Source of the DNA: Deltaproteobacteria bacterium
GTDB taxonomy: Bacteria > Desulfobacterota > Syntrophorhabdia > Syntrophorhabdales > JANXAF01
NCBI GenBank assembly: GCA_026417175.1
Contig: JAOADT010000013.1
Span: 1-58,807, forward strand
Reading direction: 5' to 3'
Length of the DNA stretch: 58,807 nt
Part shown: positions 1 to 58,807 of the stretch, one piece after another
How the letters are laid out: each line of letters starts with the position of its first letter
How positions within the stretch are numbered: the stretch's first letter is position 1
Program-made: the position numbers and the translations under genes
The notes under the pieces: generated by a model
Told to the model about the DNA's origin: nothing
The model's input: the letters and a program-made list of their open reading frames with translations, nothing else
Database searches by the model: none

Positions 1-22
1 GATTTTAAACTAGGAGGGTAAA

Positions 23-400
23 ATGACAAACCGATATGAGATTTACAAATGTAATATTTGCGGAAACATCGTTGAAATTCTTCACTCTGGAAAAGGTCAA
101 TTGGTTTGTTGCAATCAACCAATGGAACTAATGAAAGAAAACACTGTCGAGGCTTCATACGAGAAACACATACCTGTCCTTGGCATCGATGGAGAAAATG
201 TAGAGGTGAGAGTTGGTTCTGTGCCACATCCAATGGAAGAGTCTCACTATATCGAATGGATAGAGATATTAAACGATGGAAGGTTGCTTAGACAGTTTCT
301 AAAACCGAAGGATGAACCTAAAGCTCAATTTAAAGAAAAAGGTGAGAATATAACCGCTCGAGAGTATTGTAACTTACACGGTCTATGGAAATCAAAATAA
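23..400 (+). CDS. dfx: Desulfoferrodoxin (superoxide reductase)
   Basis: A 125-aa two-domain superoxide reductase that reduces superoxide to hydrogen peroxide in the cytoplasm of anaerobes. The N-terminal desulforedoxin domain shows CNIC at residues 10-13 and the adjacent CC pair at 29-30, which bind the rubredoxin-like centre I iron. The C-terminal neelaredoxin domain shows EKHIP, HPM, HYIEW and the closing EYCNLHGLW, giving the four His and one Cys expected at centre II. The start has a strong Shine-Dalgarno (TAGGAGGG, about 6 nt upstream). Rubrerythrin follows after only 13 nt, so the two form one peroxide/superoxide detoxification unit. Any upstream promoter lies outside the window. Length matches the family. 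Confidence 0.96.
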   Translation: MTNRYEIYKCNICGNIVEILHSGKGQLVCCNQPMELMKENTVEASYEKHIPVLGIDGENVEVRVGSVPHPMEESHYIEWIEILNDGRLLRQFLKPKDEPKAQFKEKGENITAREYCNLHGLWKSK

Positions 401-413
401 TAAGGAGGGCTTT

Positions 414-989
414 ATGAAAAGTGTAAAAGGTACAAAAACCGAAAAGCATCTTTTAGCTCTCTTTGCAGGAGAGTCACAAGCAAGAAATCGTTACACGTTC
501 TTTGCATCGGAAGCAAAAAAGGAAGGTTATGAACAGATAGCCTGGATTTTTCAGGACACGGCAGATAACGAAAAAGAACACGCAAAAAGACTATTTAAAT
601 TCTTAGAAGGAGGGGAAGTGGAGATAGTAGCCAGCTATCCTGCCGGTAAGATTTCCACTACACTTGAAAACCTGAAAGCGGCAGCAGAAGGCGAGAACCT
701 GGAATGGACAAAGCTTTACCCTGAGGCGGCAAAAGTTGCAGACGAAGAAGGGTTTCCTGAGATAGCCGAGGTCTTCCGAGAAATAGCTAAGGCGGAGATG
801 GAACATGAAAAAAGGTATAAGGCCTTAATAAAGAATATTGAAGAAAATAGAGTGTTTATAAAAGAAAAACCAGTAAAATGGAGATGTAGAAACTGCGGTT
901 ATGTATATGAAGGAGTTGAGGCACCAGAGAAGTGTCCTGCTTGTGACCATCCCAGAGCGTATTATGAGCTTTTCTGCGAAAACTATTAA
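414..989 (+). CDS. rbr: Rubrerythrin (peroxide reductase)
   Basis: A 191-aa non-haem diiron peroxidase that reduces H2O2 using electrons from rubredoxin. The N-terminal four-helix ferritin-like domain carries the repeated Glu/ExxH ligands (AGESQARNRY near residue 20, DNEKEHAKR near 50, AEMEHEKR near 127). The C-terminal rubredoxin-like domain carries CRNCGYVYEG and CPACDHP, which bind the Fe(SCys)4 site. A perfect AAGGAGGG Shine-Dalgarno precedes the ATG. It sits directly downstream of desulfoferrodoxin, so superoxide reductase feeds its product to the peroxidase. A separate rubredoxin gene that could supply electrons lies at 12035-12169. A hairpin follows the stop codon. Confidence 0.96.
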   Translation: MKSVKGTKTEKHLLALFAGESQARNRYTFFASEAKKEGYEQIAWIFQDTADNEKEHAKRLFKFLEGGEVEIVASYPAGKISTTLENLKAAAEGENLEWTKLYPEAAKVADEEGFPEIAEVFREIAKAEMEHEKRYKALIKNIEENRVFIKEKPVKWRCRNCGYVYEGVEAPEKCPACDHPRAYYELFCENY

Positions 990-993
990 TCTT

Positions 994-1015
994 TCGGCCG
1001 GTTAATCCCGGCCGA
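994..1015 (+). terminator. Hairpin after rubrerythrin, probable weak terminator
   Basis: A perfect 8-bp stem (TCGGCCGG / CCGGCCGA) encloses the 6-nt loop TTAATC just after the rbr stop. It is GC-rich in an AT-rich region, as in intrinsic terminators, but no T-run follows. Termination may therefore be partial or Rho-assisted. The TTGACT of the next promoter begins one base after the stem. Confidence 0.55.
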
Positions 1016-1050
1016 TTGACTCTGGTGGCCTCCGATGATACACTACTTTA
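1016..1050 (+). promoter_or_regulatory. Promoter of lptF, predicted leaderless transcript
   Basis: TTGACT (1016-1021), a 17-bp spacer and TACACT (1039-1044) form a sigma70-like promoter. Only 6 nt separate the -10 box from the lptF ATG at 1051, so transcription should start at or within a base or two of the start codon. No Shine-Dalgarno is present, and an in-frame TGA at 1036-1038 excludes an earlier start. Inferred from sequence; no transcript data. Confidence 0.5.
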
Positions 1051-2232
1051 ATGGTAAAAGTTTACAGGATTTTCAAGATTTTTCACGTTTATGTACTAAG
1101 AGAGCTGTCGTATATTTTTTCACTCGCTCTTTTTTTACTCACATTTACACTTGTACTGGGTAGAATCAGAAAGTTAACTGATCTCATAATAAACAAAGGA
1201 GTGGAAATTCAAGATATCTTTCTTCTCCTTCTTTATTCTTCGCCTCCTTCCCTTACATTTACTCTTCCCATGGCATTCCTTTTATCTGCTATAGTGGTAC
1301 TAGGACGTCTTTCATCTGAGAATGAGATACTTACCCTTAAGACATCGGGAATAAATTTAAAAAACATTTTTGTACCTGTGTTTTTCTTTGGATTAGCCAT
1401 CACAGTTCTTGGGCTCATAAATACATTCTTTTTTTTGCCCAAAAGCGGAGATCTTTTTAGAGACACGCTTATGAATATAGTGAGAAAAGGAATAACCATA
1501 GAGGACAGAGAAGGAGTTTTTAATGACTCCATACCTGGGATCGTGATTTATATAGAGAAAGTCCAGATTGAACAGGGCTATCTTTCTGGCATACTCGTTT
1601 CAGATGAGAGAGAGCAAAATGTAAAACAGGTTGTCACGGCGAAAAAAGGTCTTATAAATTTTGACGCTTCAAATATGAATCTCACATTCATATTAAATGA
1701 CGGTGTACTGCACAGGTGGGAAAAAGATAGAGATACTTATAGAAACTTGTCTTTCAAAGACTATAATTTCACAATCAGTCTTGCCACTTTATTGCCAAAG
1801 GCGAAACCTGTAAGAAAGAGACCTTACGAAATGGGCATAAATGAGCTAAAGCAATTAATAGACAAAGAGCAAAATGAATCTAAAAGATATGAGCTTTTAC
1901 TAGAAATGTACAAAAAGCTATCTCTGCCTCTTTCGTCTTTATTTTTCGTTCTCCTTACCGTACCACTAGGTATAAGAAGAAGATCCGAAGGTAAATTTAC
2001 TGGCATAACCTATAGTCTTTTTATTTTCATTCTTTATTACTTGCTTATGGCACTTACTGATTATATGGGAGCGACCTTAAAGTTTTCACCTCTTTTTACG
2101 GCTTTTCTTCCGAATATAGTTGTAGGTTCTATAGGCGTCTACTTAACTAAAGGCTTAAATCATGAAGAATATGAATCCTTTTACAAAAGGATAAAACTAC
2201 TATATGCTCTTTGCCATGAAAAAATTAGATAG
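1051..2232 (+). CDS. lptF: LPS export ABC transporter permease LptF
   Basis: A 393-aa inner-membrane permease of the YjgP/YjgQ family. With LptG and the LptB ATPase it extracts lipopolysaccharide from the inner membrane and passes it to the LptC-LptA bridge. Three hydrophobic segments lie in the first 130 residues (about 18-37, 55-85 and 105-128), then a periplasmic beta-jellyroll region, then three more segments near the C-terminus, which is the family layout. An in-frame stop 13 nt upstream fixes ATG 1051 as the start. The 3' end overlaps lptG, so the two are translationally coupled. LptD is encoded at 38.1 kb; lptA, lptB and lptC are not in the window. Confidence 0.9.
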   Translation: MVKVYRIFKIFHVYVLRELSYIFSLALFLLTFTLVLGRIRKLTDLIINKGVEIQDIFLLLLYSSPPSLTFTLPMAFLLSAIVVLGRLSSENEILTLKTSGINLKNIFVPVFFFGLAITVLGLINTFFFLPKSGDLFRDTLMNIVRKGITIEDREGVFNDSIPGIVIYIEKVQIEQGYLSGILVSDEREQNVKQVVTAKKGLINFDASNMNLTFILNDGVLHRWEKDRDTYRNLSFKDYNFTISLATLLPKAKPVRKRPYEMGINELKQLIDKEQNESKRYELLLEMYKKLSLPLSSLFFVLLTVPLGIRRRSEGKFTGITYSLFIFILYYLLMALTDYMGATLKFSPLFTAFLPNIVVGSIGVYLTKGLNHEEYESFYKRIKLLYALCHEKIR

Positions 2233-3295
2233 ATACTTAATCGGAACCACACTGAAAATCCTTTTGATATGTGAAACAACGGGAGTTGCCATTTTTGCCG
2301 TTATCGAATTTTTTGAACACATAGATCTCTTTGCATCTTCCTTGGATAACTTTTTCCTCTCTATAGCCTATCTCACATTTCGTATTCCATACTCTGCCAA
2401 CCTAATTCTTCCATTGTCATTTCTCATTTCCATGCTTGTCACCTTCATATTAATGATAAGAAACAACGAGATTTTAGCTATTAGAAGTTCTGGGATTAGC
2501 ACTTTTTTCTTTATAAGACCCCTCCTTTACTTGTCTTTTATATTATCACTAGCGACTTTCTTTGTCTCAGAATGGATTTCTCCAGAGGCGTATAAAATTT
2601 CGGAATACCTTTTCAGAGTCCGAATTAAGAAGGAGGAGCCTTACATTTCAGTTAAAAATGACAGGATATGGATAAAGAGGGGTAATATAATCAGCAAAAT
2701 CGATTTATTTGACACAAAAACCGATACTATGAAAGGTGTAACAGTTATAGAACTTTCCCCCGAATATAAGATAAAGAGAAGAATAGATGCTCAAGAGGGA
2801 TTTTATACCGAGAATCGTTGGGTTCTAAAGGATGCTGTGGAAAGGATTTTTGATGAAGACGGGATTTCTAAAAAAATATCATACAGTTCTCTGCCAGGCC
2901 TAATACTAGAACCACCTCAATCCTTTAAAAACATTCAGAAAAACCCAGATGAAATGAGCTTTAATGAGCTTTCTAATTACATAGAAAGGCTTAAAAATAA
3001 TGGTTATGATGTAAGGCGTTATATGGTGGATCTTTACAACAAAATAGCTTTTCCTTTTATAAATTTTATTATGGTAACTTTAGCTTGTTCCATAGGTCTT
3101 AGATATTCGAAGATAAGACATATTTCCAGAGGTATTTTTTTGGGGATTGTGGTTGGTGCCTCTTACTGGTTTATTCATTCCCTTTGTCTTTCTCTCGGCT
3201 ATTCGGAAATATTTCCGCCTTTTTTCTCTGCTTGGCTCACAAACATCCTCTTTTTCTCTTCTGGTACAATTGGAATATTAACGCTAAGGACTTAA
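2204..3295 (+). CDS. lptG: LPS export ABC transporter permease LptG
   Basis: A 363-aa YjgP/YjgQ-family permease, partner of LptF in the inner-membrane LptB2FG complex. It has the same layout: N-terminal transmembrane segments, a soluble periplasmic middle domain (about residues 130-265, many charged and beta-prone stretches) and C-terminal transmembrane segments. Two in-frame ATGs, at 2204 and 2216, are possible. The first has an AAAAGG about 13 nt upstream and overlaps lptF by 29 nt; the second (MKKLDRYLIG) looks more like family N-termini. Translation is probably coupled to lptF either way. Assignment as LptG rather than a second LptF rests on gene order. Confidence 0.88.
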   Translation: MLFAMKKLDRYLIGTTLKILLICETTGVAIFAVIEFFEHIDLFASSLDNFFLSIAYLTFRIPYSANLILPLSFLISMLVTFILMIRNNEILAIRSSGISTFFFIRPLLYLSFILSLATFFVSEWISPEAYKISEYLFRVRIKKEEPYISVKNDRIWIKRGNIISKIDLFDTKTDTMKGVTVIELSPEYKIKRRIDAQEGFYTENRWVLKDAVERIFDEDGISKKISYSSLPGLILEPPQSFKNIQKNPDEMSFNELSNYIERLKNNGYDVRRYMVDLYNKIAFPFINFIMVTLACSIGLRYSKIRHISRGIFLGIVVGASYWFIHSLCLSLGYSEIFPPFFSAWLTNILFFSSGTIGILTLRT

Positions 3296-3302
3296 CGTTA
3301 TT

Positions 3303-3851
3303 ATGGATGAAGTACAGATTCTTTTTGAAATACATGATAAAAAGAAAGCTTATTTGGATATAGAGACAGATTTTTCGGGTCACATATGCGTCATAGGAAT
3401 TGCTAGAGAAAATGAACAGTTCGTCCAATTTTACGGAGAAGATGTTATTACTCAAAATATAGAAAGAATTTTGGTTACACAGGATGTGATTGTGACTTTT
3501 AATGGAGAAAGGTTCGACCTGCCTGTGATAAAAAAACAACTCAATCTGGATCTCAAAGAATCACATTTAACAGTAGATCTTTACATCCTGAAGAAAAAAA
3601 TTGGCATTAAAGGCGGCTTAAAGGAGATCGAAAAGTTATTTGGTATAAAAAGAAATACGACTGATCTCACTGGTTATGATGCTTGTCGTTTGTGGGAACG
3701 CTACATAAGGTACGGAGACAGGGGTGCGCTCGACCTTCTTCTCGAATACAATAAAGAGGACGTAATAAACCTTATACAAGTTGAAAATTTACTAAGATCA
3801 CTTCTTAGAGGCAAATATGACAGAGGCATTCGAAATCCGGTCAAACTTTAA
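3303..3851 (+). CDS. Ribonuclease H-like DEDDy exonuclease domain protein (YprB-like)
   Basis: A 182-aa protein with the RNase H-like 3'-5' exonuclease fold. YLDIET supplies Asp19 and Glu21 (Exo I motif). NGERFDLP supplies Asp72 (Exo II), with Asp92 following. EYNKEDV supplies the Tyr149-x3-Asp153 arrangement of Exo III, making it a DEDDy type. The family (RNase_H_2, as in Bacillus YprB) is widespread and poorly characterised; metal-dependent nuclease activity is expected but the substrate is unknown. It lies 7 nt after lptG and overlaps the next gene by 35 nt, so it is probably in the lptFG operon. I see no clear Shine-Dalgarno at this ATG. Confidence 0.82.
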   Translation: MDEVQILFEIHDKKKAYLDIETDFSGHICVIGIARENEQFVQFYGEDVITQNIERILVTQDVIVTFNGERFDLPVIKKQLNLDLKESHLTVDLYILKKKIGIKGGLKEIEKLFGIKRNTTDLTGYDACRLWERYIRYGDRGALDLLLEYNKEDVINLIQVENLLRSLLRGKYDRGIRNPVKL

Positions 3852-4524
3852 CAAAATCAGTGGGGTTATCACACGTCCATGTTCAGGAGAAAGCCCGACT
3901 CCCTTGGTTATTTTATCCCACGGACTTTTGAGTTCTAAGGACAGCACAAAATACATCGAACTGGCACAAATACTGGCAAAGGAGGGTATCACAAGTATAA
4001 GGTTTGACTACCATGGTTGTGGTAATTCAGGAGGAAAAATAGAGGAAACCTCCCTTACAAAGCGACTCGAAAATCTCGAAACAGTTTTTGAATTTGGACT
4101 TTCCATGGACTCGATCGACAAAACAAAAGTTGGTATCTTGGGAAGCAGTTTCGGAGGAGTAACAGCTATTTTAAAGGCTGCTAAGGATAAGAGGGTAAAG
4201 GCTTTGGTTATTTTAGCCACACCTTATGCTTTACGAAGATCATCTAATGAGATATCTGGTGTCCGATTCCCTGATTCCTTTTTTGAAGACTTTTTAAAGT
4301 ATGACATACTTACTTTTGCGGAATCGGTATCCTTTTGTCTTGTTTTGCATGGAAAAAAAGACGATATCGTTCCTTATCATCAAGCTCAAGCCATATACGA
4401 GAGATTAAAAGAGCCAAAACACATAGAGATCATTAACGAAGCTGACCATACGTTCTCTCATCCCGAGCATAGAAAAATTGTAATGGGATCAGCAATCTCT
4501 TGGTTCAAAAAGTACTTATTCTGA
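3817..4524 (+). CDS. Alpha/beta hydrolase family protein
   Basis: A 235-aa serine hydrolase of the alpha/beta fold. The oxyanion-hole region reads ILSHGLLSSK (residues 32-41). The nucleophile elbow is GSSFGG with Ser111. The acidic residue is in GKKDDIV (Asp182/183) and the catalytic His is His211 in NEADHTF, all in the correct order. No signal peptide is visible, so it should be cytoplasmic. Substrate unknown; similar proteins are annotated as acyl-ester hydrolases or peptidases. It overlaps the preceding nuclease-like gene by 35 nt and converges with the minus-strand TM-helix gene, overlapping its 3' end by 9 nt. Confidence 0.85.
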   Translation: MTEAFEIRSNFNKISGVITRPCSGESPTPLVILSHGLLSSKDSTKYIELAQILAKEGITSIRFDYHGCGNSGGKIEETSLTKRLENLETVFEFGLSMDSIDKTKVGILGSSFGGVTAILKAAKDKRVKALVILATPYALRRSSNEISGVRFPDSFFEDFLKYDILTFAESVSFCLVLHGKKDDIVPYHQAQAIYERLKEPKHIEIINEADHTFSHPEHRKIVMGSAISWFKKYLF

Positions 4525-5202
4525 AACACTCTTTTTTTCTTGATTTTTGTTCTTTAGCTGTTCCTTTATAAATTCCCCGACCACATTACTCAGACCTATC
4601 CCTAGCGCAAGAGATAACGCCATAATTACTCCCCCAAAAACGATAAGAAAACTTACTGTTATAATTGTATTCCCAATCCCAATATACTCAAAGACGATCC
4701 CAAATGTTATGATTATGAGAAATATACGAACTGCTTTTGCTATTATGTCGCCATATTTAATGTTTGCATTTTCGCAGGTCATAAATATTAACCTGCCCAT
4801 AAAATTACTGAAAATGATACCTACGATAATAATAACGACGCTGGCTATTATTACAGGAAGAGCGCTCGATATACGTGAAGCATATTCTGAGAATTGAGTG
4901 ATCCCTATAAAATTTAGTCCAAATGAGAAAAAGGAGATAATAAATATCCAATAAACTATTTTACTCATAATGGTGGAAGGATTGGACTTTATCCCCCCTT
5001 TTTTTAAAAAATTCAAAACTCCAGAATCCTCGGCCCATTTATCAAATCTCAAAAGAAGGAGTAACTTCTCAACTACCTTCTTTATCAACCAACTCACAAT
5101 AACCCCGCCTATCATTACGATAACCATCACAAGGATATTAAGGAAAATTTCCGTAAAATTTTCGTAAAGGTCCAGGAAAAGATCTCGCAAAAAATCTCTC
5201 AT
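4516..5202 (-). CDS. Mechanosensitive-channel-like protein with conserved TM-helix repeats
   Basis: A 228-aa membrane protein with about five hydrophobic helices (residues around 17-40, 80-105, 112-135, 155-175, 180-205). The Gly- and Ala-rich helix near the C-terminus (GLSNVVGEF after ALSLALGIG) resembles the TM-helix repeat family related to MscS and CmpX proteins. The cytoplasmic MscS beta domain is absent, so gating function is uncertain. It ends in a lysine-rich tail. It lies 45 nt downstream of hcrC but has a convincing promoter of its own just before the ATG, so it need not belong to the hcr operon. No Shine-Dalgarno is present. Confidence 0.72.
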   Translation of the reverse strand: MRDFLRDLFLDLYENFTEIFLNILVMVIVMIGGVIVSWLIKKVVEKLLLLLRFDKWAEDSGVLNFLKKGGIKSNPSTIMSKIVYWIFIISFFSFGLNFIGITQFSEYASRISSALPVIIASVVIIIVGIIFSNFMGRLIFMTCENANIKYGDIIAKAVRIFLIIITFGIVFEYIGIGNTIITVSFLIVFGGVIMALSLALGIGLSNVVGEFIKEQLKNKNQEKKSVSE

Positions 5203-5237
5203 GGAAAAATATTATTAGATACTCATTTATATGTCAA
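5203..5237 (-). promoter_or_regulatory. Promoter of TM-helix gene, predicted leaderless
   Basis: On the minus strand TTGACA (5232-5237), a 17-bp spacer and TAATAT (5209-5214) precede the ATG at 5202 with a gap of only 6 nt (TTTTCC). This is a full-consensus -35 with ideal spacing. There is no room for a ribosome binding site, so the mRNA should begin at the start codon. Confidence 0.6.
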
Positions 5238-5246
5238 TTTCTTCCA

Positions 5247-5714
5247 TTATTCCTTTGAACAAACATCTTCAACTGCCTCTATAATCTTCTTATACCCGGT
5301 ACATCTACATAGATTGGAAGAAATAGCTTCTATAATCTCACTTCTATTAGGCCTAGAGTTCCTGTCAAGCAGGGATTTTGCCGTCATTATCATCCCTGGA
5401 GTACAGAATCCACACTGAACAGCGCCTTTCTCCATAAAGGCCTTCTGTAGTGGATGTAAATTTCCATTCTTTTTTAAACCTTCTATAGTCTCAATAATGG
5501 CATCTTCGACTTCCAATGTGAGAATGAGGCATGATCTAACCGGCTTTCTGTTTACAATAACTGTGCACGCACCACAGGAACCGAGACCACATGCCTCCTT
5601 GGCTCCTGTAAGCAAAAGTCTTTCCCTTAAAGTTTCAAGAAGGGTTTCGTAGGGCCTCACATGAAGAGTTACTTTTTCGTTGTTTACCGTAAAAGAAATC
5701 TTTCTATTGCGCAT
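5247..5714 (-). CDS. hcrC: 4-hydroxybenzoyl-CoA reductase-like gamma subunit, 2x[2Fe-2S]
   Basis: A 155-aa small subunit of a xanthine-oxidase-family molybdenum enzyme. The N-terminal plant-type ferredoxin domain has Cys42, Cys47, Cys50 and Cys62 (CGLGSCGAC then SC). The helical domain has Cys101, Cys104, Cys136 and Cys138 (CGFCTPGM and CRCTGY) for the second [2Fe-2S] cluster. It passes electrons between the FAD subunit and the molybdenum site. It is the last gene of hcrA-hcrB-hcrC, 1 nt after hcrB, so strictly coupled. Assignment to 4-hydroxybenzoyl-CoA reductase rests on the partner hcrB; alone this subunit cannot be told from CoxS or xanthine dehydrogenase small subunits. Confidence 0.88.
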   Translation of the reverse strand: MRNRKISFTVNNEKVTLHVRPYETLLETLRERLLLTGAKEACGLGSCGACTVIVNRKPVRSCLILTLEVEDAIIETIEGLKKNGNLHPLQKAFMEKGAVQCGFCTPGMIMTAKSLLDRNSRPNRSEIIEAISSNLCRCTGYKKIIEAVEDVCSKE

Positions 5715-5715
5715 C

Positions 5716-6660
5716 TTAAGCCCCCTTTTTTGTCTTCTCTATCAGTTTTATAGCTATGACTTTTCCCATCTTTTTTCTGTACACTGGAGAGACTACTGTA
5801 TTATTCACCGGCTTAAGATCATTAAAAACGGTTTCTGAAAGAATTTTCACTCGTTCTTCTTCTATAGTCTCTACTGAATAAACACAAGGTTTGGAACCAA
5901 TAGCTCCAACTACCAATTTTCCACCTTTAGAATCCATCGTAAAAGCACCATTTATTAAGGGATAATCTATGGATCCTCTGATTCTAATCTTTTCAAATGC
6001 TCCCTGCCTTTTTCCGCCTGGGATTATTATCTCTTTCACTATCTCCCCTTGCCTCAAATTAAAAGGTTTCTCCGGTTTACCTGTAAGAATCTCTTCGAAA
6101 TCGCATTTTCTCTGCCCGTCCTTTCCAACAATTACTAGTTTTGAACCTAAAGATAAAAGTGCTGTTGCTAGGTCACTCGAGTAATTAGCATAACAGACAT
6201 TTTTTCCTCCCGTTGCGTGACATACATTTCCTCCCATCTTATAGCAAAAACCCTTTGCCCTTCTCCAAGTCAAAGACTTGTTATAAAAAAGACACCTTGT
6301 ATCCTGAAGTATATTCCCTCCGATAGTCCCTCTCATCTGTAATACCTCACAGGAAGTCTGCGCACATGCTTCATAGAGAGTCGGAAGGTTTTCTCTTATA
6401 ATCTCACTGTTTTTAAGCTCGAATATTGTGGTATTCGCTCCAATGACATACATTTCATCCGTTTTTTTGATGCCTACCATCTCTTCAATACCTTTAAGAT
6501 CTATAACTAAGGAAGGTGTTCTAAGTCTTAATTTTATCCTGGGAATAAGATCGGTTCCTCCCGCAAAATACGCCGCTTCTCCATTACTTTTCTCAAAATA
6601 CTCTATCGCCTCTTCCAAGCTTTTCGCCTTTTTGTAATCTAACTTAGGGAGTATCATCAA
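5716..6660 (-). CDS. hcrB: 4-hydroxybenzoyl-CoA reductase-like beta subunit (FAD + extra [4Fe-4S])
   Basis: A 314-aa FAD subunit of the CoxM/xanthine dehydrogenase type. FAD-binding motifs are AGGTDL (33-38) and the TIGGNI segment (112-117). Just after it comes an insertion with Cys123, Cys139, Cys147 and Cys156. In the established literature a loop with four Cys at this place binds an additional [4Fe-4S] cluster only in 4-hydroxybenzoyl-CoA reductase, where it routes low-potential electrons for reductive dehydroxylation; the 16-8-9 spacing matches the one I recall for the Thauera enzyme. Other members of the superfamily lack it. The gene overlaps hcrA by 4 nt. This loop is the main reason for the specific call. 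Confidence 0.8.
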   Translation of the reverse strand: MMILPKLDYKKAKSLEEAIEYFEKSNGEAAYFAGGTDLIPRIKLRLRTPSLVIDLKGIEEMVGIKKTDEMYVIGANTTIFELKNSEIIRENLPTLYEACAQTSCEVLQMRGTIGGNILQDTRCLFYNKSLTWRRAKGFCYKMGGNVCHATGGKNVCYANYSSDLATALLSLGSKLVIVGKDGQRKCDFEEILTGKPEKPFNLRQGEIVKEIIIPGGKRQGAFEKIRIRGSIDYPLINGAFTMDSKGGKLVVGAIGSKPCVYSVETIEEERVKILSETVFNDLKPVNNTVVSPVYRKKMGKVIAIKLIEKTKKGA

Positions 6661-8927
6661 CCTTCCTCCGTTTGCAAAAGTTCAAGCACTTTGTCTGGTG
6701 TTAACGGCAGTTCCTTAAAAAGTCTTCCCGTTGCGTTATAAAAGGCACTTGCAATAGCGCTGTAAGCGCTCATTCTTATAGTCAAACCTCCTTCTTTTGC
6801 TCCAAAGGGACCCTCTGGATCCATAGTGGTGACCAAGACAGTTTCAATATCTGGCATGTCTTTGGCGGTGGGTATTTTGTACTCTAATAGGTCCGGGTTC
6901 ATTAGGAAACCATTGTGCCATATGTTACCCTCCATTATGGCAGCTATTCCGGCTTGCATGATACCTCCCTCGAGCTGACCTTCCACTGCCATAGGATTTA
7001 TAGGCCTACCACAATCATGGGCAGCTATGAACTTATGGACTTTTATCTTTCCAGTATTTTCATCTACAGTTAACTCCGCAACGGATGTTCCGTAACTGAA
7101 AGATCCAGCCATCTGACCAAAGGGTTTTGATACCCATTCTCTTTTTAGATCTATATTAGGAAAATAGGATCCAACCCCAATGATTGGTTTTCCACGCAAA
7201 AAGGCTTCCCGTACAATCCATGAGATAGGTATCTTGTTTTCGGGGTTTTTTCGAGAGAATACCATCCTTTCTTTAATCACTATATCCTTTATTTCACATG
7301 AGAGCTTCTCTCGTGCAATTTCAGCTATCTGTCTTCTTGCATCTTCACACGCTCTCTTTACAGCGTTTGCACCCACGAAAGTGGCAGCCTGTGAATATGC
7401 ACCAGGATCCAAACTGGTAGCCTCAGTATCTGCGTTGATTATGTTTATATCCTCCATCGGAATTCCTAATACTTCAGACGCAATCTGAATTGCCATTGAC
7501 TCATTTCCCTGACCATTATCTACTATTGCGGTAATAATTGTCGCTTGACCATCATCGTTAAATTTAACGGAGCAGGAAGAGCCTGATCTGAAACCCATCG
7601 GAAAACCGCACATTATAGCTACACACCCCATTCCAACACCTTTTAGCCGTGTTGCTTTTTTCCATTTGTTTTTAAAATCTACTTTCTTGGTGGCCTCTTC
7701 TATAGTTTCTTGAAGACCGCAACTTATTATTTTTGATCCTGTTGCTGTCTCTTCTCCAGCTCTCAGCCCATTTTTCAATCTTATCTCAATGGGATCAAGA
7801 CCTAACTCTTTTGCAATTAAGTCAAGTTGAGCCTCACATCCTGCAAGAAAAGCTCTTCCATGACATCCGTACATACCTCTTATACCCTTGTTTGTGTAAA
7901 CCCGGTATCCATGATATCGGACATTAGCCATTCTATAACACTCTTCGTATACATAAAACGGGACAGATGCAGCGATCGGTCCTGTGCTACTATAAGCACC
8001 ACCATCATATATGACCTCGTAATCCCTAGCAACTATGGTTCCGTCTTTTTTTACACCTGTTTTAATTCTTGCCACTACATCATGGACCTGCCTGCTACTT
8101 ATGGCGTTTTCTTCCCTCGACATGACCAGCTTTACAGGTCTTTCTGTTTTAATTGAAAGCAAAGAAACAATAAAATCAGCAGGTGCTACCTCTGACCTTC
8201 CCCCAAAGGCACCACCTATAAACACATGCCTCACTCTGATTCTGTTCAAGGGAATTTTCAGAAGATTAGAGAGCGCTTTTGCACGAACATGTGGTCCCGC
8301 GTTGGGCATCCACAAATCTAGGTATCCATTTTTGTAATACGCGACGCAGGCGTATGGCTCAAGCATTGCGTACGCTTCACCTTGGGCTCTGAACTTGTCC
8401 TCCCTTACGTAGTGGGCCTCTTTAAAAGCTTTATCCACATCGCCCACTTCTATATGGACATGGATGTTTATATTCCTGGGATAACCTTCATGAATTAAGG
8501 GCGCTCCATCCTTCATTGCCTCCTCAGGATCAAAAACGGGCTCAAGGGGCTCATAGTCAACTTTTATCAGCTCTATGGCTTCCTGAGCTGTCTCCTCATC
8601 TATAGCCGCACAAGCAGCTATGTCTTCTCCTACATATCTTACCTTGTCTATTGGTAGCATCATATGATCTTGCGTATATTTAAAAACACCCCACTTAACC
8701 CCGTATCCATCCTTTCCTGTAATCACCGCTTTCACACCGGGAACTCTCTTCGCTTTTGAGATATCTATATTTACAATTTTAGCGTGTGGATAAGGACTTC
8801 TTAAAACCTTAGCTATGAGCATATTAGGAAGTTTGATGTCAGCTGTATACTCCGCTGCGCCCGTGACCTTATATATAGAATCCGTACGTGGGACCCTTTT
8901 TCCAACTACATAAAGTTCTTCTTCCAT
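6657..8927 (-). CDS. hcrA: 4-hydroxybenzoyl-CoA reductase-like alpha subunit (molybdopterin)
   Basis: A 756-aa molybdopterin-cytosine-dinucleotide subunit of the xanthine oxidase family, the usual length for HcrA. Conserved features include the N-terminal a/b-hammerhead (SIYKVTGAAEYTADI), MEPYACVAYY around 188-197, GGAFGGRSE (238-246) and a later GQGNES. In 4-hydroxybenzoyl-CoA reductase this subunit removes the para-hydroxyl group to yield benzoyl-CoA. One oddity: the near-universal Mo-site glutamate (GAKGxGE in most relatives) is replaced, since the sequence reads GAKEGGL with Leu715 at the Glu position. The ATG has a good AGGGGG Shine-Dalgarno and its own promoter. The TRAP genes upstream on the same strand suggest uptake of the aromatic substrate. 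Confidence 0.8.
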   Translation of the reverse strand: MEEELYVVGKRVPRTDSIYKVTGAAEYTADIKLPNMLIAKVLRSPYPHAKIVNIDISKAKRVPGVKAVITGKDGYGVKWGVFKYTQDHMMLPIDKVRYVGEDIAACAAIDEETAQEAIELIKVDYEPLEPVFDPEEAMKDGAPLIHEGYPRNINIHVHIEVGDVDKAFKEAHYVREDKFRAQGEAYAMLEPYACVAYYKNGYLDLWMPNAGPHVRAKALSNLLKIPLNRIRVRHVFIGGAFGGRSEVAPADFIVSLLSIKTERPVKLVMSREENAISSRQVHDVVARIKTGVKKDGTIVARDYEVIYDGGAYSSTGPIAASVPFYVYEECYRMANVRYHGYRVYTNKGIRGMYGCHGRAFLAGCEAQLDLIAKELGLDPIEIRLKNGLRAGEETATGSKIISCGLQETIEEATKKVDFKNKWKKATRLKGVGMGCVAIMCGFPMGFRSGSSCSVKFNDDGQATIITAIVDNGQGNESMAIQIASEVLGIPMEDINIINADTEATSLDPGAYSQAATFVGANAVKRACEDARRQIAEIAREKLSCEIKDIVIKERMVFSRKNPENKIPISWIVREAFLRGKPIIGVGSYFPNIDLKREWVSKPFGQMAGSFSYGTSVAELTVDENTGKIKVHKFIAAHDCGRPINPMAVEGQLEGGIMQAGIAAIMEGNIWHNGFLMNPDLLEYKIPTAKDMPDIETVLVTTMDPEGPFGAKEGGLTIRMSAYSAIASAFYNATGRLFKELPLTPDKVLELLQTEEG

Positions 8928-8958
8928 GCATCCCCCTTTTCCAATCTATGACAATGAT

Positions 8959-8987
8959 AAAATAAAAAATTTCTTATTCCAATGCAA
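8959..8987 (-). promoter_or_regulatory. Candidate promoter of hcrABC
   Basis: On the minus strand TTGCAT (8982-8987), a 17-bp spacer and TATTTT (8959-8964) precede hcrA by about 30 nt. The leader carries a clear AGGGGG ribosome binding site. The match is moderate. The promoter separates hcrABC from the dct genes, so the two may be regulated independently as well as cotranscribed. Confidence 0.35.
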
Positions 8988-8992
8988 GGAAT

Positions 8993-9006
8993 TTTTGTAT
9001 ACAAAA
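8993..9006. promoter_or_regulatory. 14-bp perfect palindrome upstream of hcrA, candidate operator
   Basis: TTTTGTATACAAAA is perfectly symmetric and lies 6 bp upstream of the candidate hcrA -35 box, in the only sizeable gap (121 nt) of the hcr-dct cluster. Palindromes with a GTATAC core are typical targets of dimeric helix-turn-helix regulators, including GntR-family ones. No regulator gene is adjacent, so the factor is unknown. Confidence 0.4.
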
Positions 9007-9048
9007 TTTTTAAGAGCTATTAAATCCCTATCCCGAGAAAATTTTGCG

Positions 9049-10356
9049 TTACTTCATTAGACTTGGTAGATATGTGGCTATCTGTGGGAACAAGGTGAGA
9101 AGCAAAGCCAAAATTATTTTGGCAATCCAAAAAGGGGTTGCCCCTTTAAAAATAGTAGAAAGAGGTACATCTTTCGCCACACCCGCTGTCACGTAAACAC
9201 AAATGCCCACAGGAGGTGTAAGTGTACCTATACTAACCATAACTATTAGAACAATTCCAAACCATATAGGGTCAAATCCCAGTTTTATTATAAGTGGATG
9301 CATGATTGGAACCGTGAGTGCAATAATAGCAAGTCCGTCTATAAAACAGCCAAGTATGATGTAAAAAACGTAGATACCTAAAATCACAACGTAGGGAGAA
9401 ACGGGTAGTCCAAGCACAAACTCTGAAAGCCTCGTAGGTATATTTGTTACAGTAATAAATCGTCCAAACATATTGGCACCGATTAAAATGAGAAAGACCA
9501 TCCCTGTTACAACAGCCGCTTCATTTAATGCGTTTTTAAAATTTTCTCCTGTGATTTTTTTTGTGACAAGTGAAAAAACAAGTGAAGCGAAAGCCCCTAC
9601 AGCTGCTGCCTCTGTGGGCGTGAACACACCGAGGTAAATCCCTCCCATTGAAAGGATGAAAATCCCTATGACAGGGTATATCTTAGAGGAGATTTTTACT
9701 TTTTCCAAAAAGGATATATTTGCATCATACGTAGAAGGAGCAACCTTAGGGTCTATCCTTATCCATATAGCTATGACGCATATATATAAAACGATTAAAA
9801 GGATACCAGGCAGTATCCCGGCAATCAAAAGTTTTCCAATAGACTCATATGTCAAAAGACCGTAAAGAACAAGGGCGGTACTCGGAGGGATCAGGATGTC
9901 TATCCCTCCACCTGCTGCTATACAGCCCGTAGAGAATGAATCTTTATACCCGTACCTTCTCATCTCGGGGAGAGCAACCGCGGTAAATGTGGCAACAGTT
10001 GCAATGATTGAGCCTGAAAGAGCACCAAAAACACCGCAGGCTCCAACTGTTGCCATCGCAAGTCCGCCCCTAAATTTTCCAATCCACACATTAAGCGCCG
10101 AGTATATTTCCCTTCCGAGTCCTGCGTGGAGAAGAAAAAGACCCATGAGCACAAAAAGCGGGATAACGCTTAATGCATGCACACTTGCACTCGCAAAAAC
10201 ATCCATTCCCAATTTTGCCAGTGTCGCTTTAACGTTTGTGAGATAAGCGAAACCACAGAGCCCTACAAGAAGCATAGATAAACCAATAGGCAGTCTTATG
10301 GCCATCACACCTAGAAACACAAGTATTCCGATGATACCAACCGTTTCGGGACTCAT
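9049..10356 (-). CDS. dctM: TRAP transporter large permease DctM
   Basis: A 435-aa integral membrane protein, about 12 hydrophobic helices, of the DctM/SiaM family. It forms the Na+-coupled translocation channel of a tripartite ATP-independent periplasmic transporter. The N-terminal IRLPIGLSM and the Gly-rich helices (GACGVFGALSGS, GGGIDILIPPST, LTPPVGICVYV) are characteristic family signatures. It overlaps dctQ by 4 nt, so the two membrane subunits are cotranslated. The neighbouring hcr genes suggest an aromatic or other organic acid as substrate, but TRAP specificity cannot be read from the permease. Confidence 0.93.
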   Translation of the reverse strand: MSPETVGIIGILVFLGVMAIRLPIGLSMLLVGLCGFAYLTNVKATLAKLGMDVFASASVHALSVIPLFVLMGLFLLHAGLGREIYSALNVWIGKFRGGLAMATVGACGVFGALSGSIIATVATFTAVALPEMRRYGYKDSFSTGCIAAGGGIDILIPPSTALVLYGLLTYESIGKLLIAGILPGILLIVLYICVIAIWIRIDPKVAPSTYDANISFLEKVKISSKIYPVIGIFILSMGGIYLGVFTPTEAAAVGAFASLVFSLVTKKITGENFKNALNEAAVVTGMVFLILIGANMFGRFITVTNIPTRLSEFVLGLPVSPYVVILGIYVFYIILGCFIDGLAIIALTVPIMHPLIIKLGFDPIWFGIVLIVMVSIGTLTPPVGICVYVTAGVAKDVPLSTIFKGATPFWIAKIILALLLTLFPQIATYLPSLMK

Positions 10357-10853
10357 TTTCTCGCCTGTTCCAATGACCTAAGGAAGTCAATTGCCAAAAC
10401 TAAAAAATAAAAAAAAGTGCCCACTGCCGCTGCGATGAAAAAAGGATAAATTGGAAGATGCAAAACTCCCGTGACTGTATGCCCTAGATAAATCCTTTTC
10501 GCATGAACAAGAAGCTGCCAAGTCATAAGGAGACTTAATACCATGCTTATAAGATAAACTGCACAATCAAGTAAAGCCTGAGCTTTTGATGAAAGCTTTA
10601 TGAATAGAGCTTCGATGGCTATATGACCTTTTTTATGCTGGGTATAAGCAATGGAAAAAAACACAAAAAGGGCGAGCATAAATTCCGTCACTTCGTAAGA
10701 TCCTGTCACGGGAGCCGCGAAGAATTTCCTTCCAAAAACATCTACTATCGTCAAAAACATCATGGCCACCAGTATAATCAGTCCAATATTTTTCACAACA
10801 AACATATACCTAAGAAAGTATCTTTCCAGAAAATGAAGAACTTTTTGGATCAT
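10353..10853 (-). CDS. dctQ: TRAP transporter small permease DctQ
   Basis: A 166-aa protein with four hydrophobic helices (about residues 20-40, 55-75, 95-115, 135-155), the DctQ layout. The motif DVFGRKFF after the first helix is typical of the family. It acts as the small membrane subunit of the TRAP transporter and overlaps dctM by 4 nt. It starts 24 nt after the stop of dctP, in the usual P-Q-M order. Confidence 0.92.
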   Translation of the reverse strand: MIQKVLHFLERYFLRYMFVVKNIGLIILVAMMFLTIVDVFGRKFFAAPVTGSYEVTEFMLALFVFFSIAYTQHKKGHIAIEALFIKLSSKAQALLDCAVYLISMVLSLLMTWQLLVHAKRIYLGHTVTGVLHLPIYPFFIAAAVGTFFYFLVLAIDFLRSLEQARK

Positions 10854-10877
10854 CTTTAGATCCTGATACTATCTAGT

Positions 10878-11885
10878 TTACTCCCTACTTGCCTTCACCA
10901 TCTCATCATAGAACCGTTTGCCAGGCAAACCCTTCCCTTCTATTTTCGAAATCCATGAATTGTATACTGGAGCCACAGCATTACGCCATTTTTCAAAATC
11001 TTCCCTGGTTAGTTCATGGATTTGCACATTCGCTTTCTTATGATCTTCTATTGATTTTTTTGCAATGTTATCATAAATCTCCGCTCCCTTGAGCGCGAGC
11101 TTTTTACCGGTCGTATCTTCTATTATCTTTTTATCCTTCGGAGAGAGTTTATCGAATGCCTGTTTATTCATAGCAACAATCATAACTGGTACGTACGCGT
11201 TAAGAACCGTAGCATGGGAGATTACCTCATAAAGCCTATAATGCATGCTTGCGGACCAGGGTGTAAAAACCCCATCTATTACACCTCTTTTTAACATTTC
11301 ATACTGCTCTCCCACAGGCGCTGTAATCGGAGATGCACCTAGGGCTGATGCAAGTTCTTTTGTTGACGGTCCGTGAACTCTTATTTTTAGTCCTTTTAAG
11401 TCAGCTACACCCCGTATCGGTTTCTTTGTGAAAAGTTGACCAGGATCTCCAGCCCATATCCATAGTATTTTTGTGTCTGCATACTCTTTTCTAAATTCTG
11501 GAACTTTATCCCATAGCGTATAGATCGTTTTTGTCACATGTTGGGCGGAATTGAACATAAATGGCAATTCAAAACATTCCGTGAGGGGAAACTTTCCTGC
11601 CGTATATGAGGGCAATGTGTAAATCAATTCGGCAATGCCTGTAACAACGGAATCGTAAAGATCTGAAGGTTTGGCAAGCGTAGCATTTGGATAAATTGTG
11701 ATTTTAACTCTGCCTTCAGTGAGTTTTTCAATCTCTTTTGCCCACGGCTCAATCACTTCCGCATGCATTGCGTGAGAAGTCGGCACGAAGTGCGCAAGTT
11801 TTAACTCTGTCGCACCATTAACTTTTGTGGAGAAAGCTAAAATCAGACAAAAAACAAATACTAACCATATTTGTAACTTTTTCAT
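10878..11885 (-). CDS. dctP: TRAP transporter solute-binding protein DctP
   Basis: The periplasmic binding subunit of the TRAP system, 335 aa from the start chosen here. MKKLQIW followed by a hydrophobic stretch ending near STKVNGATELKLAH is a clear Sec signal peptide. The mature protein shows the DctP fold, with KGLKIRVHG (carboxylate-binding Arg) and GVIDGVFTPWSA. An in-frame ATG exists 18 nt upstream at 11903. I prefer 11885 because it has an AGGGGGT Shine-Dalgarno at ideal distance and begins the signal peptide, whereas 11903 would lie only about 4 nt from the predicted transcription start. The gene heads dctP-dctQ-dctM and probably reads on towards hcrABC. Confidence 0.9.
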   Translation of the reverse strand: MKKLQIWLVFVFCLILAFSTKVNGATELKLAHFVPTSHAMHAEVIEPWAKEIEKLTEGRVKITIYPNATLAKPSDLYDSVVTGIAELIYTLPSYTAGKFPLTECFELPFMFNSAQHVTKTIYTLWDKVPEFRKEYADTKILWIWAGDPGQLFTKKPIRGVADLKGLKIRVHGPSTKELASALGASPITAPVGEQYEMLKRGVIDGVFTPWSASMHYRLYEVISHATVLNAYVPVMIVAMNKQAFDKLSPKDKKIIEDTTGKKLALKGAEIYDNIAKKSIEDHKKANVQIHELTREDFEKWRNAVAPVYNSWISKIEGKGLPGKRFYDEMVKASRE

Positions 11886-11913
11886 CGTTTTGACCCCCTG
11901 CATTTTTTCGGAT

Positions 11914-11943
11914 ATTCTAATTACGTAACAATCAAGTTGTCAA
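11914..11943 (-). promoter_or_regulatory. Promoter of dctPQM
   Basis: On the minus strand TTGACA (11938-11943), an 18-bp spacer and TAGAAT (11914-11919) form a strong sigma70-like promoter. The -35 box overlaps one arm of a 9-bp inverted repeat, TCAACTGAT (11940-11948) with ATCAGTTGA (12017-12025). That repeat could be an operator or a weak hairpin. Confidence 0.6.
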
Positions 11944-11971
11944 CTGATTTCGTCAAAGTTGTTTTTATAGG

Positions 11972-12005
11972 TACTTTTGCTAGCCTAATACTTTTGCTAG
12001 CCTAA
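11972..12005. repeat. 17-bp perfect tandem duplication
   Basis: The unit TACTTTTGCTAGCCTAA occurs twice head to tail at 11972-11988 and 11989-12005, in the gap between rubredoxin and dctP and 29 nt upstream of the dctP -35 box. It could be a slippage product or a pair of activator sites. Confidence 0.9.
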
Positions 12006-12034
12006 AATTATATGTGATCAGTTGATTTTTATTC

Positions 12035-12169
12035 CTATTCTTCTTTTACAAATGCGCTTTTTGGAGCATTACACACTGGACAGCGCCAATCGTCCGGAAG
12101 CTGTTCGAAAGGGACTTTTTCCACCCTTTCATCGTACTGATATCCGCATATGCTACATGTCCAAATCAT
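12035..12169 (-). CDS. Rubredoxin
   Basis: A short 44-aa protein clearly of the rubredoxin family. It reads [14 protein letters not shown] at the N-terminus and [13 protein letters not shown] near the end, giving Cys5, Cys8, Cys30 and Cys33 for one Fe(SCys)4 site. It is slightly shorter than the usual 52-54 aa, mainly in the central loop. It carries electrons, most likely to the rubrerythrin and desulfoferrodoxin encoded at 23-989. The ATG has an excellent GGAGGAAG Shine-Dalgarno and lies 12 nt after the stop of the Fur-family regulator, so both form one operon. Confidence 0.93.
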
Positions 12170-12181
12170 GCTTCCTCCAAA

Positions 12182-12586
12182 TTAGGCTTTTTTGCAGGAT
12201 CCACATGTACCATAAATATCCAAGTGAATCCTTTCTATTTCGAAGCTCTTTTTGACGTTTTCAGGAATGTTAATTGAAAAATCAACAAATAAGTCCTCGA
12301 CTTTTCCGCATTTGGTGCACACCATATGATGATGAGGTGTTAAATCAGGGTCAAACCGTTTTCTTTCAGGATCAACGGTCAATTCGACTATGAACCCCTT
12401 GTTTTTTAACATTTCTAAAGTATTGTAAACAGTCGCAAATGAGATCGTGGGGAATCTATTTGATATAGCCTTAAAAACATCAAGAGCCGATGGATGTTCC
12501 TTATTGTTCTTGAGATACTCAATGATCGCTAATCTTTGAGGGGTCATCTTAAAATTGTACATCTTTTCTTTCTTTTTTGAAGACAT
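12182..12586 (-). CDS. Fur/PerR-family transcriptional regulator
   Basis: A 134-aa metal-dependent repressor of the Fur superfamily. The N-terminal winged helix shows MTPQRLAIIEYL and ATVYNTLEML (DNA recognition). The C-terminal half has HHHMVCTKCGK and a final CGSCKKA, giving the two CxxC pairs of the structural zinc site. Cotranscription with rubredoxin, plus the rubrerythrin and desulfoferrodoxin genes in the same window, argues for a PerR-like peroxide sensor rather than an iron-uptake Fur, but this cannot be settled from sequence alone. The promoter places the transcription start next to the ATG, so the message appears leaderless. Confidence 0.87.
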   Translation of the reverse strand: MSSKKKEKMYNFKMTPQRLAIIEYLKNNKEHPSALDVFKAISNRFPTISFATVYNTLEMLKNKGFIVELTVDPERKRFDPDLTPHHHMVCTKCGKVEDLFVDFSINIPENVKKSFEIERIHLDIYGTCGSCKKA

Positions 12587-12594
12587 CGTTATAT

Positions 12595-12621
12595 GTTATA
12601 ATTTGGAACTATTATTGTCAA
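12595..12621 (-). promoter_or_regulatory. Promoter of fur/perR-rubredoxin, predicted leaderless
   Basis: On the minus strand TTGACA (12616-12621) and TATAAC (12595-12600) are separated by 15 bp, and the ATG at 12586 follows 8 nt later. A 17-bp alternative uses TAACAT, leaving 6 nt. No Shine-Dalgarno is present. The arms ATAAT and ATTAT, spaced by 8 bp, lie within the spacer and could form an autoregulatory operator. Confidence 0.5.
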
Positions 12622-12639
12622 GTCATTTTTTCAATTTTA

Positions 12640-12668
12640 TTGAAGATTTTTACGCTCTATTTTAAAAT
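12640..12668 (+). promoter_or_regulatory. Promoter of ilvD
   Basis: TTGAAG (12640-12645), a 17-bp spacer and TAAAAT (12663-12668) precede ilvD, leaving a short leader with a GGGAGGGG ribosome binding site before ATG 12690. Confidence 0.5.
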
Positions 12669-12689
12669 TCACGAAAAACGGGAGGGGTC

Positions 12690-14354
12690 ATGAGATCGGA
12701 AAGTATGAAAAAAGGATTGGATCGGGCACCACATAGGTCTCTTTTTTATGCTTTAGGTTACGACAAAGATGAGCTCGAAAGGCCTATAATAGGCATCGCC
12801 AACTCTGCAAATGAACTTATTCCTGGCCACATGCATTTGGGAATAATTGGAGAGGCAGTCAAAGAGGGAGTTAGAATGGCGGGTGGAACACCAATGGAAT
12901 TCCGGACAATAGGGATATGTGATGGTATAGCTATGGGTCACGAAGGGATGAAATACTCGCTCTGTTCAAGAGAATTAATATGCGATTCCATAGAGGTCAT
13001 GGCAAAGGCATACCCCTTTGACGGACTTGTACTAATACCTAACTGTGACAAAATAGTTCCAGGAATGATGATGGCAGCGATGAGACTTAACATACCCTCC
13101 ATAATTGTGAGCGGGGGACCTATGCTCAAAGGTCGATTCAAGGGTAAATCTGTGGATTTGATATCAGTCTTTGAAGGGGTGGGTCAAGTTGCTGGAAGAC
13201 TTATGGACGAAGTAGAACTTGCCCAACTTGAAGAGCATGCATGTCCAGGACCCGGTTCCTGTAGCGGCATGTTTACGGCCAATTCTATGAATTGTCTATC
13301 AGAGGCTTTGGGCATTGCTCTTCCCGGAAACGGGACTATACCCGCTGTCTATTCTGAAAGATTAAGACTTGCTAAAATGGCCGGAAAAAAGATCGTGGAA
13401 CTTGTGGCAAAAAACGTGACTCCGAGAGATATTATGACACTTGAGGCGTTCAAGAATGCGATCGCTGTTGATATGGCGTTCGGAGGATCTACAAATACAG
13501 TGCTACATCTTAAAGCTATTGCTTACGAGGGAGGAATTGAGCTTAAGCTCTCACTTTTTGATGAAATCTCGGAAAAAACCCCTCATTTGTGTAACATGAG
13601 ACCGTCAGGACCCTACCACCTTGAGGATCTCTACCACGCGGGTGGAGTTTTCGGAATTATGAAGAGACTTTCAGAGAAAGGCTTGATTTATGAAAACTGT
13701 TTTACAGTGGCTGGAAAGCGCATTACCGACATCTTAAGAGAGGTAGAGGTAAAAGATGATGAGGTAATTAGACCCATAGATAAGGCATATGACGAAAAAG
13801 GTGGTCTTACCATAATAAGTGGGAGCCTTGCTCCAGAGGGTGCAGTCGTCAAAAAAAGTGGAGTACATAAAAGTATCTGGAAATTTGAAGGACATGCAAA
13901 AGTATTTAACAGTGAAGAAGAGGCCGTGGATGCCCTAAAAAATGGCAAAATAAAAAAGAAGGACGCTATTATAATTCGCTACGAGGGACCTAAAGGTGGA
14001 CCAGGGATGAGAGAAATGCTATCCCCAACGAGCATTCTAGTGGGTCTAGGTCTCGATACTGAATGTGCCCTGATAACAGATGGTCGATTTTCGGGTGGAA
14101 CAAGGGGGCTGTGCATTGGTCACGTCTCTCCTGAGGCACAGGCTGGCGGTCCTATCGCTTACGTGGAGAATGGAGATAAGATACTCATAGATCTTGAGAA
14201 AAAAAGTATTGAAGTTCTTGTCCCTGAGAAAGAATTGCAGGAAAGACGCAAGAGATGGAGAGCTCCAGAGCCGAAGATAAAACAAGGATACATGCTTCGT
14301 TATTCTTACTTTGTTAGGTCTGCATCTGAGGGGGCAGTCCTTATAACTCCATGA
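12690..14354 (+). CDS. ilvD: Dihydroxy-acid dehydratase
   Basis: A 554-aa Fe-S dehydratase that converts 2,3-dihydroxy-isovalerate and 2,3-dihydroxy-3-methylvalerate to the keto acids of valine and isoleucine synthesis. Signatures include [28 protein letters not shown] with the cluster cysteines, and [11 protein letters not shown] near the C-terminus. Length is typical of bacterial IlvD. The start is supported by a strong GGGAGGGG ribosome binding site. No other branched-chain amino acid synthesis genes are adjacent; ileS follows after 53 nt, so the link here is to isoleucine use rather than to an ilv operon. Confidence 0.96.
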
Positions 14355-14407
14355 TTCTACAAGGTTGAAGAAGCCTTTGCTTTGTGTTAACCTAAAGAAC
14401 TAAAAAT

Positions 14408-17176
14408 ATGAAGGAAAAAACTATGGATTACAAGAATACACTTAATCTTCCGAAAACAGAATTTCCGATGAAAGCTAATCTTCCGCAAAAAGAAAAGGAG
14501 ATACTGGATTACTGGAAAAGGATCGAACTTTATAAGAAACTCATAGAAAGATCAAAAGAAAAGGAAGCTTTTATCTTGCACGATGGTCCTCCATACGCAA
14601 ACGGCCATATTCATCTTGGCACAGCGTTAAATAAAATATTAAAAGACATAATCGTGAAATCAAAATTTATGCTTGGCTTTCGCGCAGATTTTGTCCCAGG
14701 TTGGGATTGTCATGGCCTCCCGATCGAGCATCAAATTGAGAAAGAGCTTAAAGAGAAGAATATCACCACTACAAAGCTAGAGATGAGAAAGTTATGCAGA
14801 TCATATGCAGAAAAGTATATAAACATCCAGAGAGAGGAATTCAAAAGTTTAAGCTGTTTGGGAGACTGGGAAAATCCTTACATAACCATGGACTACGATT
14901 ATCAAGCTTCTATCATAGAAGAAATGATGAAGTTTTTTCTGAGGGGCGATGTTTACAGGAAAAAGAAACCTGTTTACTGGTGTATAAACTGTGTTACAGC
15001 TTTAGCTGAAGCTGAAATAGAGTACGACATTGAAGAAAGTGATTCCATATACGTGAAATTTCCGTTAAAAAGCGGTGATATCTCTTTCTTAGGACCGTTT
15101 TCAAAAAAACCTGTTTTTATAATGGTATGGACTACAACCCCATGGACGCTTCCCGCAAATCTTGCGGTAGCTATAAACCCCAACTATAAATATGTCGCAG
15201 TTGATATAGGGGAGGAAATATGTATTCTTCTTGATGAGCTTGTTCCAGTGGTTTTAAAAAAGAAGGGGATAACTGCACATAAGGTATCAGATCCTATTCC
15301 TCACGAGAAACTCAGAGATTTAAGGTTTAAACACCCTTTTTTGGAAAGAGAATCCATCGTTGTGTTTGCAAACTACGTTGCAAATGATGTGGGTACGGGA
15401 GTTGTACATATAGCTCCTGGTCATGGAGAAGAGGATTACGAAACAGGTATAGAGTACGGTCTTGAATGTTTCTCACCTGTTGATGGACATGGAAATTTTA
15501 CCGATGAAGTGGAGGAGTTTAGAGGATTAAATGTGTTTTCCGCAAACAAACCAATCATAGAGAAGCTTCAACGTATAGGGATGCTTTTTCACAAGGAAAA
15601 AACGCAACACTCTTACCCTCACTGCTGGCGTTGTAAAAAGCCTGTTATATTCAGGGCTACAGAGCAGTGGTTCATTTCCTTAGATATAAATGGATTAAGA
15701 AAAAAAGCTTTGGAACAGATTGAAAATGTAACGTGGATACCAAAATGGGGAAGAGAGAGAATTTACAACATGCTCATTACAAGACCGGACTGGTGTATCT
15801 CGAGACAGAGAAGTTGGGGTATCCCAATAACGATATTTTACTGTACGGACTGCGGTGAACCTTTCTGGTCGGAAACGACTTTTAGAAAAGTCATTGAAGA
15901 AGTGAGAAAACGCGGGGCGGATGTGTGGTTCGAGGAGGAGGTTTCCTATTTTCTGGATAGGGGGGTTACCTGTAAAAGATGTGGCGGAGGTAACTTTATA
16001 AAAGAAGAAGACATAGTAGATGTGTGGTTTGATTCTGGCGTAAGTTGGGCCGCGGTTTGCAAAAAAAGAAACGGATTAAAGTACCCAGCAGATCTTTACC
16101 TTGAGGGATCTGATCAGCACAGAGGGTGGTTCCACAGTTCTCTTCTCACCTCAGTCGGGAACGAAGGTATAGCTCCATACAGAGCTGTTTTGACTCACGG
16201 CTTTGTGGTTGATGGCAGCGGAAGGAAGATGTCTAAATCTTTGGGTAACATAATCGCTCCTGAAGAGATAGTTTCAAAATATGGAGCAGAGATACTTAGA
16301 CTATGGGTTGTATATGAAGATTTTAGAAACGACATAAGAATATCAAATGAAATCGTTTCGAGGCTCGTTGAAACGTACAGGCGCATAAGGAACACGCTTC
16401 GATTTCTTCATGCTAACATCTACGATTTTGACCCGAAAACGGACACGGTTGCGTACGAAGACCTTTCTTTTATCGATAAATGGATTCTGTCTAGGCTTAA
16501 TGATGTAGTCCGGAAGTGTAAGGATGCATATACCCAATATAACTTTCACACTATCTACCATACTCTTCTTAATTTCTCTACTGTAGAGCTAAGCGCCCTT
16601 TACCTGGATATTGTAAAAGACAGGCTTTATGTAGAAAGGAAGGATTCAAAAAAGAGAAGGGCTACTCAAACCACAATGTATAAGATTCTTCTTAGTCTTG
16701 TCAGGCTTATGGCTCCTGTTCTTTCTACAACAGCGGAGGAGATGTGGCTCCATTTGAGAGAATTTGTGAAGGAAGAAAGTGTCTTCTTGAGTGGGTTTCC
16801 AGAAATTGAAGATAAACACACAAATACCTCTGTTGAACGGATATGGGATAGAATATCGGAATTGAAAGACGCCGTGAATAAAAAGATAGAACAGAAAAGA
16901 GGTGATAAACTTATAGGACACTCTCTGGATGCCAAGGTTCTGATATGGGTAAAGAAAACTGACTTCGATGTTCTTTCATCATTAGAAGATGAATTAAAGG
17001 ACATATTGATAGTTTCTCAACTGAGGTTGAAAGAGGGAGAGGAGTTTCAGGTTGAAGTGGAGAGAGCAGATGGAAATAAATGTGAAAGGTGCTGGCATTA
17101 TTCTGAAGATACAGGAAGCTATGGGATTTTTACGAATGTGTGTAAAAGATGCGCAGATATCCTCTCCTCGCTATAA
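14408..17176 (+). CDS. ileS: Isoleucyl-tRNA synthetase
   Basis: A 922-aa class I synthetase charging tRNA-Ile. The HIGH-type motif is PPYANGHIHLG near residue 60 and the KMSKS loop is GRKMSKSLGN near residue 607. The CP1 editing domain lies between them (VWTTTPWTLPAN). The C-terminus carries the zinc finger CERCWHYSED and CKRCADIL, typical of the eubacterial type. An ATG 15 nt further in is an alternative start. There is no obvious ribosome binding site. The 3' end overlaps lspA by 28 nt; ileS-lspA coupling is very common in bacteria. Confidence 0.96.
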   Translation: MKEKTMDYKNTLNLPKTEFPMKANLPQKEKEILDYWKRIELYKKLIERSKEKEAFILHDGPPYANGHIHLGTALNKILKDIIVKSKFMLGFRADFVPGWDCHGLPIEHQIEKELKEKNITTTKLEMRKLCRSYAEKYINIQREEFKSLSCLGDWENPYITMDYDYQASIIEEMMKFFLRGDVYRKKKPVYWCINCVTALAEAEIEYDIEESDSIYVKFPLKSGDISFLGPFSKKPVFIMVWTTTPWTLPANLAVAINPNYKYVAVDIGEEICILLDELVPVVLKKKGITAHKVSDPIPHEKLRDLRFKHPFLERESIVVFANYVANDVGTGVVHIAPGHGEEDYETGIEYGLECFSPVDGHGNFTDEVEEFRGLNVFSANKPIIEKLQRIGMLFHKEKTQHSYPHCWRCKKPVIFRATEQWFISLDINGLRKKALEQIENVTWIPKWGRERIYNMLITRPDWCISRQRSWGIPITIFYCTDCGEPFWSETTFRKVIEEVRKRGADVWFEEEVSYFLDRGVTCKRCGGGNFIKEEDIVDVWFDSGVSWAAVCKKRNGLKYPADLYLEGSDQHRGWFHSSLLTSVGNEGIAPYRAVLTHGFVVDGSGRKMSKSLGNIIAPEEIVSKYGAEILRLWVVYEDFRNDIRISNEIVSRLVETYRRIRNTLRFLHANIYDFDPKTDTVAYEDLSFIDKWILSRLNDVVRKCKDAYTQYNFHTIYHTLLNFSTVELSALYLDIVKDRLYVERKDSKKRRATQTTMYKILLSLVRLMAPVLSTTAEEMWLHLREFVKEESVFLSGFPEIEDKHTNTSVERIWDRISELKDAVNKKIEQKRGDKLIGHSLDAKVLIWVKKTDFDVLSSLEDELKDILIVSQLRLKEGEEFQVEVERADGNKCERCWHYSEDTGSYGIFTNVCKRCADILSSL

Positions 17177-17622
17177 GTGGTTTGATCTTCTTAGCCGATC
17201 TAATCTCAAAAAAATACGTTGAAACCATACTGCCCATAAATGGTAGCATAGAGTACACGAGCTTTTTCTCTCTTGTGCATGTAAGAAACTACGGTGGGGC
17301 CTTCAGTTTGCTGTCCGATTTTAAGTACTCTTTCATCATTTTTACTATTTTTCCTCTGTCAGTGATTGCCATACTGGTTTTCATGTTTATGAAAACAGAC
17401 CAGAAATCATCAAAAAATTTTCCTATTCTTCTTATCTTGGGAGGGGCCTCGGGTAATTTATTTGACCGTATAACTAAGGGTTTTGTGGTGGACTTCCTTG
17501 ACTTTCATTATAAGGATCTTCACTGGCCTGCGTTTAATGTAGCTGATATAAGCATAACGACTGGGGTTTTACTTTGGATCATAATTGAGTTAAAAAGTAA
17601 TATAAGGTCTATAAATGGATGA
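17149..17622 (+). CDS. lspA: Lipoprotein signal peptidase II
   Basis: A 157-aa four-helix inner-membrane aspartyl protease that removes signal peptides from diacylglyceryl prolipoproteins. Family motifs are HVRNYGGAFSLL, GGASGNLFDRI, VVDFLDFHY and WPAFNVADISI, including the two catalytic aspartates (in FLDF and NVAD). The ATG overlaps ileS by 28 nt, so it is translationally coupled, as in E. coli. Confidence 0.94.
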   Translation: MRRYPLLAISGLIFLADLISKKYVETILPINGSIEYTSFFSLVHVRNYGGAFSLLSDFKYSFIIFTIFPLSVIAILVFMFMKTDQKSSKNFPILLILGGASGNLFDRITKGFVVDFLDFHYKDLHWPAFNVADISITTGVLLWIIIELKSNIRSING

Positions 17623-17848
17623 CGAACTACGAGATGAAGAAAAACGAATAAGAAGGCTTAAGTTCATAGTAAATTTTGCTTTAAACTTCATCAGACTTCA
17701 CGATATATCCCACGAGGAAGCTTTAAGCATTTTTGAAGGGGTAAAGAAACACGCCTTAAAGCTGTTTCCTGACAAAGAGGAAGCATTCGATATAATATAC
17801 GCGCCTCGGTTCAGGAGACTTTTAAACGAGAAATATAAAAGATCATAG
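17615..17848 (+). CDS. Small conserved hypothetical protein
   Basis: A 77-aa, highly charged, helical protein with no signal peptide or cysteine cluster. I do not recognise a named domain. It overlaps lspA by 8 nt (ATG inside its last codons), which supports a real, coupled third gene of the ileS-lspA operon. Small acidic or basic helical proteins at this position occur in related anaerobes, as far as I recall. It ends convergently with the M24 peptidase gene, overlapping it by 6 nt. Confidence 0.65.
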   Translation: MDDELRDEEKRIRRLKFIVNFALNFIRLHDISHEEALSIFEGVKKHALKLFPDKEEAFDIIYAPRFRRLLNEKYKRS

Positions 17849-19054
17849 ATAAACTGCTTCAAAAGGAAAATCAACGACTCTCTCCAATCCCCACTCCCTT
17901 ACCACGAAATCCACCTCTAGTCCTGATGCCCCTAATCCAGGAAATATGAATTTGGGCTCGAGGGCAAAAACCATGCCTTCTTCAAGTAAAATTCTGTGTC
18001 TTCCAGTCAAGACGGGAAGTTCGTTTATTTCAAGTCCAACTCCGTGACCTACAAAACTTACTTTTGTTTCCCCGTACCCCATGAAATAGTCCTCCAGATT
18101 TGCCTTTTTTGCAATCGAAAAAGCCTTATCAAAAAGCTCTGTTGCATACAACCCCGCTTTGCCAAAGGAAACTATTTCATTTATTATGTGGTAGGCACAC
18201 TCATAAGCTTTCTTTAAGGTCTCATTTTTCCATTCCCCAATAAGAAAAAGGCGCGTTTCATCTGTTATGTAGCCATTATAACCACCACCGTAGTCTACAA
18301 GTGTAGGAACCCCTCTCATTAGCTTATTAAATGAGGGTCCCTGAGCAATTGCGTGTGTTATCCCGCAGCCAGATATGGGAACGTCACCGAAGGACGGTAT
18401 TGTTGCTGAAACCCCATGTATTACATAGATATTCATCATTTCCTGATTTAATCCTCTCATCCTTAAGAAACCTTGATGGCCATTTATTCGACCTATATAT
18501 TCAAGTTTTGCCGCTATATCTATCTCCCTTTCTCCTTCTTTTATTATCTTACTTGCCTCTTCAAATACCTTTTTTACAATTTTCCCTGATTTTTTGATAA
18601 GCGATAACTCAAACTCACTTTTTATAGCTCTTATCTCTCTTATGCATTTAGAGATATCTTCAATTTCACAGTCAGGAAGCATTTTTTTCCACTTCTGAAA
18701 TATATTTACTGGTAACACATCAAGCTCCATTCCACACTTCTTTTTTCCAGTAAGATACTTTTTTACATAGTTTCTCACATCTCTGTCGTTTTTCACGGAA
18801 ATTTGTGAAACAGGTGATTCTATCCTTGCTCTTTCTGTGTTTTTTTCAACCATTAAAACTGGTTCCGCTTCGATGGGAACCAAAAGAACCGCTTTCTGTA
18901 AAGAGCCTGTAAAATAAAAGATGTCAACATTTTGGAGAATAATTGACAGACAAATACCATTCCTTTCCATGCGTTCTTTTAACTTCGTTATTCTTTTTTT
19001 TATTTCCTCAACAGGTGTAAATTCACAAAGACTTATGTCTTGTAATATATTCAT
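17843..19054 (-). CDS. M24-family peptidase (Xaa-Pro aminopeptidase/prolidase-like)
   Basis: A 403-aa two-domain pita-bread metallopeptidase. The N-terminal creatinase-like domain (about 1-150) precedes the M24 catalytic domain. Metal ligands can be followed in order: VDYGGGYNGYITDETR (two Asp), FVGHGVGLEINELP (His), ALEPKF (Glu) and a late Glu in SGLEVDF. It probably releases N-terminal residues before proline or splits X-Pro dipeptides. The 5' end overlaps proS by 32 nt, so it is coupled to the prolyl-tRNA synthetase; a proline-recycling link is suggestive only. Confidence 0.87.
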   Translation of the reverse strand: MNILQDISLCEFTPVEEIKKRITKLKERMERNGICLSIILQNVDIFYFTGSLQKAVLLVPIEAEPVLMVEKNTERARIESPVSQISVKNDRDVRNYVKKYLTGKKKCGMELDVLPVNIFQKWKKMLPDCEIEDISKCIREIRAIKSEFELSLIKKSGKIVKKVFEEASKIIKEGEREIDIAAKLEYIGRINGHQGFLRMRGLNQEMMNIYVIHGVSATIPSFGDVPISGCGITHAIAQGPSFNKLMRGVPTLVDYGGGYNGYITDETRLFLIGEWKNETLKKAYECAYHIINEIVSFGKAGLYATELFDKAFSIAKKANLEDYFMGYGETKVSFVGHGVGLEINELPVLTGRHRILLEEGMVFALEPKFIFPGLGASGLEVDFVVREWGLERVVDFPFEAVYL

Positions 19055-20735
19055 TTACCCTCCTTACTATCTCCTCCTTTTTTACCCTTTCACTTTGCTC
19101 TGAATTCCTTAGTTTTATCTCCACATATCCATCTTTTAAGTTTCTTTCTCCAATTGTTACTCGAATGGGAACTCCCAAAAGATCACAATCTTTGAATTTT
19201 ACACCCGGCCTTTCATCTCTGTCATCTATTGTTGCATCAACGTTAGTCCTTATTAGCTCCGTATAAATCTTTTCTGCCAGTTCCATAGATTCGGAATGGG
19301 TTACGTTGACTGGTAGAACCATCACCTCAAAAGGTGCAATTGACAAAGGTAAAATCATCCCGTTTTTATCATGATTCTGCTCTATGGCCGATGCAAGGGT
19401 TCTCCCGATTCCTATTCCGTAACATCCCATGATTATAAATTTTTCCTTTCCTTCCCTGTCCAGAAATTTTGCATTCATTGCTTCACTGTACTTTGTTCCA
19501 AGCTTGAATATATGACCTACCTCTATCCCTCTCCTAGATGACAAAATCCCTTCGCATTTTGGGCAATTATCGCCCGCTTTTGCATAGACTAAGTCAAAAA
19601 ACCCTCTTATTTCCAAATCACTAACGTTAACTCCTACAATATGCACATCTTTTTCATTTCCGCCTACCACGAAGTCTTCCATAAAAGCTACCTGTTTGTC
19701 CGCATAAAGTGGTATTTTAAGCCCTATCGGGCCAGAAAACCCTTGGGGTCCTCCTGTAATCCTTTCTATATCTTCCTCATTAAGTAGCTCTAAGTACTCC
19801 AAATTCAAGGAGTTTTTTAATTTTGTCTCATTTATCTCACGGTCTCCTTTTACCAAAACGCCAAGTACGCCCTTATCAGATGTGTAAAGTATAGTTTTCA
19901 CTACCTTTTGGGGAGAAACGTTTAGAAACTGAGCGACTTCTTCAACTCTTCTTTTTCCCGGAGTAAGAACTTTTTTATACGCTCCTTTCTTTGATGCCTC
20001 AACCTTTTCCTTTGTCCCTATTTCAGCTTTTTCGAGATTAGCACTATAACCACACTTTTCGCAGAAAAAGATTACATCCTCCCCGGTGTCGGCAAGCACC
20101 ATGAATTCATGAGAAAAACTTCCCCCTATTTGACCAGTGTCCGCTTCAACGACCGCAAATTTGAGCCCACACCTTCGGAAGATGTTTACGTAAGCATTAT
20201 ACATAGCCATGTAACTTTTTTCGGCTTCCTCCTCAGAAGAATCAAAACTGTATGCGTCCTTCATCACAAATTCTCTCGCCCGCATTACTCCAAACCTTGG
20301 TCTTATCTCATCTCTAAATTTCGTGTGAATCTGGTAAAGAATTAGAGGCATGTCCCTATATGATCTTATTTCTCTTCTCACAATATCTGTTACAACCTCC
20401 TCGTGGGTAGGAGCCAAACAAAGTTCTCTATCATTTCTATCTTTGAACCGCAAAAGCTCCTTTCCATATTTTTCCCACCTTCTACTTTCTTCCCATAGTT
20501 CCTTCGGTTGCACAACTGGCATCATTATCTCTTGGGCGCCTTGTGCATTCATCTCCTCTCTTATTATATTTTCGATCTTACGGATGCACTTAAGACCCAG
20601 GGGAAGCCAAGTATAAATTCCAGAGGATAGTCTCATTATGAATGAAGCTCTAAGCATGAGTCTATGACTCACAATCTCCGCATCTTTCGGGTCTTCTTTT
20701 TTGGAAAAGTAAAATACCTTCGAAAATCTCATCAT
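19023..20735 (-). CDS. proS: Prolyl-tRNA synthetase (bacterial type with editing insert)
   Basis: A 570-aa class II synthetase. Motif 2 and 3 regions are visible (TKFRDEIRPRFGVMRAREF; GCYGIGIGRTLASAIEQ). Between them lies the YbaK-like INS editing domain, about residues 225-405, containing TLYTS-like KTILYTSDKGVLGVLVKGD. This is the prokaryotic rather than the eukaryote/archaeon-like form. ATGATG with a GGAGGG Shine-Dalgarno marks the start. It follows ssb by 56 nt and overlaps the M24 peptidase gene. Confidence 0.95.
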   Translation of the reverse strand: MMRFSKVFYFSKKEDPKDAEIVSHRLMLRASFIMRLSSGIYTWLPLGLKCIRKIENIIREEMNAQGAQEIMMPVVQPKELWEESRRWEKYGKELLRFKDRNDRELCLAPTHEEVVTDIVRREIRSYRDMPLILYQIHTKFRDEIRPRFGVMRAREFVMKDAYSFDSSEEEAEKSYMAMYNAYVNIFRRCGLKFAVVEADTGQIGGSFSHEFMVLADTGEDVIFFCEKCGYSANLEKAEIGTKEKVEASKKGAYKKVLTPGKRRVEEVAQFLNVSPQKVVKTILYTSDKGVLGVLVKGDREINETKLKNSLNLEYLELLNEEDIERITGGPQGFSGPIGLKIPLYADKQVAFMEDFVVGGNEKDVHIVGVNVSDLEIRGFFDLVYAKAGDNCPKCEGILSSRRGIEVGHIFKLGTKYSEAMNAKFLDREGKEKFIIMGCYGIGIGRTLASAIEQNHDKNGMILPLSIAPFEVMVLPVNVTHSESMELAEKIYTELIRTNVDATIDDRDERPGVKFKDCDLLGVPIRVTIGERNLKDGYVEIKLRNSEQSERVKKEEIVRRVNEYITRHKSL

Positions 20736-20791
20736 TACCCTCCGGTTTTATATGGGTTTGAAAACCTGTGCGATGGGAGGATTAGCTTTCG

Positions 20792-21220
20792 TTACAAAGG
20801 GATATCTTCTTCTTCCTCATGCGGAAAGTCTTCTTCAAACTCTTCCTGACTAAGGCCTGACGTTTTTTGAATCTCTAATTCCTGTGTGAGGGGTGTAGGG
20901 AGCATCCTTAGATCTGTTGCCACAATTTCATAGGATCTTCTTTTGATTCCATCCTTTCCCTCATATTCCCTAGACTGAATTCTTCCCTCTATGTAGACAA
21001 GCCTACCTTTTTTTAAATATTCTCCGCATATTTCGCCTAACTTTCTCCACGCTATTACCCTATGCCACTCTGTTCTTTCTAATCTATTTCCATTTTTGTC
21101 TCTTCTTACTTCCGTTGTTGCCACATTAAAAGTAGCTACCGGGACGCCATCTGCTGTGTGTCTTAACTCAGGATCAGCCCCCAGTCTTCCAACAAGTATA
21201 ACCTTGTTTACCCCGGCCAT
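20792..21220 (-). CDS. ssb: Single-stranded DNA-binding protein
   Basis: A 142-aa SSB. The OB-fold is clear (NKVILVGRLGADPELRHT; VPVATFNVAT; TEWHRVIAWRKLGEI; GRLVYIEGRIQSREY). A short linker leads to an acidic C-terminal tip. The tip reads HEEEEDIPL and ends in Leu, where most bacterial SSBs end in Phe (DDIPF), which is the residue that inserts into partner proteins. The ATG has a GGAGAAAG ribosome binding site and a promoter about 35 nt upstream. It heads the ssb-proS-M24 run. Confidence 0.95.
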   Translation of the reverse strand: MAGVNKVILVGRLGADPELRHTADGVPVATFNVATTEVRRDKNGNRLERTEWHRVIAWRKLGEICGEYLKKGRLVYIEGRIQSREYEGKDGIKRRSYEIVATDLRMLPTPLTQELEIQKTSGLSQEEFEEDFPHEEEEDIPL

Positions 21221-21419
21221 CTTTCTCCGATTCTAAAAGAAAACTTATTTAAAGTTATAGTATGGACATTAAAAAGTCAACAGAATCATGTTGGATATAT
21301 ATTTTACGACTAAATAATATCTTAACGTGTACATTTGATATCAAAAATATATATTACTTTTCTCTCATAGTTAACTTTTTTATTGACATAAGTTTTTTTT
21401 TGCTATACAAAAGACTTCG
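21221..21419. other. AT-rich intergenic region between divergent ssb and RHH gene
   Basis: About 200 bases with two divergent promoters. For ssb (minus), TTGACT (21275-21280), 15 bp and TATAAC (21254-21259). For the RHH gene (plus), a promoter at 21383-21411. Between them lies the perfect 12-bp palindrome TTTGATATCAAA (21334-21345), a candidate operator. I see no further gene. Confidence 0.5.
21383..21411 (+). promoter_or_regulatory. Promoter of RHH-like gene, predicted leaderless
   Basis: TTGACA (21383-21388) is followed by TATACA after 15 bp (21404-21409) or TACAAA after 17 bp (21406-21411). The ATG at 21420 is 8-10 nt beyond the -10 box. There is no Shine-Dalgarno, so the transcript should be leaderless or nearly so. 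Confidence 0.55.
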
Positions 21420-21596
21420 ATGGCAAGAAAAAAGCCAGAAGATGAAAAAAGATCTATACCCGTCATTGTAAGATTAAATAAAGAAGAATTTGATATTCTC
21501 GAAAAAAGAGCTTCCTCCCTTGGCATGAACATTTCCTCTTTTTTGAGACTATTAATACGCCACGGAAGGATCGATTTAGAAGAGGGGGAAAAATAG
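21420..21596 (+). CDS. Small ribbon-helix-helix-like protein
   Basis: A 58-aa basic protein. The segment RSIPVIVRLNKEEFDIL (a strand then a helix) followed by LGMNISSFLRLLIRHG (turn and second helix) fits the ribbon-helix-helix (Arc/MetJ/CopG) pattern, in which the strand inserts into the major groove of DNA. The C-terminus is acidic. It is probably a dimeric DNA-binding regulator; its target is unknown. The palindrome 75 nt upstream of the ATG is a candidate site for autoregulation. A lysine-rich microgene follows after 21 nt, preceded by a perfect ribosome binding site, so the two are likely cotranscribed. Confidence 0.7.
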   Translation: MARKKPEDEKRSIPVIVRLNKEEFDILEKRASSLGMNISSFLRLLIRHGRIDLEEGEK

Positions 21597-21617
21597 AAGG
21601 AAAGGAGGTGATGAAAG

Positions 21618-21674
21618 ATGGCAACAAAGAAAAAAGCGACAACAAAGAAAAAAGCGACAGGCAAGAAAAAATAG
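21618..21674 (+). CDS. 18-aa lysine-rich micropeptide with tandem repeat
   Basis: An 18-codon frame encoding MATKKK, ATTKKKAT and GKKK, with ten lysines or so and only Ala, Thr and Gly otherwise, like a histone-H1 tail. It has one of the best ribosome binding sites in the window, AAGGAGGTG, 8 nt from the ATG. The coding part consists mostly of an 18-bp perfect tandem repeat (21624-21641 and 21642-21659). It is followed 3 nt later by a GNRA hairpin terminator. An overlapping frame from ATG 21611 is also open (22 codons) but its start is too close to the ribosome binding site. Translation is likely; function, perhaps nucleic-acid binding, is inference. Confidence 0.5.
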   Translation: MATKKKATTKKKATGKKK

Positions 21675-21677
21675 GTT

Positions 21678-21697
21678 AAGGGGGGCAACCCCCTTTT
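21678..21697 (+). terminator. GNRA-loop intrinsic terminator
   Basis: A 7-bp stem AAGGGGG / CCCCCTT closes the tetraloop GCAA and is followed by TT, CC and then a T-rich stretch. It ends the small-gene unit on the plus strand. It lies 3 nt beyond the der stop on the other strand and may act in both directions. Confidence 0.75.
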
Positions 21698-21699
21698 CC

Positions 21700-23046
21700 T
21701 TACTTTTTTTTCCTGAACTTTATTCTTATTGGAGAGCCAAGGAAAGTATACTTTTTTCTTAGTGAATTCTCGAGGTATCTTTTGTAGTGATACGGTATTA
21801 ATTCAGGAAAATTAGAAAAAAAAACAAAGGAAGGAGGGAAGGTCCCCACCTGTGTTCCATAATATATCTTTATCCTGTTTCCTTGAGGTGAAGGGGGTTC
21901 TCTTTCCTCTAATATTTCTTTCAGATCCTTATTTAATTTCGACGTTTCAATCCTTTTGCCAAGCTCATTTTCGACCTGGATGTCAGCTTCTATAATCTCT
22001 TTCATATTTCTTTTATGAAGCGCCGAAACAAACAGAATTGGGCAGAAATTTGTGTGGGGGATTCTAATCTTTAATAAGCGTGAATATTCTTCCTCGTTAA
22101 CCTTTCCTTCCACTAGATCCCATTTGTTAATTACTATCACCAATCCCTTACCATATTTGAGTACAGTGTGCGCCAAAGAGGCTTCTTGGTGACCCATACC
22201 TTCTTGTGCGTCAACAATAAGATTCACAACCTGTGATCTTTCAATGGTCTTAAGAGCGCTAGCTACGGATTTCACTTCTACTTCCGTATTTAGTTTACTT
22301 TTTTTTCTGATCCCCGCAGTGTCGATTATCATAATTTTTCTTCCGTTGTAGAGTATTTCTGTATCGATAGCGTCTCTGGTCGTACCAGGCACTTCGCTGA
22401 CTATAACCCTTTCGTCACCTATTAAAGCGTTTACTATGGAAGATTTCCCAGTGTTAGGCCTCCCAATTATGGCTATTCTTAGTGGCTCCTCTTCTTCCTT
22501 TTCTTTTATTTGTGGGGCTATAAGTTGTACCATCCGGGTCAAAGAATCAAGAAATTCTGCAAGATTTTTTCCATGCAAGGCACTTATGGGGTATATGGTA
22601 TCTATTCCCAGTCTGTAAAAATCTGATAAGTGCTCCATTTTTTTCTCGCTATCCACCTTGTTCACAACATAGAAAATAGGCTTATTTACCCGCCTTATCA
22701 TCTTTATCCCTTCCTCATCTTCTGGTAAAAGCCCTTCGTTTACATCAAAAAGATAAATGATCACTGAAGACTCTTCTAATGTTCTTTCAATCTGCCTTTG
22801 AATTTTTAGCGTGATTTCATCTTTGGATAGAATTTCAAGGCCGCCTGTGTCACAAAGTATGAATTTTATCCCATTGTATTCACACTCACAGTAGTTTCTA
22901 TCCCTAGTGACTCCTGGAGTGTCTTCAACAATTGCTTTCCTCTTACCTGAGATCCTATTAAAAAGCGTAGACTTTCCCACGTTTGGTCTACCCAATATGC
23001 TTATTATTGGTAAACCCTTTTTCAATACTGTTGCCGATTCTTTCAT
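21700..23046 (-). CDS. der: Ribosome-assembly GTPase Der (EngA)
   Basis: A 448-aa tandem GTPase needed for 50S subunit assembly. Two G domains are visible. The first has GRPNVGKST near residue 19, DTPGVTRD, DTGGLE and NKVDSE. The second has GRPNTGKSS near residue 196, DTAGIR and NKWDLVEGK. The C-terminal KH-like domain includes KIYYGTQVGTFPPSFVFFSN. It ends in a basic tail (FRKKK). It follows the Nudix gene by 17 nt, as the third gene of a lon-nudix-der run. Confidence 0.96.
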   Translation of the reverse strand: MKESATVLKKGLPIISILGRPNVGKSTLFNRISGKRKAIVEDTPGVTRDRNYCECEYNGIKFILCDTGGLEILSKDEITLKIQRQIERTLEESSVIIYLFDVNEGLLPEDEEGIKMIRRVNKPIFYVVNKVDSEKKMEHLSDFYRLGIDTIYPISALHGKNLAEFLDSLTRMVQLIAPQIKEKEEEEPLRIAIIGRPNTGKSSIVNALIGDERVIVSEVPGTTRDAIDTEILYNGRKIMIIDTAGIRKKSKLNTEVEVKSVASALKTIERSQVVNLIVDAQEGMGHQEASLAHTVLKYGKGLVIVINKWDLVEGKVNEEEYSRLLKIRIPHTNFCPILFVSALHKRNMKEIIEADIQVENELGKRIETSKLNKDLKEILEEREPPSPQGNRIKIYYGTQVGTFPPSFVFFSNFPELIPYHYKRYLENSLRKKYTFLGSPIRIKFRKKK

Positions 23047-23063
23047 TTTTGTAGACTGATTTT

Positions 23064-23600
23064 CTACGCAGATATGAGCACCGAGCTTAAATTCTTAAGA
23101 ATCTTAAAAGTTGCCCCGAATATTTTTTCACCATTGTAGAAGATACAGTAATCCTCCCTTTGAAAATCTGGCTCTAAAATACGGGCCATAGGTAAGAAGA
23201 TAAGTGACGCCACTTCTCTGTCGTTAGTTCTGAAAAAGTAAGGGTAAGGAACTGTTCCCACATAAGGAGAAACAAGATAACCAGTTATCGTATATATATC
23301 GTCAAGTCTACCAATTATCTTTAAATCGTCAATTTTAACCCCGATTTCTTCAAAGCATTCCCTCAAGGCCGCATCCTTTGTGTTGCTGTCCCCTTCTTCG
23401 CATACACCACCCGGGAAAGAAATCTCTCCCTTGTGAATGCTAACATCAAACGTTCTTTTTGTAAGTATTATAGAGATTTGGTCTCCCTTTCCATAAAGGG
23501 GAACGAGAACTCCCGCTCTCTTTGCTTTTTTATCCTGGATTTTGTGCGGAATATACGATTCTAATCTCTGCCTTATTTCATCATAAGTTATCTGCTTCAT
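23064..23600 (-). CDS. Nudix hydrolase, CoA pyrophosphatase type
   Basis: A 178-aa Nudix protein. The CoA-type extension ILTKRTFDVSIHKGEISFPGG directly precedes the Nudix box with AALRECFEEIGV, the signature of the NudL/YeaB CoA diphosphatase group. It is expected to hydrolyse CoA or its oxidised and acyl forms to 3',5'-ADP and phosphopantetheine. I choose the ATG at 23600 (MKQITYDEIRQ): the 17 codons before it are an implausible Lys/Arg run, which is only the charged Lon C-terminus read in another frame. The start overlaps the Lon-like gene by 20 nt, indicating coupling. Confidence 0.85.
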   Translation of the reverse strand: MKQITYDEIRQRLESYIPHKIQDKKAKRAGVLVPLYGKGDQISIILTKRTFDVSIHKGEISFPGGVCEEGDSNTKDAALRECFEEIGVKIDDLKIIGRLDDIYTITGYLVSPYVGTVPYPYFFRTNDREVASLIFLPMARILEPDFQREDYCIFYNGEKIFGATFKILKNLSSVLISA

Positions 23601-26007
23601 CCTTCTTCTTCTTTTCCTCTTCCTCTTCTTTTTTCTTCTCGACCATTTCACTTATTTCCGTAAGCCTTTTCAAGACAAGATAGTTAACAGTTCCTGTAGG
23701 GTACGTTCCATCCTCAGAAATAGTCCCAGCTGGGATTCCAGTTAAAATCTCAAGTCCTTCCTCCATTTTCTCAATTGCGTATATTGAAAACTTTCCTTCT
23801 CTCACAGCATCTACCACATCTTTCTTAAGCATAAGATGTTTTATGTTCCTTTCAGGAATTATAACACCGTGAGTTCCATCTAATCCCCTCATACGACAGA
23901 GTTCGAAGAATCCTTCTATTTTTTCGTTTATCCCACCTACAGGTTGAACTTCCCCGTTCTGGTCCATAGAACCTGTAACCGCGAAGCTTTGTTTGATCGG
24001 TAAGTTGGATATACTGCTTAAAAGCGCGTAAAGCTCTGCGCATGTAGCGCTGTCTCCCTCTACCATTTCATACAGCTGTTCAAATGTAATAGAGGCGGAA
24101 AGGGTTATAGGTTTTTTCAAAGCATATTTGCTTCCTAAATAGCTCGATATTATGAAAATGGCTTTGTCGTGTATTCTTCCGCTCATCTTTGTCTCTCTCT
24201 CTATATTCACGATGCCAGCCCTGCCTGCGTAAGTCTTAGCTGTAATTCTTGAAGGCTTTCCAAAACTATAATCACCCAAGTCCAAAACTGCAAGCCCATT
24301 TACCTGCCCCACCTTTTCTCCCTCTGTATCAACTATCAGAGTCCCTTCAAGCATCATATCTCTTAATCTTTCCTCAATTCTATTAACTCGGTAAACTTTT
24401 TCATCTAAAGCTTTTAGCACATGTTTTGAGCCTACAACGGTCGATCCGTCCTTTCTTGCCCAGTAGTCTGCCTCCCTCAGAAGATCTGCGATTTGGCCAA
24501 ATCTTGTGGAAAGCTTGTCTTTATGTTCGGCAAGTCTGGAACCGTATTCTACCACCCTAGCGCATGCACCTCTGTCAAAAGGCAAAAGGTTTTCGGTCTT
24601 TTGTATAAATGATATAAAATAGGCGTATTTTAGTATGTTTTCTTCTGTCCTCTCCATTCTGTTGTCAAAATCTGCTTTCACCTTAAAAAGATCTCTCAAC
24701 TCTTCATCAAAATTGTAAAGGAGATAATAAAAAAGAGGATTACCTATTAAAACAACCTTTACATCGAGAGGTATAGGTTCTGGCTTTAATGCAGATGTGC
24801 TCATAAGTCTATATTGCTCAAGAACATCTTCAATCTTCACTTCTCTATTCTTGAGCGCCCTTTTTAGGGCATCATAGGAAAATATATTTTTGAGAATGTC
24901 TTCTATGTACAAAATAAGATAACCACCGTTAGCCTTGTGTAGTGCCCCAGGTCTTATCATTGTGAAGTCAGTTACTGCAATTCCGTAAAGGTACTTATAC
25001 TCGATCCTTCCGAATAGGTTTAAATATGAGGGGTTACTTTCGAACACCACGGGTGCTCCTTTTGTTTCCCCGTTTGTTATTAGGACGTTTACGGAATATT
25101 TTGTAAATGAAGGTTCAACTTTTGGCAGTTTCAAGAACGGAACCGGGAGAGGTGTCTCTTGTTGAAGTCTAAAATCATCCACATTAGCAAGGATATCCTC
25201 TTTCACGTCTTCAAGATATGTCACGATCTTATCGTTATTTATATACTTGCTCTTTAATGTCCCTATAGACGGCTCTAACACCTCAAGAACTATCATCTTT
25301 TCAAGCTTGGAAACCATTTCGGTTACTAACCTTTCTGCTTGCTTTAAAGTTCTTAAAATGTCATTTAATTGCTCTTGGAGCATCTTACCCTTTTCCTCAA
25401 GACTCTTTTTTGTCATTTCATCTAACGATTCAAACTCCTCTCTGGTCAATGGTTCTCCATTTGGTTTGGAAGGTACGATAAGCACACCTGCGGGGGTTCT
25501 TCTGAGAGAAAAGCCCTGAGACCTTGCATCTTCATCGAGTTTTCTTAAATATTGTTCCTGCTTTTCGTGAAACTCGCCTATTATTCTATTCTTTTGTACT
25601 TCGTACTCCTTTGACTCAAATGCTTTTGGAATCTCAGTTTTTAAATATTTGATTAGCTCTTCCATATCTTTCTGAAATTCCGGTCCCCTTCCTGGTTCTA
25701 AGGAAATTGCAGAAGGTGAATCTGGATCCTTGAAATTGTACACGTAACACCAGTCATTCGGGGTCGGGTTATTCTTTGCAATCTCCTTGAGAAGATTGGT
25801 TACCACAGACATTCTTCCTGTACCTGATTCACCGAGTACGAATATATTAAACCCCGGACTTTTCATTCCCAAACCAAAATCGAGTGATTTTATAGCCTTT
25901 TCTTGACCTATTATCTTGTACTCTCCATCAAGTTCGTCCGTATTCTTGAAAGGGAAATTAGTTTCATCACAAATTCTATAAAGATCATCGGGACTAAGTT
26001 TTTTCAC
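23581..26007 (-). CDS. Lon-like ATP-dependent protease (AAA_32 / LonB-YcbZ type)
   Basis: An 808-aa AAA+ protease of the YcbZ-like branch. The Walker A region is GESGTGRMS (59-67), with Arg65 in place of the usual Lys. A long coiled-coil insertion follows (about 130-260). The C-terminal S16 domain has GDSAT with catalytic Ser653 and GGINEKIEG with Lys696, 43 residues apart as in Lon. The tail is a charged Glu/Lys run. The start is a GTG with a strong AAGGAGGAA ribosome binding site. The protein has no N-terminal Lon substrate domain, so it is distinct from LonA. It heads the lon-nudix-der operon. Confidence 0.9.
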   Translation of the reverse strand: MKKLSPDDLYRICDETNFPFKNTDELDGEYKIIGQEKAIKSLDFGLGMKSPGFNIFVLGESGTGRMSVVTNLLKEIAKNNPTPNDWCYVYNFKDPDSPSAISLEPGRGPEFQKDMEELIKYLKTEIPKAFESKEYEVQKNRIIGEFHEKQEQYLRKLDEDARSQGFSLRRTPAGVLIVPSKPNGEPLTREEFESLDEMTKKSLEEKGKMLQEQLNDILRTLKQAERLVTEMVSKLEKMIVLEVLEPSIGTLKSKYINNDKIVTYLEDVKEDILANVDDFRLQQETPLPVPFLKLPKVEPSFTKYSVNVLITNGETKGAPVVFESNPSYLNLFGRIEYKYLYGIAVTDFTMIRPGALHKANGGYLILYIEDILKNIFSYDALKRALKNREVKIEDVLEQYRLMSTSALKPEPIPLDVKVVLIGNPLFYYLLYNFDEELRDLFKVKADFDNRMERTEENILKYAYFISFIQKTENLLPFDRGACARVVEYGSRLAEHKDKLSTRFGQIADLLREADYWARKDGSTVVGSKHVLKALDEKVYRVNRIEERLRDMMLEGTLIVDTEGEKVGQVNGLAVLDLGDYSFGKPSRITAKTYAGRAGIVNIERETKMSGRIHDKAIFIISSYLGSKYALKKPITLSASITFEQLYEMVEGDSATCAELYALLSSISNLPIKQSFAVTGSMDQNGEVQPVGGINEKIEGFFELCRMRGLDGTHGVIIPERNIKHLMLKKDVVDAVREGKFSIYAIEKMEEGLEILTGIPAGTISEDGTYPTGTVNYLVLKRLTEISEMVEKKKEEEEEKKKKDEADNL

Positions 26008-26040
26008 GTTTTCCTCCTTCTCAGGTTGCTCGTAAGATAA

Positions 26041-26069
26041 TAGATATTTCCTTTTCAGCTATCCGTCAA
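26041..26069 (-). promoter_or_regulatory. Promoter of the Lon-like gene
   Basis: On the minus strand TTGACG (26064-26069), a 17-bp spacer and TATCTA (26041-26046) lie 33 nt upstream of the GTG start. The leader carries a consensus ribosome binding site. No heat-shock-type promoter is obvious. Confidence 0.5.
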
Positions 26070-26161
26070 TATTTTTTTCCCAAAAATATCGCTTTCTAGT
26101 CTCTCTTTGGCTTTTCTTGACAAAGATTAACTGTATAATTAATTTATCATAAGAGGTTGAA

Positions 26162-27190
26162 ATGTCTCTTACTGAAAGAGAAGGGAAAATTTTGGAAATA
26201 ATTATAGATACTTACGTTGATACGGCACAACCAGTAGGGTCTAAAGCTGTTTCTCGTGCTTTAAACTATAAGTTGAGTTCCGCGACGGTAAGGCATATAA
26301 TGTATGATCTTGAGGAGCAGGGCTATCTGTACAAACCTCATGCGGTTTCAGGGAGGATTCCCACAACTAAGGCGTTTAGGTATTACATTGATACCCTTTT
26401 AAATCTGAGAGTCCCGGGGAAAAAAGACCTTCAGGTTATTTCAAGCTTCATCAAGCCGAGTTATTCATACGTTGAAGAAGCGATGATGGATGCGTCTCGA
26501 GCATTAGCTGCAATCTCAAGGTATGCAGGTATAGTTGTGGAGCCCAAGCTTAATACCATGCAGTTCAAGGGCGTCGAATTTGTTAGATTGACAAATACTT
26601 CTCTTCTCGTTCTTTTTGTTGCAACATCTGGCATGGTTTACAAAAGGATAATCACTCTTGAAGAAAATATTCCGAAGAGTCTTCTTGAAGGCATGAAGCA
26701 CTACATGAATGAAAGATTAGAAGGTCTCACATTTTTCGAGCTTAGATCAAGGCTCTTGGAAGATATACAAAAAGACCGAGAAGAATTTAGGCTCATTATT
26801 TCAAAGATAAGAGAATCTTTAGACTCTTTGATAACTGGGCCAGAAAAAAGAGAAATTTACATAGAGGGCACATCGAAGATCATTGGAATACCTGAGTTTA
26901 CTGACATTATTAAAATAAGAGAAATATTCAAGGCCCTTGAACAGAAAGAGAAACTTCTAAGCATTTTAGATAAATCTTTGGCGCAAAACGATGTGGTCGT
27001 CATAGTTGGAGAGGAGTGTCAAATAAAGGAGATGAAAGAGATGAGTATAATTGCTTCACCATTCGCCATGAACGAGACAAGTACAGGCGTTTTAGGTGTC
27101 ATAGGCCCATTGCGTATGGACTATTCAAAGCTCATCCCTGTGGTGAATTACACTGCAAGAATGCTAAGCGAACATTTAACCAACATGTGA
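26162..27190 (+). CDS. hrcA: Heat-inducible transcription repressor HrcA
   Basis: A 342-aa repressor of class I heat-shock genes. The N-terminal winged helix (LTEREGKILEIIIDTYV; PVGSKAVSRAL; SSATVRHIMYDLEEQGYL; PHAVSGRIPTTKAFRYY) is the standard HrcA signature, followed by the GAF-like and dimerisation domains. GAGG precedes the ATG. TATAAT (26134-26139) is a likely -10 box. I looked for the CIRCE operator (TTAGCACTC-N9-GAGTGCTAA) in the 154-nt upstream gap and did not find it. grpE follows 8 nt later. Confidence 0.94.
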   Translation: MSLTEREGKILEIIIDTYVDTAQPVGSKAVSRALNYKLSSATVRHIMYDLEEQGYLYKPHAVSGRIPTTKAFRYYIDTLLNLRVPGKKDLQVISSFIKPSYSYVEEAMMDASRALAAISRYAGIVVEPKLNTMQFKGVEFVRLTNTSLLVLFVATSGMVYKRIITLEENIPKSLLEGMKHYMNERLEGLTFFELRSRLLEDIQKDREEFRLIISKIRESLDSLITGPEKREIYIEGTSKIIGIPEFTDIIKIREIFKALEQKEKLLSILDKSLAQNDVVVIVGEECQIKEMKEMSIIASPFAMNETSTGVLGVIGPLRMDYSKLIPVVNYTARMLSEHLTNM

Positions 27191-27198
27191 GGTGTGTT

Positions 27199-27774
27199 AT
27201 GGAAGGAAACGGCGAAGAGAAAAATGAAAGGGCTGAGATTACCCCTAAAGATGAACACGAAGATCAGAAAAAAAAGAAAAAAAAGGATGAGATAATAGAA
27301 GAATTAAAAAAAGCTCTTGAAGAAAAGGAAAAAAATATAAACGAATTAAAAGAAAAGCTTCTTTACCTTCAGGCAGACTTTGAAAACTATAAGAAGCTCA
27401 AACAGAAAGAGAAACAGGAAATACTTAGGTATGGAAATGAGATGCTGATTAAAGAGCTTTTACCGGTTATTGATAATCTTGAAAGAGCACTGGATCACGC
27501 CCAGAAATCAAATGATCCGAAAACCATTGAAGAAGGTGTGAGAATAACACTTAATGAGTTTTTAAGAATTTTAGAGAAGGCTGGAGTTACGAGGATAGAC
27601 TCGCTCGGACAGAGGTTTGATCCTAACTTTCATGAAGCGTTCGCAGAAGAGGAAAGGCTTGACTGTGAACCTGGAACTGTAGTTTGTGAATTTCAACGGG
27701 GATATTTATTAAATGGTAGACTGTTGAGGCCTGCAATGGTCTCAGTTGCAAAAAAGCCTGAGACAGAAGAGTAA
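27199..27774 (+). CDS. grpE: Nucleotide exchange factor GrpE
   Basis: A 191-aa GrpE that releases ADP from DnaK. It has a long charged N-terminal coiled coil (Lys/Glu-rich, about residues 20-65), LLYLQADFENYKKL, the four-helix region and the C-terminal beta domain (VTRIDSLGQRFDPNFHEA; VVCEFQRGYLLNGRLLRPAMV). I choose ATG 27199, which lies 8 nt after the hrcA stop with a GAGGTG ribosome binding site. The frame is open further upstream, inside hrcA, but those residues do not resemble GrpE. Confidence 0.93.
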   Translation: MEGNGEEKNERAEITPKDEHEDQKKKKKKDEIIEELKKALEEKEKNINELKEKLLYLQADFENYKKLKQKEKQEILRYGNEMLIKELLPVIDNLERALDHAQKSNDPKTIEEGVRITLNEFLRILEKAGVTRIDSLGQRFDPNFHEAFAEEERLDCEPGTVVCEFQRGYLLNGRLLRPAMVSVAKKPETEE

Positions 27775-27802
27775 CTGACCTAGGAAGTTACGGTCTTATT
27801 CC

Positions 27803-28840
27803 GTGCAAAAAGATTACTACGAAATATTAAACGTAGACAGAAATGCATCAGACGAAGAGATAAAAAAAGCCTACCGGAGGCTTGCACTCAAATATCATCC
27901 TGACAGAAATCCGGGAGACAAAGAGGCGGAGGAGAAATTTAAGGAGATAAATGAGGCTTACGAGGTGCTCTCTGATCCAGAAAAAAGAGCACGATACGAT
28001 AGATACGGAAGTGTGGATGGGGTCGGTTCTGTATTTGACTTCGGATTCAGAACGAAATTCGATGACCTTTTCGATGATCTTTTTAGCGATTTCTTCGGAA
28101 GAACAAGTAGAACAAAAAAAGGTGACGACTTAAGATACAATCTAGAAATAGAATTTGAGGAAGCCGTTTTCGGTACCGAAAAAGAGATAGAGGTTCCAAA
28201 AGAAGAAAAGTGTACTAGATGTGGTGGAACAAGAATAGAACCTGGATTTAAGCCCACTTTTTGTCCAGTTTGTGGGGGTCGGGGCCAGATAAGATATTCT
28301 CACGGTTTTTTTACCATAAATAAAACCTGCGACTCTTGTTACGGGGAAGGCCATATCATAAACCATCCGTGTAAGGAGTGTAAGGGACGGGGGTATGTAA
28401 AAACAAAGAAGAAGCTTAACATAAGAATACCCGCTGGTGTCGATACGGGTACACGATTGAGAGTAAGGGGAGAGGGTGCTAAATCTCCCAGTGATACTCA
28501 TCCTGGAGACCTATATATAGTGATTCATGTAAGACCCCATTCCATATTTGAAAGAGAAGGGGACAATATCGTTGTGCACGTTGATGTGGATTATCCTACG
28601 CTTTGTCTAGGGGGGGAAATTAGGGTCCCCACCCTAAACGGGGATATGAAGGTAGAAATTCCACCAGGAACACAACCAGGTAAGGTTATCCGATTGAGTG
28701 GTATGGGCGTCCCAAAAAGTAGGGGTTACGGAAGAGGGGACGAGCTTGTTTATATAAATGTGAGTGTCCCAAAGAGTCTCACAGAAAGGCAAAGAAAACT
28801 GCTTGAAGAGCTAGCGCGAGAACTTAGAAGTTCAAAGTAG
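27803..28840 (+). CDS. dnaJ: Chaperone DnaJ (type I)
   Basis: A 345-aa co-chaperone. The J domain has YHPDRNPGD with the HPD triad near residue 33. A Phe/Gly/Asp-rich linker follows (about 70-110). The zinc-finger domain has [22 protein letters not shown] and CKECKGRG. The C-terminal substrate domains and a final dimerisation helix follow. The start is a GTG with AGGAAG upstream. It comes 28 nt after grpE; dnaK, which normally sits between them, is absent from the window. It ends convergently with lepB at a shared hairpin. Confidence 0.93.
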
Positions 28841-28851
28841 TCATCTACTTT
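28834..28851. terminator. Shared hairpin between convergent dnaJ and lepB
   Basis: AAAGTAG-TCAT-CTACTTT is a perfect 7-bp stem with a 4-nt loop. It contains the TAG stop codons of both dnaJ (28838-28840) and lepB (28845-28847). It is symmetric and could end transcription in both directions, although the stem is A+T-rich. Confidence 0.4.
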
Positions 28852-29468
28852 ATGAGCATCCCGATCCTTTTCCACCTTACATATTCCCATACTTTTTGCG
28901 GGTTCTTATTCCAGGAAAAATAGAGGATAAAGGCCCTCCCTACAAGATCTTCCTTTCTTACGAACCCCCAGAATCTGCTATCCAAACTTTTATCTCTATT
29001 GTCTCCTAGTACAAAGTAACAGTCTTTCGGAACTTTTACCGGCCCAAAATTATCTCTCGGTGCTAAATTAGCAGGAATAACGTATGGATCTGAAAAAAAT
29101 GCATGAGAATCTTCTATTCTTTTTCCGTTTACGTAAACTACCTTGTCTTTTATTTCTATCTCATCTCCTTCTACTGCTATCACTCTTTTTATAAAGTCTT
29201 TACTTTTGTCAACTGGATATCTGAAGACGATCACGTCTCCTCTCTTAGGCTTTGAGATCTCATAAAGGATCCAATCTGTAAAAGGCATTTTTATTACGTA
29301 ACTCAACCTGTTAACTAGGAGATGATCTCCCACCAGTAGGGTGGGTTCCATGGAACTGCTTGGAATTTTGAATGCTTGCACAAAAAAGCTTCTCACAAAA
29401 AGAGCAATGAGGGCAGCAATTATAAAAGATTCAACATACTCTCTTAGTTTCCCTTTTTTTCTCTGCAT
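28845..29468 (-). CDS. lepB: Signal peptidase I
   Basis: A 207-aa membrane-anchored serine protease that removes Sec signal peptides. One N-terminal transmembrane helix (about 13-33) precedes the catalytic Ser39 in IPSSSMEPTL and Lys94 in FIKRVIAVEGD. GDNRDKSLDSRFWG is box E. I choose the ATG at 29468 (MQRKKGK), which has a GAGGA ribosome binding site and a proper positively charged N-terminus. An upstream ATG at 29504 would overlap argS and add twelve atypical residues. It lies 7 nt after argS. Confidence 0.93.
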   Translation of the reverse strand: MQRKKGKLREYVESFIIAALIALFVRSFFVQAFKIPSSSMEPTLLVGDHLLVNRLSYVIKMPFTDWILYEISKPKRGDVIVFRYPVDKSKDFIKRVIAVEGDEIEIKDKVVYVNGKRIEDSHAFFSDPYVIPANLAPRDNFGPVKVPKDCYFVLGDNRDKSLDSRFWGFVRKEDLVGRAFILYFSWNKNPQKVWEYVRWKRIGMLIK

Positions 29469-29475
29469 ATAATCC

Positions 29476-31149
29476 TCACATCCTAGATGGCGCTTCAACG
29501 CCAAGAATGCTTAAACCTTCCTTAATTACTTCCTTAACAACGTACGCAAGAATCATTCTCGCCCTTTTAAGATCTTCGTTATCTTGCAAGATCCTAGTGG
29601 TGTTATAGTAACTGTGGAACTTTCCTGCAAGTTCTATGAGGTAATATGTGATCCTGTGGGGTTCCATCTGGTTAACCGCACCTTCAATAACATCGAAAAA
29701 ACGGAAAATAGTTTTTGTAAGTTCCATTTCCTCATCGAGAGTGAGGAGGTCTAAGATCTCTCTCTTCACGTCTTTTTTATGGAACCATTCTAAATCTGAA
29801 CCCTCCTCCTTAGCGTTTCTTATGACGCTCTCGATCCTCGCATGAGCATACTGGACATAGTAGACAGGGTTTTCGCTGGTTTTTCTTTTAGCCAAATCAA
29901 GATCAAATTCCAAGTGAGCGTCGTTTTTTCGTGTCAAAAAGAAGAACCTTGCCGCATCCTTTCCTACCTCATTTAATAGCTCTCTTAACGTTGTATATCT
30001 TGCCTCTCTAGTGGACATCCCGACAGGCTTGCCGTCTCTCAAAAGAGTAACAAATTGAATCAGAATAATCTTCAACTTGTTCTTGTCAAAATTCATTGCG
30101 CTTGTTGCGGCCATAACCCTTGGTATGTATCCATGGTGATCAGAACCCCAAATGTCGATAAGGAGGTCATAGCCTCTCAGAAACTTCTCCCTATGGTACG
30201 CAATATCAGATGTGAAATACGTCTTCTCTCCATCAGATTTTATAAGTACTCTATCCTCATCGTTTTCAAAAAGGCTGGTTTTAAACCAAACTGCCCCATC
30301 CTTTTCATAAACATACCCTGATTGCCTAAGGATTGATAAGGCTTCCTCTACCATACCAGACTCAAAAAGGTCTGTCTCTTTTTTGTAACTATCAAAAAAA
30401 ACACCAAAACTTTCCAAATCTTCCTTTATTTCTTCCATTATTCTATCTGATGCATATTGGGCCAAAAATTTGATGGCTTCATTTTTATTTTCTGGAACAG
30501 GTAACTTTTTCTTCAATACTTCCTTTGCAATTTCTTTAACATACTCACCCTTATAGAAATTCTCAGGAAAATCCACATGTTCTCCCTTGAGTTCTAAAAG
30601 CCTCAAGTAAACAGACTCTCCTAAAGTTTCGATCTGTTTTCCCGCGTCATTTATATAGTATTCCTTGGTTACCCTAAATCCTGCTTTTTTAAGTAAAGTC
30701 GAGAGCACATCTCCGAATGCGGCGCATCTTCCATGTCCCACATGTAATGGCCCCGTGGGATTAGAGCTAACAAACTCTACAAGAACTTTTTTTTCCTTTC
30801 CCATATCCGGAAAAAATTCCTTAATGTCTTTAGTGAAAATTGTGTAAAGACAATCACGAATAAAACTGTCTTTGAGATAAAAATTTATAAACCCTCCACC
30901 AGCTATCTCCGTTTTTTTGCACATATCCTCGACTTCTAGATGTTCCAGTATCGTCTGAGCTATAGCGATTGGGGGCTTTCTCAACACCTTAGAAAGGTTA
31001 AACGCTAAGTTCGTGGAATAATCTCCAAAATCTTTTTCCCTTGGGGTTTCAACGTGGATCTCTGGGTTAACTTGGGTCGATAGTATACCCTTTTTCTGCA
31101 ATGCCTCACACGTCTTTCTCAGTTTTTTTTCCACTTCCCGTTTTATCAT
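29476..31149 (-). CDS. argS: Arginyl-tRNA synthetase
   Basis: A 557-aa class I synthetase. The HIGH-type motif is NPTGPLHVGHGR. The KMSKS loop is degenerate (VGMSTREARY), as usual for ArgRS. The N-terminal Add-1 domain and C-terminal anticodon-binding helices are present (YVQYAHARIESVIR; ending GLSILGVEAPSRM). The ATG has a GAGGGAAAG ribosome binding site. The 5' end overlaps by 44 nt a small cysteine protein gene on the same strand. Confidence 0.96.
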   Translation of the reverse strand: MIKREVEKKLRKTCEALQKKGILSTQVNPEIHVETPREKDFGDYSTNLAFNLSKVLRKPPIAIAQTILEHLEVEDMCKKTEIAGGGFINFYLKDSFIRDCLYTIFTKDIKEFFPDMGKEKKVLVEFVSSNPTGPLHVGHGRCAAFGDVLSTLLKKAGFRVTKEYYINDAGKQIETLGESVYLRLLELKGEHVDFPENFYKGEYVKEIAKEVLKKKLPVPENKNEAIKFLAQYASDRIMEEIKEDLESFGVFFDSYKKETDLFESGMVEEALSILRQSGYVYEKDGAVWFKTSLFENDEDRVLIKSDGEKTYFTSDIAYHREKFLRGYDLLIDIWGSDHHGYIPRVMAATSAMNFDKNKLKIILIQFVTLLRDGKPVGMSTREARYTTLRELLNEVGKDAARFFFLTRKNDAHLEFDLDLAKRKTSENPVYYVQYAHARIESVIRNAKEEGSDLEWFHKKDVKREILDLLTLDEEMELTKTIFRFFDVIEGAVNQMEPHRITYYLIELAGKFHSYYNTTRILQDNEDLKRARMILAYVVKEVIKEGLSILGVEAPSRM

Positions 31150-31282
31150 CGCTCTTTCCCTCGTCTTTTATGGACACATCTCGCACAAAATCGGGGCATC
31201 TGAAAGATATGTCTTTCTGTGCCATAAACCTTTTTTGACAATTTTCTCGCCATGCGCAGATAATGCATAGAGTTTTTTCCAC
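31106..31282 (-). CDS. 58-aa four-cysteine small protein, probable metal-binding
   Basis: A short frame, missed by usual length cut-offs, starting with GTG 1 nt after the nitrilase-like gene and running 44 nt into argS. The product has VEKTLCIICAWRENCQKRF followed by RCPDFVRDVSIKD. Cys6, Cys9, Cys15 and Cys29 form a CxxC-x5-C-x13-C set that could hold zinc or Fe-S. The tail is charged and less conserved-looking. I recall similar CxxCxWRxxCxKRF...RCPDF proteins in deltaproteobacterial genomes, without known function. Fit between neighbours, the coupled start and the patterned cysteines argue for a real gene. Confidence 0.68.
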   Translation of the reverse strand: MEKTLCIICAWRENCQKRFMAQKDISFRCPDFVRDVSIKDEGKSDDKTGSGKKTEKDV

Positions 31283-31283
31283 T

Positions 31284-32099
31284 TCAATAACCCTGGTGTA
31301 CCAGTTCTGAATACATCTCCGGGATTCTCATTCTAAGTAATGGCCAGGTGTCTCTCACATATTTTTCATATTCCAGATCGATTTCTGCTAGAACTATCCC
31401 ATCATGAAGTCCTGCAGGACCTGCTATTACTTCACCCTCAGGATTCACACAGAAACTCATCCCATAGAAATCTTGAAGATCCTCGCTTCCAACTCTGTTT
31501 ACTCTCATTATGTAAAGACCATTAGCTATGGCATTCCCAGAAATAACTTTTTCCCAAATATGCTGGGTCTTAAATGCGCAAGAAGTTGGTGCAAATATTA
31601 TCTCTGCTCCTTTAAGTGCAAGTATCCGTGTCACCTCAGGGTAAAGATTGTCCCATGATATCTCTACTCCTATCCTTCCGTACCCAGTTACAAAAACTGG
31701 AAAGTTCTCACCCCTTGAAAAATAGTAGTCCTCTTCCCAAAGGGGTGCCTGAGTTAAGTGAACCTTCCTGTAAATACCTGATAATTCTCCTTTTTCGTTT
31801 ATCACCATGCAGCTATTATAAAACCTTTTTTCTGACCTTTCAAAGAAAGGTAAAACTATGACAATCCCGTACTCTCTTGCCCTTTCAAAAAACGGTTCAA
31901 AAATGGGGGATTTTACTTCATCTGCAAGATCAAAGAACTTCTCATTTCTTTCTCGCGGAAACCAGAAGAGATTGAAAATCTCTTGAAAGCAGACGATTTT
32001 TGCTCCCTTTTCATAGGCAATGCTCAAAAATGTTAGTGCCTTCTCAGTATTTTTTTTCTTGTCCGCTGAACAGGAGAATTGGATGCCAGCTATTTTCAT
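31284..32099 (-). CDS. Nitrilase-superfamily protein with Ser at the catalytic Cys position
   Basis: A 271-aa carbon-nitrogen hydrolase fold protein. Glu40 (CFQEIF) and Lys112 (YRKVHL) of the catalytic triad are present. The third motif, normally G-V-x-[IV]-C-[WY]-D, reads GVEISWDNLYPE with Ser148 instead of the nucleophilic Cys; the codon is TCA (31656-31658, minus). In known family members this Cys is required for amidase or nitrilase chemistry. The protein may be an inactive or altered-function member, or the codon may be a sequencing error. It lies 9 nt after the crotonase gene, the third in the thiolase-crotonase run. Overall similarity is to N-carbamoylputrescine/beta-ureidopropionase-type members. 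Confidence 0.85.
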   Translation of the reverse strand: MKIAGIQFSCSADKKKNTEKALTFLSIAYEKGAKIVCFQEIFNLFWFPRERNEKFFDLADEVKSPIFEPFFERAREYGIVIVLPFFERSEKRFYNSCMVINEKGELSGIYRKVHLTQAPLWEEDYYFSRGENFPVFVTGYGRIGVEISWDNLYPEVTRILALKGAEIIFAPTSCAFKTQHIWEKVISGNAIANGLYIMRVNRVGSEDLQDFYGMSFCVNPEGEVIAGPAGLHDGIVLAEIDLEYEKYVRDTWPLLRMRIPEMYSELVHQGY

Positions 32100-32108
32100 T
32101 CAATGACT

Positions 32109-32891
32109 TCATTCGCCTTTAAAGACAGGTTTCCTTTTTTCGACAAATGCCGTCATCCCCTCCTTCTGATCTTTGGTTCCGAAACATAGGCCGAAGTTTG
32201 CCGCTTCAAGTTTTAAACCCTCTTCTATACTGAGAGAAAGACTCTTTCCAACACACTCTTTAGCCAGTTTTATGGCGATTTGTCCACACCCTTTTATAGT
32301 CTCCGCTAGTGCAAAAACTTCTTCCATAAGCTCATCATGGGGAACAACCTTGTTTATAAGCCCTAGATTAAATGCTTCTTCTGCTGTAATCATCTTTCCA
32401 GTGAAGATAAGCTCCTTTGCTTTGGCTAGGCCAACAAGCTTTGAAACCCTCTGAGTTCCTCCAAAACCAGGATGTATTCCCAAGGTGACCTCTGGAAAAC
32501 CAAATCTGGCTTTATCGGAAGCGTAAATTATGTCGCATGCTAGTGCGAGTTCGAAACCTCCTCCAAGTGCGTAACCATTAACAGCCGCAATGACGACCTT
32601 ACCCATATTCTCAATCTTCGAAAGTGCCTCATGTCCTTTACTTGAAAATGCCATTCCTTGTACTGGATCCATGTCTTTCATTTCTAATATATCGGCTCCT
32701 GCTACAAAAGCTTTATCCCCTTCTCCTGTAATTACAACGACTTTTACATCCTTTCTATTCTCTAGTTCCTCGGGAACTCTTTTCAACTCCTCAAGAGTCT
32801 CGGAATTTAATGCATTTAACGCCTTTGGTCTGTTCACTTTCACAATAGCTACTCCCTCTTTGACCTCTATGGTTATGTTCTTATAAATCAC
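32109..32891 (-). CDS. Enoyl-CoA hydratase/isomerase (crotonase family)
   Basis: A 260-aa crotonase-fold protein, probably a short-chain enoyl-CoA hydratase (3-hydroxybutyryl-CoA dehydratase type). It shows VNRPKALNALNSETLEEL, the oxyanion-hole segment AFVAGADILEM, and both catalytic glutamates in GYALGGGFELALACD and FGFPEVTLGIHPGFGGTQRV. I prefer GTG 32891 as start: it lies 1 nt after the thiolase stop, with GGGAGG 6 nt upstream. A TTG at 32909 would place the ribosome binding site inside the gene. With thiolase it supplies two steps of short-chain acyl-CoA beta-oxidation or butyrate-type metabolism. Confidence 0.9.
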   Translation of the reverse strand: MIYKNITIEVKEGVAIVKVNRPKALNALNSETLEELKRVPEELENRKDVKVVVITGEGDKAFVAGADILEMKDMDPVQGMAFSSKGHEALSKIENMGKVVIAAVNGYALGGGFELALACDIIYASDKARFGFPEVTLGIHPGFGGTQRVSKLVGLAKAKELIFTGKMITAEEAFNLGLINKVVPHDELMEEVFALAETIKGCGQIAIKLAKECVGKSLSLSIEEGLKLEAANFGLCFGTKDQKEGMTAFVEKRKPVFKGE

Positions 32892-32892
32892 C

Positions 32893-34176
32893 TCAATCCT
32901 CCCTCTCAATTATTGCAGCCAAACCCATTCCCCCTCCTATACACATAGATACCAAGCCGTAACGGAGATTCATCCTTTTCATTGCGTAAAGAGCAGTGGT
33001 CACAAGTCTTGCACCTGTACAACCTATTGGATGTCCGAGTGAAATTCCCCCACCAAACAGGTTACACTTTTCCATATCTATGTTAAGTTCTTTTATGCAT
33101 GCAATTGCTTGGGAGGCGAAAGCTTCGTTAAGTTCTATGATGTCTATCTGATCTAAAGTCAGGCCAGCTTTCTTCAAGGCCTTTTTTATAGCTGGAACAG
33201 GACCAAGCCCCATGTATGCAGGATCCACGCCACCACTGGCCCAAGAAATAATCTTTCCCATCGGTTTTATTCCTAACTCTTTCGCTTTTTCTCTGGACAT
33301 GACAACCACTGCAGAGGCTGCATCATTTATCCCTGAAGCATTCCCCGCCGTTATGGTGCCATCTTTCTTAAACACCGCAGGCAATTTTGCCATCTTCTCC
33401 AAGGAAGTGTCCATAGGTCTTTCGTCGGTATCAAAAATTATAGGATCCCCTTTTTTCTGGGGAATAACAACGGGTACTATTTCCTCTTTGAAGAGACCAT
33501 CTGCTATGGCCTTTCTCGCCCTCTGATGACTCATAAGACCGAATTTATCTTGATCCAATCTAGATATGCCATATTTTTCCGCAATGTTTTCAGCTGTCAC
33601 ACCCATATGGTAACCATAGAAAATTTCCCACACACCGTCCAGAACCATAAGGTCAACAGCTTTTGCATCAAACATTCTAGCTCCCCATCTCATCGCTGGA
33701 AGAGCAAAAGGTGCCATACTCATATTTTCCATTCCACCCGCCACGATTATATCTGCATCTCCGCATGCAATTGCTTGGATGGCACATATTATGGCCCTTA
33801 GCCCTGAGGCACAAACCTTGTTTACAGTATAGGCTGTCGTCTCCTTAGGTACGCCTGCATATATGCTTGCCTGTCTTGCAGGATTCTGTCCCTGACCGGC
33901 CTGAATTACGTTTCCCATTATTACTTCATCGATCACAACTTCCTTCAGGGACTGATCGTAATCGTAGTATCTGTCTTCGAGTTCAGTTGAGGTTTTTCCA
34001 CCAAATATCTGGGGAGCAAATTCCTTATCCTTTTCCCTAGATGGCCTTATTCCGGCCCTTTTCAGGGCTTCTTTTATTACTATGGCCCCGAGTTGTGCAC
34101 AGGGTATATCTTTCAAAGACTGGCCGAATTGGCCTATTGGGGTTCTTGCGCAAGAGACTATAACGGCTTCTCTCAT
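32893..34176 (-). CDS. Acetyl-CoA acetyltransferase / thiolase with N-terminal insertion
   Basis: A 427-aa thiolase. Catalytic residues are Cys122 (NKVCASGLRA), His382 (SLGHPIGCTGAR) and Cys412 (SMCIGGGMG). NEAF is also present. Compared with typical bacterial thiolases of about 390 aa it has some 35 extra residues around positions 45-80 (ending YDQSLKEVVI) before the GNVIQAG motif. Whether this is a biosynthetic or degradative thiolase cannot be decided. The ATG has a GGAGA ribosome binding site. It is the first gene of thiolase-crotonase-nitrilase-Cys4-argS-lepB, all on the minus strand with tiny gaps. Confidence 0.92.
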   Translation of the reverse strand: MREAVIVSCARTPIGQFGQSLKDIPCAQLGAIVIKEALKRAGIRPSREKDKEFAPQIFGGKTSTELEDRYYDYDQSLKEVVIDEVIMGNVIQAGQGQNPARQASIYAGVPKETTAYTVNKVCASGLRAIICAIQAIACGDADIIVAGGMENMSMAPFALPAMRWGARMFDAKAVDLMVLDGVWEIFYGYHMGVTAENIAEKYGISRLDQDKFGLMSHQRARKAIADGLFKEEIVPVVIPQKKGDPIIFDTDERPMDTSLEKMAKLPAVFKKDGTITAGNASGINDAASAVVVMSREKAKELGIKPMGKIISWASGGVDPAYMGLGPVPAIKKALKKAGLTLDQIDIIELNEAFASQAIACIKELNIDMEKCNLFGGGISLGHPIGCTGARLVTTALYAMKRMNLRYGLVSMCIGGGMGLAAIIERED

Positions 34177-34217
34177 CTGGTTCTCCTTTCCTTGAAAGTT
34201 GAAAAAAAATTCACCTT

Positions 34218-34246
34218 CTTTTATCTTAATTAACCAATTTTGTCAA
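34218..34246 (-). promoter_or_regulatory. Promoter of the thiolase operon
   Basis: On the minus strand TTGACA (34241-34246), a 17-bp spacer and TAAAAG (34218-34223). The leader is about 35 nt and contains AAAGGAGA before the ATG, a conventional leadered start. Confidence 0.6.
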
Positions 34247-34272
34247 CGATTTTTGGCCGGGAGTATGTATAG

Positions 34273-34357
34273 TGCCGAAGATGGGGCTCGAACCCATACG
34301 GGCTTTATGCCCACTAGATCCTGAATCTAGCGCGTCTTCCAATTCCGCCACTTCGGC
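34273..34357 (-). tRNA. tRNA-Leu (anticodon CAG)
   Basis: An 85-nt class II tRNA. The acceptor stem GCCGAAG/CTTCGGC, anticodon stem CTAGA/TCTAG with loop TTCAGGA (anticodon CAG at 34321-34323), a long variable arm (GGGC/GCCC) and the T arm ATGGG-TTCGAGC-CCCAT all fold. The discriminator is A. The 3' CCA is not encoded. TTGACT at 34391-34396 on the same strand is a possible -35 box. Confidence 0.97.
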
Positions 34358-34406
34358 ATTACATTTAAATTAAAGATATTTGGTACGGAAAGTCAAGGGT
34401 GCGTAG

Positions 34407-35336
34407 ATGAGAGTGATAGAAGGACTGCAAAAAATTGAAAGACTAAAAAAACCTGTGCTAACCATAGGAAACTTTGATGGTATTCATATTGGCCATCAAA
34501 AAATAATAGAGCAAGTAAAAAACATGGCCGAGGAGATAGGTGGAATTTCGGTCGTAATGACGTTCGACCCACATCCACTTCACGTCCTGAAACCTGAGAA
34601 GATATTGGGCTTGATTACCCCACTTCCAGTAAAAAAGAGAATATTTGACAAATTCGGAATAGATGTTCTCCTGGTAATTAAATTTGAAAACGAATTGAGA
34701 GAGCTTAATGCAGAAGAATTTGTAAGAACCATTCTTCTGAAAAAGATCGGTATATCTGGACTTGTTTTAGGATCCGACTTTAGATTTGGAAGAGACGCCG
34801 AAGGAGATGTGAATCTCATAGAGAACTTTTCGAAGAAACATGGCTTCTCATTCATAAAGATTGACCCGGTTGCTCTAGATGGAGAAAAAGTTGGAAGCAA
34901 CAAGATAAGAAAGATGATAATCGACGGGGATGTGAAAAAGGCGGCTCAGTTCTTAGGTAGACCTTTTACAATAGTAGGAAGAGTAATATATGGAGCTGGC
35001 ATTGGAAAAAAAATCGGGTATCCAACTGCAAACCTTGCTTTTTTTGAGAACCAACTATTACCTAAAAACGGTGTATACGTAACTGAGATAGAATTTCGGG
35101 GACAGCGTTTTCCTTCTGTTACAAATGTTGGGCTGAAACCAACTTTTAGATATGACCGCATCTCCATAGAAACACACATACTAAATTTCCATGAAGACAT
35201 TTACGGAATGGAACTCGAAGTCATCTTCTATGAGAGGATAAGAGATGAAGAAAGATTCGCTTCGGTAAAAGAACTAATTCGAGCCATAGAGGAAGATATC
35301 AGAAAGGCAGAGATTTTGTTGAACCTAAAAACTTAA
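34407..35336 (+). CDS. ribF: Bifunctional riboflavin kinase/FAD synthetase
   Basis: A 309-aa RibF. The N-terminal nucleotidyltransferase domain has IGNFDGIHIGHQKII (HxGH) and GSDFRFG and ISGLVLGSD. The C-terminal riboflavin kinase domain has GKKIGYPTANL and GVYVTE, and a late FHEDIYG. It makes FMN and FAD, the latter a cofactor of the HcrB-like subunit encoded earlier. AAGGG lies upstream of the ATG. The 3' end overlaps the convergent hydrolase gene by 12 nt. There is no FMN riboswitch in the 50-nt gap to tRNA-Leu. Confidence 0.94.
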   Translation: MRVIEGLQKIERLKKPVLTIGNFDGIHIGHQKIIEQVKNMAEEIGGISVVMTFDPHPLHVLKPEKILGLITPLPVKKRIFDKFGIDVLLVIKFENELRELNAEEFVRTILLKKIGISGLVLGSDFRFGRDAEGDVNLIENFSKKHGFSFIKIDPVALDGEKVGSNKIRKMIIDGDVKKAAQFLGRPFTIVGRVIYGAGIGKKIGYPTANLAFFENQLLPKNGVYVTEIEFRGQRFPSVTNVGLKPTFRYDRISIETHILNFHEDIYGMELEVIFYERIRDEERFASVKELIRAIEEDIRKAEILLNLKT

Positions 35337-35942
35337 AAAATGTTTTTTTATGAATTCAGTTATTTCTTTTTCCTTTCCATAGTAAAAGTGATCAGTTTCT
35401 ATGGCTAATATGCTCTTCTCTATCTGTGGTAAGCCCTGGTAAATTTTTAAGTTTTCGGAAAGAGGAGAAATTTCATCCTCTGTACCACAAATGAAATATA
35501 TTGGCTTTCTGAAGTTTTTGATGTCCTCTGAATCGTAAACGGAAAACGGATAGGAAACCAAAAGAAGACCTGAAATGTTCTCTTTTAGTCTTGAGACCTT
35601 CGCACATATCCAGGCGCCAAATGAATACCCTGAAAGGACCACGTTAGAACCGATCTCAAGATTTGATTCGAGAAACTTTACTGCGGCTATGAGATCTTTA
35701 GTTTCTCCCTCTCCTTCAGAATAACAACCTCCACTTTCTCCAACACCCCTAAAATTGAATTTAAGTGTTGTGAAATCCAATGATGTGAAGCCTTGTTCAA
35801 TAGCATAAACAACATTATTCCTCATGCTACCCCCATAAAGAGGATGAGGATGGCAAATCACTACACCTCTACGCCGCGAACCTAAGCGTATAACACCTTC
35901 CAATTTATATTCGGAGTTGATCCAAACCCTTTCTATTGACAC
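35325..35942 (-). CDS. Alpha/beta hydrolase (dienelactone/YghX-like fold)
   Basis: A roughly 205-aa cytoplasmic alpha/beta hydrolase. CHPHPLYGGSMRNNV is the HPHP signature of a common bacterial subgroup. FNFRGVGESGG and the nucleophile elbow GYSFGAW follow, then GTEDEISP (Asp) and TDHFYYG (His). Substrate unknown. I choose GTG 35942; a TTG at 35948 is possible. On the minus strand TTGAAT (35975-35980), 17 bp and CAAAAT (35952-35957) would place transcription start next to this GTG. It is divergent from accD and converges with ribF. Confidence 0.83.
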   Translation of the reverse strand: MSIERVWINSEYKLEGVIRLGSRRRGVVICHPHPLYGGSMRNNVVYAIEQGFTSLDFTTLKFNFRGVGESGGCYSEGEGETKDLIAAVKFLESNLEIGSNVVLSGYSFGAWICAKVSRLKENISGLLLVSYPFSVYDSEDIKNFRKPIYFICGTEDEISPLSENLKIYQGLPQIEKSILAIETDHFYYGKEKEITEFIKKHFLSF

Positions 35943-35964
35943 CCTCAAGTTATTTTGGTACTTT
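35936..35964 (+). promoter_or_regulatory. Promoter of accD-folC-lptD
   Basis: TTGACA (35936-35941), a 17-bp spacer and TACTTT (35959-35964) lie 21 nt before the accD ATG. The -35 box sits inside the first codons of the divergent hydrolase gene, so the two promoters interlock. Confidence 0.45.
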
Positions 35965-35985
35965 TTGACACTAAATTCAAGAAAA

Positions 35986-36861
35986 ATGGGATTATTTAGG
36001 AAGAAAGATAAGAAAGAAGTAAAGCCTCATAAAGAAATCGACATAAAGAGGGAGATAAAAAAGGCTGAAGCGGAAAAGGAGGAAGCCCTTTGGATAAAAT
36101 GTACCTCCTGTATGGAACTCCTTTACAGAAAGGAAGTGGAACGAAACTATGGTATATGTCCCAAATGTTTATATCATTTTCCAATCTCAGTCGAAAAAAG
36201 GATTGAATTAACATTTGAACCCAATAGCTTCAAGGAGTTCTATGAAAAGCTAACCCCGGTAGACTTTCTTAAGTTTAAGGATACAAAGCCTTACAAGACC
36301 AGACTTGAGGAATTAATGGAGAAAATGGGTAGAAAGGATGCGGTAGTTTGTGGTTCTGGAAAGATAGGAAACATAGAAGTTCTTTCGGCGATCTTTGATT
36401 TCAACTTTATGGGTGGGAGTCTCGGTTCTGTTGTAGGCGAAAAAATAACTAGGTTACTTGAGGAAGGAAGAAGAAGAAAACTTCCGGTCGTAATTTTCTG
36501 TACCTCTGGCGGCGCGAGAATGCAAGAAGGTATAATGTCCCTTATGCAGATGGCAAAGGTGACAGGTGCTATTTATAGGCTTAAAGAAGAAGGTGTTCCG
36601 TATATCACGGTTCTTACAGATCCGACTTTGGGAGGGGTAAGCGCGAGTATAGCTATGCTTGGTGATATAATCATCGCAGAACCCAAAGCCATGATAGGCT
36701 TTGCAGGACCACGGGTTATAAAAGAGACAATAAAAGAAGAGTTACCTCCTTTTTTCCAAAGGGCTGAGTATCTCTTTGAACACGGAATGATCGATATGAT
36801 AGTGGACAGAAAAGATCTAAAGCAGACCCTGTATAAAGTAATTTCAACTATCCTTTCATGA
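35986..36861 (+). CDS. accD: Acetyl-CoA carboxylase carboxyltransferase subunit beta
   Basis: A 291-aa AccD that, with AccA, transfers the carboxyl group from biotin to acetyl-CoA to make malonyl-CoA. The N-terminal zinc ribbon has Cys39, Cys42, Cys58 and Cys61 (CTSC and CPKC). The crotonase-like core has GGSLGSVVGEK, TSGGARMQEG and GGVSASIAMLGD. I choose ATG 35986 (MGLFRKKDKK), the usual AccD N-terminus; the frame is open 69 nt further up but lies within the divergent hydrolase gene and the promoter. folC follows with a 4-nt overlap, the common accD-folC arrangement. Confidence 0.94.
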   Translation: MGLFRKKDKKEVKPHKEIDIKREIKKAEAEKEEALWIKCTSCMELLYRKEVERNYGICPKCLYHFPISVEKRIELTFEPNSFKEFYEKLTPVDFLKFKDTKPYKTRLEELMEKMGRKDAVVCGSGKIGNIEVLSAIFDFNFMGGSLGSVVGEKITRLLEEGRRRKLPVVIFCTSGGARMQEGIMSLMQMAKVTGAIYRLKEEGVPYITVLTDPTLGGVSASIAMLGDIIIAEPKAMIGFAGPRVIKETIKEELPPFFQRAEYLFEHGMIDMIVDRKDLKQTLYKVISTILS

Positions 36862-38120
36862 AAAAATTTTCTGTAATAGACCACATTCTAAGTTTAGAAA
36901 AGAGGGGGATGCTTTTTGGTCTGGACAACATAAGAGCTATTCTTCGGGCTTTAGGGAATCCCGAAGGGGCTTACATGAAGGTCCATGTGGGGGGTACGAA
37001 TGGCAAAGGGTCTGTAACAACTATCCTCTCTAAGATACTAACTCAGGAAGGCTTTAAAACCGGGAAATACACTTCTCCACATCTTCATTCCATAACGGAA
37101 AGGTTTTCTGTGAACGACAAGGATGTAGAATACGAGACATTCGTTGGTATCGCAGAATACATATGGCAAAAAATAGAAGAAGAGAAAGTGGAGAAAACTT
37201 TTACTTTTTTTGATTTTACAACGGCTGTTGCTTTTGAGTATTTCAAAAGGGAATCTGTAGACATAGCTGTAATAGAGGTGGGGCTTGGAGGAAGACTGGA
37301 TTCAACAAACGTAATAACGCCACTTGTAAGTATTATCACAAACGTTGGTTACGACCACATGGACTACCTTGGGAAAACCTTACGTTCCATTGCGACCGAG
37401 AAATCTGGGATCATAAAAGATAACGTCCCTGTTGTGACCGGCACTAAAGGTATTTCGCAGAAAATCATAAGTCAAGTAGCCAGAGAAAAGAGCGCCCCTC
37501 TTTATGTTCTTGGAAAGGACTTCTCCTTTGAAAAAGTTCGAGAAAGACAAATGAACTACATGGGAATTAATTGGAAAATCGATAATCTATACATTAATCT
37601 ACTAGGAGACCACCAATTCTTCAATACATCCTTAGCCCTTTGTGCCTTAGAAATTCTGTCGAATAAGGGCTTTCCGGTTAAAGAATCAACCATAAGAGAG
37701 GCGCTTTCTGATATTAAATGGAAGGGAAGACTTGAAGTGGTTAGAGAAAGACCCACGGTTATTCTCGATGGTGCCCACAACCCAAGCGGGATGGCTGTTC
37801 TCACCGAATATGTGAATAACAATTTAGAAGGAAAAAGAGTGATATGTGTATTCGGGGTGATGAAGGATAAAGATTATAGACGGATGGCAAAATTTCTATC
37901 TTCTTGGACGAAAGAATTAATAATTACGAAACCTTCTGTTGAGAGGGCTTTAGAAATTGAAAAATTGAAAAGAGTACTTCCTTTCGCCTACACCGCGTCA
38001 ACTGTCGAAAAAGCTCTAGTAAAAGCAAAGGAACTAGCGAAAAGTGATGATGTAATAGTAGTGACGGGCTCTCTCTTCACCGTGGCTGAGGCAAGAGCTT
38101 TAATAAATGAAATCTTTTAG
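36858..38120 (+). CDS. folC: Folylpolyglutamate synthase/dihydrofolate synthase
   Basis: A 420-aa Mur-ligase-family enzyme that adds glutamate to dihydropteroate and folates. P-loop GTNGKGSV near residue 40, SPHLHSITERF, VGLGGRLDSTN and LDGAHNPSGM (second domain) are all present. It overlaps accD by 4 nt and lptD by 14 nt, so the three genes are translationally chained although their functions are unrelated. Confidence 0.93.
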   Translation: MKKFSVIDHILSLEKRGMLFGLDNIRAILRALGNPEGAYMKVHVGGTNGKGSVTTILSKILTQEGFKTGKYTSPHLHSITERFSVNDKDVEYETFVGIAEYIWQKIEEEKVEKTFTFFDFTTAVAFEYFKRESVDIAVIEVGLGGRLDSTNVITPLVSIITNVGYDHMDYLGKTLRSIATEKSGIIKDNVPVVTGTKGISQKIISQVAREKSAPLYVLGKDFSFEKVRERQMNYMGINWKIDNLYINLLGDHQFFNTSLALCALEILSNKGFPVKESTIREALSDIKWKGRLEVVRERPTVILDGAHNPSGMAVLTEYVNNNLEGKRVICVFGVMKDKDYRRMAKFLSSWTKELIITKPSVERALEIEKLKRVLPFAYTASTVEKALVKAKELAKSDDVIVVTGSLFTVAEARALINEIF

Positions 38121-40146
38121 GGACTTGCTCATTTTAATCTTACTTCTGATCCCTCACATTTCCTTTGGTTTTGTTGAGACAAAGACTGACGAGGTGAAAA
38201 CGGAGATTCTAGTTGAGGCAGAAATTCTCGAATATGACAAAAATAAAGGGGTGCTTCAGGCTTACGGAGATGTATACCTAGTATCAGATCAAAGGATATT
38301 CAGGGCACAAGCCATCACCTACGACGAGAACAGTAAAGAAATCTTTGCACAAGGAAACGTATTCTTACAGGATGGAGAAGATACCATCTCTTGTGAGAAA
38401 CTTTACTTCGATCTTGATAAAAAAACGGGGCACATAGAAAATGGTCGCATATTCATAAAAAAAGGTAATTACCACATCCAGGGTAGGCTTATAGAAAAAA
38501 GAGGGGAAAACAAATATTGCGTGAAAAAGGGATCTATTACTACTTGTGAACCAGACAGACCAGATTGGAGATTTACAGCAGAAAATGCAGATATAGTGGT
38601 TGGAGGATATGCCAAACTAACTGGAACGAGATTTCGTGTCCTTGACGTGCCATTGTTTTTTTTACCTTGGGGTATGTTCCCAGTGAAGACAGAAAGAGAA
38701 ACCGGGTTACTCATGCCAGAGATAAGGGTCTCCAGTAGAGATGGCTTTGTTTTCTCCCCCTCATTATTCTGGGCAATAGATAGGGACAAGGACGCTACGT
38801 TTTTTTTGAGCTACATAGAAGAGAGAGGAATCAAACCTGCCATAGAATTTAGGTATGCCTTAAGAGAAGACAAAAAAGGGGAATGGTTTTCTTCAATTTT
38901 TGAGGATAAAAAGTACAATCACACCCGGTATGAAATCAAGGGAGAGCATTCTGAGAAATTAATTAAGAATGTTTTGTTAAAGGCAAAGGCGAATTATGTG
39001 TCAGACATAGATTATCTTAAAGACTTTGGCGAAAGACACGAGGATAGAAGTGAATCGCTTCTAAAATCAAACGTATACGTGGAAGGTTTTTGGGGTAGGG
39101 CATATTTCACAGGAGAAGCTTCCTATTTAAGGGATCTGCGGCAAAAGCATAATGATTACACCTTCAAACATCTTCCATTTATAAGTTTTTTCACTGACAA
39201 GATACCCTTTTTCAGAAACAGGTTCTTTGTAAATCTTAATTCAGATTTCGTAAACTTTTATCGAGAGAAGGGTATCAAATATTCGAGATTTAATGTGGAG
39301 CCATCCCTCTTTACCGTCTATTCTATTTCAGGGTTTAATCTTATGCTTTCTGGGAACTACTACGGCAAGCTTTATTTCATGGAAAAAGGTGATACGTACA
39401 GAAAGAGCTCTGAGGAGATGCAGATATTTAAGATTGAAGGTTCTCTTAATACACACTTTCAGAGAAATTACAGGCTTGTAAAAGGTTTTGAAGGGGAAGT
39501 CCAGAGCCTGATAAAACCCCAAATTAGGTGGGCCTATGTCCCCAAAAGATCCTTTAGAGATATACCTTATATAGATCCGTCTGACAGGCTACTCGAGACC
39601 AACATTCTTACGTATTCCCTGGGACATTACCTTAATATGCGGGGACCTTCTACTTATGAGATATCCACTATTGAGTTGGAGCAGTCTTACAGTCTTTATG
39701 ATAACCTTGAGCCTTCGACGCTATACGAAGGTTACGGGAGAAGGTTTTCTGACATCAAAGGAAGATTGAAGTTCTACGGCATAAAAAACCTTGGTTTCAC
39801 AAATGAAAGTGTTGTAAATATTTACGGTGATGGCATAAGAAAAATGACAAACGAATTTTCTTATTCTATTGGTGAAGAGTGGAAATTTCTCCTATCCCAT
39901 TCTTACACTAAGAGGTTATCCCATGAAATATACTTTGATATTAAGGCAAAATTCAGGGACTTTTACGGAAAGTATGGGATTAAATACTCCTTTTTCAACC
40001 ATGAGTGGATTGATACAGTTTACGAGATAACTTACAGTCCTTTGTGTTGGTCGGTAACCTTAAGAATAAGCCAGACAAAAAGACCCAAAGATACTAGCGT
40101 GAGAATAAATTTCGATCTTAAGGGCATAACCGGTAAGGGTAATTAG
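38107..40146 (+). CDS. lptD: LPS-assembly protein LptD (OstA)
   Basis: A 679-aa outer-membrane protein that inserts lipopolysaccharide into the outer leaflet. An N-terminal signal peptide (hydrophobic to about residue 22, PHISFGF) precedes the OstA/LptA-like beta-jellyroll, with SCEKLYFDLDKKTG. The typical TCEPDRPDWRFTAENADI segment leads into the beta-barrel, which has alternating aromatic strands up to the C-terminus. It is somewhat shorter than the E. coli protein (784 aa), as in many deltaproteobacteria. It overlaps folC by 14 nt and is followed by rmlA after 9 nt. LptF and LptG are encoded at 1-3.3 kb. Confidence 0.9.
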   Translation: MKSFRDLLILILLLIPHISFGFVETKTDEVKTEILVEAEILEYDKNKGVLQAYGDVYLVSDQRIFRAQAITYDENSKEIFAQGNVFLQDGEDTISCEKLYFDLDKKTGHIENGRIFIKKGNYHIQGRLIEKRGENKYCVKKGSITTCEPDRPDWRFTAENADIVVGGYAKLTGTRFRVLDVPLFFLPWGMFPVKTERETGLLMPEIRVSSRDGFVFSPSLFWAIDRDKDATFFLSYIEERGIKPAIEFRYALREDKKGEWFSSIFEDKKYNHTRYEIKGEHSEKLIKNVLLKAKANYVSDIDYLKDFGERHEDRSESLLKSNVYVEGFWGRAYFTGEASYLRDLRQKHNDYTFKHLPFISFFTDKIPFFRNRFFVNLNSDFVNFYREKGIKYSRFNVEPSLFTVYSISGFNLMLSGNYYGKLYFMEKGDTYRKSSEEMQIFKIEGSLNTHFQRNYRLVKGFEGEVQSLIKPQIRWAYVPKRSFRDIPYIDPSDRLLETNILTYSLGHYLNMRGPSTYEISTIELEQSYSLYDNLEPSTLYEGYGRRFSDIKGRLKFYGIKNLGFTNESVVNIYGDGIRKMTNEFSYSIGEEWKFLLSHSYTKRLSHEIYFDIKAKFRDFYGKYGIKYSFFNHEWIDTVYEITYSPLCWSVTLRISQTKRPKDTSVRINFDLKGITGKGN

Positions 40147-40155
40147 GAGGTTAAA

Positions 40156-40884
40156 ATGAAAGGGGTTATTCTCGCCGGGGGTTTAGGAACGAGACTTTAT
40201 CCTTTGACAAAGATAACAAATAAGCATCTTTTACCTGTTTATGACAAACCGATGATTTACTATCCCTTAGAGACTCTTATTAAGGCGGGCATAGAGGACA
40301 TAATGATTGTAACGGGCGGAAACTATGCAGGAGATTTTCTTAGGCTTTTGGGTAACGGAAAAGAATTCGGGCTAAAACATCTAAACTACACATACCAGGA
40401 AGGAGAAGGGGGTATTGCGCATGCGCTTTCGCTTGCCGAATACTTTGCAGATGGTGAACCGATCTGTGTTATTTTGGGAGACAACATAATAGAGAAAAAC
40501 ATCATAAAAGCTGTTAGGAATTTCGAAAAACAGAAGGTTGGGGCCAAAATACTTCTAAAGGAGGTCCCGGATCCGGAAAGATTTGGTGTAGCTGAGATTG
40601 AAAATGGAAAGATAGTAAGGATTGTGGAAAAACCGAAAAAACCTAAAAGTAATTTGGCTGTCATCGGAATCTATATGTACGATTCAAAGGTTTTTGACAT
40701 AATAAGGACGCTTAAACCTTCAGAGCGGGGGGAACTCGAAATCACTGACGTAAACAACGCGTACATAAAGGAAGGTACAATGACTTACGAGATGCTCGAG
40801 GGCTGGTGGACGGACGCTGGAACCTTTGAATCCCTACTTCGAGCGAATATCCTTGTCTCCCAAACGGGTGCGAATAACGATTAG
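40156..40884 (+). CDS. rmlA: Glucose-1-phosphate thymidylyltransferase (short RmlA type)
   Basis: A 242-aa nucleotidyltransferase making dTDP-glucose. VILAGGLGTRLYPLT, KHLLPVYDKPMIYYPLETL, GEGGIAHAL, ILGDNI and GWWTDAGTFESL match the RmlA family. It lacks the C-terminal allosteric helices of the 290-aa enzymes, so it belongs to the shorter group. AGGAGG precedes the ATG. It is the first gene of rmlA-rmlC-rmlB-rmlD, which together make dTDP-L-rhamnose or a related deoxysugar for LPS or glycan. Confidence 0.9.
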   Translation: MKGVILAGGLGTRLYPLTKITNKHLLPVYDKPMIYYPLETLIKAGIEDIMIVTGGNYAGDFLRLLGNGKEFGLKHLNYTYQEGEGGIAHALSLAEYFADGEPICVILGDNIIEKNIIKAVRNFEKQKVGAKILLKEVPDPERFGVAEIENGKIVRIVEKPKKPKSNLAVIGIYMYDSKVFDIIRTLKPSERGELEITDVNNAYIKEGTMTYEMLEGWWTDAGTFESLLRANILVSQTGANND

Positions 40885-40893
40885 TGAGAAGAA

Positions 40894-41349
40894 ATGATTC
40901 ACGGTGTTAGGATTAAGAAATTGAATATGATTCCTGATGAGAGGGGTAGATTAATGGAAATTTTAAGGTGTGATGATGAGATCTTCAAGAAATTTGGTCA
41001 GGTTTACCTCACGACCACCTACCCTGGAGTTGTTAAGGCATGGCATTACCATAAGATTCAGGATGACTACGTAACGTGCATAAAAGGTATGATAAAACTG
41101 GTTTTGTACGACGCAAGAGAGGATTCACCAACAAACGGAGAAATAAACGAGTTTTTTATTGGAGATTACAACTTTACCCTTGTCATGATACCTAAAATGG
41201 TTTACCACGGGTGGAAATGTATAAGCGAATCGGAAGCTCTAATCATAAACATACCAACCGAGCCGTACAACAGAAAAAATCCCGACGAATTTAGAGTCCA
41301 TCCTCACATAAATGATATCCCTTACAGGTGGGAAAGGAAAGATGGCTAA
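40894..41349 (+). CDS. rmlC: dTDP-4-dehydrorhamnose 3,5-epimerase-like cupin (RmlC)
   Basis: A 151-aa RmlC-fold cupin within the rml cluster. IPDERGRLMEILR and YLTTTYPGVVKAWHYHK match the family opening, with the His of WHYH near the catalytic His position, and MVYHGWKCIS later. It is shorter than classic RmlC (about 180 aa) and has AWHYHKIQDDY in place of RGLHYQ. It therefore belongs to a divergent subgroup and could act on a related 4-keto sugar. The gene overlaps rmlB by 8 nt. Confidence 0.83.
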   Translation: MIHGVRIKKLNMIPDERGRLMEILRCDDEIFKKFGQVYLTTTYPGVVKAWHYHKIQDDYVTCIKGMIKLVLYDAREDSPTNGEINEFFIGDYNFTLVMIPKMVYHGWKCISESEALIINIPTEPYNRKNPDEFRVHPHINDIPYRWERKDG

Positions 41350-42355
41350 AGAAAGAATACTTGTTACTGGGGGTTGTGGTTTTATAGGAAGCAACTTTAT
41401 TCGCTACATGCTTCAGAACCACGAATATGAGATTATAAACTTAGATAAGCTTACATATGCCGGTAATTTAGAAAACTTAAAGGATGTAGAAAACAACAAG
41501 AGATACAGGTTTGTAAAGGGCGATATAGCAGACAGGTCCGTTTTAGAAGAGATCTTTGAGTTTAAGATCGATGTGGTGGTGAACTTTGCTGCTGAATCAC
41601 ACGTAGATCGCTCTATATTGGATCCTTCAGACTTCATAAGAACTAATGTCTATGGAACTTACAATCTCCTTGAGATAGCTAAGAACAAAGGGATAAAGAG
41701 ATTTATTCAGATTTCCACTGATGAGGTTTATGGTTCTTTGGGTCCAGAAGGAAAATTTACCGAGGAGACTCCCCTTTCTCCAAATAGTCCATATTCAGCA
41801 TCTAAGGCATCCGCAGATCTCATAGTTATGGCCTATTATAAGACCTACGGTCTTCCAGTTACGATAACAAGATGTTCTAATAACTATGGACCATATCAGT
41901 TTCCGGAAAAACTGATCCCACTTATGATAACAAATGCCTTAGAAAACAGGGAACTTCCAATTTACGGTGATGGAAAAAACATAAGGGACTGGATCCACGT
42001 ACTTGATCACGTAAGAGCAATAGATCTTGTGATTCACAACGGAAGGATAGGAGAAATATACAACATAGGAGCGGACAACGAAAGAACGAACTTAGAAATT
42101 GTTAAGATGTTACTCGATATACTGGGTAAACCTTACTCCCTAATAAGATTCGTCCAGGACAGACCTGGACACGACAAAAGGTATGCTATAAATGCAGAAA
42201 AGATAAAAAGAGAACTTGGTTTCCAGACCCAGGTAGATTTTAAGAGAGGACTAGAAGAAACGGTAAAATGGTATGTGGATAATAAATCATGGTGGGAAAG
42301 GATAAAAACGGGCGAGTACATGAAGTATTACGAACTCATGTACGGAAAAAGATAA
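41342..42355 (+). CDS. rmlB: dTDP-glucose 4,6-dehydratase
   Basis: A 337-aa extended SDR enzyme making dTDP-4-keto-6-deoxyglucose. TGGCGFIGSNFIRYML binds NAD, ISTDEVYGSLG holds the catalytic acid-base residues, and YSASKASAD carries the YxxxK pair. The C-terminal half (RPGHDKRYAINAEKIKRELG) is typical of RmlB. I choose ATG 41342 (MAKERILV) because GGAAAGGA lies at the right distance; ten more upstream codons are open but overlap rmlC further. Confidence 0.95.
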   Translation: MAKERILVTGGCGFIGSNFIRYMLQNHEYEIINLDKLTYAGNLENLKDVENNKRYRFVKGDIADRSVLEEIFEFKIDVVVNFAAESHVDRSILDPSDFIRTNVYGTYNLLEIAKNKGIKRFIQISTDEVYGSLGPEGKFTEETPLSPNSPYSASKASADLIVMAYYKTYGLPVTITRCSNNYGPYQFPEKLIPLMITNALENRELPIYGDGKNIRDWIHVLDHVRAIDLVIHNGRIGEIYNIGADNERTNLEIVKMLLDILGKPYSLIRFVQDRPGHDKRYAINAEKIKRELGFQTQVDFKRGLEETVKWYVDNKSWWERIKTGEYMKYYELMYGKR

Positions 42356-43188
42356 GGATAGTTCTTGCGGGCGGAAAGGGGCTTATTGGGAGTAATATCA
42401 GTCCGTATCTCGCTAATTTCTATGAGTGTATCCCCTTAGGCATTACAGACTGGAATGTCATCGAGGAGAGCGAAGGTAGAAAAATTATCAAGGATTTGAG
42501 GCCCGATATAATCATAAACCTCGCAGCAATGACTGACGTAGATGGTTGCGAAGATGATGTGGAACTTGCCGAAATGGTGAATGTGAATGGTGCAGAGTGC
42601 GTTGCCCGGCTATGTAACGAGTACGGAATAAGAATCATCCATTTTAGTACGGACTATGTTTTTGATGGAAAAAAACGTATCCCTTACGTGGAAGAAGATA
42701 CTCCAGCCCCGCTCTCTGTTTACGGAAGGACGAAATTTTTAGGAGAAAAAAAAGTATTAGAAATCCATCCTTACCCACTTATAATAAGAACTCAGTGGAT
42801 TTATGGGAATGGTAGAGAAAACTTCATTACTAAGATTTTAAGGGTAGCTGAGAAAGAAGGGCGAGTCGATGTTGTAAACGATCAATTTGGTTCCCCCACG
42901 TATGCCAAAGATTTGGCAGAGCCCATAAGGCTCCTTATAGATCTAAAAAAAACTGGCATATACCATGTGGTTAATTCAGGAATATGCAGTTGGTACGATT
43001 TTGCGCAGGAGATTTTCACTAGAAAAAACATGTGTGTAGATGTGGTTCCTATTTCTTCGACCCAGTTAAAGAGAAAGGCAAAAAGACCAGCCTTCTCCTC
43101 CTTAAGTACGGAAAAACTAAAAAGAGACACAGGCTACATTTTACGATCCTGGAAGGAGGCTTTAGCAGAATATTTAAACCAAATATGA
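42289..43188 (+). CDS. rmlD: dTDP-4-dehydrorhamnose reductase
   Basis: An SDR enzyme that finishes dTDP-rhamnose synthesis. IRIVLAGGKGLIGSNI binds NAD(P), FSTDYVFDG and YGRTKFLGE (YxxxK) carry catalytic residues, and RTQWIYG is typical of RmlD. The start is uncertain. The domain begins around 42345, but the nearest ATG/GTG codons are at 42289 and 42292, 63-66 nt inside rmlB and without a clear ribosome binding site. Coupled or non-canonical initiation near 42349 is possible. The product is 299 aa from 42289 and about 280 aa if trimmed. Its stop overlaps the next ATG (ATGA). Confidence 0.9.
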   Translation: MVGKDKNGRVHEVLRTHVRKKIRIVLAGGKGLIGSNISPYLANFYECIPLGITDWNVIEESEGRKIIKDLRPDIIINLAAMTDVDGCEDDVELAEMVNVNGAECVARLCNEYGIRIIHFSTDYVFDGKKRIPYVEEDTPAPLSVYGRTKFLGEKKVLEIHPYPLIIRTQWIYGNGRENFITKILRVAEKEGRVDVVNDQFGSPTYAKDLAEPIRLLIDLKKTGIYHVVNSGICSWYDFAQEIFTRKNMCVDVVPISSTQLKRKAKRPAFSSLSTEKLKRDTGYILRSWKEALAEYLNQI

Positions 43189-43889
43189 AAGCCATTTTCT
43201 TCGCCGATGCCCATTTGAGTGATAAAACGGAAGAAGAGTTAAAATATGTCCTCGAATTTATGGATAAGGTCCTTTTTGACGCTGACTACGTATTCATCCT
43301 TGGAGATATGTTCGAGTTTTATCACGGTTATGAAGGATATATTTACGAGCACTTTTTACCATTTGCAAAAAAACTGAAAGAGTTATCGGAAAAGGGTAAG
43401 AAAATCTTCTTTCTTGAGGGAAATCACGAGTTCTCACTCGGTTCTTTTTTCGAATCTGTAACTTCCTCTAAATCAATGTTGAGACTTGATATGAAATTAG
43501 ATAGTTTAAGGATTTACATATCGCACGGACACGAGATGACACCGTCATTTCTTAATTACCTCTTACGTTCAAAGTTTATGCTTAAAATTATGGATCTATT
43601 GGGGCCGCGAATTTCTTGGAAATTAGCGATGCTTGCATCGGTTTTCCTCTCTAACAAAAAGAAGGTTTATAAAGGAAAAACACTCAAGATATTCAGGGAG
43701 TATGCGGAGCGTAAGCTGAAGGAAGGTTTTGATGTGGTCATACTGGCTCATTCCCACATTCCAGATAGATATGAGATCGTTTGTGGATCAACGCGAAAAC
43801 TGTATCTTAATACGGGCGATATTGTAAGGGATTCAACTTACATAGAGTATACGACAGAGACTGGCTTCTCCTTAAGGAAATATCCTTGA
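43185..43889 (+). CDS. lpxH: UDP-2,3-diacylglucosamine diphosphatase-like metallophosphoesterase
   Basis: A 234-aa calcineurin-like phosphoesterase. The metal-binding blocks run in order: FADAHLSD, ILGDMFEF, EGNHEF, SHGHEM and LAHSHIPDRY, the LpxH pattern. LpxH splits UDP-2,3-diacylglucosamine to lipid X in lipid A synthesis, which suits the neighbouring rml and lptD genes. The ATG overlaps the rmlD stop (ATGA), so it is coupled. Substrate is inferred from motif layout and context; other UDP-sugar phosphoesterases cannot be excluded. Confidence 0.78.
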   Translation: MKAIFFADAHLSDKTEEELKYVLEFMDKVLFDADYVFILGDMFEFYHGYEGYIYEHFLPFAKKLKELSEKGKKIFFLEGNHEFSLGSFFESVTSSKSMLRLDMKLDSLRIYISHGHEMTPSFLNYLLRSKFMLKIMDLLGPRISWKLAMLASVFLSNKKKVYKGKTLKIFREYAERKLKEGFDVVILAHSHIPDRYEIVCGSTRKLYLNTGDIVRDSTYIEYTTETGFSLRKYP

Positions 43890-43915
43890 CACAAATGGAA
43901 GTGTTTGATTAAAAT
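43886..43915 (+). promoter_or_regulatory. Promoter of tRNA-Phe
   Basis: TTGACA (43886-43891), an 18-bp spacer and TAAAAT (43910-43915) lie 9 nt upstream of the mature tRNA 5' end. The -35 box overlaps the stop codon of the preceding phosphoesterase gene. Confidence 0.65.
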
Positions 43916-43924
43916 ACAAGTTGT

Positions 43925-43997
<73 letters not shown>

Positions 43998-44124
43998 CAT
44001 TCTTTTAAGTTAGACTCAGATTTTATAAGTTACAGAATTTATTTCTTAGTATTGCCGGCAGCCATTTTCGAAGAGATATTCTATAAGTCTATTTCCTGAC
44101 AAACACACAAAATCCAGCAAAATG

Positions 44125-44153
44125 TTGATATGCCTTGTAAAACCAAGTAAAAT
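44125..44153 (+). promoter_or_regulatory. Promoter of the efflux operon, predicted near-leaderless
   Basis: TTGATA (44125-44130), a 17-bp spacer and TAAAAT (44148-44153) leave only 10 nt before the ATG at 44164. No ribosome binding site is visible. This promoter excludes use of the earlier in-frame ATG at 44122. Confidence 0.55.
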
Positions 44154-44163
44154 TAGTAAATTC

Positions 44164-45441
44164 ATGAGGTTGTTCCTAAGTTTATTTTTCTTTGCCTTTT
44201 TTCTCATGTGTTTCAGTGTAAACTCAGAATCCATAACTTTGGAAGAAGCTCTTCAAAAAGGCCTTTCAGTTTCTTATCCCATTAAAGAACAGATGGAGCT
44301 TTTAAAGAAGTCAAAATTTTCCTACATTTCCACAATAGATTTGTATCTTCCAAGAGCGGACCTTCGAGCTACATACACAAGGACAATCTCTCCTTTTTCA
44401 TCTGTTTCGGTTTCAGCATATTCGGATACATCGCGGAGTAGTTACAGCTTAAGCGCCGTAGTTTCTTATAGATTGTTTGACGGAGGGGAAAGGTTCGCAA
44501 AAAGAAAGGCTGCTTATATATCGTACGAAAAAGATGTTGAAATCCTAAGATCCCTTACACAGGAAGTGGTGTACAACATAAAAAAATATTTTTACGAGGC
44601 TTTAGGCAAAAGACATGTGGTAGAGGCAAAAAGGGATTCTTACGAGACTGCAAAAAAGATTTTTGACCTTACAAGAACTAGATACGAATTAGGTCTTGCA
44701 CGGAAAAGCGAGGTCCTTCAGGCACAATTAAGGATGGAGTCCTCTCACATAGAATATGAGAACGCTCTAGCTGAATACGAAAAATCTACGGAGAACTTAA
44801 AGTCCATTTTGTCCATAAAATCGAATGAACCTCTGGAAGTGGAGGGTCGCCTTGAAAAACCTCATTCGAAACTGGAAAAAGATGATCTTGTTAAGAGAGC
44901 GCTTGAATTAAAACCCGAGATAGTTTTGCAAGAGAAAGAGTTAAAGAGGCTTGAGATGGTGTACAAGGAAAAGAAAAGCGCGTGGTATCCAAAGATAGAT
45001 GCAGAAGTGCAGCACTTAAGGTATGACACGAACTTTTTCCCTGAAAAAAGAAGTGATCAATTTGTCCTTTATTTAATTCTTCCCATTTTTGACGGAGTAG
45101 GCAGGTACTACACGCTAAAGGGCATAACTAGCGAAATAGCAGCTGCACAGGCGAACCTTGAGGAGAAAAAAAGAGAGGTAGAGCTGGAAATTACAAAAGC
45201 TATCCTTGATTATCATATGTCCTTAAAAAATGTAGAGCTTTACGAAAAGCTCGTGGAGGAAGCTAAATCTAACTTTGAACAGTCCTTAGGAGAGTATAGG
45301 GTGGGAAAAGGTGATATATTGAGCCTTCTCACAAGCGAGAAAGATCTCTCCTCAGCCAAGGAGAGGTATGTTTCGGCCCTTACTCAGGCAAATCTTGCCC
45401 TCTTTTACCTCGAGAAAGTCTCATACCTGAAACAATACTGA
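44164..45441 (+). CDS. TolC-family outer-membrane efflux protein
   Basis: A 425-aa outer-membrane channel of the TolC/OEP type. MRLFLSLFFFAFFLMCF is the signal peptide, cut near VNSES. ITLEEALQKGL is the usual mature N-terminus. Long heptad-like helices occur twice (about 130-220 and 310-400), with the repeated AxxGL/RYELGLARKSEVLQAQ and YRVGKGDILSLLTSEKDL motifs, as expected of the internal two-fold repeat. I choose ATG 44164, based on signal-peptide fit and promoter position. It is the outer part of the tripartite pump formed with the next four genes. Confidence 0.9.
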   Translation: MRLFLSLFFFAFFLMCFSVNSESITLEEALQKGLSVSYPIKEQMELLKKSKFSYISTIDLYLPRADLRATYTRTISPFSSVSVSAYSDTSRSSYSLSAVVSYRLFDGGERFAKRKAAYISYEKDVEILRSLTQEVVYNIKKYFYEALGKRHVVEAKRDSYETAKKIFDLTRTRYELGLARKSEVLQAQLRMESSHIEYENALAEYEKSTENLKSILSIKSNEPLEVEGRLEKPHSKLEKDDLVKRALELKPEIVLQEKELKRLEMVYKEKKSAWYPKIDAEVQHLRYDTNFFPEKRSDQFVLYLILPIFDGVGRYYTLKGITSEIAAAQANLEEKKREVELEITKAILDYHMSLKNVELYEKLVEEAKSNFEQSLGEYRVGKGDILSLLTSEKDLSSAKERYVSALTQANLALFYLEKVSYLKQY

Positions 45442-45456
45442 AAAAAGAGGTAGAAA

Positions 45457-46599
45457 ATGAAGTTTAAAGTAATTTTAACTATCATTATTGCAGGTTTTAT
45501 CTCCAGTATCCTTATTTACTATCTGAAAACAAAAAGCACCGAAAAAGGTGAAAATCCTGAGCAAACCTTTGTTGTAAAAAAAGGAACGGTTACCAACTTT
45601 ACTGAACAGACAGGAATAGTCAAGGCACAGGTTGGTGCGATAGTAAAGGTAGGAACAAGGGCAACGGGAGAGATAGTGGAGCTGAAATACCAGGTCGGGG
45701 ACTATGTTGGGAAGGGAGCCTTGATTGCCCGTATAGATGATAGGGAACTTCAGGCCAACAAGAGAGAGCTCGAGGCGCAAATTGAAGAACAAAGAAAGGA
45801 TATAGAAGCAAAGGAAGCACATTATCTGTATTGCAAGAAAGATTACGAAAGGGAGCTTCTTTTGCTATCCCAAGAGTTTACGACGAAAGATAGTGTAGAT
45901 AGGGCAAAAAGAGACCTCGATATGGCCTCTGCTCAACTAGAACTTTCTAAAGCAAAACTTAAAGGATTAGAAGAAAAATTGGAAGCACTAAAGGTCAAAC
46001 TGAGTTATTACACCATATATGCTCCTATATCAGGATACGTGGCTGAAATTACCACTCAAAAGGGAGAAACGGTTGTTGCCGGCTTATCAGCAGTGAATCT
46101 TATCACTATAATAGATACGACCAAGTTAGAAATGTGGATTTATGTAGATGAGACAGATATCGGAAGAACTCGACCGGGAATGAAAGTTGAATACTGGGTT
46201 GATGCTTACAAGGATAAGAGATTTTATGGAAAGATATCGACCATATATCCCCAACCTCAGGTGATGAATAATATAGTTTATTACCTTGCGATTGTGAAGA
46301 TAGATCCTGATTATGCAGTTTATTTGCGGCCTGAGATGACCACACACGTAAGGATAATCGTGGAAGAAAAAAATGACGTGCTAGTGTGTCCTAACGGAGC
46401 TATCCGATTTGAGGAAGGAAAATATGTAGTTTACGTTAAAAAGAAAGAAGGTTTAGAAAGGCGCCCTGTTGTACTTGGTATAAGGGATGATAGAAATACA
46501 GAAATAAGATCTGGCCTGAAAGAGGGTGATATAGTTGTGATTTCAAATATAAAACCGTCTCGATCACAAAAACCTGCTTCTAAAATAGAAAAGAGATGA
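45457..46599 (+). CDS. Periplasmic adaptor (MacA/HlyD family)
   Basis: A 380-aa membrane-fusion protein. One N-terminal transmembrane helix (about 5-24) anchors it. The biotinyl-lipoyl-like halves (GEIVELKYQVGDYVGKGALIARID; YAPISGYVAEITTQKGETV) flank a coiled-coil hairpin (about 95-175). The beta-barrel and membrane-proximal domains follow. It bridges the inner-membrane ABC parts to the TolC-type channel. It is 15 nt after the channel gene and overlaps the ATPase gene by 4 nt. Confidence 0.91.
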   Translation: MKFKVILTIIIAGFISSILIYYLKTKSTEKGENPEQTFVVKKGTVTNFTEQTGIVKAQVGAIVKVGTRATGEIVELKYQVGDYVGKGALIARIDDRELQANKRELEAQIEEQRKDIEAKEAHYLYCKKDYERELLLLSQEFTTKDSVDRAKRDLDMASAQLELSKAKLKGLEEKLEALKVKLSYYTIYAPISGYVAEITTQKGETVVAGLSAVNLITIIDTTKLEMWIYVDETDIGRTRPGMKVEYWVDAYKDKRFYGKISTIYPQPQVMNNIVYYLAIVKIDPDYAVYLRPEMTTHVRIIVEEKNDVLVCPNGAIRFEEGKYVVYVKKKEGLERRPVVLGIRDDRNTEIRSGLKEGDIVVISNIKPSRSQKPASKIEKR

Positions 46600-47270
46600 T
46601 TTTACTTAAGGGCGTCAGAAAAAGTTATTTTATTGGAGAGAGAGAAATTGAAGTCTTAAAAGGCGTCGACTTAGTGATCAACAGGGGGGATTTTGTGATT
46701 CTTATGGGGGTATCTGGTTCTGGAAAGACCACTTTACTTAACATCATTGGACTTCTTGACAGAAAAACCGAAGGAGAATTTCTGTTTATGGGGTATAATG
46801 TGGATGGATTATCTGATGACATACTCGCCAAGATGAGAAATAGGCATATAGGATTCGTTTTTCAGCAGTTCTTTCTTCTTCCTTATTTGAACGCCTTAGA
46901 AAACGTTTTAATTCCAATCATTTATTCTGACAAGAAGATAAAAAATCCAAGGGAAAGAGCCAAGGAACTTTTAGAAAGGTTTGGTTTAAAAGATAGAATT
47001 TACAGTAAACCATCGCAGCTTTCAGGAGGGGAGCAACAGAGAGTAGCTATCGCAAGGGCTCTTATAAACGAGCCTGATGTGATTTTGGCAGATGAACCCA
47101 CAGGAGCCTTAGACTCTAATACAGGTTTTGAGATAATGGATCTTTTCAGGATCCTCAATGAAGAAGGAAAGACAGTAATATGTGTTACGCATGATCCTAA
47201 AGTAAAGGAATTTGGAAAAAGGGTTTTACGAATAGAAGATGGGATTATAAGTGAAGACTTCAAAAATTAG
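46596..47270 (+). CDS. ABC transporter ATP-binding protein (MacB/LolD type)
   Basis: A 224-aa ABC ATPase. Walker A GVSGSGKTT (38-46), Q-loop FVFQQFFLLP, signature LSGGEQQRVAIARAL, Walker B VILADEPTGALDS and the H-loop CVTHDP are complete. It belongs to the type VII (mechanotransmission) exporters that work with FtsX-like permeases. Here the ATPase is separate from the permease, unlike classical MacB, where both are fused. It overlaps the adaptor gene by 4 nt and the first permease gene by 20 nt. Confidence 0.94.
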   Translation: MILLKGVRKSYFIGEREIEVLKGVDLVINRGDFVILMGVSGSGKTTLLNIIGLLDRKTEGEFLFMGYNVDGLSDDILAKMRNRHIGFVFQQFFLLPYLNALENVLIPIIYSDKKIKNPRERAKELLERFGLKDRIYSKPSQLSGGEQQRVAIARALINEPDVILADEPTGALDSNTGFEIMDLFRILNEEGKTVICVTHDPKVKEFGKRVLRIEDGIISEDFKN

Positions 47271-48462
47271 AGGGTTCTTAGAGGAAACAGTAAAGATAAT
47301 TTACTATTATAAAGGCAGAGTTGTCTTTTCATTTTCAGGAGTCGCTTTGGGAATACTTTCCATATGCGTGATTATAACTACGATCGAAGGTGCCAATAAA
47401 AAAGCAAAAGATATTTTTGAATCCTTGGGTCCGGATTCGATAATGGTCTTCAGCGGTGCAGAAAGACAAAGACAGGCAAGAATTAGAGTTAATACTTTAA
47501 CACACGAAGATGCGGAATCTTTAAGTCGAATTGCAGGTATATATGACATGGTAAAAATTTTAGGGGTAAGAGGGCTGAACATAAGATATCGAGAGAAGAA
47601 ATGGCAGACAATTGTCGTTGGATCAACGCCTAATTACTTCTATTCAATGGCATGGAATTTAGAAAGGGGGGTACCTTTCGGAGACGAAGAGTACTCTAAA
47701 TCAGAGCCTGTTTGTGTTTTAGGAGCAAAGGTATACAAGGAGCTATTCTCGGGAGAAGATCCTATTGGGAAGTGGATCCTCATTGGACATCTTCCTGCTA
47801 AAGTACTTGGTGTTCTGGAAGAAAAAGGTGGGTCAGTGGGTGGTCCTCATTTGGATGACAGAATAATAATGCCCTTGTCGACTGTTATTGAAAGGCTATC
47901 CAAAGAAAAGAAATATCTCTCTATGTTTAGATTAAAAACCTCAAGAGATCCCGAATCGACTATAGAAGATATAAGAAAGGTTTTAAGAGATAATCACAGA
48001 ATTAGGGAGGGAGAGGAAGAAGATTTTACTATAAGAAGCTCAAAGGATATTTTTAACTTCGTAAGTGTGATTTCTGGATCATTATTTCTTTTTCTAGGCA
48101 CCGCGTCTCTTGTGGCTTTAATCGTGAGTGGTTTTGTTCTTGCAAATCTATTCTACCTAACGATTAACGAAAGAAGAAAAGATATTGGGATAAGAAGGGC
48201 ATATGGTGCTTCAAGAAAAGGTATACTCCTTTCTTTTTTATTTGAGTCAGTGGTGATAACCTCCTTTGGGGGCTTAATCGGTGTAATTCTGAGTATTCTC
48301 CTCGGAAGTACTTTCGAAAAGCTCTTTGATATGCCGATGATATTTACGTACAAAGTTATTCTTTTCGCCTTCCTTTTCAGTTTTCTCACAGGGGTTTTCT
48401 CCGGGCTTAAACCCGCCATGAAAGCGAGTCGGATTGAACCCATAGAAGCAATTAGAGGATAA
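47251..48462 (+). CDS. FtsX-like ABC permease 1 (MacB type)
   Basis: A 403-aa membrane protein with one N-terminal helix (about 25-45), a periplasmic MacB-PCD domain (about 50-260, with VGSTPNYFYSM and FGDEEY and GEDPIGKWILI), then three C-terminal helices of the FtsX domain (VSGFVLANLFYLTINERRKDIGIRRAYGASRKGI). The start is GTG, 20 nt inside the ATPase gene. It probably pairs with permease 2 as a heterodimer. The stop codon overlaps the next ATG (TAATG). Confidence 0.9.
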   Translation: MKTSKIRGFLEETVKIIYYYKGRVVFSFSGVALGILSICVIITTIEGANKKAKDIFESLGPDSIMVFSGAERQRQARIRVNTLTHEDAESLSRIAGIYDMVKILGVRGLNIRYREKKWQTIVVGSTPNYFYSMAWNLERGVPFGDEEYSKSEPVCVLGAKVYKELFSGEDPIGKWILIGHLPAKVLGVLEEKGGSVGGPHLDDRIIMPLSTVIERLSKEKKYLSMFRLKTSRDPESTIEDIRKVLRDNHRIREGEEEDFTIRSSKDIFNFVSVISGSLFLFLGTASLVALIVSGFVLANLFYLTINERRKDIGIRRAYGASRKGILLSFLFESVVITSFGGLIGVILSILLGSTFEKLFDMPMIFTYKVILFAFLFSFLTGVFSGLKPAMKASRIEPIEAIRG

Positions 48463-49694
48463 TGCTCGAAGTTCTTCTGTTTCATTTAGAGATAGCGTTA
48501 AGGAACATTCTAGTCCATAAAAAGAGAATGGTTCTCGCTCTTCTCGGCATTCTCTTTGCTGTGATGAGTCTTGTTGCTTTTGGAAACATAAGTAGCGGTC
48601 TTAAAGCAAAGATAGAATTGGAAATCTCCCGCTTTGGTGAAAACCTCATAATACTGAGAGCCGGAATCTTCCATGTAGCAGGAAGGACCCAAGCTCAGTT
48701 TAGCGAGGCAAGGACGCTTAAAATAGAGGATGTTAAAAGATTGAAAGACTCTGTGACGGAGATAGAAGAGGTCGTTCCTTTCTTTGATGTTTCATACCCT
48801 TTAAGATTTAAAGAAAAAAAAGTGACTGCTACTATTGTAGGCGCCGAAAGTAGTGTGTTCAAGCTAAGAAACGTGGACGTTTCCTATGGAAGATTCTTTA
48901 CACGAGAAGAGGAGGCAAATTTGGATAGAAAGGCTGTCATAGGTTTCAAAATCTACGAAAATCTTTTTTCTCCTGAGGACCCAATTGGTAAATTTGTGCT
49001 CATTTACAGAGTACCAACGGAGATAATTGGAGTCATGGGCGAGAAGGGATCTGACTTTTTTGGACAGGATCAGGATATTTTAGTTTACATGCCCCTTGCC
49101 ACTTTTATGAGGAGATACAGTAACGTGGACTATATAAAAGGTGCGTATATAAAAGTGCGAGACGGGGTTTCACTTTCGCACATGAAGCACAAAATAAGAA
49201 GTTTCATAAGGTCTGCACGAAAAATGAGAGACGAAGAAAAGGATGATTTTTCAGTCTTTACGGTTGAAGATGTCCTAAAAACAAGAGAAGAAGGAATAAG
49301 ACTTGTCTCGATTTTAACTATCATAGCCTCAATCATTTCTTTTCTAATTGGGGGTCTCGGGATATTTGCCATCATGCTTCTGTCAGTTACAGAAAGGAAG
49401 ACTGAAATCGGTATAAGAAGGGCCGTGGGCTCCACAAAGAGAGACATAATTTTTCAGTTCTTAGCAGAGTCCACGGTTGTTTCGGTTTTAGGGGGCATTT
49501 TGGGAATAGGAGCGGGTCTTATGGTAACCACAATTGTAGATATTATTGGGGGGTTCCCTTTCATTCTAGCATTTAAGACTCTCATCTTTTCAATATCTGT
49601 ATGTGTCGTGATTGGGATTTTGGCCGGGATCTACCCAGCTCTTAAAGGTACAAAATATGAACCCGTTGACGTTCTTTCAAATCAATTATTTTAG
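48462..49694 (+). CDS. FtsX-like ABC permease 2 (MacB type)
   Basis: A 410-aa paralogue of the preceding permease with the same layout: N-terminal helix, periplasmic domain (VGAESSVFKLRNVDVSYGRFF; SPEDPIGKFVLI) and C-terminal three-helix FtsX domain (IMLLSVTERKTEIGIRRAVGSTKRDI). It overlaps permease 1 by 1 nt. Together with the ATPase, adaptor and TolC-type channel it would form a tripartite exporter for a peptide, lipid or macrolide-like compound; the substrate is unknown. The 3' end overlaps the convergent YfgM-like gene by 9 nt. Confidence 0.9.
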   Translation: MLEVLLFHLEIALRNILVHKKRMVLALLGILFAVMSLVAFGNISSGLKAKIELEISRFGENLIILRAGIFHVAGRTQAQFSEARTLKIEDVKRLKDSVTEIEEVVPFFDVSYPLRFKEKKVTATIVGAESSVFKLRNVDVSYGRFFTREEEANLDRKAVIGFKIYENLFSPEDPIGKFVLIYRVPTEIIGVMGEKGSDFFGQDQDILVYMPLATFMRRYSNVDYIKGAYIKVRDGVSLSHMKHKIRSFIRSARKMRDEEKDDFSVFTVEDVLKTREEGIRLVSILTIIASIISFLIGGLGIFAIMLLSVTERKTEIGIRRAVGSTKRDIIFQFLAESTVVSVLGGILGIGAGLMVTTIVDIIGGFPFILAFKTLIFSISVCVVIGILAGIYPALKGTKYEPVDVLSNQLF

Positions 49695-50135
49695 AGCTCT
49701 TTCTGCCAGCTCTCTTATTATAGATGAATTAGCCGATTCTCTAATCTTTTGAAATCGATCTTTTGCCTCTTTTGTTTCCCCCTTTTTTTCTTTTATTCTT
49801 GCAAGGTATAGTTCTGCTACTTCAGAAACTCCCTTTTTTTTCTCCTTTGCAATACTTCCAAATATTTCTTCAGCTTTGAAAAGCGCTTTTTCATCACCTG
49901 TTATAAGATGCTGTCTGAATAAGTTCGAGGCTTCTTGGAGTCTATACTGCAGCTCGTCGTTTTTCTTCTGAAGATGAAACACGTATAGGAGGATCATCGT
50001 GACACATAAGCCAAATATGATCCCACCAAATATGCAGACTTTAAGGTGCGTTTTTATCCACTGGTGTGCGTGCAAAAGTGCTCGGATAAAAAAGTCAGGC
50101 TTTTTGACCTCTTTTTTTATCTGTTTCTTTACCAT
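49686..50135 (-). CDS. Single-pass membrane protein with TPR-like periplasmic domain (YfgM-like)
   Basis: A 149-aa protein. A basic cytoplasmic N-terminus (MVKKQIKKEVKK) and one transmembrane helix (about 32-55) are followed by helical repeats (DEKALFKAEEIFGSIA; VAELYLARIKEKKGETKEA) that resemble TPR motifs. This layout is that of YfgM/TPR_21 proteins, periplasmic chaperone partners of SecYEG and BamB, but the match is loose. I choose ATG 50135. A TTG 36 nt upstream would turn the -35 promoter box into codons. Confidence 0.62.
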   Translation of the reverse strand: MVKKQIKKEVKKPDFFIRALLHAHQWIKTHLKVCIFGGIIFGLCVTMILLYVFHLQKKNDELQYRLQEASNLFRQHLITGDEKALFKAEEIFGSIAKEKKKGVSEVAELYLARIKEKKGETKEAKDRFQKIRESANSSIIRELAERALK

Positions 50136-50192
50136 TTTTTGTATTTGAACATACTTTGGAAATCCTGTCAATTATAGGATAAAATTACAATT
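50136..50192. promoter_or_regulatory. Interlocked divergent leaderless promoters (YfgM-like / TauE-SafE)
   Basis: The whole 57-bp gap is promoter. Minus strand: TTGACA (50166-50171), 17 bp, TCAAAT (50143-50148), then 7 nt to ATG 50135. Plus strand: TTGGAA (50156-50161), 18 bp, TAAAAT (50180-50185), then 7 nt to ATG 50193. Each -35 box lies within the other promoter, so polymerase binding should be mutually exclusive. Neither gene has a ribosome binding site. Confidence 0.6.
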
Positions 50193-50948
50193 ATGAGACC
50201 TCAATTCACTGGGAGCGAAACGATCATCGGTTTTTTTGGAGGTGTTTTTGGTGGGTTTGTCGGCCTTGGAGGGGGAATAGTAATGATTCCTCTTATGGTC
50301 CACCTTATGGGTCTACCTCAGCATATGGCCCACGGGAATAGTTTATCTGCCATAGTTTTTACCGGAATGTCAGGTGCCATAACATATTTCTTAATGGGTT
50401 CGGTGGATGTGACTGCCGCCTTATTTCTGGCGGTCTCTGCGGTGGTCACTGCAAGATACGGAGCTCTTTTGGCACGTAAGTTAACCTCAGATAACCTTAG
50501 AAAGTACTTCGGTGTCTTCAATATCTTCGTGTCTCTGATGCTTCTCCTTAAAGATCATTTTACACATACGAACATATATGTGCATAACTTCGCTCTAAAG
50601 TCGGTCTTTTTGCTCTTATTGGGTTCCCTTACAGGTTTGACATCAGGCCTCTTTGGTGTAGGAGGAGGGACTATAATGGTCCCGGGCTTAGTTATGATTC
50701 TCGGGGCATCCCAACATTTAGCCCAGGGTACTTCTCTGTTGGCAATGGTCCCCGCTTGTTTCTCAGGGGCCTTTTCCTACTATAGATTTGGTCATGTGGA
50801 TTTGAGAATCGCTCTAGGGCTTTCCTTCGGTGCCTTACTTGGTGGATCTTTGGGTGGTGTGATTGCAAATCATCTGCCCGAATTTCACCTTCGAGTCCTC
50901 TTTTCTTTGGTCCTTACGGTTTTGGGAATTAAATATATCAAACGCTAA
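50193..50948 (+). CDS. TauE/SafE-family sulfite/organosulfonate exporter-like permease
   Basis: A 251-aa membrane protein with about eight helices and an internal duplication. GGVFGGFVGLGGGIVMIPLMVHLMGLPQHMAHGNSL in the first half matches GLTSGLFGVGGGTIMVPGLVMILGASQHLAQGTSL in the second, the TauE/SafE repeat. Members export sulfite, sulfonates or other anions; here the substrate is unknown. The stop codon abuts that of the convergent GHKL gene with no spacing. The start follows a -10 box by 7 nt. Confidence 0.9.
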   Translation: MRPQFTGSETIIGFFGGVFGGFVGLGGGIVMIPLMVHLMGLPQHMAHGNSLSAIVFTGMSGAITYFLMGSVDVTAALFLAVSAVVTARYGALLARKLTSDNLRKYFGVFNIFVSLMLLLKDHFTHTNIYVHNFALKSVFLLLLGSLTGLTSGLFGVGGGTIMVPGLVMILGASQHLAQGTSLLAMVPACFSGAFSYYRFGHVDLRIALGLSFGALLGGSLGGVIANHLPEFHLRVLFSLVLTVLGIKYIKR

Positions 50949-51401
50949 TTATATAAACGGTTTGGGAATGACAAAGATCATTATGTTTCTGAATGCATCT
51001 CTCCTGTACTCTACATTCTTTATAAGTCTTTTTATGAGTCGTACTGATTCGTTCTTTCTTTCATTTTTTTCTTGCGGGTCAGGCGTCAGATCGGCAAGAA
51101 GCATGTTGAAAGGTTTTCCATAATCTGTAATAGTAACTATTAGCGCTCCAGCGTCTGTTACAGAACATTCAACAGTTATCTCACCTCCCTTTCCATTGTA
51201 AGCGAACTCACATATATTTTTGAGTGCTTCTTGGCTAGCAAGTCTAATCTCTTCAATCCTTTTGTCTTCGAACCCGGCTTCCCATGCGTGGGCTGCTACA
51301 AAATCAGCAAGTTTGTATAATGAGTTCTGATCAGCCTTTAAGGTTATCTCTCTGTCTAGTTTATTGTCTTTCCAAAAAGGATTTTCGTTCCCATGTGCCA
51401 T
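50949..51401 (-). CDS. GHKL ATP-binding protein (RsbW/anti-sigma-like)
   Basis: A 150-aa single-domain HATPase_c protein. The N box is ASQEALKNICEFAYNG, and the G1 region is VTITDYGKPFN, the D-x-G-x-P-F form typical of anti-sigma kinase-like ATPases (RsbW, SpoIIAB, PP2C-associated types). It is likely to phosphorylate or bind an anti-anti-sigma STAS partner, none of which is in the window. I choose ATG 51401 (MAHGNENPF); a TTG at 51437 coincides with the -35 box of the predicted promoter. It diverges from selB. Confidence 0.82.
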   Translation of the reverse strand: MAHGNENPFWKDNKLDREITLKADQNSLYKLADFVAAHAWEAGFEDKRIEEIRLASQEALKNICEFAYNGKGGEITVECSVTDAGALIVTITDYGKPFNMLLADLTPDPQEKNERKNESVRLIKRLIKNVEYRRDAFRNIMIFVIPKPFI

Positions 51402-51469
51402 GGAATCAATGTAACATGTTCTCAAGTTTATTTGCAAATGGAGCTCAAAGTTTGTAAATTTATCTACCT
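51402..51469. promoter_or_regulatory. Divergent leaderless promoters sharing a palindromic -35 (GHKL / selB)
   Basis: TTGCAA at 51432-51437 reads the same on both strands. Minus strand: 17 bp to TTACAT (51409-51414), then 7 nt to ATG 51401. Plus strand: 17 bp to TAAATT (51455-51460), then 9 nt to GTG 51470. No ribosome binding sites are seen. The individual boxes are moderate matches; the symmetry and exact spacings carry the argument. Confidence 0.45.
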
Positions 51470-53374
51470 GTGAAAAGAATAGTTATTGGTACAGCAGGTC
51501 ACATAGACCACGGAAAAACAGCTCTAATAAAAGCACTAACTGGAATTGACTGCGATAGATTAAAAGTGGAGAAGGAAAGGGGTATTACCACTGAGCTCGG
51601 ATTTGCTTACTACAAGGGCTCAGATGATATTCTTTTGGGTATAGTCGATGTTCCTGGACACGAAAAATTCGTAAGACATATGGTATCTGGTGCCTGGGGC
51701 ATCGATATGGTTCTTTTAGTTGTAGCAGCAGATGAAGGTGTTATGCCACAGACAAGAGAGCATGTGGACATATGCGAACTTTTGGGACTGAAAAAGGCAG
51801 TGGTAGCCATAACAAAGATAGATATCGTTGACAGAGATATGTTGGAACTTGTTATCGAGGATGTAAAAGAATTCCTAAAAGGAAGAGCTTTTGAGGAAGC
51901 CCCAATTGTTCCTGTGTCTTCTTTGACAGGTGAAAACCTGGGTCTTCTTAAAGAAAAGATAATGACGGTAGCAAAATCTGCTAGAGAGAGATCAAGAGAT
52001 GGCATATTTCGGCTTCCGGTAGACAGAGTCTTTTCTGTTAAGGGTTATGGCACAGTTGTAACCGGAACATGTATTTCAGGAAAGATAAAAATTGGAGAAC
52101 AGGTCGAGATTTACCCTCTTCAAAAATATGCAAAGGTTCGCTCTATCCAGGCCTATTATGAGGAAAGAGAAGAGGCAGGTGCTGGCGAAAGGATAGCTCT
52201 TAACCTTCAAGGAATAGACAGAGAAAATCTAGAAAGAGGGATTACGATTGGAAATCCGGGTCGACTTTTACCTACTCAACGTATTGATGTGGCTTTCAAG
52301 CTCATTGATCTTCCCATAAAACCTATAAAGAACGACACCGTCCTCAGATTCCACATTGCAACAACCCAAAGAGAGGCTAGACTCATAGTATTAGAAAAGG
52401 ATGAAATAAATCCCGGGGAGGAGCTTTTTTGTCAATTTGTCTTTTCGGAACCTGTGGTAGCCATGCCAGGGGATAGTTTTATTGTAAGGGGCTCCTATTT
52501 ACCTTCCCAGACTATAGGGGGAGGGGTCGTATTGAACATAACTCCAAAGAAACATAAGAGAAAACAGCCAGAGCTAAGAAAGATCTATGAAAATCTAAGA
52601 AACGGTTCTTACGATGAAAAGATAGAATTTTTCATCAAAGAAAGAGGCTATGAGGGTATATCCGTTGGAGAACTGGAGACTATATCCGGCATAAAAACAG
52701 GAGAGTTTAATGAGTCGGTCTCGAGATTGGTGGGTGAAAATCGAGTTATAAAAGTAAGTAATCAACTGATGCACTCTGAATATCTTTTGAATACTCGTGC
52801 AATGGTGGTAAGTCTACTTAAAGAATTCCATGAAAGAAACCCGTTAAAAATTGGGATGCCTAAAGAAGAACTAAGACAGAGGCTACCCCGTATAAAGGAG
52901 CAGTTTTTTTCATTCATTCTCGATTCTCTGACTTCAGAAGGCCTCGTAGAGACAGAAAAAGACAGGGTACGGCTAGCCTCTGCAAAACCTAAAGATCTAG
53001 ATGTGGAGTCTTTAGAAGAAAGAATAATGCGGAAGCTTTTTGAATTCGATCTAAACGCGCCCTCCTTCGCAGAATTGCGAGAAGGGTTTGACTACCCGGA
53101 CAACATGTTAAAAGATTTTATGGAAAAACTTTCATATGAGGGAAAGGTGGTAAAGCTTAAGGGCGATATGTATGTCCATCCTAGTAGCTTGAGAAAGTTT
53201 AAAGAGGGAGTGGTAAGTTTTCTAAAGCAGAAAGGAGAAGCTTCCCCTTCCGAGATAAAGTCCGTCTTCAATATATCAAGAAAGTATCTTATCCCGCTCC
53301 TTGAGTATCTCGACGAAATTAAAGTTACCATAAGAAAAGGGGACAAGAGAGTATTAAGAGATATAAATCCGTGA
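51470..53374 (+). CDS. selB: Selenocysteine-specific translation elongation factor SelB
   Basis: A 634-aa translational GTPase that delivers Sec-tRNA to UGA codons. The G domain has [10 protein letters not shown] (P-loop), DVPGHEKF and TKID. EF-Tu-like domains 2 and 3 follow ([17 protein letters not shown]). The C-terminal third holds the winged-helix domains that bind the SECIS hairpin ([21 protein letters not shown] at the end). The start is GTG with no ribosome binding site. Its presence implies a selenocysteine system; selA, selC and selD are not in this window, nor is any recognisable selenoprotein gene. Confidence 0.94.
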
Positions 53375-53381
53375 GGAAAAA

Positions 53382-53777
53382 ATGAGGGCAGATGAAGAAA
53401 CAGAAAAGGAAGTTTTAGAAGTCATTCGTGAGTCTTGGGATGCCTATATTGAACGCGACATTGATCGTCTTCTTTCTCATTACACTGACGATCCTGATCT
53501 TGTAGCTATTGGCACATCAAAAGGGGAAAAATACTTTGGTCCAGAGCAAGTAAGAAAGGCCTTTGAGAAGGAGCTTAGGTCTTTTTGTCCGGCAAAAATG
53601 GAGCTCCTTTGGGCATCTGTGTCAAGATCTGGGGATGTGGCTTGGGTTGCGGGCGAGTTTATAGCCCAGGTTGATACCCTTTACTCTCCAATTTCCATGA
53701 CAGGCAGAATGACCTGCGTTTTAGAAAAAAGAAACGGAAAGTGGTATATAATGCACACCCATTTTTCGTTCGCATGA
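53382..53777 (+). CDS. NTF2-like (SnoaL/DUF4440-type) protein
   Basis: A 131-aa cone-fold protein. [38 protein letters not shown] at the start and [10 protein letters not shown]...[23 protein letters not shown] at the end are typical of the SnoaL-like superfamily, with a hydrophobic ligand pocket. Members are enzymes or ligand binders of diverse function, so none can be assigned. It starts 7 nt after selB and its stop overlaps the next ATG (ATGA), so it is in the selB transcript. Confidence 0.82.
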
Positions 53778-54520
53778 AAAAGGACTATTATCAAATACTC
53801 GGTGTCACTAAAGACTCTGACCAAAAAGCCATAAAAGAAGCTTTTAGGAAATTGGCTCTAAAGTATCATCCAGATAGAAATCAAAACGATCCTAAGGCTA
53901 TAGAAAAGATGAAAGAGCTAAACGAAGCCTACGCGGTTTTGTCCGATCCCGAAAAAAGGAGAAAATACGACCTCGCTGTGGAAAGTTACGGAGATAAGGC
54001 CTATGACCACTTTAGAAGGTCGTACTCTGAGGAAGAGATTTTTAAGGATTCTGATATATTCCAGTTTTTGGATGAGATATTTCGCGCTTTTAACTTAAGG
54101 GGTATGACCGAGATATTTAAAGAAGTACATATGGTCGGTCCTAAGGGGGGTGGATTTTTTTTCCTGTTTTCGGGGAAAGTTAGTCCTAAGTTACCGTTTT
54201 TATTTTTGGGATCTATCCTTAAACTCTTTTTCGGAAATGTATTTTATGGAGACGGAGTTGGCATATTAACAGTAGATGAGCAAGATGCTCAAAGAGGTGC
54301 TAGGGTCTCATACTACGATAGGAAACTCGACAAACAGTTTATTGTGAGGCTACCTCCTGGAATAAAGGATGGTCAGAAGATAAGGTTGAAAGGCGCTCTC
54401 GGCGATGGTTTTTTATTTCCTCGTAGGGACCTTTATCTCATAGTACGAATAAGAAAACCTATTATGAAAAGGATAGTTTCTTTCGCAAAGAGAATTTTTT
54501 TTCCTCAATCAGTTAAGTAA
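53774..54520 (+). CDS. J-domain protein with hydrophobic middle segment
   Basis: A 248-aa DnaJ-like co-chaperone. The J domain is intact ([17 protein letters not shown] in [21 protein letters not shown]). There is no zinc finger. The middle (about residues 135-165) is unusually hydrophobic and Gly/Phe-rich and may touch the membrane. The end has [15 protein letters not shown] as in DnaJ C-terminal domains. I choose ATG 53774, overlapping the preceding stop. It is distinct from the canonical dnaJ at 27.8 kb. It converges with pgsA, overlapping it by 8 nt. Confidence 0.82.
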
Positions 54521-55088
54521 ACTTTGTCACTCCTGAAAGATACTTCACAGCCGAGTATATGCTTAAAATTAAAGCTAAGATTAAGGCAACAATCCCAGGC
54601 TCAAAATAATGGTTTAAAGGAAAGAGAGGTTTTTTAAACGACCTATTGAAAAGTATAAGAGAAATCCCCAGAATTTGAAACGCCGTTTTATATTTTCCGG
54701 ATTTCACTGGATAAACCGTAATTCCTTCGCCTGCGTAAAACGCCCTTATCCCAGTTATCAGGAATTCTCTCAGAGCCAAAGTGATTGTAAGCCATAAAGG
54801 GACCATTTTATAATAGCTTAGAGTCATAAGACACGACACTATCAGCATTTTGTCTGCGATAGGGTCTATATAAACACCGAATTTCGATTTTAGCGCTAGT
54901 CTTCTAGCAAAAAAACCGTCAAGCCCGTCTGTGATTCCAGCAACTACAAAAAGAAAAAAAGACAGGAGAAAAAACTTTTCTTCTCCAAAAGAAATAAACA
55001 CGCATATCAAAGGAATGGAAAGAATCCTAATTAGACTTAGTCTGTTGGGAAGAGTCCAAAGAGGGGTTTTTTCATCTTTAGCTTTCAT
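54513..55088 (-). CDS. pgsA: CDP-diacylglycerol-glycerol-3-phosphate 3-phosphatidyltransferase
   Basis: A 191-aa integral membrane enzyme that makes phosphatidylglycerol phosphate. The CDP-alcohol phosphotransferase motif is complete: [12 protein letters not shown] followed by [12 protein letters not shown], giving D-G-x2-x-x-A-R and G-x3-D-x3-D. About five hydrophobic helices are seen. [12 protein letters not shown] is the typical N-terminus. It overlaps the transglycosylase gene by 11 nt. Confidence 0.94.
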
Positions 55089-55686
55089 TTAAAGCCTTGA
55101 GCTTTCTGTAGAAAAATTTTACCCTTTTAATGTATTGGATGGTCTCCTCTATCGGGGGGACGTTCATCCTGCTTTCGATCACCCTTTTTGGTCCCGCGTT
55201 GTATGCTGCTAAAACAAGGTCTAAATCCTCGTTAAAATAGTCTTTTAGAATCCGAAGATATAAGGTTCCCCCCTTTATGTTTTCTTCCGGATCAAACGCA
55301 TCTTGTATATTTAACATCCTTGCCGTCTCAGGCATAAGTTGCATAAGACCCATAGCTCCTTTTCTCGATACAGCCTGAGGTTCAAAGTTGGATTCAGCCA
55401 TAATTACTGCCTTAACCAGAAGAGGGTCCACATTGTACTTTTTAGAATAGAATCGTATTAGAGAATCGTAGTTTTCACGGGATTTTAGCTCTTGACTCCT
55501 TGCGCGTGACGGATAAGCCTCTGGGATTAGAACTTTAAACTCCCTGTTTCTTGGTTTGATGTTTGTAAAGTGCACAACACCGTCTTCGTCCACAAATGTG
55601 TATATAGCTGCCAATGAGTTATTGCAACTCAGAAAAAAAAGCAAGACTAAGAAAAATGTTAAAATACTATTTTCCCGAAAGCTCAT
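55078..55686 (-). CDS. Lytic transglycosylase with DUF4124 and SLT domains
   Basis: A 202-aa exported murein hydrolase. A signal peptide (hydrophobic 8-20, then SCNNSLA) could be a lipoprotein signal with Cys21, though the box is imperfect. A DUF4124-like strand pair (IYTFVDEDGVVHFTNIKP) is followed by the SLT goose-lysozyme-like domain, with catalytic Glu98 in AVIMAESNF, then GAMGLMQLMPETA and AAYNAGPKRV. It cleaves peptidoglycan to anhydro products. It overlaps ligA by 20 nt. Confidence 0.9.
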   Translation of the reverse strand: MSFRENSILTFFLVLLFFLSCNNSLAAIYTFVDEDGVVHFTNIKPRNREFKVLIPEAYPSRARSQELKSRENYDSLIRFYSKKYNVDPLLVKAVIMAESNFEPQAVSRKGAMGLMQLMPETARMLNIQDAFDPEENIKGGTLYLRILKDYFNEDLDLVLAAYNAGPKRVIESRMNVPPIEETIQYIKRVKFFYRKLKALNES

Positions 55687-57700
55687 CTATGAGTCTTTTC
55701 AACTCTTCATAACTTATGGTTTTTACTCCTAGAGATCGCGCCTTTTCAAGCTTAGAACCCGGTTCTTCTCCCACTACTAGATAATCCGTCTTTTTTGAAA
55801 CCGAAGAAGATGCGTGTCCGCCAAGTGTCTCTATCAATTCCTCAACTTTTGATCTTTCCTCAGGTAATCTCCCTGTTATAACGAACGTTAAACCTTTAAG
55901 TGGGGTCTTTTTTTCCTTTTTGTCACCTTCAAAGTCAGGATTCTCGATTATTAAACCCATTCTTTTCATTTCTTCTATAGCCAGTATATTTTCTTTTCTT
56001 CCAAAAAAGTCTGAGACCGAATCTGCAATCTTTTCTCCTATCTGTTTTATCTGAAGAATCTTTTCCCTGTCTACGCCGTAAAGGTCCTCTACCTTCTCAA
56101 AATGCTTTGCCAAAAGTTTGGCCACATATTCCCCGACGTGGAGAATACCAAGCCCAAAAAGAAGTCTAGAAAGTGTTGTTTTTTTACTCCTCTCTATAGC
56201 TTCAATTATATTTGATGCCGATTTATCTTTAAATCTTGGTAGCTTAAGAATGTCTTCTTTTTTCAGTTTAAATAAATCCGTTAGAGTCTTTAACAACCCC
56301 TTTTCATAAAAAAGCTCCACGTTTTTCTCACCAAGTCCCTCTATGTTTAAAGCGTTTCTCGAAGCAAAATGTATGATTCTTTCAATAACTTGAGCGGGAC
56401 AGTTTATATTCACACACCTTACCGCTACTTCACCTTCCTCTCTTATTACATTGCTCCCGCATTCAGGACACACTTTTGGGACGGAAAATTTTTTTTCGTT
56501 TCCCGTTCTTTTTTCTTTTATAACACTCACCACATGAGGGATTACGTCCCCTGCTCTCTCAACAATCACGTAATCTCCTATCCTTATGTCTTTTCTCTCC
56601 ATCTCGTCAAAATTGTGTAAAGTCGACCTTGAAACCGTTACGCCCCCTATCTTTACAGGCTCAAATATGGCGTAAGGAGTGAGAACACCAGTTCTTCCCA
56701 CAGAGGCCCTTATATCTACTATTTTTGTCGTTCCCTGATGGGCAGGGAATTTATACGCGATTGCCCATCTCGGTTCTCTGGTCTTTATTCCCAGGATCTT
56801 CTGGAGTTCAAAATCATTTACCTTTATGACAGCTCCGTCAGCCTCAAAAGAGAATTCCTTTCTTTTTGTTTCCAACTCCCTTACTGCTTCCACAACCTCC
56901 TTTGCACCCCTTACTACAGCGAAGGTGTAAGGTGTCGGAAATTTAGCAGCTTTGAGCCAGTCAACAAACTCTGAGTGTTTACTGAATTGTATTCCCTTGA
57001 AGAACCCTAGCCCATAGGCAACAAAGTGGAGCTTTCTTTTTGCAGTTATGGAGGAGTCGAGCTGCCTTACGGATCCGGCAGCCGCATTTCTGGGATTAGC
57101 AAAAAGTGGCTCCCCGCTAATTTCCCTTTCTTTATTTAACCGCTCAAATTCCTCTATCTCCATGTAAACCTCGCCCCTAATGTCTATGTCCTCGGGAATA
57201 TTCTTTAAGTCAATCTTCAAGGGAACGCTTTTTATAGTTTTTACATTTAGAGTCACGTCTTCACCTTCATATCCATCTCCTCTCGTTGAGGCTACTTTTA
57301 AAAGCCCTTTTTCGTACGTGATTTCTATCGCTAGACCGTCGTATTTTGGCTCAACTGTATACTCTATCGGTTCTTCAGTTCTTAAAAACCGCTTTATCCT
57401 TTCGTCAAACTCCTCAAGGTCCTCATAATCAAATGCGTTATCCAGTGATAACATCGGTTCCCTATGTCTTACCTTTTCAAACTTGTCTAACGGTGGAGCG
57501 CCTATCCTTTGGGTTGGTGAATCTGGAAGAATATATTCGTATCTCTCTTCTAACTCCTTCAGTTTTCTAAAAAGCTTGTCGTATTCCTCGTCGGAGATAA
57601 CTGGAGAATCAAGCACATAGTATCTGTAATTGTGGTAGTTTATCTCTTCTACCAGCTTTCTTATCTCTTCTTTTATCTCTTCTGGAACATTCTTCCCCAT
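55667..57700 (-). CDS. ligA: NAD-dependent DNA ligase LigA
   Basis: A 677-aa DNA ligase. The adenylation motif is EPKYDGLAIEITY with the nucleophilic Lys. The zinc finger has CPECGSN and CVNINCPAQ. Helix-hairpin-helix repeats and the C-terminal BRCT domain (LKGLTFVITGRLPEERSKVEELIETLGG) complete the family architecture. The start follows an extended -10 promoter by 7 nt and lacks a ribosome binding site. It heads ligA-transglycosylase-pgsA, an unrelated but coupled group. Confidence 0.96.
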   Translation of the reverse strand: MGKNVPEEIKEEIRKLVEEINYHNYRYYVLDSPVISDEEYDKLFRKLKELEERYEYILPDSPTQRIGAPPLDKFEKVRHREPMLSLDNAFDYEDLEEFDERIKRFLRTEEPIEYTVEPKYDGLAIEITYEKGLLKVASTRGDGYEGEDVTLNVKTIKSVPLKIDLKNIPEDIDIRGEVYMEIEEFERLNKEREISGEPLFANPRNAAAGSVRQLDSSITAKRKLHFVAYGLGFFKGIQFSKHSEFVDWLKAAKFPTPYTFAVVRGAKEVVEAVRELETKRKEFSFEADGAVIKVNDFELQKILGIKTREPRWAIAYKFPAHQGTTKIVDIRASVGRTGVLTPYAIFEPVKIGGVTVSRSTLHNFDEMERKDIRIGDYVIVERAGDVIPHVVSVIKEKRTGNEKKFSVPKVCPECGSNVIREEGEVAVRCVNINCPAQVIERIIHFASRNALNIEGLGEKNVELFYEKGLLKTLTDLFKLKKEDILKLPRFKDKSASNIIEAIERSKKTTLSRLLFGLGILHVGEYVAKLLAKHFEKVEDLYGVDREKILQIKQIGEKIADSVSDFFGRKENILAIEEMKRMGLIIENPDFEGDKKEKKTPLKGLTFVITGRLPEERSKVEELIETLGGHASSSVSKKTDYLVVGEEPGSKLEKARSLGVKTISYEELKRLIDELSGK

Positions 57701-57716
57701 GTGTTTTATTATACCA
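57701..57716 (-). promoter_or_regulatory. Extended -10 promoter of ligA, predicted leaderless
   Basis: On the minus strand TGGTATAAT (-10 hexamer 57708-57713) is a perfect TGnTATAAT extended -10 element. The ATG at 57700 follows after 7 nt. No good -35 box is seen, as is usual for extended -10 promoters. Confidence 0.65.
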
Positions 57717-57802
57717 AATTCTTAATGAACTAAAGACCTCTGTCTTTTTTTCGGAAATTCCTTCTACATTATTAAGTAGAAAAATGGTAAAAGAACTAGC
57801 AT

Positions 57803-58483
57803 ATGTCTGGAATTCTTTACGTGGTATCCACTCCAATTGGTAACTTTCAAGATATAACCTACAGGGCGGAATCCACGTTAAAGGAAGTCGATTTTATCAT
57901 TGCGGAAAACAGAGAAAGAGCTCAGAAAATTTTAAACCATATAGGCACAAGAAAGAGGATCGTGACTATCAATACTTACACCGAGAGAAAAAAGGCTAAA
58001 GAGATAGCATCTAGGATTAAGAATGGGGAATCCGCTGCCTTAATATGTGCATCCGGAACACCCTGTGTTTCTGATCCTGGATTCTTTGTAGTTTCATCCT
58101 GCCACGAAAATAACTTAGAAGTCAGGGTTGTGCCTGGAGCATCTGCATTGACTTCTGCCATCGCTATATCTGGTTTACATATAGATCGATTTCTCTTTTA
58201 CGGATTTCTTCCACAGAAAAAAAGTAAAAAAAAGAAAGTTTTAAAAGAGCTCGAAAGTTTACCTTACCCGATCGTTTTTTTTGAATCTCCGCGGAGGATA
58301 AGGGAAACACTGGCCCTTATTCAAGAGATTTTTGGATTAAGAAAGATAGCTATACTAAAGGAGATGACCAAGATCCACGAAAGGGCGATAAGAACAGATA
58401 CACACAATGTTTTTGAGATTATAGATAATCTGGAATTGAAAGGAGAATTTACCATCATAGTAGATAGGCCAAATGTGACATGA
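57803..58483 (+). CDS. rsmI: 16S rRNA (cytidine(1402)-2'-O)-methyltransferase RsmI
   Basis: A 226-aa SAM-dependent methyltransferase of the tetrapyrrole methylase fold. LYVVSTPIGNFQDITYRAESTL, AENRERAQKIL, SGTPCVSDPG, VVPGASALTSAIAISG and YGFLPQKKSKKKK are the RsmI signatures. Typical RsmI proteins have about 280 aa; this one ends soon after the core and lacks the C-terminal helical (HTH-like) domain. There is no clear ribosome binding site. It is divergent from ligA. Confidence 0.93.
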   Translation: MSGILYVVSTPIGNFQDITYRAESTLKEVDFIIAENRERAQKILNHIGTRKRIVTINTYTERKKAKEIASRIKNGESAALICASGTPCVSDPGFFVVSSCHENNLEVRVVPGASALTSAIAISGLHIDRFLFYGFLPQKKSKKKKVLKELESLPYPIVFFESPRRIRETLALIQEIFGLRKIAILKEMTKIHERAIRTDTHNVFEIIDNLELKGEFTIIVDRPNVT

Positions 58484-58807
58484 AGGGCTAAGCTTATCCT
58501 TTTATTTTAGTGGGTTCTGTGTTTATTGGATGGGTTTAAGCCTGTTTACGGATCTCGTATGACTTTAAAGAGCTCTTTTCTTTCTCTAAAACCATCCCTT
58601 AGGGACTCAGAAAATTTTTTTGTCTCTCGTAAATAACTTATTCTTTTAACCTCTTTTTGGTCTTTATCAGACTTTTATACGGCCAGAAGAAATGGTGCGT
58701 CCACTTTTTTTACCTTGTTAAGGAGTTTAACTCTGTTCAATGGATATTTTCTGTGCTATATAACTATTGTGAAGGAGAGAATCCTTTACAACGCATTGGC
58801 TTTTATC
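58484..58807. other. Right-edge stretch without a convincing gene
   Basis: About 320 bases with no credible start-to-stop gene. On the minus strand one frame is open from 58755 down to 58546 except for a single TAA at 58675-58677. Its predicted residues are charged and helical, which could be a decayed gene. I see no tRNA, tmRNA or SRP RNA signature. The last bases on the plus strand are also open to the edge in one frame. Confidence 0.4.

Follow-up and report, generated by a model that had tools for sequence, protein, structure and literature searches.

An undescribed branch of the xanthine oxidase family with a remodelled molybdenum site in uncultured anaerobic bacteria

Characterised molybdenum enzymes of the xanthine oxidase (XO) family share a catalytic hallmark, a glutamate at the Mo site (Glu1261 in the bovine enzyme). 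Treated as a key catalytic residue of the family, it activates the Mo-OH ligand in characterised members (PMC10420851), and the usual mechanism needs it, because mouse AOX1 E1265Q is inactive (PMC2671166). In the window (the whole 58,807-nt stretch of DNA that was analysed), a three-gene operon encodes an HcrA-like molybdenum subunit with a leucine in place of this glutamate. Is this a damaged gene, or does the Mo centre of its product do something else?

The reading frame of the subunit is intact, and its translation lies above the Pfam cut-offs for Ald_Xan_dh_C, MoCoBD_1 and MoCoBD_2. An AF2 model built on a 110-sequence alignment (pLDDT 93.6, pTM 0.92) finds its best PDB match in 1rm6 (TM 0.94–0.95, rmsd 1.9–2.2 Å), which contains the HcrA chain of T. 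aromatica. HMMER aligns the loop with this chain without gaps, as GPFGAKEGGLTI against GPFGAKEASEGM, placing Leu715 opposite the glutamate that closes the HcrA loop GAKEASE; in the model, a helix begins at residue 715. A MAFFT alignment with HcrA and M. smegmatis CoxL likewise sets Leu715 opposite Glu, confirming the initial annotation, which had read the loop as being in register with leucine at the Mo-glutamate position. Domains and fold are those of an XO superfamily large subunit, and the hallmark glutamate is absent. Judged by sequence and predicted fold, homology to the superfamily stands, while membership of a known catalytic type does not. The positions of the features discussed here are collected in the table.

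Table. Features of the molybdenum enzyme locus, with positions in the window
Feature	Position	Strand	Basis
TRAP transporter genes dctM, dctQ-like and dctP, directly upstream of the Mo operon	9049..11903	-	
HcrA-like molybdenum subunit, 756 aa, Glu-less clade	6657..8927	-	Pfam, TIGR03194, AF2 fold
Ala210 (Gln in HCR and CoxL)	8298..8300	-	71 vs 41 comparison
Gly354-Cys355 (Arg-Gly in most relatives; XO Arg880 loop)	7863..7868	-	alignments
GFPMGFR segment, residues 441-447, near-invariant in the clade	7587..7607	-	clade comparison
Gln513 (Ser in HCR, CoxL and 40/41 Glu/Gln-type proteins)	7389..7391	-	71 vs 41 comparison
Arg-Glu-Trp 596-598, clade-specific near-invariant insertion	7134..7142	-	clade comparison
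GAKEGGL loop (G709 to L715)	6783..6803	-	translation, HMMER, MAFFT
Leu715 codon TTG at the Mo-glutamate position	6783-6785	-	translation and alignments
HcrB-like FAD subunit	5716..6660	-	Pfam FAD_binding_5; TIGR03195 200.1 bits (cut-off 404.55)
HCR-type [4Fe-4S] loop of the HcrB-like subunit (Cys123, 139, 147, 156)	6193..6294	-	
HcrC-like subunit, two [2Fe-2S] sites	5247..5714	-	Fer2 and Fer2_2 above cut-off

The leucine is not confined to this genome. In a tree of 112 proteins (a quick LG+G4 tree with the Mo loops left out and some long outer branches), 70 proteins from Desulfobacterota and Chloroflexi, 48–100% identical to the protein of the window, form one clade (SH-aLRT 99), and all of them carry Leu, Met or Ile at position 715. 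The 41 more distant relatives have Glu (39) or Gln (2) there. Whether a clade shares the leucine was a check proposed with the initial annotation, and it gave a clear yes. A scan of contigs returned 31 loci at 67–85% identity, with Leu or Ile in every one that covers the loop, while relatives at 42% identity or less have Glu, or Gln in two cases. Across the phylum, 58 of 395 genomes (~15%) encode a close homologue, defined by E ≤ 1e-190, with a gap in identity between ~49% and ~45%; in the regions fetched from these genomes and from Chloroflexi, every member covering the loop has Leu, Met or Ile. Two proteins, L156 (Leu, 43% identity) and L155 (Glu, 45%), adjoin the clade in an order that the tree leaves open. 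On these sequences, the pattern would be explained by one loss, or by one loss together with one reversal or parallel change. A separate HcrA-like set from Betaproteobacteria and Chloroflexi (L045, L047, L186, L187 and L192) has Gln at the Mo-glutamate position (GAKEAGQG) and keeps the Arg.

Chance, assembly error and decay are excluded, because about 30 independent genomes (67–85% identical) and the entire 70-member clade carry Leu, Met or Ile. The comparison with the two nearest genomes gives a dN of ~0.10 with saturated dS, i.e. the HcrA-like gene is under strong purifying selection. Sequencing error or decay was rejected on both counts, the clade-wide change and the substitution rates. Our searches of the open-access literature returned no report of a natural XO-family clade without the glutamate, nor of its gene set; the HcrA-like gene represents an undescribed lineage of molybdenum enzymes that occurs in many uncultured anaerobes.

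What else has changed around the molybdenum? The initial annotation had taken all other motifs to be intact, which proved wrong: the subunit has Ala210, Gly354, Cys355 and Gln513 where most relatives have Gln, Arg, Gly and Ser, respectively. We compared 71 Glu-less proteins (the 70-member clade and the outlier L156) with the 41 Glu/Gln-type proteins. Position 210, equivalent to the Mo oxo-group contacts Gln767 of XO and Gln240 of CO dehydrogenase (CODH), is Gln in 31 of the 41, including HCR (4-hydroxybenzoyl-CoA reductase) and CoxL, and Ala or Gly in 70 of the 71, with L156 as the exception. At position 354 (XO Arg880), the Glu-less proteins have Arg (37), Gly (31, the subclade of the window) or Pro (3). 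Position 513, near the Mo, is Gln or Met in 71/71 and Ser in all but one of the Glu/Gln-type proteins. In total, more than 40 positions are specific to the clade, and its new invariant residues include Glu328, Arg447, Asn475 and Gln605. Arg447 (71/71) is part of the GFPMG.R segment, a probable substrate-channel segment. L155 retains both Glu and Gln, yet already has Glu328, Arg447 and Trp598; changes in the pocket therefore seem to predate those at the Mo site. With the clade's Arg447 and Trp598 next to a Lys at the Arg position, this Glu-containing neighbour (L155:6656-8932) may still resemble the ancestral form.

A conventional explanation would be that another acid has replaced the glutamate in what is otherwise an ordinary XO-family hydroxylase or an HCR-like reductase. 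There are two candidates, Glu712 in the same loop and the gained Glu328, and both are found in 71/71 Glu-less proteins. We consider such a replacement unlikely: Glu712 is already present in HCR and in 23 of the 41 Glu/Gln-type relatives, beside the usual residue, and is thus no gain; the loop aligns without gaps; and the oxo-contact Gln is gone as well, a sign that the entire site was altered.

Alternatively, the Mo site could be dead or empty in a non-catalytic relative retained as a scaffold or as a partner in electron transfer, a thought prompted by the absence of a residue held to be essential in characterised enzymes. The state of the remaining cofactor sites makes this improbable. Residues contacting the pterin are retained (Q473 in 68/71, N644 in 71/71, Q651 in 70/71, and K711 is also kept), as are all Fe-S ligands: the four [4Fe-4S] cysteines are present in 59/59 HcrB-like sequences from the fetched loci, and the eight [2Fe-2S] cysteines in 31/31 HcrC-like sequences. 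The remodelled site itself is near-invariant across the 70 proteins. The genome further encodes two XdhC-type maturation proteins, which count against an empty site, though they possibly serve its several other XO-family large subunits, these with the Glu. The suggestion of changed chemistry rather than decay is thereby strengthened, resting as it now does on a clade-defining change, further fixed changes at the Mo site, purifying selection and the cofactor motifs kept in all three subunits.

Cys355 raises the prospect of a site like that of Mo/Cu CODH, where Cys388 binds a Cu bridged to the Mo. Nearly all Glu/Gln-type proteins (39/41) have Gly at position 355; the cysteine of the window's protein aligns at or near that of CoxL, as do those of the rest of its subclade and two neighbouring groups. 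A second metal at this position is very unlikely, however, since only 36 of the 71 Glu-less proteins have Cys, the others having Thr, Val, Ile, Met, His or Ala; CODH retains both the Glu and the Gln that are lost here; and in the MAFFT alignment, CoxL is offset by one residue in this very loop. Cys355 is also not essential, because two members of the Leu subclade (L023 and L175) have Ala instead. Least probable of all is a simple HCR orthologue with a tolerated substitution: HCR is the closest curated family and the closest structure, but we rejected this candidate on the curated cut-offs (TIGR03193–TIGR03195), as all three subunits fall short of the HCR equivalog thresholds (alpha, TIGR03194, 635.7 against 994.55 bits; beta, TIGR03195, as tabulated; gamma, 163.9 against 257.8), and on the tree, in which 1rm6 HcrA groups with L078 and L079 in a Glu-containing clade outside the Glu-less one, and it would leave the clade-specific positions unaccounted for. 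The same placement and scores, together with invariant residues peculiar to the clade along the presumed substrate channel, favour the different substrate that had been suggested at the outset.

The genes found next to the enzyme offer a view of the pathway in which it might act. TRAP transporter genes adjoin the Mo gene not only in the window, but also in L170 and some loci of other subclades. In related genomes, three genes neighbour the Mo enzyme: one for a VOC protein, one for a saccharopine-dehydrogenase-like protein and one for a class-III aminotransferase of the GSA-aminomutase type. The genome of the window has these three together on a separate contig (C12); their order and housekeeping neighbours there match those of relatives in which the trio adjoins the Mo genes. 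Among the 395 genomes, with kinship uncorrected, the aminotransferase-like gene is found in 35/58 with the Mo enzyme and 6/337 without (Fisher p ~2e-28), and the saccharopine-dehydrogenase-like gene in 32/58 and 5/337 (p ~5e-26), respectively. Loci of other subclades contain genes for CaiB CoA-transferase, acyl-CoA dehydrogenase (ACAD), VOC and methylmalonyl-CoA-mutase-like proteins, along with ETF, FixX-like ferredoxin and thiolase-like neighbours that were read by eye, without a profile. Two contexts can thus be distinguished, one of VOC with saccharopine-dehydrogenase-like and GSA-aminomutase-like genes, the other of CaiB with ACAD/ETF and VOC, with or without the mutase; to our knowledge, neither matches a known pathway. 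The CoA-transferase and acyl-CoA dehydrogenase-type neighbours point to an acyl-CoA pathway. Since the Glu-containing relatives look HCR-like as well, a CoA substrate would not by itself speak for new chemistry.

Some of these loci have features of their own. The VOC partner, which resembles methylmalonyl-CoA epimerase (e.g. L194:8210-8701), has His8 and Glu129 in 33/33 sequences and Phe/Leu at the HH motif of the epimerases. That motif position is presumably a metal ligand in VOC epimerases, and because of its replacement the partner may function without the usual metal site. A 97-aa MoaD/SAMP-like protein that ends in GG and scores below family cut-offs is encoded just downstream of the HcrC-like gene in L004 (10753-11046) and at 13 other loci of the window's clade. 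Four loci (L008, L019, L141 and L162) encode, next to the Glu-less enzyme, another one of the CoxLMS type that has the Glu, and a PaaK-like CoA ligase, joined in L008 and L019 by a hydantoinase-B-like gene; this arrangement suggests a pathway with two Mo enzymes.

What chemistry could such a site support? Residues that were replaced and then strictly kept speak, as far as sequence can tell, for a new chemistry and against a defective gene. With the Glu and the oxo-contact Gln lost (and the Arg in the window's subclade), a Mo-OH ligand would not be activatable in the usual way, and the strict conservation that followed therefore fits chemistry independent of base-activated Mo-OH. We propose that a single ancestral step, or something close to it, reshaped the active site, which has stayed constant since, with a hydrophobic residue in place of the general base, Ala in place of the oxo-contact Gln and, in the window's subclade, Gly in place of the active-site Arg. 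The motifs retained for molybdopterin, two [2Fe-2S] clusters, FAD and the HCR-type [4Fe-4S] cluster suggest that electrons would pass between a low-potential carrier and the Mo. Of the readings considered here, we favour a redox reaction on an acyl-CoA. In its simplest forms, a leaving group would be removed reductively as in HCR, or hydride or electrons would be transferred at Mo=S, with the proton handled by a newly gained polar side chain such as that of Gln513 or of another clade-specific residue. The substrate (a CoA ester), the lack of Mo-OH base catalysis and any direction of electron flow are what we infer here from an observed clade, its residue changes, their conservation and the gene linkage. 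The reductive enzyme that the initial annotation considered is possible on this evidence; the invariant [4Fe-4S] loop of the HcrB-like partners would mark HCR-like electron transfer, not its direction. We judge the case for an uncharacterised XO-family clade that performs acyl-CoA redox chemistry at a remodelled Mo site, without base-activated Mo-OH, to be evenly balanced. Only tentatively, and with doubt outweighing confidence, do we extend it to a new and widespread catalytic type of the family, active on acyl-CoA without the glutamate base and the oxo-contacting glutamine, whose reaction would be neither Mo-OH hydroxylation nor its reverse and which would belong to an undescribed pathway with the saccharopine-dehydrogenase-like, GSA-aminomutase-like and VOC proteins.

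A natural lineage with some 70 sampled members that lacks both the glutamate and the oxo-contacting Gln provides a direct way to ask what a Mo centre does without base catalysis. The enzyme could also mark an unrecognised pathway in anaerobes, given its presence in 58/395 genomes of the phylum, 35 of them with the partner aminotransferase-like gene. Annotation of Glu-less proteins by their closest family, as 4-hydroxybenzoyl-CoA reductase or xanthine dehydrogenase, is probably wrong.

Among known systems, HCR (HcrABC, PDB 1rm6/1sb3) is closest, sharing the three-subunit layout, the fold, 34% identity, the GAKE loop and the [4Fe-4S] loop of the FAD subunit. It differs at the Mo site, where the enzyme described here has Leu for Glu, Ala for the oxo-contact Gln, Gly-Cys for Arg-Gly and Gln for Ser, as well as in clade and in curated score. 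Mo/Cu CODH (CoxL, PDB 8uem, 1n5w) belongs to the same superfamily and has its Cu-binding Cys in the loop that contains Cys355; unlike the Glu-less clade, in which the Cys is not general, it combines this residue with a conserved Glu and Gln. Xanthine oxidoreductase and aldehyde oxidase share the fold and the Mo domains, but their base-catalysed mechanism needs the very Glu that is absent here. The searched passages of a 2025 urolithin paper (PMC12771579) do not mention the glutamate in urolithin C dehydroxylase (Ucdh/UcdCFO) of E. bolteae, and we set this enzyme beside ours by its description there rather than by sequence. According to the paper, Ucdh follows HCR as the second of the reductive XO-family enzymes, and further ones are to be expected, a precedent for reductive members beyond those two.
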